Assembly (NCBI RefSeq): GCF_000337135.1
Contig: NZ_AOIN01000063.1
Span: forward strand, 1 to 38,868
Source: Natrialba chahannaoensis JCM 10990
Lineage (GTDB): Archaea > Halobacteriota > Halobacteria > Halobacteriales > Natrialbaceae
DNA: 38,868 nt
Direction: 5' to 3'
The notes beneath the pieces are model-generated. The model did no database searches and was not told the origin of the DNA. It saw only the letters and a list, made by a program, of their open reading frames with translations. This document shows, piece by piece, positions 1 to 38,868 of the stretch. Numbering within the stretch: position 1 is the stretch's first letter; every line of letters begins with the position of its first letter. Both the position numbers and the translations under genes were made by a program.

Positions 1-335
1 AGAATCGCCCCGCGATCGCTGTCGCCGGCGCGGGTGCGCTCGCCGCACTCCTCGTACTCGGCTGGGTGATCGTAAGCGTGGGAACGGGGGTACTCGAGTC
101 CACCCTCGCACTCGGCTTCGCTGTGCTCTTTTGCTGGTGGGTGGGCAGGCCGCTTCGGGCGGCATACGCGGACCCGGTTCCGGAAACGGTGGGGCCTGCG
201 GTGGGTGCCTGCGTGCTCGGCCTCGTCCTGCTAGATGCGGCCTTCGCAGCGGTCGCTGGGGTCTGGTGGGGGATCGCTGTCGCTGTGTTTCTCGTGCCGG
301 CGGTGGGGCTGTCACGGGTGTTTGACGTGACGTAG
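1..335 (+). CDS. C-terminal end of a membrane protein, probably UbiA-family prenyltransferase (partial)
   Basis: The reading frame is open from position 3 to the TAG at 333-335, so the gene begins before the window. About 110 residues are visible. They form three hydrophobic stretches, with a short polar segment GRPLRAAYADP and the phrase TVGPAVGACVLGLVLLDA between them, and end in FDVT. This resembles, from memory, the C-terminus of haloarchaeal UbiA-type prenyltransferases (EboC-like), which transfer prenyl groups to acceptors in the membrane. The Asp-rich catalytic motifs of UbiA would lie upstream and are not visible, so the family is inferred. A GTG at 66 could be read as a start but is more likely internal. 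A short tandem repeat begins at its stop codon. Confidence 0.5.
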   Translation, partial: NRPAIAVAGAGALAALLVLGWVIVSVGTGVLESTLALGFAVLFCWWVGRPLRAAYADPVPETVGPAVGACVLGLVLLDAAFAAVAGVWWGIAVAVFLVPAVGLSRVFDVT

Positions 336-371
336 TCTCGGTAGTCCCAGTAGTCGCGAGTAGTCTCGATA
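333..371. repeat. Short imperfect tandem repeat (TAGTC core, four copies)
   Basis: TAGTC recurs at 333, 342, 351 and 361, giving units of 9-10 bp. The first copy contains the TAG stop codon of the preceding gene. It belongs to a set of short arrays seen at gene 3' ends in this window. Confidence 0.6.
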
Positions 372-439
372 TGGAAAATCAGCGTCGGGAGTAGATGTGG
401 AGGTGTAGAAGATGTGGAAGGTTCGAAAGCTTGTAGCCG

Positions 440-2902
440 TCAGTCGTCGGTGTCTGCCTCACCGGCTTCTGCGTCGGGATCTTCAGCTGCTTCGGCCTCC
501 TCTTCTTCTCCGTTCTCGTCCGTCACGACGTAGGCGTCTTCGGGTTCGGGAACGTCTTCGCCCTCGTCAGCCGGAACGATCTTGTAGATCTCTCCGGTTT
601 CGGGGAACGGCCGGAAGTCGGTGTTCGCGAGGACGTACAGCTCGCCCTCGTGGTCGCGCTCGACGGAGTAGACGTAGCGATTCAGTGAGTCGTCCTCCGC
701 GCCCTCGAACTGGAGTTCGGTGAGTTCCCAGCGTTCGTCGACCTCGACGAGGTCGTCGCCGTTGTCGGTGTCGGTATCGGTATCGGTGTCGTTCTCGTCG
801 ACACCGTTCTCATCGAGGCCGTTCTCGTCGGTATCGTCCTCTTCCGGCGTCTCGTCAACAGTGTCGTCGTTCTCGTTGACGACGTCATCGTCGTCAGCCA
901 CCTCGTCGTCAGCCGTTCCCGGCTCAGTCGCAACAAGCACCTCACCGTCCGCCTCGGCCACGCCGAGACTGCTCCAGTTGCCGAAGACGAACGTCCCCTC
1001 GAGTTCGGGGATGGCCTCGCCGGCGTAGCGGTGGCCGCCGACGACCACCGAACTGTCGATGAAGGCATCCGAGACGCGCCGGTGCTGGTACTCCGCGATC
1101 GGGTCGCGCAGTGGTTCGCCGGCGCGGGCCTCGCCAGCGTCCTCACCGACCTCGTCGGGACACTCGGCTGGCGGATCGAGCGGCGTCTCCGTGCTGAAAC
1201 AGAGCGAGCCCTCCTTGACGTTCCAGCTGTAGTTGCCGCCTTCCTCGACATCGTAGACCGATTCGATGAAGTGCTGGCCCGCGTCGGCGACGAACAGCTG
1301 CCCGTCGTCGTCGATCGACATTCCCCACGGGTTCCGGAAGCCCCAGGCGTAGTACTCCTCGAGTTCGCCCTCCGCGCCGACCAGCGGGTTGTCGTCTGGG
1401 ATGCCGTACTCGCCGTACATTTGATCCTCGTCGGCGTCGACATCGATGCGGTGGATCCCACCGAGCAGGTTCTCGCGCGTATCCTGGCCGTTGCCGCCCT
1501 CGTTCTCGGGGTACCAGTCCTCGACGTGGCCGATGCCGATGTCGTGGACGTTGCCGCCGTCGCCGACCGACGTGTAGAGGTAGCCGTCGGGGCCGAACGC
1601 CAGCCGCCCACCGTTGTGGTTGTCCTGTGGCTGCTGAATCTCCATGATCGTCCGCTCGCTCTCGCGGTCGACCGAGAGGTCGTCGTCGACCTGGAACTCC
1701 GCGAGTACGTCGGTGTGATCGTAGCCGAGCCCCACCCGCTCGGGCGCGCTATACCGGACGTAGAACCGGCCGTTCTCGTCGAACTCTGGATGGAACGCGA
1801 TGCCGAGCAGGCCCCGCTCGTCGTAGTCACCGAGTTCACCGAGCCCGAGGCTGACGATCTGGTCCTCAATGTCCAGCAGCAGGTCCATCTGATCCGGTGT
1901 CAGCGCCTCGTCCTCGTCGGGGTCCTCGACGTCCACCTCGTCTTCGTCGGGGTCTTCGACCTGCATCCGCCCAACCATCGTCCCCGGATGCACCTCACAA
2001 ATATAGCGGTCCATCTCCGGCGTCGCCTCGAACTCGAGTGACTGCGTCTCGCCCTGCTCGGAGATGATCTCCGTGCGTTCGAGGATAGTATCCGTCTCAT
2101 CGAGGATAACAACGTTGTGGGGCTGCCCGTCGCCGTTCTCCCACGTGAACGTATAGGTCTCGCCGGCGACCAACTCGAGTGTCGGGTTCTCCATGTTGTC
2201 GATCTCTGCGGGTTCCAGGCCGAACCAGCCAGGGATGACGCCGTTGAAGACGAATTCGGTGCCGCCCTCGAAGGTGTCTCCTGGGTCGGTGTCGTCTGGA
2301 TCTTCGGTAGCAGCGTCATCGTTGGTTTCGTCATCAACTGTGGTATCCTCGTCGTCGACCTCCATGTCGTTTTCGTCGTTCACGACGTCCTCTTCGTCGT
2401 CCTCGACCGCATCCTCTTCATCTACCAGATCAGTCACGTAGACCTGGCCAGTCTGCGTGACAATGACCGTGTACACCTCGCCGTTCCACTCGAAGTAATC
2501 GAGATCTGTTGGTGCCGCGAGTCCCTCCGCGACCTTCTGCAAGCCGACCTGCTCGCCTTCCGGGAACTCGCCGGCCACCGGAATGTCCTCGAGTTCGGCG
2601 TCGACAGCTGTCTCGTCGTCCACCACCTCGTCATCATCAGTATCGTCATCTTGTGCACTCACAACCGACCCCAGCGCCGCCGCGGACCCAGTTGCTGCTA
2701 GCGCCTGCAGGAGCGTGCGTCTCGATTGGCCGGTCAACTCGAGTGCAGTTGCGCTGGCCGACTCGGACTCTGTGGCTGTGGCTGTGGCTGAACGGGACCC
2801 GTTGGTGGTCCGTTCACGATCGGTTTCTGACGTGGTTGTTGTGTGTGTCGATTCGGATTCTGGCCCGGATTCGGATTCGGGTTCGCTCTCGTTCAAAGAC
2901 AT
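440..2902 (-). CDS. Tat-exported PQQ-type sugar dehydrogenase (GSDH family) with inserted cupredoxin domain
   Basis: 820 residues from the ATG at 2900-2902. Upstream codons stay open but have only a TTG start and lack homologous character. An S/E/T-rich N-tail leads to a twin-arginine signal, SRRTLLQALAA, near residues 60-70. The glucose/sorbosone dehydrogenase propeller starts at about 118 (VGLQKVAEGLAAPTDLD). It is then interrupted by an acidic linker and a cupredoxin domain at about 212-315. Likely type 1 copper ligands are His262, Cys302, His305 and Met309 (CEVHPGTM). The propeller resumes at about 338-645, with DNHNGGRLAFGPDG at 427-440, GFRNP at 521-525 and a final blade at about 720-778. 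Asp-rich linkers separate the parts and end the protein. The family oxidises sugars or alcohols outside the cell using PQQ. The copper domain suggests built-in electron transfer to the respiratory chain (inference). The substrate is unknown. Confidence 0.85.
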   Translation of the reverse strand: MSLNESEPESESGPESESTHTTTTSETDRERTTNGSRSATATATESESASATALELTGQSRRTLLQALAATGSAAALGSVVSAQDDDTDDDEVVDDETAVDAELEDIPVAGEFPEGEQVGLQKVAEGLAAPTDLDYFEWNGEVYTVIVTQTGQVYVTDLVDEEDAVEDDEEDVVNDENDMEVDDEDTTVDDETNDDAATEDPDDTDPGDTFEGGTEFVFNGVIPGWFGLEPAEIDNMENPTLELVAGETYTFTWENGDGQPHNVVILDETDTILERTEIISEQGETQSLEFEATPEMDRYICEVHPGTMVGRMQVEDPDEDEVDVEDPDEDEALTPDQMDLLLDIEDQIVSLGLGELGDYDERGLLGIAFHPEFDENGRFYVRYSAPERVGLGYDHTDVLAEFQVDDDLSVDRESERTIMEIQQPQDNHNGGRLAFGPDGYLYTSVGDGGNVHDIGIGHVEDWYPENEGGNGQDTRENLLGGIHRIDVDADEDQMYGEYGIPDDNPLVGAEGELEEYYAWGFRNPWGMSIDDDGQLFVADAGQHFIESVYDVEEGGNYSWNVKEGSLCFSTETPLDPPAECPDEVGEDAGEARAGEPLRDPIAEYQHRRVSDAFIDSSVVVGGHRYAGEAIPELEGTFVFGNWSSLGVAEADGEVLVATEPGTADDEVADDDDVVNENDDTVDETPEEDDTDENGLDENGVDENDTDTDTDTDNGDDLVEVDERWELTELQFEGAEDDSLNRYVYSVERDHEGELYVLANTDFRPFPETGEIYKIVPADEGEDVPEPEDAYVVTDENGEEEEAEAAEDPDAEAGEADTDD

Positions 2903-3285
2903 GGTTATCGAAGGTAGTGAGTCGTCTGGCAAGCTGGAAGCGGACTTTCGGTCACACCATCGAACATCACCGAACGACAGTTCGGAACCACTTCCGTTGG
3001 CCGCGGAGGCGCGATCCGTCAGTGTCGCTGGCAATGTGTCGTCGCTGTCTCGCTGCCTACAGTGTTCCCACCGGGAAAACCGGTGCTCAGTAGCGTTACC
3101 GTGTGCCCGCGGACTCGCCCGCTCGTGGCTCGCGTCAGGCACGGGCTTAAACCGGGCAAACCGTTCCGTGGACAACCTTCACTTGTCGTTCGTTTCACAT
3201 ACTAACCGACAATTAGGTCGAGATGCGTCGTGCGCCCTGCATACCCCGCACAAATCCATTAGTGACGGGTTGGTGTACCACCGTC
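2903..3285. other. Intergenic region between divergent genes
   Basis: This 383-bp stretch separates the sugar dehydrogenase (minus) from the isomerase (plus). Long open frames cross it on both strands but start at weak codons and look unlike their extensions' proteins. No convincing TATA box stands at -27 of either gene. An AT-richer patch at about 3190-3215 (CATACTAACC and ACAATTAGG) is the best candidate for a promoter. No RNA gene was recognised. Confidence 0.4.
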
Positions 3286-4134
3286 ATGGTCGACCTCGCC
3301 TTCTCGACGAACGCGTACACGCGTTACCCACTTCCCGAGGCCGTCCGGCGCATCGCCGACCACGGCTACACCAGTGTCGAACTCCTCGGGGACGAGCCAC
3401 ACGCCTACTTCCCCGAGTTCGACGATGACGTCCGCGACGAACTCACGGTCGCACTCGAGGACACCGGGCTCGCCGTCTCGAACATCAACGCCAACACTGC
3501 GACGGGATACTACGACGATGCTCCGCCCTCGTCCTTCTTCGAACCGAGCATTATCCAGGCGGACGACGAGGCCCGCGCGTGGCGTGTCGACTACACAAAG
3601 CGCGCCATCGATCTCGCCAAGACTGTCGGTGCACCCGCCATCTGTCTCGCAACCGGTCGCCCGCTCCCCGGAACACTCCCCGAGGAGGCCCGCGAGTACC
3701 TTCACGACTCGCTCCACGAAATTCTCGACTACGCCGAGCCTCGCGGCGTGGACATCGGGATCGAGTTCGAACCCGAACTCCTGATCGAGAATACCGACGA
3801 AGTTCTCACACTGATTGACGAGATTGGCCGCGATAGTCTCGGCGTCAACCTCGACGTAGGTCACGCAGCGGTCTACGGCGAGGACGTGGTCGAGAGCATC
3901 CACCGCAGCGCTGGCTCGATTACTGGTGTCCATCTCGAGGACATCGTCGGCGGCAGCCGGGGGAAACACTACCACCGCATTCCGGGCGAGGGCGATCTTG
4001 ATTTCCGGGCCATCTTCGACGCGCTGGACGACATCGGCTACGACGGGTTCGCGACGCTGGAACTCTACACCTATCCCGATGAACCCGATCGGGCGGCCCG
4101 AGAGGCCTACGACGAACTCTCACAGTACGTGTAA
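3286..4134 (+). CDS. Sugar phosphate isomerase/epimerase family protein (TIM barrel)
   Basis: 282 residues from the ATG at 3286. An earlier ATG at 3223 would add 21 residues with no family character. The protein has the xylose-isomerase-like TIM-barrel pattern: FSTNAYTRYPLPEAVRRIADHGYTSVE at the start, GIEFEPELLIE at about 158-168, NLDVGHAAVYGED at 188-200, HLEDIVGG at 216-223 with PGEGDLDF following, and ATLELYTY at about 256-263. Candidate metal ligands are Glu160 or Glu162, Asp190, His216 and Glu259. The family interconverts sugars, inosose or hydroxypyruvate, or cuts DNA (endonuclease IV relatives), so the exact substrate is open. The FAH-family gene follows 116 bp downstream on the same strand; a catabolic link is possible but unproven. 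Confidence 0.8.
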   Translation: MVDLAFSTNAYTRYPLPEAVRRIADHGYTSVELLGDEPHAYFPEFDDDVRDELTVALEDTGLAVSNINANTATGYYDDAPPSSFFEPSIIQADDEARAWRVDYTKRAIDLAKTVGAPAICLATGRPLPGTLPEEAREYLHDSLHEILDYAEPRGVDIGIEFEPELLIENTDEVLTLIDEIGRDSLGVNLDVGHAAVYGEDVVESIHRSAGSITGVHLEDIVGGSRGKHYHRIPGEGDLDFRAIFDALDDIGYDGFATLELYTYPDEPDRAAREAYDELSQYV

Positions 4135-4250
4135 AGTCGTGCAAATCCCCCTCACAACCGCTGTAATCGTCGTCGACTGGATCACTCCGTCCCGTCGCGA
4201 ACCCCGCCGCCACCTCAACGTTTTTGCCTCATCGTCCCAACCCCTCCGCC

Positions 4251-4988
4251 ATGAGATACGTCCGATTCCGCGACCCGGCAGGGGCAACTCGCCGAGGGAC
4301 ACTCGAGAGCGGTCACGTTCACTTCGCAAACGAAAGCTACAGTCTCGACAGCGACGAGATCGACGTGCTACCACCGTGTGAGCCATCGAAAATTGTCTGT
4401 ATCGGCCGCAACTATGCCGATCACGCCGACGAAATGGGATCCGACGTGCCGGACCGGCCGCTGCTCTTTCTGAAGCCGCCGAACGCGCTCGCGGGTCACG
4501 GCGACACGGTCACCGTTCCCGCCGGCAAGGAGCGAATCGACCACGAGGCCGAACTCGCCGTCGTCATCGGCGAGCAGTGTCGCCACGTCCCCGAGGCCGA
4601 CGCGATGGACGTTGTCGAGGGCTTTACCTGCATGAACGACATCTCGAACCGCGACGACCAGCGCCAAGAACAGAACTGGATCCGCGGCAAGGCCTTCGAC
4701 GGTGCCGCCCCGCTCGGTCCGGTGCTCGCGACGCCGGACGAGGTGCCAGCCGACGCCAGCGTGCAGACGCGCGTCAACGGCGAACTTCGCCAGGACGGCC
4801 ACCGCGAGCAACTCATCTTCCCGATTCCGGAACTGATCGCCGAGATTACGACCTACATGACGCTCGAACCGGGCGACGTGATCGCGACCGGCACGCCGGA
4901 CGGCGTCGGCGCGCTGAACGATGGTGACGAAGTCGAAATCGAAGTCGAAGGCGTAGGGGTACTCGAGCACACGGTTCGCGTTCCCTGA
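4251..4988 (+). CDS. Fumarylacetoacetate hydrolase family protein
   Basis: 245 residues from the ATG at 4251 (MRYVRFRDPAG). An upstream in-frame ATG at 4224 adds only nine unlike residues. The signature CIGRNYADHADEMG lies at 50-63 and the metal-binding pair Glu99/Glu101 in DHEAELAVVIG. CMNDISNRDDQ places the metal ligand Asp130, RGKAFDGAAPLGP gives the active-site Lys147, and TGTPDGVG lies near the C-terminus. The family hydrolyses or decarboxylates beta-diketo acids such as acylpyruvates in aromatic degradation, using Mg or Mn. The length is typical of the small single-domain members. The substrate is not fixed by the sequence. The gene could share a transcript with the isomerase gene upstream. 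Confidence 0.9.
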   Translation: MRYVRFRDPAGATRRGTLESGHVHFANESYSLDSDEIDVLPPCEPSKIVCIGRNYADHADEMGSDVPDRPLLFLKPPNALAGHGDTVTVPAGKERIDHEAELAVVIGEQCRHVPEADAMDVVEGFTCMNDISNRDDQRQEQNWIRGKAFDGAAPLGPVLATPDEVPADASVQTRVNGELRQDGHREQLIFPIPELIAEITTYMTLEPGDVIATGTPDGVGALNDGDEVEIEVEGVGVLEHTVRVP

Positions 4989-5037
4989 TACCTGAATTTC
5001 GCAGCGTCTCGGCCTCGAGTGATCGGTTGTGAGCCGA

Positions 5038-5325
5038 TTACTCGACCGTGAACAGATGCCCCTCCGTCGGCACGTCGAACAACCCGATACGCGCCCCTGC
5101 GTCGAGCCAGGCGTGGCCGTAGGAGAACGACGCCAGCGCGTTCACGAGGTCGTCCTGGTCACGGAAGTGGCGGCCATCCGTGAGGTAGGACTCTGCCATC
5201 CCGTAGCAGTCCGCTGCCGCCTCGGCCATCGGGGTTCCCTCCCGCGGCGCGACCGTGGCCTCTTCGAGTGCCTCTGCAAGTAATCCTTCGTAACGGTCCG
5301 TCTTTTCGGCGAGATCCGCAGCCAT
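5038..5325 (-). CDS. DUF357 family protein
   Basis: 95 residues from the ATG at 5323-5325. It is a helical protein, beginning MAADLAEKTDRYEGLLAEAL and containing AESYLTDGRHFRDQDDLVNALASFSYGHAWLDAGARIGLF, the hallmark of the archaeal DUF357 family (pfam04010). This family resembles HEPN/TPR-like helical bundles. No biochemical role is established. A longer frame to 5634 exists but overlaps the promoter and start of the divergent Grx-TrxR gene and is rejected. It lies divergent to that gene with a 137-bp spacer. Confidence 0.85.
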   Translation of the reverse strand: MAADLAEKTDRYEGLLAEALEEATVAPREGTPMAEAAADCYGMAESYLTDGRHFRDQDDLVNALASFSYGHAWLDAGARIGLFDVPTEGHLFTVE

Positions 5326-5462
5326 ACTGGTTCCTTCTCGGAGAGCGCCGTAAGTGCGTCGCCGGCCGCCAGCAAAACCGGATGGCCAATAGTGACACAT
5401 AGCAGCCTGTTGCTGGGAACGCAAGGGGTTTACGCGCCGTTTCCCTACCAAGGGACAGACAG

Positions 5463-6800
5463 ATGAGCGACCAGCCTCGCGTCGAAATCTACACGAAGAC
5501 GGACTGTCCCTACTGCGAGAAGGCGAAGGACCTCTTCGACAGCAAGGGAATCGAGTACGAGGAGTACAACGTGACGGGCGACGACGAGTTGTTCGAGGAG
5601 ATGGTCGAGCGCGCCGACGGCCGCAAGACTGCACCAGAAGTGTTCATCGACGACGAACTGATCGGCGGCTGGGACGATACCAGCGCGCGTAACGAGACCG
5701 GTGAGCTCGACGAGAAACTCGACATCGCGGACGAGAACGATAGCGACGGTGACGGCGACGGCAACGTCGAACACCGCCCGCTCATCATCGCCGGCACGGG
5801 TATTGCTGGCCTCACCGCCGCAATCTACGCGGGCCGGTCGAACAACGATCCGCTCGTAATCGAGGGCGACGAACCCGGCGGCCAGCTCACCCTCACCACG
5901 GATGTCGCGAACTATCCCGGCTTCCCGGAGGGAATCAGCGGCCCAGAGCTGGTCAACAACATGAAAGAGCAGGCCAAGCAGTTCGGTGCCGAACTGAAAA
6001 ACGGTATCGTCGACACCGTCGAGGCCGACCAGCGCCCGTTCCGCGTCGAACTCACGAACGGCGACGTCTACACCGCAGACGCCGTCATCGCCGCCTCTGG
6101 TGCCAGCGCCCGAACGCTCGGCGTTCCCGGCGAGGACGACCTGATGGGCTACGGCCTCTCAACCTGTGCAACGTGTGACGGCGCGTTCTTCCGCGACGAA
6201 GACATGCTCGTCGTCGGCGGCGGTGACGCCGCCATGGAGGAAGCCACCTTCCTCACGAAGTTCGCCGACACCGTCTACATCGCCCACCGCCGCGAGGAGT
6301 TCCGCGCGGAGGATTACTGGATCGACCGGGTCCACGAAAAGGTTGAGGAGGGCGAAATCACGATTATGAAAAACACCGAACTGGTCGAGGTACACGGTTC
6401 CCAGGAAGGCGGCGTCGACCACGTCACGCTCGTCGAAAACGACCAGGGCCATCCGACCGACCGGCTTGACGATCCCGAGACCAACGAGTTCGAGTTCGAT
6501 GTCGGTGCCGTCTTCCTCGCCATCGGCCACACGCCGAACACGGAGTATCTCGAGGGAACCGGCGTAACGATGGACGACGAGGGCTACCTCCGCACGCAAG
6601 GCGGGGACGGCGGCGGTCAGACCGAGACCGACGTGCCCGGGATCTTCGGTGCCGGCGACGTCGTCGACTACCACTACCAGCAGGCCGTCACCGCGGCCGG
6701 CATGGGCTCGAAGGCCGCACTCGATGTCGACGAGTACCTTGAGGACCTCGAACGCGCGGAGTCTGCGTCGGAAACTGAAGCCGCAGCGGCTGACGACTGA
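5463..6800 (+). CDS. Glutaredoxin-thioredoxin reductase fusion protein
   Basis: 445 residues. Residues 1-87 are a glutaredoxin domain with CPYC at 15-18 and the cis-proline stretch TAPEVFIDDELIGG. An acidic, Gly-rich linker covers about 88-104. The rest is a thioredoxin reductase. It has the FAD dinucleotide motif GTGIAG at 111-116, the redox-active CATC at 235-238, the NADPH motif GGGDAAMEEA from 252, HRREEFRA at 275-282, and FGAGDV near the C-terminus. It should pass electrons from NAD(P)H through FAD and CATC to the attached glutaredoxin domain or to other thiol proteins. A TTTACGC element at 5430-5436, about 30 bp before the ATG, fits a TATA box for a leaderless transcript. Whether the attached Grx is the direct substrate is inference. 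Confidence 0.93.
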   Translation: MSDQPRVEIYTKTDCPYCEKAKDLFDSKGIEYEEYNVTGDDELFEEMVERADGRKTAPEVFIDDELIGGWDDTSARNETGELDEKLDIADENDSDGDGDGNVEHRPLIIAGTGIAGLTAAIYAGRSNNDPLVIEGDEPGGQLTLTTDVANYPGFPEGISGPELVNNMKEQAKQFGAELKNGIVDTVEADQRPFRVELTNGDVYTADAVIAASGASARTLGVPGEDDLMGYGLSTCATCDGAFFRDEDMLVVGGGDAAMEEATFLTKFADTVYIAHRREEFRAEDYWIDRVHEKVEEGEITIMKNTELVEVHGSQEGGVDHVTLVENDQGHPTDRLDDPETNEFEFDVGAVFLAIGHTPNTEYLEGTGVTMDDEGYLRTQGGDGGGQTETDVPGIFGAGDVVDYHYQQAVTAAGMGSKAALDVDEYLEDLERAESASETEAAAADD

Positions 6801-6955
6801 ACCGAACCGAATCGTCCCGGATTGTTTGGATCGAACTCGAGTACCACGGTCGCTGATCCTTCTTGCGACTGCAAGGTCACGTTCTGGGACGGCTGCGGTG
6901 TTCAGGGTGATCCATAAACACTGCACTCGTGCCAGTGACGATACAGAGCACTTAG

Positions 6956-7041
6956 CTATAGTAACAACTGAAACTGTTTACACACCAATCGCATAGCCTT
7001 CGTGCGATTGGGTGTGCACTGACTTTCAGTGGCTACTATAG
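6956..7041. repeat. Palindromic repeat element, copy A (86 bp)
   Basis: The element begins CTATAGTAACAACTG and ends CAGTGGCTACTATAG. The two halves are imperfect inverted repeats of about 38 bp around a short centre containing GCCTTCG, so a single strand can fold into one long hairpin. A related copy in the opposite orientation lies at 35216-35340. There is no coding capacity. A clear target-site duplication was not found. It behaves like a MITE or a REP-type element, but the parent transposon is not in the window. Confidence 0.85.
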
Positions 7042-7049
7042 GAACGGTC

Positions 7050-7316
7050 TCAGTCATCGGAACCGTCATCTCGCAGCGCAATCCAGTGCGTGTAGCCACC
7101 CGACTCGTGTTTCTTCGCCGCGACGACGTCGAACGTCCATTCACCGACGACGAGTACGTCACCCACGCAGACGAGTTTCGTTTGCTCGTGTACGATGTCG
7201 TCACCATAGCCGAATGCACCGCCACCAGCGTCTGCTGCTCGCTGCCAAAAGTCATCACTGACGACCGTTTCGCTCCTGCACCGGTCGTGTAGTTCGCTCA
7301 CTGTGAATCGAGCCAT
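7050..7316 (-). CDS. Small conserved-looking hypothetical protein
   Basis: 88 residues from MARFTVSELHDRC to a TGA that lies only 8 bp from the palindromic element. The protein contains GAFGYGDDIVHEQTKLVCVGDVLVVGEWTFDVVAAKKHESGGYTHWIALRDDG, which suggests a small beta-rich fold. It has two cysteines (13 and 50) and no membrane segment. I do not recognise the family. Codon use and acidity match neighbouring genes, which supports it being real. It lies downstream of the HTTM gene on the same strand, with a 73-bp spacer that holds a heptamer array. Confidence 0.65.
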   Translation of the reverse strand: MARFTVSELHDRCRSETVVSDDFWQRAADAGGGAFGYGDDIVHEQTKLVCVGDVLVVGEWTFDVVAAKKHESGGYTHWIALRDDGSDD

Positions 7317-7358
7317 ACGCCGGAACTACCAGTTGAACGGCAGCCCCTATGAAAGTGG

Positions 7359-7383
7359 CCGACAACCGACAACCGACATCCGA
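7359..7383. repeat. Heptamer tandem repeat (CCGACAA)
   Basis: CCGACAA occurs twice, then CCGACAT, then a partial CCGAA, at a strict 7-bp period. It ends 6 bp from the stop codon of the HTTM gene (minus strand), so it is at that gene's 3' end. Confidence 0.8.
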
Positions 7384-7389
7384 ACGAGG

Positions 7390-9237
7390 TCAGGACAAAA
7401 TCGTAACGTCCGGCTCGCCATCGTCGTCCTGAATGAACTCGCCCGAGCAGTCGTATTCGATGATCTCAATCTCTGAGATGTCGGGTTCGTCCTCGTACGG
7501 CCCCGAGCGATCGGACATGCCGTAGACCGTCAGCGAGTCAAGGTCTGGACTCGAGTCGTCGCTATTCCAGCGCCCACAGAGGTGGTTCGCGAAGTACGAG
7601 TGGTGGTTCTCGTTGCCCGCAAAGCGCATGTTCGAGAGGTACTTGCGCTCTCTGGAGGTGTCGTAGGTTTCGTCGACGTTCGGTGGTCTGTCCCAGTCGA
7701 CCTCACCACCATGGAGTGCGTCGACTTCGGAGCCATCGGCAAGTTCACCGGGGACGACAAACCACTGAGCTGTCGAGGTCGGATTCGGTGCGAACATCCG
7801 CCAGCTCTGATCTGCCTGCAGCGTATCGAGCACCTGATCGCCTGGGTCGGGGACTTCGGTGTAATCGACGGCTTCGGCGTTCGAGAGGATGACGAGGACG
7901 AGCAGCAGCCACGGAATGACCGTTACGGCGACTAATCGGCCGTAGCCGATGGCGGTGGCGAGCAGGTCGGTGTCAGGTTGTGGCTTCGGATCACTACTGG
8001 CTGTCTCATCATCGTGTGCAGCGCCAGTCTCGTCGTGATTTTCAGACTCGCTCTCGCTCTTGTTCTTGTTTTCGCCCTCGTTTTCACTCTCATCTCCATC
8101 AGCATCACCATCATCCTCACCAGTACCGGCTCCATCGGTCCGTACCGGCTCCGCCCCGCCAGTCCCCGGAACCCGAAACGGCACAACTGGCAACGTCGTC
8201 TGGCACCACTCGAGTACACCCCGAAGTGGTGAGGCGAGACCGATCCGCTGGGCCAGCCGCTCGGCCCAGTCCCAGATAATTGGCGGGTAGAACAGGAGCA
8301 GACCGGCGACGACGATCAGCGGGAAGAGGTCGATCCGTAGGGTAACCAGCATGCCGAGGTGCATCCCGACGAACCCAGTGGCGAGCAGTGCTCGCGGGAT
8401 CCCCGTCAGGAGGAGCAAGAGCGGTGAGATGACGATCATGACCATCCACGCGTACGTAAAGAGTTCAAGCAGTGCCGTGGCGTCCGCGAGGGTGTTCCCG
8501 AGCAAGATAGTCAGGTGGTCGGCCTGGAAGATGTGGACGACCGCATCGCCACCCATCCACGGGTCGCTTCTGGTTTTGTGGATGGCGTTGGTGACGTACA
8601 TCAGGAGTACCTGGACAAGAATTGCAATCGTTCCAATCGTCGCAAGCGTCGTCTCACCGCGCCGCGGGGTGTCGAAGCGACGCGCGTCGACGGACCAGCG
8701 CGAACCAAGCGGGAGGAAGACGCTCCAGAGAAGCAACAGGCGAAGCAGGATGTCGCCGCCGTTGAGCACCATCGGGTTGCGGATGTGCAAGGAGACCAGC
8801 AAGAGCCACGAGACGATGGTCACGAAGCGGGTGCGATAGCCGAGGATCAGCGCGAACGCGAACAGACCCGCAATCAGGAACAAGAGACCTTGGACCCACG
8901 CAGATCCCGAAAGCGCGTGCAGCGAGTAGACCGACGAGTAATCCGAAAACAACGCCGCGAGCGGGAGCACACCCGCGTCAGTATAGAACAAGTCGAGTTG
9001 CCGTGCTCGCATCGCGAGGTCGACGAGGAGCAAGAGCCCAAGCGTGATTCGAAACGCTGCAAGCGCACGCCGGTCGATCGCAAATCGACGCTGGAGCGCG
9101 CTGCCGATCCACTCGAGTCCGCGGTCGAGTCGATCTCGTCCGGTCGTGGCAGCGGACGGTGATGAAGACGACGCGTCTGACCGTTGATTGTGGGAGGGCG
9201 AAGGCTGTAAGGTGGACTGGGGCTGGCGCTGAGACAT
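7390..9237 (-). CDS. HTTM-domain integral membrane protein (vitamin K gamma-carboxylase-like)
   Basis: 615 residues. After a polar S/Q-rich N-tail, FAIDRRALAAFRITLGLLLLVDLAMRARQLDLFYTDAGVLP at about 50-90 is the classic opening of the HTTM family, which is distantly related to vitamin K-dependent gamma-glutamyl carboxylase. Several membrane helices follow, with LHIRNPMVLNGGD and NAIHKTRSDPWMGGDAV between them. A charged E/S/N-rich segment (about 365-420) precedes one more helix. The protein ends in a soluble domain with SWRMFAPNPTSTAQWFVVPG, a motif common in this family. The function in archaea is unknown. It is divergent to a DCC-family thiol oxidoreductase gene, a pairing that recurs in bacteria and archaea, so the two probably work together in the membrane (inference). 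Confidence 0.85.
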   Translation of the reverse strand: MSQRQPQSTLQPSPSHNQRSDASSSSPSAATTGRDRLDRGLEWIGSALQRRFAIDRRALAAFRITLGLLLLVDLAMRARQLDLFYTDAGVLPLAALFSDYSSVYSLHALSGSAWVQGLLFLIAGLFAFALILGYRTRFVTIVSWLLLVSLHIRNPMVLNGGDILLRLLLLWSVFLPLGSRWSVDARRFDTPRRGETTLATIGTIAILVQVLLMYVTNAIHKTRSDPWMGGDAVVHIFQADHLTILLGNTLADATALLELFTYAWMVMIVISPLLLLLTGIPRALLATGFVGMHLGMLVTLRIDLFPLIVVAGLLLFYPPIIWDWAERLAQRIGLASPLRGVLEWCQTTLPVVPFRVPGTGGAEPVRTDGAGTGEDDGDADGDESENEGENKNKSESESENHDETGAAHDDETASSDPKPQPDTDLLATAIGYGRLVAVTVIPWLLLVLVILSNAEAVDYTEVPDPGDQVLDTLQADQSWRMFAPNPTSTAQWFVVPGELADGSEVDALHGGEVDWDRPPNVDETYDTSRERKYLSNMRFAGNENHHSYFANHLCGRWNSDDSSPDLDSLTVYGMSDRSGPYEDEPDISEIEIIEYDCSGEFIQDDDGEPDVTILS

Positions 9238-9293
9238 CGTCGGAGGGGGTTCGGTAATCGCGACTCTCGTCTAAATTGGCATAAGTTTGTTGC

Positions 9294-9317
9294 ACGGTGA
9301 AATGTTCGTTTCACCGT
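9294..9317. promoter_or_regulatory. Perfect 9-bp inverted repeat between the HTTM and DCC genes
   Basis: ACGGTGAAA and TTTCACCGT flank a 6-base centre (TGTTCG). It lies 57 bp upstream of the HTTM start and 149 bp upstream of the DCC start, in a 228-bp divergent promoter region. A TATA-like AATTTAG (read on the minus strand, about 9270-9277) lies between it and the HTTM ATG. It may be an operator for a dimeric regulator, or a hairpin in a leader RNA. Confidence 0.5.
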
Positions 9318-9465
9318 CAATCGTTCACTCCCCTCGTCTCCGTGGACAAGCGTTGACGCATCTGGCGGTAGTCGCGTTTCCGACCCGCTCAGCCCGGCTT
9401 TCAACACTGCATGTCGATCCCCACCGAAACCCTGAACTGTCGACCATGCCAATATACTGCCCCGA

Positions 9466-9897
9466 ATGAGCCCTGACACGCCCGAGACGAAGCCCCCGGA
9501 CGACAGCCCTATCGTCCTCTTCGACGGCGTCTGCAACCTCTGTAACGGCTTCGTCCAGTTTCTCGTCCCACGGGACACCGACGAACAGTTCTACTTCGCC
9601 TCGCTCCAGTCTGACGTCGCGACGGAACTGCTCGCCGAGCACGGACTGCCGACGGACGAACTCGAGTCCATCGTCCTTATCGAGGGCGACGACTGTTACG
9701 TCAAGTCGGCCGCAGTCATCCGAATTGCGTCGATTCTGGGGGGCATTTACGCGCTGCTCCGTCCGTTCCGGTTTGTGCCACGACGGATTCGCGACTGGGT
9801 GTACGATCTCGTCGCGGCCAACCGGTACCGTCTGTTTGGCAAGAAAGACCAGTGTATGATGCCGACGGGGAACGTTCAGCAGCGGTTTCTGGAGTGA
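9466..9897 (+). CDS. DCC-family thiol-disulfide oxidoreductase (DUF393)
   Basis: 143 residues from the ATG at 9466. The protein carries VLFDGVCNLCNGFVQFL at 17-33, with the CxxC pair Cys23/Cys26 following the D-G of the DxxCxxC motif that names the family. It continues with FASLQSD, IVLIEGDDCYVKSAAVIRIA and YDLVAANRYRLFGKKDQCMMP, all typical. The fold is thioredoxin-like and the family is thought to do thiol-disulfide exchange; partners are unknown. The HTTM gene is divergent from it, and HTTM-DCC pairs or fusions occur in other organisms (established pattern). Confidence 0.92.
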   Translation: MSPDTPETKPPDDSPIVLFDGVCNLCNGFVQFLVPRDTDEQFYFASLQSDVATELLAEHGLPTDELESIVLIEGDDCYVKSAAVIRIASILGGIYALLRPFRFVPRRIRDWVYDLVAANRYRLFGKKDQCMMPTGNVQQRFLE

Positions 9898-9949
9898 ACG
9901 TCCCTGTGAGATGAGTTTACGTTTGTAATAATACGATACCCAACGCACC

Positions 9950-9963
9950 TGACTGAACAGTCA
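9950..9963. promoter_or_regulatory. Palindrome TGACTG-AA-CAGTCA upstream of the COG1361/RND genes
   Basis: Two perfect 6-bp arms flank AA. It is followed by an AT-rich stretch (AAAATAGTTATT, about 9967-9978) that could hold the TATA box, and by a second TTGACTG at about 9977-9983. The position, about 107-120 bp before the ATG at 10070, fits an operator near the promoter of the surface-protein/exporter pair. No regulator gene is adjacent. Confidence 0.35.
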
Positions 9964-10059
9964 ATCAAAATAGTTATTGACTGTGAATGTAAACGAGTTA
10001 GTTAACAGATGAACCGAACAGTATTTGCTAAGAAGCTTCACACTATTTGTATTGAAATT

Positions 10060-10063
10060 GAGG
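10060..10063 (+). promoter_or_regulatory. Shine-Dalgarno-like GAGG deciding the start at 10070
   Basis: GAGG ends 6 bases before the ATG at 10070. It favours this start over the TTG at 10025 and the ATG at 10079. Confidence 0.45.
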
Positions 10064-10069
10064 GATATA

Positions 10070-11692
10070 ATGGGTAGTATGACATGGAAGCAAATTCTTC
10101 TCGGCTTTTGTGCTCTCTGTCTGATTGTGACCATTAGTGCAACAACTGGCGCTGTTGATCAGATCCAGTCACCAAGTCCTGGGGAAGCAACGCAAGGTGA
10201 CCCGGATCTCGATGTTTACTTGGCGAATAACGAAGTCGAGGCAGGTAGTGAAACCACTGTAGAATTTCAGGTTCAGAACGATGGAGACCTTTCCCGCGGA
10301 ACACAAGGGGACAGGGTGCTCACAGCACGCTCTGTTTCCGTTGACGTAGCAGATTCCGGTCCGTTTGATGTGAAATCAGGAGAAACGGCTATCGGTACGG
10401 TTCAAGACGGAGCGATGTCATCCGCTACCGCTGAAATCGCGGTTCCAAGCGATGTTGAACCTGGAAGCTATGATATAACTGTTGAAACGAGCTACTCGTA
10501 TGATTCGCTGGTTTCAGACCATACAAACATCGTCCGGCAAGAAGAAGTTACAGAATCTCATGATGTCACAGTGGTCGTCACCGACGGATCACCATTGGTA
10601 GTCAAGAATGCGAAAGCAGATGTTGAACCAGGTGGAACTGGAACAGCTACCGTAGAGGTGCTGAACACCGGTGAAGAAACGCTCAATCAATCTCGTACAA
10701 CGATTTCCGCCACGGATGACGTATTAGTCGGTAGCGGGACGAGCGAGGAATATCTTGGAACGCTTTATCCGGATGAATCAGCGACTGTCCATTTCGAGGT
10801 TACTGTAGAAGATACTGCTAGTGAAGGGACCAAGCCCCTTGAAGCATCGTTCATCTACCAAGATGAAAATGGCATCGAACGGGAATCGGGACCAGAAACG
10901 ATCGGTATTCCAGTCGGTGCCAGCCAATCGTTCTCGATCGACAACCTCGAGGACACGCTCGCTGTCGGCTACGATGGCGAGATTACCGGTAAGCTCACGA
11001 ACGACGGACCGCGGGCAGTCGACGACGCAGTGCTGATCGTCGAGCCGATGAGCGAATCGTTGTTCATCGAGGATACGCGCTACGCGCTGCCAGAACTCGA
11101 CGCCGGTGAAACGACGACGTTCCGCTACCCAACTGACGTGAGTGGACAGGCCGACGAAGGGCCGCGCCAGCTTCGATTCTCCGTCGAGTACACCGGCAGC
11201 GGTGACGCCACACTCGAGAACGGTCCGATTTCAGAGCGCGTCTTCGTCGACCCTCAGCAGGACGAATTTAGCCTGACAGACGACGGGATCACTGTCCCAC
11301 AGGGCGAACAAACCCCGTTCGAGCTTGTGATTACCAACGAACGCCAGCAGACGCTGTCGAATATTGACGCGAAACTGTACACCGATAGCCCGCTACAAAC
11401 GAGCAACGACGAGGCGTTCGTTCCGGAACTCGCACCCGGTGAGTCGGCAACGATGACGTTCGACGTGGCAGCGGCTGCTGATACGCCAGCCGAGACGCAT
11501 CCGGTCGAACTCGACTTCGAGTACGAGACCGAGCGCGGTGACACGACGATTTCGGACGTCTACCAGCATCCAATTGATGTCGAGGCCGTCGAGTCGGACG
11601 ATGATGGTAGTTTTATCGGCTCTGCGGCCAGCCTGATGGCAGCGCTTACAGCCGTTGGTCTTGGGCTCGGTTTCTGGTGGCGGCGCACGTGA
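10070..11692 (+). CDS. COG1361 S-layer-type secreted protein with C-terminal anchor
   Basis: 540 residues. The N-terminus (MGSMTWKQILLGFCALCLIVTISATTGAV) is a Sec-type signal. The body is a chain of beta-sandwich (CARDB/NEW3-like) repeats that share phrases such as VEAGSETTVEFQVQNDGD, VEPGGTGTATVEVLNTGE, GYDGEITGKLTNDG, VPQGEQTPFELVITNE and ELAPGESATMTFDV. The protein ends in a membrane helix followed by WWRRT, so it should sit outside the cell, anchored at its C-terminus. An RND exporter gene follows 94 bp downstream on the same strand; COG1361-RND neighbours recur in archaea, so it is likely the exporter's external partner (inference). The first about 850 bp are visibly more AT-rich than the rest, with the change near 10,920. 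Confidence 0.85.
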   Translation: MGSMTWKQILLGFCALCLIVTISATTGAVDQIQSPSPGEATQGDPDLDVYLANNEVEAGSETTVEFQVQNDGDLSRGTQGDRVLTARSVSVDVADSGPFDVKSGETAIGTVQDGAMSSATAEIAVPSDVEPGSYDITVETSYSYDSLVSDHTNIVRQEEVTESHDVTVVVTDGSPLVVKNAKADVEPGGTGTATVEVLNTGEETLNQSRTTISATDDVLVGSGTSEEYLGTLYPDESATVHFEVTVEDTASEGTKPLEASFIYQDENGIERESGPETIGIPVGASQSFSIDNLEDTLAVGYDGEITGKLTNDGPRAVDDAVLIVEPMSESLFIEDTRYALPELDAGETTTFRYPTDVSGQADEGPRQLRFSVEYTGSGDATLENGPISERVFVDPQQDEFSLTDDGITVPQGEQTPFELVITNERQQTLSNIDAKLYTDSPLQTSNDEAFVPELAPGESATMTFDVAAAADTPAETHPVELDFEYETERGDTTISDVYQHPIDVEAVESDDDGSFIGSAASLMAALTAVGLGLGFWWRRT

Positions 11693-11786
11693 GCGAACGG
11701 ATGTGTCGACTCACCGTCTCAGGCCATGAACTCGGTTTCAGGACCTGTCGTGAGCAAACCAGTGTCGGACGAGAGTACAAAGAGCG

Positions 11787-14426
11787 ATGAGTGAGGATCG
11801 ATCTGATCAGCGGGTAGAGACGCAAGGAGCCACGGCGTCGGACACGCCGTCACCGGAGAGCGGTGACAGCGGTGTAAGCCTCGTTGGAACACTGAGTAAT
11901 CGGCTCGGCTCGCTCCGTGGTGGGTCGGGAGATGGCTCGGGCGACGGATCGCGCGGCGATGATCCGTTCACTCGGCGAGTCAATCCGCTAATCACGAATC
12001 GGCCCTGGACCGTCGTTGCAGTGTTTCTCCTGTTGACCGGTGTCTTCCTCGGTGGTGCAATCGGTGGTGGTGCCGGGCAAGAGGCCGGTGCTGACCAGTT
12101 CACCGAAGACACAGAGGCCTACGAGGCGTTCGAGGACATGCAGGAGAACTTCGACCGCGGTGAACGGTCGAGCGGTGGCACGTCGGCACAGCTGTTCATT
12201 ACGGACGACCGAAACGTCCTTTCAGAGCAGAGTCTATTGCGGATGCTCGAGTTCCAGGATCGAATCGAGAGCGACGGCGACCTTCGGGTTGTCTCGAGTA
12301 CCAGTCCGGCCTCGCTCGTCGCCATGCAGCTCGATCCGGAAGCGACCACGCCCGAAGAACAGTACCGGGCGGTCGATAAGGCCTCCCAGCGCCAGCTCGA
12401 CGAGGCGATTGCAACAGCCGACGAGACGAGCGGACTGCCGGTCAGCACGGACTTCACTCGCTCGTCGGCGAGTGCGAACGTCGCACAGATCGCGGTCACG
12501 TACGATACGCCACCGATGGCGGAGACGAGTGACTACGCGAACCTGCAGTTCGAGACCCAGGACCTGGCGAACGATATCGACGGCTTCGACACCGACGACA
12601 ACGTTGTTATCTTCGGTGACGCGATCCTCGAAGAGGAGACGCTGCAGTTGCTCGGCGACACCTCGATCGTCGTCTTCCCGGCAGCGATTATCCTGATTCT
12701 GTTCTTCCTGCTCGTCGCCTACCGTGATCCGATCGACCTCGGTCTCGGACTCGTCGCGTTGGTGATGACGATGATCTGGACGTTCGGGTTCATGGGATTC
12801 GCACAGATCCCATTCTCGGACGCGCTGGTCACCGTCTTCCCGCTGTTGCTCGCCGTCGGGATCGACTTCGGGATTCACATCATCAACCGGTATCGTGAGG
12901 AGCGCACGACCGGTGTCCCGATCGGAGAGGCAATGCAGATTACGACCGGGCAGTTGACGACGGCGTTGCTCATCGTTACCCTGACGACCGTCTTCAGCTT
13001 CGGTGCGAATTTGCTCAGCGACATGACCCGTGATTTCGGTATCGTGGCTGCTGCAGGAATCATCTTCACCTTCCTCATCTTCGGCGTCTTCTTGCCAGCG
13101 GGGAAGGTCGGGTTCGACCGGCTCCGTGAGGGGACCCGGTTCCCCGAGTTTGGGACGACGCCGCTTGGAAGCGAGCAGTCATTCTTGGGACGAGTGTTGC
13201 CGGTCGGCGTCCATATCGCCCGCGTGATACCCGTGCTCTTTCTGGTCTCGATGCTCGTTATCGGGATGGGTGCCGCCGCGTACGGAACCGGCGTCGACAC
13301 CGAGTTCGACGACGAGGCCTTTTTCCCCGACGAAGAACGGCTCGAGCAGTACGAGGCACTCCCCGAGCCGTTCGCGGCAGGCGACTACACCTTCCTGACG
13401 GTGCTCGACCACATGGAGGAGGACTTTGAGCAAGGGCTCGAAGGGTCGGTAACAGTTTATATCGAGGATCCCGGACTCAGAGACGACGACGCACTCAGAG
13501 AGATCGACCAGGCGCTACAGCGTCCGCCCGCCGCCTTCGAATCGGACGGCAGACAAGCCGACGCAAACAGTCTCCTCGATACGATCGAGACACAGGCGGC
13601 CGCCGATCCGGCGTTCGACGCAACCGTCACGCGATACGACAGTAACGGCGACGAGATACCAGACCGTGAGATTGACGCCGTCTACGACGCGCTGTTCGAC
13701 GCCGCTCCGGACGAGACCGCAGACCGCCTGACGACCGACCGAAGCGCTACGCGAATCGACATTCAGATCGATGTCGACGCCGAACAGGACGAAGCTGTCG
13801 CTGCGGCGACCGAGGTGGCCAACGATATGACACTCGATGCAACGGCAACCGGCCAACTCGTGCTGTTCGAGACCGTCATCGAGCAGACGACCGACTCGTC
13901 GATCACTAGCCTGTTCGTCGCGTTCGTGTTGACGATCATCTTCCTCGTGCTCTCGTACTGGTGGCTCGAGGGGCGGGCCATCTACGGTGTCATTAACCTT
14001 ATCCCGGTGTTACTCGCCGTCGCGTTACTTGCAGGATCGATGCGGCTGTTCGACATTCCACTCAGTCCGATCAACGCACCGATCCTCTCGGTGTCGATCG
14101 GACTCGGCGTCGACTATACGGTCCACCTGATGCACCGATTCGTCGATGAGTACGAAGAACGTGAGGACACCCACGAAGCGCTGCTCGTAACGGTACAGGG
14201 GACTGGCGGCGCGCTCACCGGTAGTATGCTCACGACCGTCTGTGGCCTCGGTGTGCTGTATCTCGCACTGATCCCGCTGATCATGGAGTTCGGCCTGCTA
14301 CTCGCACTCGGCGTCTTCTACGCCTGGTTCACGTCGATTCTCGTTCTTCCATCGGTCGTGATCGTCTGGGACCGACTCGAGCAACGCTACGGGGAACTCG
14401 AGTGGTTCCCATCGACGGCGGCGTAG
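11787..14426 (+). CDS. RND superfamily (MMPL-type) exporter
   Basis: 879 residues. A polar N-tail with G/D repeats precedes helix 1 at about 74-95. A large external loop follows, then a bundle of helices from about 288, with LLAVGIDFGIHIINRYREER near 354-374. A second external loop (about 510-700) and a second bundle follow, with SIGLGVDYTVHLMHRF near 770-785. The two GxDF/GxDY-H motifs are the proton-relay segments of the MMPL/HpnN branch of RND proteins. The duplicated architecture of loop plus six helices is complete. It probably exports lipids or other hydrophobic compounds driven by an ion gradient; the cargo is unknown. The upstream COG1361 protein probably shares its transcript. Confidence 0.9.
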   Translation: MSEDRSDQRVETQGATASDTPSPESGDSGVSLVGTLSNRLGSLRGGSGDGSGDGSRGDDPFTRRVNPLITNRPWTVVAVFLLLTGVFLGGAIGGGAGQEAGADQFTEDTEAYEAFEDMQENFDRGERSSGGTSAQLFITDDRNVLSEQSLLRMLEFQDRIESDGDLRVVSSTSPASLVAMQLDPEATTPEEQYRAVDKASQRQLDEAIATADETSGLPVSTDFTRSSASANVAQIAVTYDTPPMAETSDYANLQFETQDLANDIDGFDTDDNVVIFGDAILEEETLQLLGDTSIVVFPAAIILILFFLLVAYRDPIDLGLGLVALVMTMIWTFGFMGFAQIPFSDALVTVFPLLLAVGIDFGIHIINRYREERTTGVPIGEAMQITTGQLTTALLIVTLTTVFSFGANLLSDMTRDFGIVAAAGIIFTFLIFGVFLPAGKVGFDRLREGTRFPEFGTTPLGSEQSFLGRVLPVGVHIARVIPVLFLVSMLVIGMGAAAYGTGVDTEFDDEAFFPDEERLEQYEALPEPFAAGDYTFLTVLDHMEEDFEQGLEGSVTVYIEDPGLRDDDALREIDQALQRPPAAFESDGRQADANSLLDTIETQAAADPAFDATVTRYDSNGDEIPDREIDAVYDALFDAAPDETADRLTTDRSATRIDIQIDVDAEQDEAVAAATEVANDMTLDATATGQLVLFETVIEQTTDSSITSLFVAFVLTIIFLVLSYWWLEGRAIYGVINLIPVLLAVALLAGSMRLFDIPLSPINAPILSVSIGLGVDYTVHLMHRFVDEYEEREDTHEALLVTVQGTGGALTGSMLTTVCGLGVLYLALIPLIMEFGLLLALGVFYAWFTSILVLPSVVIVWDRLEQRYGELEWFPSTAA

Positions 14427-14451
14427 TAGGTAGTAGGTAGTGGGTAGTGGA
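14424..14451. repeat. Heptamer tandem repeat starting in the RND stop codon
   Basis: TAGTAGG, TAGTAGG, TAGTGGG and TAGTGGA follow each other at exactly 7 bp. The first TAG is the stop codon of the RND gene, and every unit begins with TAG. Confidence 0.85.
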
Positions 14452-14547
14452 CCCTCGGATCGGAGTGTCTCTGTTTCGATCACAATCAGGTCGGTGTCTA
14501 ACGAGAAAGTCGGGGGTTTTCCCGCTCGTAGTATCCATAAGCCACGT

Positions 14548-15048
14548 CTACGGCTCTCTTGAGCCGTACCGATGACGACTGAAAAGCCAGACCACGAAAG
14601 CACTCGTAGCCGCAACGAGCGCCGGCCATCGGTCACTACTCAGGAACAAATCTGCCGCCGGGAAGCGAAACTCCGAAAGCGGCCAGAACACCGCGTATGA
14701 GTAGCCCGTCGTGGTCACGAGCACGATATCGAGGATGTGATGAGAGACGACCCCGACAACGATGAGGGCGAAAGCACGCCGCCGGAGATTCGGTGAGACG
14801 AACAGCGATCCAAGCAGTGCGACGATGAGCGTTCCGATCAGTGTGTGCAACGGTGCCCAGGAGAACGGAATCCCAAGGAGAAACGAAACCGCTGGGTCCG
14901 GGAGTAGCAACTCGATCTTGACGAAATCGGGTACGAGCGCGCCAATCATCACCAGCGTCACGTGTGCCGGTCGCATCCACTCATAGCGCATCGACAACAG
15001 CGTCCCAATCACGTACCCGGCCAGCACGTGCGTCAACACATCAGCCAC
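14548..15048 (-). CDS. Membrane-bound metal-dependent hydrolase-like protein (YdjM/DUF457 type)
   Basis: 166 residues from a GTG at 15046-15048. This start is chosen because an 8-base Shine-Dalgarno sequence lies 5 bases upstream; the in-frame ATGs at 15063 and 15072 lie within or before that site. The protein has four or five hydrophobic helices. DVLTHVLAGYVIG near the start, DFVKIELL, APLHTLIGT and VVSHHILDIV are the His/Asp-bearing motifs of the membrane metal-dependent hydrolase family. No substrate is known. The GTG overlaps the end of the gene before it by 8 bases, so the two are translationally coupled. Confidence 0.85.
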   Translation of the reverse strand: MADVLTHVLAGYVIGTLLSMRYEWMRPAHVTLVMIGALVPDFVKIELLLPDPAVSFLLGIPFSWAPLHTLIGTLIVALLGSLFVSPNLRRRAFALIVVGVVSHHILDIVLVTTTGYSYAVFWPLSEFRFPAADLFLSSDRWPALVAATSAFVVWLFSRHRYGSREP

Positions 15049-15637
15049 GGTGCTCACCTCCATCTCCGCCACGTGTGAATGCTCGAAGCGTCGTGAGCCA
15101 GTCCAAGAAGCGACTCGAGAGCCACACCGTCACCGACAGCCGACGCTCCCGCGGCACGAACGCCAGTCGCGCCCGGTCGAATCGCCATCCACACGCGAAT
15201 CGGCCGACGACCCATAGCCCACCGAGCAGCGACACCGCGTACATGTACTGCATTTCGCTCGACTGCCTGGAAACCGTCCGTTCTGCAGCCAGCGTTGACT
15301 CGTCCTCGAGTGTCCCATGAGCCGATAGCTGGTCACCGGGCTCGAGTACCCCATCCGTATTCACCAGTGCATCCTCAGCGTCGACGACGGTGAACTGGCC
15401 GTAGCCGCTGGCTCTGGTTGCGATGACAACGGGATCAGTACTGACGACTTCGCCCCCGAGCGTGACCTCGGAGCCGACATAGGCGGCCCGATCCTGCGGA
15501 ACGTCGGTTTCGTCGGGACCGGGTTGTTCCATCGGCTCGGCTGGGGACACACCGGCCCAGACCATGAGCCCGAAGCAAACGGCGAGCAAGAGCAGGGCTG
15601 CGAGCAGGCGACCGCGCTGGCCGAACGGTTCCGCCAT
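15041..15637 (-). CDS. Haloarchaeal membrane protein with an OB-like extracytoplasmic domain
   Basis: 198 residues. One helix (LLAALLLLAVCFGLMVWAGV) is near the N-terminus, followed by a beta-rich domain. That domain, with VGSEVTLGGEVVSTDPVVIATRASG, FTVVDAEDAL and LEPGDQLSAHGTLEDEST, reads like an OB fold. A second helix (about 128-146) and a basic cytoplasmic tail rich in R and W end the protein. I recognise no named family. The reading frame ends 8 bases inside the next gene, so it is the first gene of a coupled pair with the membrane hydrolase. Confidence 0.75.
   Translation of the reverse strand: MAEPFGQRGRLLAALLLLAVCFGLMVWAGVSPAEPMEQPGPDETDVPQDRAAYVGSEVTLGGEVVSTDPVVIATRASGYGQFTVVDAEDALVNTDGVLEPGDQLSAHGTLEDESTLAAERTVSRQSSEMQYMYAVSLLGGLWVVGRFACGWRFDRARLAFVPRERRLSVTVWLSSRFLDWLTTLRAFTRGGDGGEHRG
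15054..15061 (-). promoter_or_regulatory. Full Shine-Dalgarno sequence GGAGGTGA inside the preceding gene
   Basis: On the minus strand GGAGGTGA is followed by GCACC and then GTG. It matches the expected anti-SD of archaeal 16S rRNA over 8 bases, and it decides the start of the membrane hydrolase. Confidence 0.75.
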
Positions 15638-15724
15638 GTGTTCGGATGGACAGAACGGAAGGGAGGGAATAGGTTTTCTGATCCGGTTATCGTGGTATCG
15701 TCTCGGCGTATTTTGTACCCCTAC

Positions 15725-17245
15725 TCAGCGCCTAACGTCCTCGAGTACCTTCCAGACCTGTCGGATCACAATCGTACAGTCGAACCAGATCGACTGTTTG
15801 CGGATGTACTCGAGATCGTATCGAAGTTTCATATTCGGGTCGGTGCTCTTTGCGTCGTTGATCTGGGCGAGTCCGGTGAGTCCTGGTTTGACGAACCAGC
15901 GCTTTCGCCAGGCGGGAACGTCCTGTTCGAGCAGCGGTTCTTCGCTGGTCCAGACTGCACGCGGGCCGACGACGCTCATTTCGCCGAGCAGGATCGACCA
16001 CAGCTGTGGCAGTTCGTCGAGATGTGTCTTCCGGAGCACGCGCCCGATTCGCGTGATTCGGTCGTTGTCCTCGTCGTTGGTCGGTGTCGCGGATTCGCCT
16101 TCGGGAACCATCGTTCGGAACTTGTAGATCGGGAACGTCTCACCGAAGCCAGCGGTTCGGTGCTGGCTGTATAGCACCGGCCCGTCGCTGTCGAGTTTGA
16201 TCGCGAGTGCGATCACGAGCATGAGCGGTGCGAACGCGAGCAACCCGACGGCGGCAAAGCAGACGTCGAAGACGCGCTTGAAGAAGTGATCGAACGGGTC
16301 CCACGGTTCGAGGTCGACATCGACCAGCGTATCGACAGCACCGTTCGCGACCAGCACGCTATCGGCGTACTTGCGGTGGACCTTCGCCCGAACGCCGTGT
16401 TCGTGGCAGGCATCGAGTGCGCCGAAGAATTCGGCGCGGTCGGGTTGCTGGAAGGCAAGGACGACAGTGTCTATGTCGTACTCAATCAACACGTCCTCGA
16501 GTCGTGAGAGGCCGCCGAGTCGAGAGAGTGAGTCGACGGTGCCGTGGTCATCGTGACGCAGTGTGTCGGCGTTTGGAGCTGTTCCGTCGGATGAGTCCCC
16601 ATTTGGATCGTGGCTGTGGCCGTAGTCGCCGGTGTGCTGATTCGCTGATTCTTCGACGACCATCCCACCGTCAGTCCGCAGGTGAGAGTCGACCGTTCGT
16701 TCGTCAAACGAGAACGCCGCCACCGTCGACGGACAGAGGTAGCCAAGCACCGGCGCATCGATTTCGGGAGCGACGCGTTCGATCTGGCCGAGGTCGTCAC
16801 CGACGATGAGCGTCCGCGAAGCGATCGTCCCCGGGTGACGACGAATAACAAGGAACAACAGCGGAATCGCCACTAGAAGCACGCCTGCAATCATCGTAAG
16901 CGTCGCTCGCGGCAGGCGATGTGACCACTTGAAGTAGCCAAGTGCCGCGAGTGCAAGCATTGCGACGACGACGCGTTTCTGGGCGAAAAGCACCAGGTCG
17001 AGCGTCCGCCGTGGCTGGGGTTTATACAATGGGATCAGACAACCGACGACAGCGAGCACGCTTAATACAATCGCCCAGTACAGCGACGAGCCGGAGAGGA
17101 CAGTAACCTCGAGCCGGTTGAACAGCGGTACGTACGTCGTAAAGAGGGACTGCAAAACGGGGTGGTTTGCAGCGAGCACGGCAGTGATCGTCACCGCGAT
17201 CACGCCAAGAACGCTTCCGATTCGAAACCGCCACCCTGTCAACAT
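15725..17245 (-). CDS. Polyprenyl-phosphate sugar-1-phosphate transferase (exopolysaccharide/glycan initiation)
   Basis: 506 residues. Four N-terminal helices (about 10-26, 56-75, 92-106 and 117-135) are followed by a cytosolic region starting RTLIVGDD. It carries a His/Asp/Thr-rich segment at about 200-240. The catalytic domain starts at about 322 with FKRVFDVCFA and the helix 330-350. It carries PIYKFRTM at 372-379, THLDELPQLWSIL at 407-419, VGPRA at 426-430 and KPGLTGLAQI at 453-462. These are hallmarks of the WbaP/PglC-like bacterial sugar transferase family, which loads a sugar phosphate onto a lipid carrier at the start of glycan synthesis. In haloarchaea such enzymes act in surface glycan or exopolysaccharide pathways. 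No other glycosyltransferase genes are nearby. A TATA box is seen 27-34 bp upstream. Confidence 0.92.
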   Translation of the reverse strand: MLTGWRFRIGSVLGVIAVTITAVLAANHPVLQSLFTTYVPLFNRLEVTVLSGSSLYWAIVLSVLAVVGCLIPLYKPQPRRTLDLVLFAQKRVVVAMLALAALGYFKWSHRLPRATLTMIAGVLLVAIPLLFLVIRRHPGTIASRTLIVGDDLGQIERVAPEIDAPVLGYLCPSTVAAFSFDERTVDSHLRTDGGMVVEESANQHTGDYGHSHDPNGDSSDGTAPNADTLRHDDHGTVDSLSRLGGLSRLEDVLIEYDIDTVVLAFQQPDRAEFFGALDACHEHGVRAKVHRKYADSVLVANGAVDTLVDVDLEPWDPFDHFFKRVFDVCFAAVGLLAFAPLMLVIALAIKLDSDGPVLYSQHRTAGFGETFPIYKFRTMVPEGESATPTNDEDNDRITRIGRVLRKTHLDELPQLWSILLGEMSVVGPRAVWTSEEPLLEQDVPAWRKRWFVKPGLTGLAQINDAKSTDPNMKLRYDLEYIRKQSIWFDCTIVIRQVWKVLEDVRR

Positions 17246-17271
17246 TCGTTACGACTTACGACTGGGCGTCG

Positions 17272-17280
17272 GCATAAAGT
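17272..17280 (-). promoter_or_regulatory. TATA box of the sugar transferase gene
   Basis: Read on the minus strand it is ACTTTATGC, centred about 31 bp before the ATG at 17245, the spacing of leaderless haloarchaeal promoters. Confidence 0.5.
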
Positions 17281-17411
17281 TGTTGAATATATCATCATCT
17301 GGCAACGTCTTTCGGTCGAAGAATATCCGAATACGGCCGGCAGCGTTATTATGTCGTACCGATCTGAGTGGCTCGGGATTGTAACGTTACTTCTGTCTGA
17401 CTAGTTCGTGC

Positions 17412-18209
17412 CTAGAACGGGAACAGCGAGTCGGCGTCCGGGTCCCGCTCGAGTAGCTCGATCTCGTGGCCGTCCTGATCCTTCGTGAAGGCGTACATGT
17501 TGTCGTTGCTCTCGGGATCGCGGTAATCCGGTGCCTCACGAGTCAGCAACTGGTCCCAGTCCTCCTTGAGGTCGTCGACGCGAACGCAGAGGTGTCCCCA
17601 GGCGTCGCCCATATCATAGCTCCGGCCGTCGTAGTTGTAGGTGAGCTCAAGTGCCATTTCCTCGGATGCGGCATCCTCGGGTTTCATAAAGTAGTTCGAG
17701 AACGTGTCCGCCTCCCAGCGGCCAGTGTGTTCGTACTCGAACTTGCGGGTCCAGTAGCCAAGCGCTTCGTCTGCGTCTTCGACCCGGACCATCGTATGGT
17801 CGAGCGACCAGAGCGCACCCTCGTCGGGGTCGCGCTGGACAATTTCGACCTCGTGGCCGTCTGGGTCCTTCACGAACGCGTAGCGACCGCCACAGGACTC
17901 GGGGTCGCGGTAGTCCTCGACACCCTCGTCCATAAGCTGTTGGTAGTAGTCCTCGAGTTCCCCCTCGGGAACGCGGACGGCGATGTGCCCCCAGGCGTCG
18001 CCGACTTTGAGGTCGTCCTCGCCCTCGTTGTGGGTGAGTTCGAGTAGCGCACCGTCCTCGTGCATGTTTTCGGGGCCGAGGTAGACGATGGTGAAGCCGT
18101 CACCCTCGTAGCGATCTTTTTCCTCGTACTCGAGATGCGTCTGGTACCACTCGAGTGACTCCTCGAGATTTGCGACACGAAGCATCACGTGGTCAAGCGT
18201 TCCGCCCAT
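17412..18209 (-). CDS. Two-domain VOC (glyoxalase-like) protein
   Basis: 265 residues from the ATG at 18207-18209 (MGGTLDHVML); a start at 18236 would add nine non-family residues. Two VOC domains lie in tandem. Domain 1 has His7, Glu57, His75 and Glu122, and domain 2 has His138, Glu188, His206 and Glu251. Both keep the HEHE metal set of glyoxalase I, so both could be active. The repeated phrases GDAWGH, YRDPES and DGHE show the duplication. It may detoxify methylglyoxal as a lactoyl-thiol lyase; haloarchaea use gamma-glutamylcysteine in place of glutathione (established), so the thiol cofactor is uncertain. A dioxygenase role is the alternative. Confidence 0.88.
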   Translation of the reverse strand: MGGTLDHVMLRVANLEESLEWYQTHLEYEEKDRYEGDGFTIVYLGPENMHEDGALLELTHNEGEDDLKVGDAWGHIAVRVPEGELEDYYQQLMDEGVEDYRDPESCGGRYAFVKDPDGHEVEIVQRDPDEGALWSLDHTMVRVEDADEALGYWTRKFEYEHTGRWEADTFSNYFMKPEDAASEEMALELTYNYDGRSYDMGDAWGHLCVRVDDLKEDWDQLLTREAPDYRDPESNDNMYAFTKDQDGHEIELLERDPDADSLFPF

Positions 18210-18266
18210 AGGCGATCGAACGCCGGGAGCCAGCAAAAGGATGACGAAGGCGACGGTCTGTTCAGC

Positions 18267-18287
18267 GGTCAGGGGTCAGGGGTCAGG
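18267..18287. repeat. Heptamer tandem repeat (GGTCAGG, three copies)
   Basis: GGTCAGG occurs three times in a row with no mismatch. It lies 45 bp beyond the stop codon of the NhaC gene and 57 bp upstream of the VOC gene start. Confidence 0.8.
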
Positions 18288-18332
18288 TGATCGGCAGTGT
18301 GATCGGTGGTGAAGCCGATCTACAGGTGGCGA

Positions 18333-20048
18333 TCAGTCCTCGTTACCGTGGGCAGAACTGACATCGGTGTCGCGGGTGACGGCCGAGGCCTTCGGGTCGA
18401 CACCGCGACGGAGTCCGTCGAGTTCTGACAGGGCGTAGACCAGTCCGACGAGGAGGACGACGCCAATTGGGAGGAAGACGACAGGTGGCACCGAGAGATA
18501 GCCGTAGAGGAGGTAGCAGATGACGGCGACGAACATGACCGTGACAGCGTAGTACATCTGCGTTCGGATGTGGTCGATGAGATCCGCGCCGGTAAACGTC
18601 GATGAGAGCACGGAGGTGTCCGAGATCGGCGACGTGTGATCGCCGAAGATGGCACCGGAGAACACCGCGCCGACGATGACTGGCATCAGTTCGAAGGTGC
18701 CAGAGAGGTTGTAAGCAACCGAGATGGCAATTGGTGTCACAATTCCCATCGTCGCCCATGACGACCCCATCGTGAACGCAACGAAGGCAGCCACGAAGAG
18801 GACGACGATCGGCAGGAGTTCAGGTGAAATAACGCCCTCGGCGACGCCTGCCACGTAGTCACCAGTTCCGAGATCCTCCGCAACGGCACTGATCGCCCAG
18901 GCGAGGATGAGGACTGTCACTGCGGTCAGCATGAGTTCAAACCCTTCGAGCACCGTCTCGACGCTGTCGTCGAGATCGAAGAGGTCGTACGCGAGTCCGA
19001 TGATGATTGCCGTCGCGACCATGGCGAACGATCCCCAGACGAGCGCGGCGGCAAAGTCGCCGGCACCGACGATGTCGACGAGAATGTTACTAATACTCGA
19101 GAGAATCTCGAGGAAGCTCTCGCCCTCGATAGCCGCAAAGAGAGACGTTGGTTCACCGGCCTCAGCCTGGCTAGCGGTCCAGTCCTGATATCCCGTCCAG
19201 AACGCGCCAGCGAGCGTAATCGCAATGAGAGTCACGATCGGTGCGAAGAACGTCCGAAGCATCGGCTTTTGCTCGATCGGTTCGCGAAGGTCCTCTTCGA
19301 CCTCCTGCAGCGGTTGGGCGTCGTCCCGGTTAACTTTCCCCGTCTGCCATGAACGGTGTTCTGCGGTAAGCATCTCCCCATAGTCGCGTCTCGAGAGGAC
19401 GATAACGCCAACCATCACGATCGCGAGCAGCGAGTAGATGTTGAACGGAATCGAACCGACGAACGTTTCGAAGACGCCTGGGACGTCTCCCGCAGCAACG
19501 TCGAGGTCATCATCGTCGACGAGGCTCTCGTACCCCTCGTCGATCATCGACAGCTGAAACGCGACCCAACTCGAGAGCCCGATGGTTGCGACCGGCGCGG
19601 CAGTCGAGTCCACGATATAGGAGAGTTTCTCGCGCGAGATCCGCATTTGATCGGAGATTTCGCGCATCGTGTTGCCGACGATCGCCGTGTTTGCGTAGTC
19701 GTCGAAGAACAGGAGCATCCCGAGAATCCACGTGGTAAGTCCGGTGGTTCGCTGGGTCTGCAGCCGCTCTGTCGCCCAGTTTCGAACCGCCGTTGCGCCA
19801 CCGAGACGCCAGATGAGTGCCACACCAGAACCAAGCAACAGTGTGAAGACCAGGATCTGGGCGTGGAATACATCACCAATCGAGCCGGTAATCCAATCGA
19901 ACGTTTGTCCAATTCCATGGGTTCCCGTTGCGATGATGCCGCCCGACCAGATCCCGACAAACAACGACAGAATCGGTCGTCGTGTCACGATCGCGAGTGC
20001 GATCGCGAGTAGCGGCGGAACAAGTGATATCGCACCAAAATCCGACAT
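18333..20048 (-). CDS. nhaC: NhaC-family Na+/H+ antiporter (first copy)
   Basis: 571 residues with about 11-12 hydrophobic helices. Typical NhaC family phrases are SLFVGIWSGGIIATG, LLFFDDYANTAIVGNTMREISDQ at about 112-134, YIVDSTAAPVATIGLSSWVAFQLS, FTMGSSWATMGIVTPIAI and GAIFGDHTSPISDTSVLSST, which hold charged and polar residues inside the membrane. A cytosolic loop at about 240-260 is acidic. It should exchange Na+ for H+ at the cytoplasmic membrane. Some family members instead move amino or organic acids, so the substrate is not certain. A minus-strand TTATCTA at about 20070-20076, 22-28 bp before the ATG, may be its TATA box. The 223 bp upstream hold no other feature I can name. Confidence 0.92.
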   Translation of the reverse strand: MSDFGAISLVPPLLAIALAIVTRRPILSLFVGIWSGGIIATGTHGIGQTFDWITGSIGDVFHAQILVFTLLLGSGVALIWRLGGATAVRNWATERLQTQRTTGLTTWILGMLLFFDDYANTAIVGNTMREISDQMRISREKLSYIVDSTAAPVATIGLSSWVAFQLSMIDEGYESLVDDDDLDVAAGDVPGVFETFVGSIPFNIYSLLAIVMVGVIVLSRRDYGEMLTAEHRSWQTGKVNRDDAQPLQEVEEDLREPIEQKPMLRTFFAPIVTLIAITLAGAFWTGYQDWTASQAEAGEPTSLFAAIEGESFLEILSSISNILVDIVGAGDFAAALVWGSFAMVATAIIIGLAYDLFDLDDSVETVLEGFELMLTAVTVLILAWAISAVAEDLGTGDYVAGVAEGVISPELLPIVVLFVAAFVAFTMGSSWATMGIVTPIAISVAYNLSGTFELMPVIVGAVFSGAIFGDHTSPISDTSVLSSTFTGADLIDHIRTQMYYAVTVMFVAVICYLLYGYLSVPPVVFLPIGVVLLVGLVYALSELDGLRRGVDPKASAVTRDTDVSSAHGNED

Positions 20049-20271
20049 GCGTCACTATTTGCCAGGAGGGTAGATAACCCTGATCATTCGATCTTTTCGT
20101 CCCATATCCAATTATATTCACAATTGCCAGTTCCTTGTCTATCCCTCACACCACTGTATGCTATCTATCGCAACTCACCCGCTCGTGTGCATTCGATAAG
20201 AACTGCTCAGTCGCGATGCTACCCGAATACTGGTTGTGAATCTGAATGCGAGGGGACTCAATAGTGTTCCG

Positions 20272-21384
20272 TCAGCGGCGCAAAATTAACTTCAGCACGT
20301 CCTCGTCCTCGAGTACGTGTTCCTCGCCGACCTGCTGTTCGTCGTGGGTTGCACTGGGACCACTGACGCGGGCGAAGCGGAACCGTTCTTCCATCTCTCC
20401 GCCGAGTTTCGCGATTGCCTCACCGACCGTCGACCCGCGCTCGATGACAAGCGGTTCCTCCCAGTCGACGCCGCGACCGGGTTTATCCATGTAGACGCGG
20501 ATGAGGTCGAGATTGTTCCAGATCCGATCCTTGAGCGCCTCGAGTCCTTTCTCGATTTCGGCGCTGATGAACGTCACCTCTTCGGGATCGAGATCACGCT
20601 CGCGAAGCTGTTCGTCGACCGTTTCCTTGTAGTCGGGTTCGATAAGGTCGACTTTGTTGACGCACGTGATCGAGGGGATGTACTCGCGGTTGTCCATCAG
20701 CCCGTCGATCAGCCGGTCGATAGAGACGTTCTCCTGGAGATTCAGGTCGGCGTTGACGTAGCCCTGGTCGCGGAGAACGTCCGAAATCGTCTCCTCGTCT
20801 AAGTCCTGCTCGGTGCTCGAGGTGATCTTGATCCCGTCTTTGATCTTCGGCCGGACCGTCACGCCCGGCGGCTCCTGGTCGACGCGGATGTTGATATCGT
20901 ACAGCTCCTCCTGCAAGCGGTCGTACTGCTCGATTTCGAACACCGACAGCACGTACACGATCAGATCGGCATTTCGAACGACCGCGAGCACTTGCTTGCC
21001 GTCGCCACGCCCTGTTGCTGCGCCTTCGATCAGCCCGGGTACGTCCAGCATCTGGATGTTCGCCCCACGGTGGCTGAGCATGCCGGGGTTCACGTCGAGC
21101 GTCGTGAACTCGTAGGACCCCGTCTCGCTCTCCGCGTTGGTCATCGAGTTCAACAGCGACGACTTCCCAACGCTCGGGAAGCCGACCAGCGCGATCGTGG
21201 CGTCGCCGTGCTTCTCGACGGAGTAGCCACCGCCACCACCCGAGCCGGACTGTTGCTTCTCGAACTTCTCTTTTTTCTCGGCGAGCTTGGACTTCAGCCG
21301 ACCGATATGGGCTTCGGTCGACTTGTTGTAGGGCGTGTTGGCGATTTCGTCCTCGATCTCCTGGATGTCCTCCTCGAGCCCCAT
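20272..21384 (-). CDS. Drg-type (OBG superfamily) GTP-binding protein
   Basis: 370 residues. A helical, Lys/Glu-rich N-terminus (about 1-45) leads via a Gly run (48-53) into the G domain. Motifs are GFPSVGKSS at 68-76 (G1), DVPGLIEG at 114-121 (G3), NKVD at 243-246 (G4) and SAE at 274-276 (G5). The S5D2L-like insertion lies between G3 and G4. A TGS domain at about 295-370 includes VIERGSTVGEAIAKLGGE and EDEDVLKLILRR. All archaea and eukaryotes carry Drg proteins; they bind ribosomes and help translation under stress. Length and domain order are normal. It is a housekeeping gene, divergent to the small gene at 21548. Confidence 0.96.
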   Translation of the reverse strand: MGLEEDIQEIEDEIANTPYNKSTEAHIGRLKSKLAEKKEKFEKQQSGSGGGGGYSVEKHGDATIALVGFPSVGKSSLLNSMTNAESETGSYEFTTLDVNPGMLSHRGANIQMLDVPGLIEGAATGRGDGKQVLAVVRNADLIVYVLSVFEIEQYDRLQEELYDINIRVDQEPPGVTVRPKIKDGIKITSSTEQDLDEETISDVLRDQGYVNADLNLQENVSIDRLIDGLMDNREYIPSITCVNKVDLIEPDYKETVDEQLRERDLDPEEVTFISAEIEKGLEALKDRIWNNLDLIRVYMDKPGRGVDWEEPLVIERGSTVGEAIAKLGGEMEERFRFARVSGPSATHDEQQVGEEHVLEDEDVLKLILRR

Positions 21385-21547
21385 TTGTCTATACCCAGCC
21401 GGTCGTCCCGAAAAACCCTTTCCATGCGAGGGAACGGCGAGCCGCGTTCGAGGCTCCCCTCCTCTCCGCTGTTCGCTGTCGTATTACCAATACGAACGGA
21501 ATTTCGACACAGATAAACAGCGCTGGGTAAAATCGAAGCGTAAGCAG

Positions 21548-21751
21548 ATGCCAGATCCGACACGGCTGCGTGACAGTACGCAAATCGTCCTCCCGGCCGA
21601 GGCTGTCGAGAGTCTCGAGCCACAGCTCACCGAAGAGTTTACCGTTACAGTAGTTTCGGAGGGCGACAGCTACTGTCGAATCATCGGCAGTCCGGTCGAG
21701 ATCAAGGCCGTCAGCGAGTTCCTGGCTCGACGTGGCGTGAGTGTTCCGTAG
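21548..21751 (+). CDS. Small haloarchaeal conserved protein (VNG_1110C-like)
   Basis: 67 residues from the ATG at 21548 (MPDPTRLRDSTQIVLP). The frame is open further upstream to 21335, but that part overlaps the Drg gene and its promoter. EEFTVTVVSEGDSYCRIIGSPVEIKAVSEFLARRGVSVP suggests a beta-beta-alpha fold with a KH-like feel (IIGSPVEIKAVSEFL). From memory it matches a short haloarchaeal family annotated VNG_1110C; function unknown. It is divergent to drg, so a shared translation-related role is possible. A GTAAAAT at about 21527-21533 lies upstream. Confidence 0.75.
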   Translation: MPDPTRLRDSTQIVLPAEAVESLEPQLTEEFTVTVVSEGDSYCRIIGSPVEIKAVSEFLARRGVSVP

Positions 21752-21804
21752 GTTGGTTTCGGCGCGTTGTGAGTTAGTTGGCGGTGGCGACGCTACACCA
21801 CATA

Positions 21805-21824
21805 CCCAGCCCAACCCAACCCAA
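21805..21824. repeat. Pentamer tandem repeat (CCCAA)
   Basis: CCCAG is followed by CCCAA three times. It lies in the 84-bp gap between two convergent genes (stops at 21751 and 21836). Confidence 0.7.
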
Positions 21825-21835
21825 CACTCTCCACT

Positions 21836-22051
21836 TCATTCTCCACCCCGCACCCCACGAATCTCTCGTCTGAGCGACACGAGCAGAATCCCCACAAGAA
21901 GTCCGATTCCAAACCCCGGAAAAAAGTTCTCGGTCCCACTCACCGCTGCGAGTCCAACGCCACCGACCAGCGGCGGAACGAGCAGCGCTGCCAGCAGCTC
22001 GAACGCGAATACACCCGGCGGCTTGGGGTCCGTACTCGTCGACAGTCCCAT
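21836..22051 (-). CDS. Small membrane protein, unknown
   Basis: 71 residues. Two hydrophobic helices (FAFELLAALLVPPLVGGVGLAAV and FFPGFGIGLLVGILLVSL) are joined by SGTEN and end in RREIRGVRGGE, so both ends are probably cytosolic. I know no function. Composition and codon use are like the neighbours. It lies 65 bp downstream of the tiaS stop on the same strand. Confidence 0.7.
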   Translation of the reverse strand: MGLSTSTDPKPPGVFAFELLAALLVPPLVGGVGLAAVSGTENFFPGFGIGLLVGILLVSLRREIRGVRGGE

Positions 22052-22116
22052 AGCGGCTGCACGAGGGCGGGAGCAAAGAAGCTATGTCGCATTCCGCTGA
22101 CTCCTCCCTCCGCTAC

Positions 22117-23490
22117 CTAGCGTTCCGGATGCACCGGCCCGTCGAACCCACCCCGAACCAGCGGCTTCGCAATGTGTCTGCGTGCACACGGTGGCACCTC
22201 ATACCAGCCCAACTCGAGTACCCGCTCGATCTCAGTGCGTTCCTTTCCGGGTGCGTCGGTTCCACAGTCTCGACAGCGATAGCCCTGGTCGCGGCCGGCG
22301 CTCTCCATCGTCCGCTCGCAGTCGGGACAGGTTGGCGTTACGAGTTCGGTGGTGTCGAGGTCACGGATGGCGACCTTCTCGAGTTTGAGCGTGCCGCCGG
22401 CGAGTTCCCCACAGACGGTGAGGTGGTCGCCGGGTCGCAGTGCGCGAACGTGGTCGCGAAAGCGTTTGGTGGGTTCGAAGGCGGCACAGGAGAGGGGTGA
22501 CGGTGAGCTAGCGGTGCTATCCGGATCGCCGACTGCCACACCCTCCGGCGCAACGTCGACGAAGACGTGGCCGCCGCGTCGCGTCTCCGGCTCGGAGACA
22601 ACTCGTGCGTCGAGTCGGTAGGCGCGGCCGTCCTGCAGGGTGGTCGCGCTCGTTGTACCGGCACCCGACCCAGTAGTCCCCGAATCACTGTCAGCTCCCA
22701 CAGCCACATCTCGTAAATGCACATCCGTTCCTTGATTCGTCACGAACAGGTGACTCGAGTACACCGGCTCGCTGTCAATCTGTGCGGCGACGCAGCGGAC
22801 GGCCTCGGGGTCGTCGCCACGGATTCCGTGGAGAATTGGTCCCGGTGTGTGGGGTACGCAGACAGTTTCGTTCTCGCCGCGGTCGACGGTGTCCCACACC
22901 CCGGGATAGCCGGATTCTGCGGCCGCGAAGACGCTGTCGTGGTCGACCTCGCGCGGCGTTCCCCAGCGCTCGGGTTCACGGTAGGAGATCTGTTCGTATG
23001 TCCAGTCGGAGAGTGCGCGCCAGGCCCCGATGGCGGCCAGCGCACCGATTCGCCCACGGCCGTTCCCCGCGTACCAGGATCGGTAGCCGTAGTTGTCGAT
23101 CAGGGACTCAGCCGCAGCGCGTGAAAGGTGATCGCGGATCGCGCGCGTCGAAAATTGGGCGACAGACGCTGGAAGTGCGTCGCCAGCGTCGGGATCGATA
23201 TCTGCAACCACCACTCCCGGGTTGGTCCGTTCGTCGCGCGTTTCTGCGAGGGACTCGAGTACCTCCCGTGAAATCTCAAACGCGTGGGCTGGGTTGCAGT
23301 CGGTGTGGATCGCGAGCGCTGCGTTACCGCGCGTTTTGTACTCGACGGCAGGGTTGAGCCGGACGAGGAGGGTGCGAGCGATCGCGGCGTCACCCTCGCG
23401 ACGCAGCCGCTTTGCAACCCGCGCGGCGACGTAGGTCGTACACATCCCGTGTTTGCGAGAGTCCGTGTCGTCGAGCCCGACGATCGTCAT
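22117..23490 (-). CDS. tiaS: tRNA(Ile2) 2-agmatinylcytidine synthetase
   Basis: 457 residues. The N-terminus MTIVGLDDTDSRKHGMCTTYVAARVAKRL carries the DDTDS signature of the TiaS family. Other family landmarks are VEYKTRGNAALAI, NPGVVVADIDPDAGDALPASV, YGYRSWYAGNGRGRIGALAAIG and THTPGPILHGIRGDDP-type residues near 236-251. An OB-fold region follows. A C-terminal zinc ribbon is visible as CPDCERTM and CRDCGTDAPG (about 394-421). TiaS attaches agmatine to cytidine 34 of the isoleucine tRNA with anticodon CAU, using ATP, so that AUA is read; it is essential in archaea. The segment at about 266-290 is a Gly/Ser/Thr-rich insert. Length is slightly above the usual 420 or so. Confidence 0.96.
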   Translation of the reverse strand: MTIVGLDDTDSRKHGMCTTYVAARVAKRLRREGDAAIARTLLVRLNPAVEYKTRGNAALAIHTDCNPAHAFEISREVLESLAETRDERTNPGVVVADIDPDAGDALPASVAQFSTRAIRDHLSRAAAESLIDNYGYRSWYAGNGRGRIGALAAIGAWRALSDWTYEQISYREPERWGTPREVDHDSVFAAAESGYPGVWDTVDRGENETVCVPHTPGPILHGIRGDDPEAVRCVAAQIDSEPVYSSHLFVTNQGTDVHLRDVAVGADSDSGTTGSGAGTTSATTLQDGRAYRLDARVVSEPETRRGGHVFVDVAPEGVAVGDPDSTASSPSPLSCAAFEPTKRFRDHVRALRPGDHLTVCGELAGGTLKLEKVAIRDLDTTELVTPTCPDCERTMESAGRDQGYRCRDCGTDAPGKERTEIERVLELGWYEVPPCARRHIAKPLVRGGFDGPVHPER

Positions 23491-23618
23491 CAGCGAGTCT
23501 TATGACGGCTGTGAGTAACGCCTTTCGGTGTGCTATCCGTTCCAGTGGACTGCGTCTACCGTAACTGCAGAAGTAGGGCACGATGGGGGACGAACAATTA
23601 TACACGAGTACTGGAGGT

Positions 23619-23628
23619 CTTATATAAG
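23619..23628 (+). promoter_or_regulatory. TATA box (CTTATATAAG) of the HTH regulator gene
   Basis: CTTATATAAG is palindromic and the best TATA match in the window. It would start transcription near 23650 and give a leader of about 67 bases before the ATG at 23717. A GTG at 23639 is in frame but too close to be the leaderless start. Confidence 0.55.
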
Positions 23629-23716
23629 TATTCTGCTGGTGCATCCACCAATCGCGACACCGCAGGTAGCCATCGCGGGGAAACGCTCTTGTATGAGGAA
23701 TCACTTACAACACTCT

Positions 23717-24682
23717 ATGTCCCGCTCCGCACTGGTCGGCAACGTGACCGCGATGTTAGAGGACGCGGGATTCGTCGTCAGTGACCGGTGTGCGATCCGC
23801 CCGAAGAGTTTCGATATCGCCGCGCGTCGTGGCGAGGACCTGTTGCTCGTCAAGATCCACGGTAACATCGACGCGTTCAACGAGGCGACCGGCCACGAGA
23901 TGCGTCGTCTTGGTACCTATCTTCAGGCGACGCCGCTTGTGCTTGGTCTGCGCAGTCGCGACGAGGATCTCAAGCCAGATGTCGTCTACTTTCGTCACGG
24001 CGTTCCGGTCCTGAGTCCCGACACCGCGTACAACCTATTCATCGAGGACGTGCCGCCGCTGATCTACGCCGCCCCCGGCGGGCTCTACGTCAACATTGAC
24101 GGCGACCTGCTCGCGGACGAACGTGAGGATCGCGACTGGAGTCTTGGCCAACTCGCGACCGAACTCGGCGTCTCCCGGCGCACCGTCTCGAAGTACGAAG
24201 ACGGGATGAACGCCTCCGTCGAAGTCGCGATGGCGCTGGAGGACCTGTTCAACGAACCGCTGACGAGTCCCGTCGATGTGCTCGAGGGTGCAGACGATGT
24301 CCACGAGACCGATGACACGCCGGACGACCCCGAGGCCGATCCCGACGACAAACAGGTCGTCGCGGTCCTCACACGGGCCGGCTACAGCGTTCACCCGACG
24401 ATCCGCTCGCCGTTCAAGGCCATCAGTAAGGACGAAGACGACAGCGAGGTCGTCCTCACGGGCCACTCGGAGTTCACCAAGGCCGCTAAGAAGCGCGCCC
24501 GTATCATGAGTTCGATTGGCCAGGTCACCCGCACGCGTTCGGTGTACGTTGTCGACCGCGCCAAACAGGAGTCCGTCGACGGCACGGCGCTCGTCGAACG
24601 CGAGGAACTCGAGAACCTTCGTGATACAGACGAGCTTCGGGACGTGATTCGCGAGCGTGCGGAGCACGAGGAAGCGGCCTGA
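23717..24682 (+). CDS. Archaeal HTH-type (Cro/C1) transcriptional regulator
   Basis: 321 residues from the ATG at 23717 ([19 protein letters not shown]), which is where homologues begin; the frame runs up to 23528. The N-terminal half (about 1-125) reads like a restriction-endonuclease-like or Rad25-type fold: [21 protein letters not shown] has a D-x(n)-E-x-K-like arrangement. The HTH lies at about 137-162 ([23 protein letters not shown]). The C-terminal domain (about 210-305) repeats the first half's start: [24 protein letters not shown], then [20 protein letters not shown]. It is the broadly conserved archaeal regulator family with unknown targets. Confidence 0.9.
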
Positions 24683-24804
24683 GCACGGCGACTCGTATCG
24701 GTGGATCAGTTTTCGAGACGGGAATGTACGAGAGTCGAACTGCACAACAGCGACGACTCTCTCACGTGCAGTGATCAACGACGAGAATCCGACAGTACAG
24801 CTGG

Positions 24805-25050
24805 TTACGCGTACGTCTCTTCCAAATACTCGACGATATCGTCACTCTCGTGCATCCCCTCGATACCCTGGTCTTCGTCGGTGATGACCGGCACACCCGT
24901 TTGGCCGCTTACTTCCTCGACTTCGGTTCGCTCGCCATGCGACCGTGGCACGTCGATCACGTCGTACTCGAGTTCGAGTTCGTCGAGTTTCGAGCGAACC
25001 TTGACACAGAACGGACAGCCGGGGAGATTGTACAGCGTGATGTCAGCCAT
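24805..25050 (-). CDS. Glutaredoxin-like protein
   Basis: 81 residues: a complete stand-alone glutaredoxin fold. The active site is GCPFC with Cys12 and Cys15. SGQTGVPVITDEDQGIEGMHESDDIVEYLEETYA carries the cis-proline and the usual C-terminal helix. It should reduce disulfides using gamma-glutamylcysteine or a thioredoxin reductase partner. The window also holds a glutaredoxin fused to thioredoxin reductase at 5463, with a CPYC site and low similarity, so the two are not recent duplicates. It is convergent with the HTH regulator gene. Confidence 0.93.
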   Translation of the reverse strand: MADITLYNLPGCPFCVKVRSKLDELELEYDVIDVPRSHGERTEVEEVSGQTGVPVITDEDQGIEGMHESDDIVEYLEETYA

Positions 25051-25220
25051 ACGGAGTGCTAACGGGTGGAGGTGTATGAGCGCACCGGTAGCGGTATCGG
25101 TTCGGGTGCACGGTTCGGTGTAGTAAAATGGGTAAAGGTAACAGAGACGCCGACGATGGTGTCCGCCTTCGGCGTTTACCGGCGGGCGTCTAGCGACGGG
25201 CGTTTAATACAAGTGTTACC

Positions 25221-25252
25221 GTCAGTCGTCAGTCGTCAGCCAGCAGCCATCA
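25221..25252. repeat. Heptamer tandem repeat reaching the NCS2 permease stop
   Basis: GTCAGTC, GTCAGTC, GTCAGCC and AGCAGCC follow each other at 7-bp steps from 25221. The next unit, ATCAGAA, contains the stop codon (TCA on the plus strand, 25250-25252). Confidence 0.8.
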
Positions 25253-26695
25253 GAACGCCAGCATGCCAGCATCCGTCGCGAAGTAAGCGATGTAGTAGAT
25301 GATGAACGCGACGACGAGCGCCCATTGGCCGAGCGAGATGTCAGCGCGCTCGCCCACTGCAGTCTTGATCAGCGGGTAGCTCATGATCCCGGCGGCCAGT
25401 CCGTTCGCGATCGAGGCCGTCAGCGGCATGATCGTAATCGTGAGTCCGCTCGAGATCAGCCAGGCTGGGTCGTTCCAGTCGATGTCAGCAACGCCCTGGA
25501 GCATGATGATACCGACCACGACCAGTGCGATATAAATCGCATACCGCGGAATCGCGCCCATCAGCGGGACGACCAGCAATGAGAGCGCGAAGAGGCCGGC
25601 GACGACCAGCGCGGTGAAGCCGGTTCGACCGCCCTCTTCGAGTCCGGTCGAGGATTCGATGAACGTCGTCACGGTCGAGGTACCGATCATCGCACCGACG
25701 GTCGTGCCGACTGCGTCGGCCATCAGCGGGCGCTCCATCTCGGGCAGGTTGCCCTCCTTGTCGAGGAAGCCGCCGATCTGGGAAACGCCGATGAGCGTGC
25801 CGGCGGTGTCGAAGAAGTCGACGAAGAAGAACGTGAAGACGACCAGTGCGAAGACGAGTGGCTCGTCGGTGATCATACCGAGTCCGTCCACGAAGCCAGA
25901 GATGAGCGGCGTGAAGTCGTACTGGACACTGGTAATCATCTCGGCGATGCCGCTTAGTCCCTCGTTCGTAATCTGGTTGTACTCGTCTTCGGGCGCGAGT
26001 TCACCGGGTGCGACGACCCCGAGCAGGGTGAGCAGCCAGCCACTGATCGCGGTGAAGAGAATGCCGAGAACGATCCCACCCCGTACACCACGGGCGTAGA
26101 GAATAAACGTCAGCACCAGTCCAACGAGCGAGAGCGCAGCGACGGGACTCGTCGCGACGTTTCCGAGGTAGACCAGTGTCTCCGAGTCGGCGACAACGAG
26201 TTCGATCTCTTGTAGCCCGAGGAAGAGCAAGAAGACACCGATACCGGCCCCGACGGCGAACTTGACGGGTTCCGGGAACAGTTCGATGATGTACCGGCGT
26301 GCACCGACCGCGGTCAGTGCAATAAAGATGATCCCTTCGACGAACACGGCAGCAAGTGCGACTTCCCAAGGAACGCCGAGTCCGACGACGACAGTGTACG
26401 CGAAGAAGGCGTTCAACCCCATCCCGGGTGCGAGCCCGAACGGCCGGTCCGCCCAGAACGCCATCACGATCGTCGCGACGATCGATGCAAGAATCGTCGC
26501 AACGGCGATCATCTGCAGTGTCTGTGTCCGGTCGTAGCCGTCTATCTGGATTGCTTCGACCAGAATCATCGGGTTGACGACGATGATGTACGACATCGCC
26601 AGGAACGTTGTCAGCCCAGCGACCGCCTCGGTCGACAGGCTGGTGTCGTACTCATCGAATCCAAAGTAGTCCGCGATCGTTTCGGTGACCCCCAT
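25250..26695 (-). CDS. NCS2-family purine permease (AzgA-like)
   Basis: 481 residues with about 12-14 hydrophobic helices. The N-terminus ADYFGFDEYDTSLSTEAVAGLTTFLAMSYIIVVNP is the classic AzgA opening. FGLAPGMGLNAFFAY near 86-100, VDFFDTAGTLIGVSQIGGFLD near 297-317 and GTSTVTTFIESSTGLEEGGRTGFTA near 340-364 are the substrate-site motifs. It should bring adenine, guanine or hypoxanthine into the cell with H+ or Na+. The length is slightly longer than average. A TATA box lies 30-40 bp upstream. Confidence 0.93.
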   Translation of the reverse strand: MGVTETIADYFGFDEYDTSLSTEAVAGLTTFLAMSYIIVVNPMILVEAIQIDGYDRTQTLQMIAVATILASIVATIVMAFWADRPFGLAPGMGLNAFFAYTVVVGLGVPWEVALAAVFVEGIIFIALTAVGARRYIIELFPEPVKFAVGAGIGVFLLFLGLQEIELVVADSETLVYLGNVATSPVAALSLVGLVLTFILYARGVRGGIVLGILFTAISGWLLTLLGVVAPGELAPEDEYNQITNEGLSGIAEMITSVQYDFTPLISGFVDGLGMITDEPLVFALVVFTFFFVDFFDTAGTLIGVSQIGGFLDKEGNLPEMERPLMADAVGTTVGAMIGTSTVTTFIESSTGLEEGGRTGFTALVVAGLFALSLLVVPLMGAIPRYAIYIALVVVGIIMLQGVADIDWNDPAWLISSGLTITIMPLTASIANGLAAGIMSYPLIKTAVGERADISLGQWALVVAFIIYYIAYFATDAGMLAF

Positions 26696-26724
26696 ATTGG
26701 ATGGTCAAGCATATCCACAGCGCT

Positions 26725-26735
26725 TAGTTAAAAGT
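26725..26735 (-). promoter_or_regulatory. TATA box of the purine permease gene
   Basis: On the minus strand TTTTAACTAAG is centred about 35 bp before the ATG at 26695. Confidence 0.5.
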
Positions 26736-26859
26736 TCTTGTCTCGGTTTGGGGACACACATTCCATATTCGTGCATATATTCGGATGCTGTGGCAGAGAC
26801 GATAGTGTGGTAATTGACAAGATAGGAGAACAGTTCTCAACACGACGTGGGACGAACGT

Positions 26860-26867
26860 ATTTTATC
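26860..26867 (+). promoter_or_regulatory. TATA box of the trkA gene
   Basis: ATTTTATC is centred 26 bp before the ATG at 26890, preceded by a purine-rich GACGAACG that could serve as the BRE. It fits a leaderless transcript exactly. Confidence 0.65.
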
Positions 26868-26889
26868 TCGGGGCGTGTACTGTGTTATC

Positions 26890-27540
26890 ATGAAGTTCGT
26901 CATCGTTGGGTATGGCCGCGTGGGCTCTCGAACCAGTCGGATCCTCAGCGAGGAGGGGCACGATGTCGTCGTCGTCGATAACGACCCCGACCGAATCGAT
27001 CGGGCGAGCGGCGACGGCTTGGAAACCATCCAGGGCGACGGCGCGGACGAAGCCGTCCTCATCGACGCCGGCATCGAAACCGCAGACGCAATCGGAGCGT
27101 TCACACCCGACCTCAACGCCAACTTCGCCGCCTGCATGGTCGGCAATCACCACGACTGTCGGACCGCCCTGCGAATTGACGAAGATTACCGCGAGGAAAT
27201 CTACACCAGATACGCCGACGAAGTCGACGAAGTCATCTACCCCGAACGTCTCGGCGCTGCCGGCGCGAAGACCGCCATGCTCGGCGGCGACTTCAACGTC
27301 GTCACCGATCTCGCAACGACCCTCCAGCTTACCGTCCTCGAGATCCCCGATGGCTCGGCCGCAGTCGGAAAGCGCATGAGTGAACTCGAGTTACCCGAGT
27401 CGGCGCGGATCTATGCCCACGGACGAGCCCGCGAGTCGCTGACGATCCCGCTTCCGGGGACGGAACTCGAGGCGGGCGACGAGGTCGCGGTCGTAACGGA
27501 GACGAGTAGTGCAGACGAGGTGCGGGCGGCGTTGCAGTAG
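26890..27540 (+). CDS. trkA: TrkA-type K+ channel/transporter regulatory protein
   Basis: 216 residues from the ATG at 26890; an upstream GTG at 26875 lies downstream of the TATA box but would add five residues. The RCK_N domain (1 to about 130) starts MKFVIVGYGRVGSRTS with the nucleotide motif GYGRVG at 7-12 and the acidic residue Asp30 that contacts NAD ribose. The RCK_C domain (about 135-216) contains VLEIPDGSAAVGKRMSELELPESARIYA and GTELEAGDEVAVVTET. It binds NAD(H) or ATP and gates a K+ uptake channel, central to the salt-in strategy of haloarchaea. No trkH membrane partner is next to it, so it must work with one elsewhere or with another channel. Confidence 0.93.
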   Translation: MKFVIVGYGRVGSRTSRILSEEGHDVVVVDNDPDRIDRASGDGLETIQGDGADEAVLIDAGIETADAIGAFTPDLNANFAACMVGNHHDCRTALRIDEDYREEIYTRYADEVDEVIYPERLGAAGAKTAMLGGDFNVVTDLATTLQLTVLEIPDGSAAVGKRMSELELPESARIYAHGRARESLTIPLPGTELEAGDEVAVVTETSSADEVRAALQ

Positions 27541-27652
27541 TGCAGACCTGTTGTCGGCTATATTACAGTGGTAGGCGTGGTTTTGGGCCGGTATTGTCGT
27601 GGCGACGGACGAGACGGGTACTCGAGTGCACCCGACAAACCAACGAACAACG

Positions 27653-28795
27653 TTACTCAGCGGTCTTGTCGAGGCGGAACACGAGAATATTTTGGTGGAC
27701 CATCGAGGGGACGAACGAGAACGGATAGCCGTAGACGTGGAGGTCTTTTGTCGGATCGTACCAGACGAGGTTGGCCGCGAGGGTGACGGGCGCGGTCGAT
27801 TCGATCGCTCGTGCGAGATCGGCCGAGAGGAACTTGTAGGATTGGTCGCGGTACATGTCGCCGATGAAGACGACGATGTGGCCGTCGGGGGCGACGGCGT
27901 CGGTGAAGCGGTCGAATTTGGTGGCCATGTCGGTGAGCCAGTCGTCTTTCGTCGCGGTTTTGGGTGTGTCTCCCGCAGTGTCGGCTTCGTCTTCGGTAGT
28001 TTCGGCTGCGTCTCCCACAGTCTCCGTTGTGTTTCCGGTGGGCTCTGTGCCGTCTTCTATCTCTGCCCCGGCATCTCCCGTCTCGTCCACGTCGAACGAC
28101 CCCAACTTACTCTCTCGCGTCTCGTGGACGTTGCGCGTCTGCTCGAGTTCGTCCATATGCCAGTAGGGGACGTCAGTCAGCAGGAGGTCGACGCTGTCGT
28201 CGTCGAGTTTCGCGATCAGGTCCGCACAGTCGCCGTGGCGCATCTCCTGCGTGGCGAGTGCGGGTTCCCCGCGGGCGCGACGCTCCTCGTTTTCCTTCTC
28301 GAGTACCTCGGCGTAGATTTCGGTCCAGCGCTCGGTTCGTTCGAAGCCGATCGCGTTCCGGAGTCCGGTTCCCTCGTGTTCGCAGAAACTCGCACCGAGG
28401 AGGGTGCCGCCGACGCCGGCGAACGGGTCCAGGACGGTATCGCCGGCCTTGCTGAACCGTCCGATAAGTTCTGCACAGAGTCGGGGTGGTTTCTGCCCGC
28501 CGTGTTCGCTTCGCAGGTCGTGCTGGACATCCGGTGGGTACCCCTCCGAGATCACCGACTTGGTCGCGTACTTCCACTCCTTGCCAGTGAGGTCGTTGAC
28601 TCGATTTCGCTCGTCGTAGATGCCTCTTCCCTCGACGTAGTGCTGATGAGCAGCAAGGTCATCGGTGTCGATGACCTCGCCGTCTTCGACCGGCAAGGAC
28701 TCATCACGAGCACGTTCGGCGTCGAACGTGCCGTCGTCGTCGGTCAAGAGTCGGCTCTGTCGGTGTCTCTCCGTCCCGTCACCCTCGTCTGCCAT
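27653..28795 (-). CDS. DNA methyltransferase of the N4-cytosine/N6-adenine type (no endonuclease nearby)
   Basis: 380 residues. The order is an N-terminal region with QKPPRLCAELIGRFS (about 101-115, motif X-like), then the SAM-binding motif DPFAGVGGT at 123-131, and IGFERTERWTEIY. The catalytic motif is TDVPYWH at 207-213, where DVPY stands in place of the usual DPPY. Later, GHIVVFIGDMYRD and VWYDPTKDLHVYGYPFSFVPSMVHQNILVFRL end the domain. An acidic Thr/Gly/Glu-rich insert (about 233-283) directly follows the catalytic motif, unusual for this fold. It should methylate exocyclic amino groups in DNA; an RNA target cannot be excluded. No restriction gene is adjacent, so it is probably an orphan. 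Confidence 0.83.
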   Translation of the reverse strand: MADEGDGTERHRQSRLLTDDDGTFDAERARDESLPVEDGEVIDTDDLAAHQHYVEGRGIYDERNRVNDLTGKEWKYATKSVISEGYPPDVQHDLRSEHGGQKPPRLCAELIGRFSKAGDTVLDPFAGVGGTLLGASFCEHEGTGLRNAIGFERTERWTEIYAEVLEKENEERRARGEPALATQEMRHGDCADLIAKLDDDSVDLLLTDVPYWHMDELEQTRNVHETRESKLGSFDVDETGDAGAEIEDGTEPTGNTTETVGDAAETTEDEADTAGDTPKTATKDDWLTDMATKFDRFTDAVAPDGHIVVFIGDMYRDQSYKFLSADLARAIESTAPVTLAANLVWYDPTKDLHVYGYPFSFVPSMVHQNILVFRLDKTAE

Positions 28796-28820
28796 CGTAT
28801 TCCGGAGTGAACGCCCAGTC

Positions 28821-28830
28821 TACTTAAATT
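28821..28830 (-). promoter_or_regulatory. TATA box of the methyltransferase gene
   Basis: AATTTAAGTA on the minus strand is centred about 30 bp before the ATG at 28795. Confidence 0.55.
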
Positions 28831-28860
28831 CCGAACACTGGGCTTTCGATTGCAGCCACC

Positions 28861-28868
28861 AGTTATAG
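28861..28868 (+). promoter_or_regulatory. TATA box of the holin-like gene
   Basis: AGTTATAG is centred about 29 bp before the ATG at 28894. It lies 31 bp from the TATA box of the divergent methyltransferase gene, a compact divergent promoter. Confidence 0.5.
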
Positions 28869-28893
28869 CCACCAACTTGTCGTCCAGTTAGTC

Positions 28894-29142
28894 ATGTCTG
28901 GATCGATCGATACGCGCGCACTCGGACTCGCGTCCGGTATTTTCTGGGCATTGCTCGTTGCCGCCCTCGAACTGACGGCCGACACCCAGTATGGGGAGCG
29001 CTGGCGGTTGCTCTTGGAGGATATCTATCCGGGATACGATCGAACGCCCGGCGACCTCCTCTGGGGGACGACGCTGGCGTTCGTCGATGGGTTCAGTGCC
29101 GGATTCTCGTTTGGCTGGCTGTACAATCGCTTCGCGGAGTAA
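28894..29142 (+). CDS. Small two-helix membrane protein (haloarchaeal 'bacteriophage holin'-like family)
   Basis: 82 residues with two hydrophobic helices: ALGLASGIFWALLVAALEL (about 9-27) and LLWGTTLAFVDGFSAGFSFGWLYNRF (about 55-80). The loop GERWRLLLEDIYPGYDRTPGD lies between them. Databases often label this haloarchaeal family as a phage holin, but there is no phage gene nearby, so I treat the name as a label only. It is divergent to the methyltransferase and convergent to the small TRAM-like gene, and the gap to the latter is filled by a heptamer array. Confidence 0.75.
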   Translation: MSGSIDTRALGLASGIFWALLVAALELTADTQYGERWRLLLEDIYPGYDRTPGDLLWGTTLAFVDGFSAGFSFGWLYNRFAE

Positions 29143-29144
29143 CC

Positions 29145-29186
29145 CGCGAGTCGCGGACCGCGGATCGCGGATCGCGGGTCGCGGCT
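29145..29186. repeat. Heptamer tandem array (CGCGGAT family, six units) filling a convergent gap
   Basis: The units are CGCGAGT, CGCGGAC, CGCGGAT, CGCGGAT, CGCGGGT and CGCGGCT: 42 bp in six 7-bp steps. It begins 2 bp after one gene's TAA and ends at the first base of the convergent gene's stop triplet. Confidence 0.88.
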
Positions 29187-29461
29187 TAACTCGTGTACGA
29201 GCTCTCGCCGACGATTTCGAGGAATTCGCCGCGCCCAGTAGCGTCCGTCTCGTCGAACTCGGTAACGCGAACGCGAACGCGCTTTTCGACTGTCGTCGGC
29301 CCAGCTCCCTCGACGATCAGGTGCGTATCCCCAATGTAGACGTGTCCGTTTCCGTCACTGTTCGACTCCGCGACGAAGACATCCAGTTCGTCGCCCGCTG
29401 TGAGCGATGGGGTCGTGTCGCGGAACTGCCATCCCTTGAGGTACTTTTTGAAGATGCTCAT
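29186..29461 (-). CDS. Small beta-rich protein, TRAM-like, coupled to NhaC
   Basis: 91 residues: MSIFKKYLKGWQFRDTTPSLTAGDELDVFVAESNSD followed by GNGHVYIGDTHLIVEGAGPTTVEKRVRVRVTEFDETDATGRGEFLEIV. The pattern of GDELDVFV, GDTHLIVEG, EKRVRVRVTEFD and GRGEFLEIV looks like a TRAM/OB-type barrel, which binds RNA in other haloarchaeal small proteins. It lacks catalytic motifs. The ATG overlaps the NhaC stop codon by 4 bases (ATGA), so it is translated from the NhaC transcript. Whether it regulates the antiporter is unknown. Confidence 0.75.
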   Translation of the reverse strand: MSIFKKYLKGWQFRDTTPSLTAGDELDVFVAESNSDGNGHVYIGDTHLIVEGAGPTTVEKRVRVRVTEFDETDATGRGEFLEIVGESSYTS

Positions 29462-31029
29462 ATGCGTGCCACCTCCTCACTTTCGCGGTCGATAATATAC
29501 TCCCGCCCAAAGCCAGTCAGCGCTGCGACGACGAAGACCGCCACCAGCAGCCAGCCCTGGAAAACGAACGGGACGACGTCGATCGGCGTCACTAGCATCC
29601 CAGTGTCGAACCAATCGTAGTTCCCCGGGAGCTCCTGCATCGCGGTATACCCTGCGAGCACGCCACCCGACCACGGGAAGATGTAGCCAAGCGCCGCCGT
29701 CTGGGCATCAAGAATGTTCGCCCGCCGGTAGCCGTTCAGGTTGAACCGCTCGCCAATCTTCGAGATGTACGGACCGATCGCAACCTCTGCGGCCGTGTTG
29801 ATCGTGATAACCGCGTTGATCAGCGCCGCCGAACCAACCATCGTGAGCTCGGCGTTGCGAACGTTCGTCGCCAGATTCTCGATCGACCAGTCCAGAATCG
29901 CCTGAAAGGCACCGCCACGGATCATAATCTGGGCCGCCGCGATGATCAACAGGACGAGAATTGCCAGCTCGAAGAAGCCGGCCGCTCCTTCGATGAGGCT
30001 CCCGCTGACGCTGACTGCGTTGGGATCGTCAACGATCGTCAGGAACGGCAGGAACTCGAGTGGCTCCGCGAACGGAGCGTCCGCTGGTGCGTTGAAGGTG
30101 ACGATGTCGCCAACCGTCATCAGGTTGAGCGTGAGGCTAGAGATCACGGCGACAACGATGCCCCACGAAATCGCCTCGACGATGTGGCGGCCGGCGACGG
30201 CAGCGCCGATGACGACGCCCATCGAGATGAGGTGGACCAGTCCGATGGGGTCGCTTTCCTCAACGAGCAATTGCTGGGCCCCACCGCCAATGTCGAGTCC
30301 GGTCATGTACTGGCCGGCGACGAGGTAGCCGGCAAAGGCGATGACTGCGGCGACGATCACGTACTTGAATCGAGAGGCGACGACGCCACCGATATCGGAG
30401 TCCTGTGTAACAGCACTGACAATGGTGGTATCGCTGACGGGTGCGAGGTTGTCACCGAAGATCGCTCCCGAGAGGATCGCCCCGAACAGGAGGACGGGGT
30501 CCGCGCCGAGCAACAGGCCGGCGGGGAAGAACAGGGTGACGAACGCGATCGCTGCGCCGTAACCTGTCCCGATCCCCGTGGTGAACAGTGCGGCGAGGAT
30601 GAACGTGACCGCGGGGAATAGCGTTGCGCCGATGCCACCGACATCGGCGAACCAGACGAGGCCGTCGACGAAGCCGCCGTCTTGTAGAACTTGGGCGAAC
30701 ATGCCGGCCCAGATCCAGGCGACGATAGCTGTCACGGCGACGGGTTGGGTCATGCCCTCGAAGATCGTGTTGGCGTAGTGCTTCCAGTCGCCACGCGCAA
30801 AGAACATGCCCAGAATCAATCCAACCAGAATGCCGACGACGAGGCCACCGGTGTCGGAGATGCGCCAGAGCGCAGTCTGTGCGATCGCCCAAACGATGAA
30901 GAACGCGATAGGGAACGCGCTCATACCACGACCACCGTAGAACTCGATCTGCGGGCCGTCGTCGCCAGTGTCCTGTACGAATGACTCACTCGGATCCGCG
31001 TCGGGTGAGTCACTGCTATCAGTACTCAT
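29458..31029 (-). CDS. nhaC: NhaC-family Na+/H+ antiporter (second copy)
   Basis: 523 residues with about 12 hydrophobic helices. The N-tail is acidic (about 1-30) and followed by GRGMSAFPIAFFIVWAIAQ. Family landmarks are FTTGIGTGYGAAIAFVTLFFPAGLLLG, GAIFGDNLAPVSDTTIVSAVTQDSD, INAVITINTAAEVAIGPYISKIGERFNLNGYRRANILDAQTAALGYIFPWSGG, and the closing helix. It is distantly related to the first NhaC protein at 18333-20048 and lacks its LLFFDDYANT phrase, so it is a different subgroup, closer to the MleN-like branch. It may therefore move organic anions with Na+ instead of simple Na+/H+ exchange. It is the first gene of a coupled pair with the TRAM-like protein. Confidence 0.88.
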   Translation of the reverse strand: MSTDSSDSPDADPSESFVQDTGDDGPQIEFYGGRGMSAFPIAFFIVWAIAQTALWRISDTGGLVVGILVGLILGMFFARGDWKHYANTIFEGMTQPVAVTAIVAWIWAGMFAQVLQDGGFVDGLVWFADVGGIGATLFPAVTFILAALFTTGIGTGYGAAIAFVTLFFPAGLLLGADPVLLFGAILSGAIFGDNLAPVSDTTIVSAVTQDSDIGGVVASRFKYVIVAAVIAFAGYLVAGQYMTGLDIGGGAQQLLVEESDPIGLVHLISMGVVIGAAVAGRHIVEAISWGIVVAVISSLTLNLMTVGDIVTFNAPADAPFAEPLEFLPFLTIVDDPNAVSVSGSLIEGAAGFFELAILVLLIIAAAQIMIRGGAFQAILDWSIENLATNVRNAELTMVGSAALINAVITINTAAEVAIGPYISKIGERFNLNGYRRANILDAQTAALGYIFPWSGGVLAGYTAMQELPGNYDWFDTGMLVTPIDVVPFVFQGWLLVAVFVVAALTGFGREYIIDRESEEVARI

Positions 31030-31127
31030 CGTAACACACGACGGTCGTTACGCGAAGTCAGGGATAGTGTTATCGATTCGCGTATGAAACTGACACACGC
31101 TTTACGTCTCGAGGCTGTAGGGGTGGT

Positions 31128-32133
31128 ATGAATATGCTCGTCGACGGAGAGTGGCGGACGGACGCACACGAACTGACGAATAACGACGGCTCGTTCGAGC
31201 GCCAGGAAACGACGTTTCGCGGCTGGGTACAGGATGACCCTGACGCCCGCTTCCAGCCCGAATCGGGCCGGTACCATCTCTACATCTCCTACGCGTGCCC
31301 GTGGGCACACCGTAACGCTCGTTATGCGTGCGCTGAAAGGACTTGAGGATGCCATTTCGGTGTCGGTGGTCGACCCCTACCGTGACGAGGACGGCTGGCA
31401 GTTTACACCCGAGAAGGAGGGCTGTACGCGTGATCACGTTCACGACGCCGACTACCTGCGAGAACTGTACGTCCGGGCCGATCCGGACGTGACCTGCCGC
31501 GTAACGGTGCCAGTCCTCTGGGATACCGATGAGGACACTATCGTCAACAACGAGTCAAAGGAGATCATGCGGATGCTCGACACTGAGTTCGACGAGGTCG
31601 CGGACCACACCGTCGACCTCTATCCGGACGGCTACCGGGAGGAAGTTGATCGGATCATCGACGAGATTTACGAGCCGATCAACAACGGCGTCTACCGGGC
31701 TGGCTTCGCGACCGAACAGGAGCCCTATGACGAGGCAGTCGACGAACTGTTCAGCGCGCTCACCCACTGGGACGACGTGCTGGCAGATCAGCGGTATCTC
31801 GCCGGAGACCGCCTGACCGAGGCCGATATCGCGATGTTCACGACGCTGGTTCGCTTCGATAATGTCTATCACACGCACTTCATGTGTAACGTCCAGTACA
31901 TCCGCGAGTTCGACAACCTGTGGCCGTACCTCCGAGACATCTATCAGACGCCAGGTGTTGGCGAAACGGTGAACATGGACCACATCACTGAACACTACTA
32001 CACGACCCATCCGGACGTGAACCCACATCGGATCATCGCCCGTGGGCCTGCTCTCAACTTCGACGCTCCGCATGACCGGGATGAACTAGCCGGCGAGCCG
32101 CCGGCTGCACTCGTCTCGTCTGCAAAGCGATGA
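31128..32133 (+). pseudogene. Glutathionyl-hydroquinone reductase-like GST, frameshifted
   Basis: Frame 1 begins at the ATG 31128 and runs through the active-site motif CPWAHR (Cys57), codon 62 ending at 31313. The rest of the protein is in the +1 frame from 31315 (TLVMRALKGLEDAISVSVVDPYRDEDGW) to the TGA at 32133. One extra base, the A at 31314 or 31315, joins the two; without it a normal protein of about 334 residues results. The family (Xi-class/YqjG-like) reduces glutathionyl or similar thiol adducts of quinones. Both halves look otherwise intact, so the lesion is very recent, or a sequencing error. Frame 1 ends in a TGA after 72 residues. A TTTACG box at about 31099-31104 may be its TATA. 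Confidence 0.85.
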
Positions 32134-32160
32134 GAGAAAGAGAGTAACGATCCGTCGCGA

Positions 32161-32394
32161 TCAGGCCCCGTTAGGCGAGTTGCGCTCTCGGTCCGCTGTC
32201 TCGGTTCGCCAGCGTTCATAGCTCGATTCCGGTGGGTCCTCGGCGACGAAGGCACGCCAGAGAAGCCACACAACCGCGATGACGGGCAGTGCCGGCAAGA
32301 GCAACAGGGCAATCGCCGCTGCCATCACGTAGCCGAATGCCGACATCTGTAGATTCGGCACGTAGCCCGTCGACTCGGACACTTTCGTGGACAT
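32161..32394 (-). CDS. Small single-helix membrane protein
   Basis: 77 residues. A polar N-terminus (MSTKVSESTGYVPNLQMSAFGY) leads to one long hydrophobic helix (about 22-47) and a charged tail. It resembles, from memory, a haloarchaeal DUF7535-type family with no known function. An ACCGA-TAT-TCGGT palindrome lies about 17-29 bp upstream of the ATG, where a TATA box would sit. It is convergent to the frameshifted GST gene. Confidence 0.65.
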   Translation of the reverse strand: MSTKVSESTGYVPNLQMSAFGYVMAAAIALLLLPALPVIAVVWLLWRAFVAEDPPESSYERWRTETADRERNSPNGA

Positions 32395-32490
32395 GCGCCA
32401 TCGTATGACCGTACCGATATTCGGTCTTTCGATCCCAGCGACGGCTCGCCCAAATCCGGAACCGCTGGTTCGACGACAGCACGCTACTGC

Positions 32491-32952
32491 TCACCGAAGG
32501 GAAAGCGTCCGTCGTCGCTGTCGGTGCCAGTATCGACCAGCACGAACGAGCGCCTCCACCAGCACGACACCCGCAAGGACGGCACCACAGACCAGCGTGA
32601 ACGCGACGATAACGATCACGCCACCTCCCTCCACGGCACCCGCCCACCGGAGATACGTGCTCAACGCCGCGAGAAACAACGTCAGCGTTCCCAGCAAGAC
32701 AGTAATCGGTGTCACACCGCGCATCTCTGCCGTTTGCAGGCGATGCAACACCACAAGCCCGAGCGACCCGGACACGACGAGCTCGGGCGACACTGGGACG
32801 GTGCCGGGAACAGGGAGAGGGACAGAACCGCCACTCAGCCACACCGGGTACGGCCGCGAAATCCCGGTAAACGCCACAGCTGCAACCGCGAGCACGAGCA
32901 CGGCAAGTCCGTAGTCCACGAGCCGAACCGAAGACCCGTCAATTCCCCCCAT
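32491..32952 (-). CDS. Four-helix membrane protein, unknown
   Basis: 153 residues from the ATG at 32950-32952; the frame is open to 33039 but the TATA box at 32982-32991 lies inside that extension. Helices: YGLAVLVLAVAAVAFTGI, VVSGSLGLVVLHRL, VTPITVLLGTLTLFLAALSTYL and VIVIVAFTLVCGAVLAGVVLVEAL. It ends in a basic tail. No catalytic motifs were seen, and I recognise no family. Confidence 0.7.
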   Translation of the reverse strand: MGGIDGSSVRLVDYGLAVLVLAVAAVAFTGISRPYPVWLSGGSVPLPVPGTVPVSPELVVSGSLGLVVLHRLQTAEMRGVTPITVLLGTLTLFLAALSTYLRWAGAVEGGGVIVIVAFTLVCGAVLAGVVLVEALVRAGRYWHRQRRRTLSLR

Positions 32953-32981
32953 TCCTATCGATTCTGGTCTTTCTCGTATTC

Positions 32982-32991
32982 CTATAAAAAC
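32982..32991 (-). promoter_or_regulatory. TATA box of the four-helix membrane protein gene
   Basis: On the minus strand GTTTTTATAG is centred about 34 bp before the ATG at 32952. Confidence 0.55.
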
Positions 32992-33057
32992 GTACGTGTG
33001 AACTCTCGTCGAGACGGACTCACACGGCTCGCCAACCACTGAGTGGCGGGAACCACG

Positions 33058-33828
33058 CTACTCGAGTACCCTCGCCGAATCGTCCTGGGGCTGGTACTCG
33101 AGTGCAAGCATGGTTTCGGTGAGCGAGAGGAATCGCTTGGAGTTGTTCGAGATGCCGTGGGCGGTAAACGGTGTGTTCGGGAGCGAACTCGTCACAGCGG
33201 CCTCCATGAGTCGCTGGCAGTCGCCGGGGCTGAGCCACATCGCGCGGGCGTAGCGTTCGCCGGCACCGTCACGATCGGCGAGTTCGTCTGCCAGTTCCTC
33301 GCGCGAGAGGAGCCAGCCGATTCGGAGGTTGATCACGTCTAGCCCGTGTCGGTTGGCGTAGTAGGAGCCCATCGCCTCACCGAAGACCTTGGTGACGCCG
33401 TAGTACGTGTCCGGGTCCATCGAATCGTCCGGACGAACGGCAGTCGGTGTGCCGACGGTCGACTCCGGACGGGTTGGAGAGACGGTGTTGCCCATGTTGA
33501 CCGCGTGGTTCGAACTCGCGAAGACGACGCGCTGGAGGTCGTGCTCGACCGCGGCCGCGTAGACGTTGTAGACGCCCTCGATGTTCGGTTCCAGAACCGC
33601 GTCCCATTCCGCGCGCGGGCCAGGGTTTGCGGCGAGGTGGACGACGATATCCTGCCCTTCGAGGGCGTCCATGACTTCCTCGCGATTGCCGATCTCGATG
33701 GGTGTCGTCTCGAGGTCCTTGGTTTCGCTGTGCGAGAAGAGCGTGAGCGTTTCCTCGCGGTCCGCGAACGCTTCAATAGTCTCCCTGCCGACCCGGCCGG
33801 ACGCGCCGGTTATTGCAACGTTCGTCAT
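33058..33828 (-). CDS. Extended SDR: NAD-dependent sugar dehydrogenase/epimerase
   Basis: 256 residues. The nucleotide motif GASGRVG lies at 8-14, with VVHLAANPG at 62-70, the active-site segment FASSNHAVNMGN at 103-114 and the YxxxK pair Tyr143/Lys147. The SSNH form is shared with uronate dehydrogenase, and haloarchaeal NAD-dependent glucose-6-phosphate dehydrogenase (Azf) belongs to the same group; either activity is possible. An epimerase is less likely given the short length. The genes next to it give no metabolic clue. Confidence 0.82.
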   Translation of the reverse strand: MTNVAITGASGRVGRETIEAFADREETLTLFSHSETKDLETTPIEIGNREEVMDALEGQDIVVHLAANPGPRAEWDAVLEPNIEGVYNVYAAAVEHDLQRVVFASSNHAVNMGNTVSPTRPESTVGTPTAVRPDDSMDPDTYYGVTKVFGEAMGSYYANRHGLDVINLRIGWLLSREELADELADRDGAGERYARAMWLSPGDCQRLMEAAVTSSLPNTPFTAHGISNNSKRFLSLTETMLALEYQPQDDSARVLE

Positions 33829-33970
33829 ACCAGATGGTCACCGACCGCGGTGAAATAGCTCGGGCCAGCGCGTTCCGGTGGTCAGTGCTCGCGGTTCGTT
33901 CGTGGACTCATCAAACCACTAACGCAACTAACCGCTACGGCCATACTCCTTCGGCACGTTCACACGACAC

Positions 33971-34417
33971 ATGAAACAGATCGAGGTCTTCGAGGAGATC
34001 AACGCCCCGCCCGATGTCGTCTGGGAGGTGCTACTCGAGTTCGAGCGCTATCCGGAGTGGAATCCGTTCGTGCAGTCGATCGAGGGGACACCGGCGGAGG
34101 GGGAGCAGTTACGGGTACGAATCCAGCCGCCCGGCGGCCGTGGAATGACGTTCAAACCGGAGGTCGTCGCACTCGAGGAGCAGCGGCGACTCGCCTGGGT
34201 CGGTCGGCTGGTCGTCCCCTTCGCGTTCGATGGCTACCACGAGTTCCGACTGGAGCCGATCGACAGAGCCCAGCGGACGCGGTTCCTCCAGCGAGAGACA
34301 TTCCGCGGCGCACTCGTCCCGGTGCTCGCCAACCAGGACCGACTCGAGCGCGGCTTTCAGTCGATGAACGAGGCGATCAAGGAGCGTGCTGAGGCACGGG
34401 TTGCGGCGTCGAGTTGA
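33971..34417 (+). CDS. SRPBCC family (START-like) protein
   Basis: 148 residues. It begins MKQIEVFEEINAPPDVVWEVLLEFERYPEWNPFVQSIEG, the usual opening of the polyketide cyclase/START-like helix-grip fold. Later parts (LAWVGRLVVPFAFDGYHEFRLEPID and TRFLQRETFRGALVPVL) form the beta strands that close the cavity, and the C-terminal helix holds MNEAIKERAEAR. The family binds hydrophobic ligands; neither ligand nor enzyme role can be read here. It is convergent with the HAD gene, 4 bp apart. Confidence 0.88.
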   Translation: MKQIEVFEEINAPPDVVWEVLLEFERYPEWNPFVQSIEGTPAEGEQLRVRIQPPGGRGMTFKPEVVALEEQRRLAWVGRLVVPFAFDGYHEFRLEPIDRAQRTRFLQRETFRGALVPVLANQDRLERGFQSMNEAIKERAEARVAASS

Positions 34418-34421
34418 GTCG

Positions 34422-35084
34422 TTAGTGTTGTGAAAGTGCTTGCAGCGACTCGATCTCGAACGTCGGCCGAGCGGGGCCGTCGAAGGTGTAGCCGTCGCGA
34501 TGCTCCCGCCGAATAAACGCCACGTCGATCCCGAGGGCGTCCGCGGCTGCAACGTCGACGTAGCTGTCACCCACGTAAAGCGGCTCCGTCGCTCCCAGCT
34601 CGTCGATCGCTTGCTCGAGATAGTACGGCCGCGGTTTCTTGCGGTTGATCCCCTCGAGTGTCGGTTCTCGCCCGTACCAGACCTCGAACGGCGGGAGATC
34701 CAGTTCATCCAGAATGTTCCCGATCGTCTCGTGCTGGTTGTTGCTCACGATCGCCGTGGGCTGCGGGAGAGAGTCAAGGACGGCCGTGTCGTTGTAGCAT
34801 TGTTTGCGGCCGGCGATGAGTTCTGCGCGCTGGGCGGCGATGGCGGCCTCCTCGCGGGCAGTCCAGAGCGTCTGGGGCTCGACACCGTACTCGGCTGCGG
34901 TGGCCCGGAGCGAGTCGACATCCGGGCTGAGGAGGGTTTCGAGAGCCGCTTGTGGTGGGTTCGAGACGCCGACCGTCGCGAACGCCTCGGTCATGGCCTC
35001 GAGGAGGATGTCCCGGTCCGTCGGGGTGGTCAACACGCCGTCGTTGTCGAAGAGGATTGCGTCGTACGAGCCGTCCGTATCCAT
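34422..35084 (-). CDS. HAD-superfamily phosphatase (phosphoglycolate phosphatase-like)
   Basis: 220 residues from the ATG at 35082-35084; the frame is open to 35228 but the added part is basic and unlike the family. Motif I is FDNDG at 12-16 (nucleophile Asp13, acid/base Asp15). Motif II is VSNN at 113-116, motif III is the KKPRP lysine at 149-153, and motif IV is GDSYVD at 172-177. A helical cap lies between motif I and II. It probably dephosphorylates a small sugar or acid phosphate in the cytoplasm; the substrate is unknown. Confidence 0.9.
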   Translation of the reverse strand: MDTDGSYDAILFDNDGVLTTPTDRDILLEAMTEAFATVGVSNPPQAALETLLSPDVDSLRATAAEYGVEPQTLWTAREEAAIAAQRAELIAGRKQCYNDTAVLDSLPQPTAIVSNNQHETIGNILDELDLPPFEVWYGREPTLEGINRKKPRPYYLEQAIDELGATEPLYVGDSYVDVAAADALGIDVAFIRREHRDGYTFDGPARPTFEIESLQALSQH

Positions 35085-35215
35085 TCGTGTTCGATTTGAC
35101 GAAGGGGTGCGAGCCAGTTCGGTGTTTCGACGCGTCGCACCCGAGCGACGGAGACTCAGTACGGGGAGGGACTGGAAGACTCGATAAGGACTGGTAATCG
35201 GTGTGTGCCTCCCTG

Positions 35216-35340
35216 CTATAGTAGCCACTGCAAGTCACTGCGCACCTGATCGCCCGACGGCAGCGCGGTTCGGAGCGAGTGAACTGAGCGAGAATCGCGA
35301 ACGTGCGATCAGTGTGTAACTAGTTGCAGTTGTTACTATA
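35216..35340. repeat. Palindromic repeat element, copy B (125 bp)
   Basis: It begins CTATAGTAGCCACTG and ends CAGTTGTTACTATA, so it matches the reverse complement of copy A (6956-7041). The arms of about 37 bp pair imperfectly. The centre is about 50 bp instead of about 10, with its own GTTCG and CGAAC arms. Relative to copy A, at least three base changes in one arm are matched by complementary changes in the other. Confidence 0.85.
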
Positions 35341-35505
35341 CACGTTCTGTCGGAACTGCCTGCAGGAGCTGCCGAGCAACGCGCGGCGTCACTCGCCCCA
35401 CTGACGAGGCACTGACGAGGCCTGGTTGGTGCAGTCAGGTCCCGCTCGTCCGCTGTCCCATCTGCTCTCGCTCGTCGGTTGGCTCATCGCTTTCTGGTCC
35501 TGAGG

Positions 35506-35513
35506 TTCAAATA
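35506..35513 (+). promoter_or_regulatory. Possible TATA box 24-31 bp before the ATG at 35537
   Basis: TTCAAATA sits at the spacing of a leaderless promoter for the small ORF at 35537; it may be the promoter for the whole two-gene unit. Confidence 0.35.
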
Positions 35514-35536
35514 CCGAAAGGGAACCAGAGTCGACA

Positions 35537-35854
35537 ATGCAAATGCCGACACCGAGTGACCGTCCCAGAGACGGCACACGCTGGAAACACCGACGTCCGT
35601 CGAGAGCAGAGTGCTCTCAGGCACGTGACGGAATCGAACGAGTAGCACTGCCACAAAAGCTTGCACGGCCCAGACTACTCTCACTGTCTTCGTCCCCAAC
35701 CGCGCACTCACCCACATCCACACCCTCCCCCTCACTCTCGTCATCGGCCTCGACCTCGCAGCTTGCACGCCCACTAGACAGTCCGCAGCCCGATTCCGAG
35801 GCCGCGACAACCGCAGACGCACACGACGACTCGGAGGGAACGCGTGGGACATAG
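35537..35854 (+). CDS. Possible small Ser/Pro/Thr-rich protein, uncertain
   Basis: 105 residues. It is supported by a TATA-like box 24-31 bp before its ATG, and by the next gene's own Shine-Dalgarno site and GTG overlapping its end by 11 bases. Against it: the composition (SLSSSPTAHSPTSTPSPSLSSS, many Arg in the first half) is not typical of haloarchaeal proteins, and it has no domain I know. It may be a leader that couples translation, or a chance open frame in a long 5' leader. Confidence 0.3.
   Translation: MQMPTPSDRPRDGTRWKHRRPSRAECSQARDGIERVALPQKLARPRLLSLSSSPTAHSPTSTPSPSLSSSASTSQLARPLDSPQPDSEAATTADAHDDSEGTRGT
35833..35838 (+). promoter_or_regulatory. Shine-Dalgarno site GGAGGG before the GTG at 35844
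   Basis: GGAGGG is followed 5 bases later by GTG. It decides the start of the next gene and implies that the gene is translated from an internal position on its mRNA. Confidence 0.65.
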
Positions 35855-36503
35855 AGCACTCGTCGGCTACCGTCGCCCAGACGGGCTCTACGATCTGCGA
35901 TACAGCCACTGGGGCGGGACCGATCCCTCGCTCGCGGCCGAAATCAGCGCCGACACACCGCTCGCCGATGGAACCATCTCCGCGAGTCTGCTCGCTGATT
36001 CGATCGCCCGCGACCGCATTCTCACCGACCACCTCGACCCCTGTGTCCACGAGATGCTGTTTCTCGTCGAACCCAGTGCTGCCTACGAGGTCACACCCTA
36101 CCACGTCTGCTGGCTCGAGTGGGGCGATGGCCACGAGAACGGCCGTGGCGCGCTCATCGGAACCGACCAGACAGCCGAATCTATCAGAACATGGTTTCGT
36201 GCGACCAAGACGACACTCACCGACGTAATCGAGATGGGGGTCCTCTCACAGCGAGCCGCACAGGCATATCTCGAGGCACGCGTCTGCGAGGAGTACGCGG
36301 GTGTCGTCTACACCTACACGGGGACTGGCCCCAGGTCGGCGGATACAGATTCGCCTGGAACCGCCGGCGAACCGTCGGTTCAGCCGACCTCACTCCCAGA
36401 AGGAGATCGATTCCCGCCGGAGCTCCGCGGGTGGTTCGACGAGACATCGACCTACGACTCCACCTTTCCGCATGACGACGACCGAGACTCCGACTGGTCG
36501 TAG
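35844..36503 (+). CDS. Haloarchaeal conserved protein (DUF6735-like), GTG start
   Basis: 219 residues. The N-terminus (M/V)GHRALVGYRRPDGLYDLRYSHWGGTDPSL is characteristic of a haloarchaeal family I recall as DUF6735. A central helical part (TIRTWFRATKTTLTDVIEMGVLSQRAAQAYLEARVCEEY-like) and an acidic Ser/Thr/Asp-rich tail (about 160-219) follow. No catalytic residues or membrane segments are recognisable and no function is known. The start codon GTG is chosen because of the SD site 5 bases upstream. Confidence 0.78.
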   Translation: MGHRALVGYRRPDGLYDLRYSHWGGTDPSLAAEISADTPLADGTISASLLADSIARDRILTDHLDPCVHEMLFLVEPSAAYEVTPYHVCWLEWGDGHENGRGALIGTDQTAESIRTWFRATKTTLTDVIEMGVLSQRAAQAYLEARVCEEYAGVVYTYTGTGPRSADTDSPGTAGEPSVQPTSLPEGDRFPPELRGWFDETSTYDSTFPHDDDRDSDWS

Positions 36504-36511
36504 CCAGCTAG

Positions 36512-36530
36512 CTCACTCACTCACTCACTC
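36512..36530. repeat. Tetranucleotide tandem repeat (CTCA)n
   Basis: CTCA repeats 4.75 times. It lies between two convergent genes and overlaps the last codons and the stop (36521-36523) of the MutS-like gene. Confidence 0.75.
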
Positions 36531-38449
36531 CAGCGAGCGTCCGCCAGCGTCCGCTGGACCACGTCGTTGCCGACCGCCTCGCCAAGCGTCTCAAAGCCCG
36601 CACGCTCGGCCCGGTCGTCCGCGTTCGCCACCAGCCGCGAGACAATAAACTCCGGCGTCGACCGCCCCACCGTGTCAAACCGCGGCTGGTAATCCACGAG
36701 CAACTCGAGTTCCGGGCTCAGTCCCTCGGCGAAGATCCCATCCACGCGAGCCTCGGGCGGCAACGGCTCCAGGTCGTCCGCGAGGTGCGTGACGAAGACG
36801 CCGAGTGCGTCGCGCTCGACGGTCAGCGTCACGAGTCCGTGCAACAGGTCAGCCGCACTTCCGGGCTCTGTGATCGCCTCGAACTCGTCGACTAACATTA
36901 GTGTCCGCCCATCCGAGGACAGCGGCGGCACGACCGAGCGCAGGGTGGACTCGAGTACCCCCGCGTTGAAACTGGCGTGGCGACGGTGGAAGACGAGCGA
37001 GTCGACGGGCGTCACCTCGGCGCGCTTGGCGGGGACGGGAAGTCCCATCGAAGCGAGCAGGACGACCTGGCAACACGTTTCGAGCAGCGTGGTTTTCCCG
37101 CCGCTGTTCGCGCCGGTGAGGACGGAGACACGTTCCCGTCCGGGAAGTGCGTTTGCGCTGGAGCCGCCGTCACCGTCGGTATCGGTGCCGACGCCGGTCC
37201 CGGTGGCGACGCTGGTACCAGTGCCAACACCAGTACCGGTTCCGTCTCGGCCGGAGATTGCATCCGCCTCCGTGAGTCCGTGCTCACCCAGCGCGTAGGT
37301 AATCGGCTGGACCTGGTCGTCTCCCCTCTGCCGAGTGTCGCCGTCGCGCCGATCGGCACTCGAGTCGGTCGCCGGTGAGACGAGCGTCAGATTCCGCGCT
37401 TCGACGACCGACACCGCGGCTGATTCGCCCTCGACGAACGTCGGCCGAGTACAGTCGTACGCGAGCGCGAAGCGCGCAAGCGAGAGGTGCAACGCGATGT
37501 CGTCGACCGCCGCAACCGCCTGGTCGATGGCATCCCGAGCGTCCTCGAGTTCGGCCCGCAACTCGCTGGCAACCAGTTCCTCACGTTCGTCGATAGCTGC
37601 CGTGAGGTCCCCCCGAAGCGTCCGGAGTGTACTCCCCACAAAGTCCGTCGCGTCGGTCGCGTCCGTCGGCATCGCCTCGCGAACCTGGTCGACCGTCACC
37701 GCCGTCTCCGAGAGCAGATGATCCTCGAACGCCTCGCGGAACTGCCCCACGTCGCGGACGCCGTCGTCCCGCAGTTCCTCGATCAACTCGAGTGCGTTCG
37801 CGTCCATGTCCTCGACGGTGCCGAGGGCATCGCGCAGGCGGTCGAGTTCGTCGTCGGCACCGCGGACGAGTCGACCCTGACCGCCGTCGTCCGCGAAAGC
37901 AGAAAGTGCGGCGGCGGCGGTTGTGAGCGTGTCGCGCTCGAGTTCGGCGACGGTTTCGAACGGGCCGGAATCGACCCCGGCCTCGAGCAGGGCGAGCGCG
38001 GTTTCGACGGCGGCGCGTTCGCTCTCGTCGCGCTCGTCGTAACGCTCGTAGGCTTCGAGGACGGCCTCACGGTCTGCCTTCTCGAGTGCCGCCCAGGCGT
38101 CGCGGGCCGCAAGCACGTCATCGAGGCGCGAGTCCATCTCCTCGCGGCTGGTGAGCGGCGTGAGAACACGGATTCGGTCGGCTGCGCGCTGCGTGACGGC
38201 GTGGTCGACCGCCAGATCGAGTAGGTCCTTGTACGCCGCGCGGGCGTCGCTCGTCGCCAGCATGTCGATCCCGTCGCCGCCGGTTGCCCGGCGTAAGATG
38301 CGTGTTGCGCGCCCGCGAGCGAGGCCGGCGGTCGCGAGTTCGCGAACGTCGCCGTTCTCGATCGCCTGGATCGCGCGTTCCCGTCCCAACTCCGACACAA
38401 GTGTCTCCCTCGTCTTCGGGCCGACGCCCCAGTACTCCTCGAGTCGCAT
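36521..38449 (-). CDS. MutS-like ATPase with N-terminal helix-hairpin-helix domain
   Basis: 642 residues. Residues 1-56 hold two HhH motifs (GVGPKTRETL and AGLARGRATRIL), a DNA-binding module. A long helical core follows (about 60-335), similar to MutS lever/clamp parts. The MutS ATPase domain begins near 340, with Walker A GANSGGKTT at 446-454, Walker B LMLVDEF at 517-523 and the switch His555. Between 358 and 436 lies a long insert, including a Gly-Thr repeat at 401-430 just before the ATPase core. The mismatch-recognition domain I of MutS1 is absent, so this is an archaeal MutS-related protein of the MutS5/MutS2-like class, perhaps acting on branched or recombination DNA. The C-terminus ends inside a tetranucleotide repeat, so its length could vary. 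Confidence 0.88.
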   Translation of the reverse strand: MRLEEYWGVGPKTRETLVSELGRERAIQAIENGDVRELATAGLARGRATRILRRATGGDGIDMLATSDARAAYKDLLDLAVDHAVTQRAADRIRVLTPLTSREEMDSRLDDVLAARDAWAALEKADREAVLEAYERYDERDESERAAVETALALLEAGVDSGPFETVAELERDTLTTAAAALSAFADDGGQGRLVRGADDELDRLRDALGTVEDMDANALELIEELRDDGVRDVGQFREAFEDHLLSETAVTVDQVREAMPTDATDATDFVGSTLRTLRGDLTAAIDEREELVASELRAELEDARDAIDQAVAAVDDIALHLSLARFALAYDCTRPTFVEGESAAVSVVEARNLTLVSPATDSSADRRDGDTRQRGDDQVQPITYALGEHGLTEADAISGRDGTGTGVGTGTSVATGTGVGTDTDGDGGSSANALPGRERVSVLTGANSGGKTTLLETCCQVVLLASMGLPVPAKRAEVTPVDSLVFHRRHASFNAGVLESTLRSVVPPLSSDGRTLMLVDEFEAITEPGSAADLLHGLVTLTVERDALGVFVTHLADDLEPLPPEARVDGIFAEGLSPELELLVDYQPRFDTVGRSTPEFIVSRLVANADDRAERAGFETLGEAVGNDVVQRTLADARWSE

Positions 38450-38505
38450 AGTATACGCATCGCATTCGAGTCAGTACGCTTGAATACTGTGCCATCGGCT
38501 ACCCG

Positions 38506-38568
38506 CTGGTGAGTGGAGACACACTCACAGACATGCGTACGGATATGGTCAGCCAGTACACTCACCAG
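38506..38568. repeat. 10-bp inverted repeat with 43-bp spacer near the TnpB remnant
   Basis: CTGGTGAGTG at 38506-38515 is matched by CACTCACCAG at 38559-38568, and a further CACTCAC lies at 38522-38528. It may be part of the end of the degraded transposon, or of the upstream region of the MutS-like gene. Its function is unknown. Confidence 0.4.
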
Positions 38569-38691
38569 TGTCGACAGAAACAACGATTCTCTTTCGACCG
38601 TAGACGGGCGCGTTGAGTGCGACTACATCCTTCCCGACGACTCAAAGACACGCCGACGAGAACATCGAGAGCGTCGGATAGAAAGAGTACG

Positions 38692-38868
38692 GACAAAGCT
38701 GAGGAACACGGTGTCGAAGCTGTACAGGTTGACCCGCGAAACACGTCAAAGCAGTGTTAGACGTGTGGGTTTACCCTCGACGAGTGTGTCATAGAAAGCG
38801 TCACGTACGAAGCAGCAGGGTGCGCGAAGTGTGTCCAACACAAGCGCAACCCTGCAAGACGTAGCTTC
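38692..38868 (+). pseudogene. Remnant of an IS200/IS605-family TnpB (C-terminal zinc-finger part)
   Basis: In the frame of 38701 the translation reads DKAEEHGVEAVQVDPRNTSKQC, a stop (TAG, 38758-38760), then TCGFTLDE, and later GCAKCVQHKRNPAR. This is the end of RuvC motif II and the CxxC...CxxC zinc finger of TnpB nucleases, including the DPRNTSKxC block. The TAG sits between the first Cys and the Thr-Cys of the first CxxC pair, so the protein cannot be complete. Upstream in this frame the sequence no longer matches TnpB, and the region is decayed. The end leaves the window at 38868. Confidence 0.72.

Follow-up and report, generated by a model that had tools for sequence, protein, structure and literature searches.

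Introduction

MITEs are a known class of elements. The systems nearest in kind to the one analysed here are RUP, the Correia elements and, in haloarchaea, the MITEs and small mobile repeats (SMRs) of Haloquadratum. RUP of Streptococcus pneumoniae measures 107 bp and is associated with IS630-Spn1 (PMC2229807). Like the haloarchaeal family described below, it is a non-coding stem-loop repeat of about 100 bp, present in about 100 copies and targeted to TA, its ends resemble those of a resident IS630, and it inserts into other mobile elements. However, the host domains are unrelated, and a preference for CTAG, two sizes of the centre and inversions of the centre characterize the haloarchaeal MITE, this last contrast being drawn from the MITE side alone. 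The Correia/NEMIS elements of Neisseria occur as 107 and 155 bp forms, and a role of RNase III has been proposed for them (PMC2229807). In their described features, they resemble the haloarchaeal MITE: two sizes arise from an internal insert (about 50 bp, vs. about 40 bp in the haloarchaeal MITE), TA is found at the ends and the whole forms a long stem-loop.

IS630 and ISY100 (Tc1/mariner) duplicate TA (PMC2170065), and IS630 of Shigella has been reported to prefer a TA within CTAG (Tenzen and Ohtsubo, 1991, as cited in PMC2170065). TA duplication, CTAG (for IS630) and a transposase with HTH and DDE domains are also found in the haloarchaeal elements. In contrast, the MITE has no transposase gene and the haloarchaeal IS is made up of two ORFs whose overlap lies at an A7G run.

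In Haloquadratum walsbyi, MITEs, PATEs and SMRs are short high-copy repeats with inverted ends, often located within other mobile elements. SMR-A is about 110 bp long, SMRs are reported to have neither a target duplication nor a transposon relative, and PATEs make no TA duplication (PMC3119063). For the present MITE family, a target duplication and a transposon with related ends are both found, which sets it apart from SMRs as described.

Finally, if the polymerase switches template between the arms of a hairpin, paired changes and inversion of the loop are expected (PMC8794818), as is homogenisation of the arms with inversion of the spacer (PMC8604942). These predictions are all observed in the haloarchaeal MITEs. 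In these papers, the process is reported from genes for rRNA and microRNA and from coding inverted repeats of yeast, and not from archaeal MITEs.

Here, we analyse two palindromic copies, A and B, in a window of 38,868 nucleotides (the whole stretch of DNA studied) from Natrialba chahannaoensis JCM 10990 (contig NZ_AOIN01000063.1). Our reading, to which we assign a probability of about 0.85, is that they belong to an IS630-type MITE inserted at TA and mobilised in trans, and that the paired changes in its arms most likely come from arm copying and not from a selected RNA.

Two Copies from Two Subfamilies

A repeat search of the window in inverted orientation matches 6987-7041 with 35216-35270 and 6957-6993 with 35304-35340 (Table 1). 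The first-pass annotation had described A and B as inverted relatives with arms of about 37 bp, at least three base pairs altered in both arms and a longer, different centre in B, and all of this holds. When both copies are read in the same direction, pair 15 changes from A.T in A to C.G in B, pair 30 from C.G to T.A and pair 31 from A.T to G.C. Five further arm differences, which are unpaired, had not been listed: L20 and L21 belong to the left arm and the other three to the right arm, where two disrupt a pair. The outer inverted repeats span 17 bp, with fixed mismatches at positions 8 and 10. Within the genus Natrialba, the non-pairs at positions 8, 10, 18, 20, and 24 and a bulged G are shared by almost every copy of either subfamily. 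As a DNA hairpin, copy A folds 5.6-6.4 sd better than shuffled sequences. A and B each represent a different subfamily of the same non-autonomous transposon.

Table 1. Features of the two MITE copies in the window.
Feature	Position	Strand	Description
MITE copy A	6957..7040	+	84 bp including both flanking TA duplications; core 6959-7038; class from 288 aligned copies
Copy A ends			left TATAGTAACAACTG; right CAGTGGCTACTATA
Copy A flanks	6956..7041	.	C6956 and G7041; presumed target CTAG with TA duplicated, from the C/G flanks of 186/288 copies and the empty sites (TA/CTAG) of other copies
Copy A left arm (L1-37)	6957..6993	+	pairs with right arm 7003-7040; bulged G; conserved mismatches 8, 10, 18, 20-22, 24
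MITE copy B	35217..35340	-	124-bp variant; copy A-type arms, about 40 bp of extra centre containing a separate GC-rich inverted repeat; C at either flank
Copy B long variable centre	35254..35303	-	CGTTCGCGATTCTCGCTCAGTTCACTCGCTCCGAACCGCG...; from the alignment of 84- and 124-bp copies

Insertion at TA

The joined flanks of 10 copies were searched across the genus for empty sites, using alignments made from the loci themselves. Clean empty sites were found for three copies, L034 in five relatives (CC-TA-C), L004 (AACTAGG) and L007 (GGGCTAG), and each has one TA in the empty site vs. two in the filled site. At a further locus, L006 (G000 C100:126844-127031), an A-type MITE is nested in the arm of a B-type copy at an internal CTAG, giving CAAC-TA-[element]-TA-GTTAC with the TA duplicated, and elsewhere two copies have one common TA (C41:29249-29415). 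C and G flanks, which make up CTAG with the target, are present in 186 of the 288 insertions, vs. CTAG in 18 of the 908 TA sites of the window (2%). The MITE inserts at TA, duplicates it and strongly prefers CTAG; the first two traits are those of IS630/Tc1-mariner elements and the third that of IS630. For copy A itself, a clean empty site was not obtained, the intergenic region of the relatives being too diverged to align.

Several loci deserve a separate mention. The intergenic region around copy A (window 6801-7390) spans about 590 bp, vs. about 160-180 bp in two relatives, has no sequence alignable with them and contains extra DNA beyond the MITE itself. The L006 case shows that the MITE itself contains a target site for its own insertion, CTAG being rare in this genome. 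In L034 (G000 C14:75671-75754), the MITE lies a few codons past a start codon (ATGAGTGATACC-TA-C) and the gene is uninterrupted in the five relatives. Three copies (L086, L130, L196) end in GATAG...CTATC: the outermost pair is changed on both sides even though it is the expected target duplication, and a simple TA duplication does not account for these ends.

A Probable IS630-Family Partner

A related IS with the ends of the MITE had been proposed as a check, and searches with DDE_3 (PF13358) led to such an element, with related ends. It is a 1,059-bp member of the IS630 family, present in the same genome (L140, with assembly gaps), in other genomes of the genus and in many of the family. Its ends are TATAGTAGACGTTAGAAAT / TATAGTAACCGTTAGAACT, to be compared with TATAGTAGCCACTGCAAGT (right) and TATAGTAACAACTGCAACT (left) for the MITE. 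About 13-14 of the 19 outer positions are identical, the differences at positions 11, 12, 14, and 15 being found in both ends. In the MITE and the IS630 alike, position 8 is G at one end and A at the opposite one, and position 18 on the A end is C, so the two have a common end polarity. The IS630 element also has the same CTAG preference as the MITE, and two of its copies are located inside MITEs (L144, L160).

In the partner L140, HTH domains (HTH_33) are encoded by one ORF and DDE_3 by the next. The two ORFs overlap at an A7G run, with the heptamer AAAAAAAG, in several copies (L140:1426-2577 and related loci); from the sequence, a -1 frameshift on A7G, likely a programmed one, probably joins the HTH and DDE_3 proteins. 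The resulting transposase would then act in trans on the MITE. Since the ends are only about 13-14/19 identical, the MITE may in fact be mobilised by the transposase of a different, unsampled IS630, and co-occurrence of MITEs and IS630 across genomes is not strict. A pattern search of the same genome for an autonomous element with MITE-like ends, together with 17 extra loci, returned MITE copies and fragments only. Of the 1,059-bp type, this genome has a single well-preserved IS630 and one or more broken ones, and a decayed IS630 copy lies near a B-type MITE (L141; G000 C86, around 42664-43029).

Short size (84/124 bp), lack of a transposase, terminal inverted repeats, high copy number (some 80-90 right ends genome-wide), TA duplication with empty sites and ends related to those of an autonomous element with HTH and DDE_3 domains make us nearly certain that the element is a MITE of the IS630/Tc1-mariner type.

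Paired Changes and Probable Copying between Arms

The first-pass annotation had proposed that the hairpin is kept, either by selection or by a copying process in which one arm serves to correct the other, and that, if unpaired changes were as frequent as paired ones in other copies, A and B would agree by chance or by gene conversion alone. Among 220 distinct 84-mers, nearest-neighbour copies at a distance of at most 8 were compared. One-sided changes amount to 399 vs. 19 two-sided ones, 14 of which preserve the pair; these counts include non-independent events, so that distinct events are fewer. Likewise, when the 132 copies of the genus are compared, variation at most stem positions is confined to one side, and positions 8, 10, 18, 20, and 24 are almost always non-pairs. 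As one-sided changes largely outnumber paired ones and mismatches stay mismatched, pairing is not what is kept, and selection on the hairpin is not borne out. Paired changes are nonetheless above chance: when the partner was slid by 1 to 6 columns, only 0-4 pair-keeping changes were counted vs. the 14 observed.

Correction of one arm against the other fares better. In several copies, the 17-bp centre reads as the reverse complement of the usual one, with the asymmetric outer arms unchanged. At least five centres are inverted in this way, two of them with zero other differences: once the centre is turned back, L245 is identical to L300 and L220 to L042, L209 is one change from L183, and L475 and L362 show two and three changes, respectively. 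L011/L012 likely represents a further inversion event. These inversions were scored by neighbour counts, because inverted copies neighbour each other and a strict-margin scan is therefore blind to them. Arms have also been homogenised in tracts. In a subfamily from other genera, named RR, about 13 copies carry the right-end sequence at both ends (a count that leaves out L460, 1 of 14 rows, in which two elements were falsely paired); their outer 17 bp have become symmetric, while the stretch just inside is still of the left type. At L482:1516-1562, two right ends form a 48-bp palindrome, right-type on both sides.

In the mechanism that we propose, the two arms would fold back and one would occasionally be copied from the other during replication by template switching, which would either invert the centre or render both arms alike. 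Selection on the predicted transposase-binding ends would probably maintain the left/right asymmetry. That template switching is the main source of the paired changes is, in our opinion, rather likely. At pairs 30 and 31, wobble and one-sided intermediates exist, so the changes there may have occurred in two steps rather than by one switch.

The paired differences could also be ordinary differences between subfamilies, the ends coevolving as equal sites for one transposase with no copying of arms. Pair 15 belongs to the outer 19 bp and has the same letter at both ends in MITE A (A), in MITE B (C) and in the IS630 (G), and its change could indeed reflect coevolution of the two ends with the transposase instead of copying. 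Yet pairs 30, 31, 33, 36, and 37, which belong to the inner stem absent from the IS630, also vary in pairs, and the centre inversions are left unexplained, and we consider this explanation rather unlikely. A functional RNA or protein-binding structure (small RNA, terminator, or RNase substrate), with selected pairing and compensatory changes, is much less probable still. Strong folding, the excess of paired changes over chance and an identity of 88-96% between genera are in its favor. It is, however, at odds with the predominance of one-sided changes among close copies, with stem positions conserved as non-pairs, with a derivative that has lost the inner stem (L484:1472-1521), and with insertion at TA next to orthologous empty sites, which denotes a mobile element. 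No Rfam match was found within the window, and a functional RNA was rejected on Rfam, fold and pair counts. A single-strand element of the REP/RAYT or IS605-PATE type or an integron-like attC site, suggested by the imperfect palindrome, the conserved asymmetry and the high copy number, is hardly credible given the TA target duplication, which to our knowledge none of these elements makes, the IS630-type CTAG target and ends related to those of a DDE transposon.

Copy Number, Distribution and Annotation

The search of the genome and its relatives with the arm sequence, suggested at the outset, showed a high-copy family that is widespread in the genus and the order. In the N. chahannaoensis genome, near-full copies of the A-like form number 42, and the longer B type occurs at about 35 places. 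A right-end search with at most two mismatches gave 92 sites, part of which are duplicates at assembly gaps, and the family has roughly 80-90 copies in this genome. The MITE is present in all seven genomes of the genus Natrialba, and the 124-bp form in 17 of 125 genomes of the Natrialbaceae. Within the order, it was found in 105 of 392 sampled genomes and 27 of 95 genera. The wider set of copies was collected by a pattern search in which some end letters were fixed and is biased to those letters at positions 8-18, whereas neither the inner stem nor the centre is affected. Hosts include Natrialba, Natrinema, Natronorubrum, Natronococcus, Halostella, and Halovivax. The family is also carried by Haloarcula and Halomicrobium plasmids, and nearly all of the plasmid places listed have no annotation of the MITE. 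Carriage by phages was looked for and none was seen, and a literature search of open-licence papers found no earlier description of the family.

Single-N gaps occur in or between copies at L068, L070, L074, L075, L079-L084, L106, L107, L110, and L024 (C97), with the neighbouring sequence duplicated. The hairpins broke the assembly, so that the gaps mimic tandem or composite elements. Tandem arrays were rejected, the apparent 90-bp repeats and duplicated centres being single-N assembly gaps with flanking sequence repeated. L110 has a very long centre of GCGAACGAAGTGAGTGAGAACCGCG repeats, partly across an assembly gap; another repeat seems to be growing inside its loop.

Concluding Remarks

Covariation alone is no proof of a selected RNA, because a mobile palindrome can yield paired changes by mutation. 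The MITE family is widespread in the order and unannotated at nearly all of the plasmid places listed, and it gives reason to ask whether the unexplained small mobile repeats of Haloquadratum are IS630 MITEs too. It is also a large natural resource for estimating how often, in archaea, hairpins are inverted and arms corrected. We see about an even chance that the family naturally records template switching in archaeal hairpins, a record in which inversions and arm copying could be counted across hundreds of near-identical imperfect palindromes, and in which this process would produce compensatory changes without selection on structure as well as new subfamilies of transposon ends.
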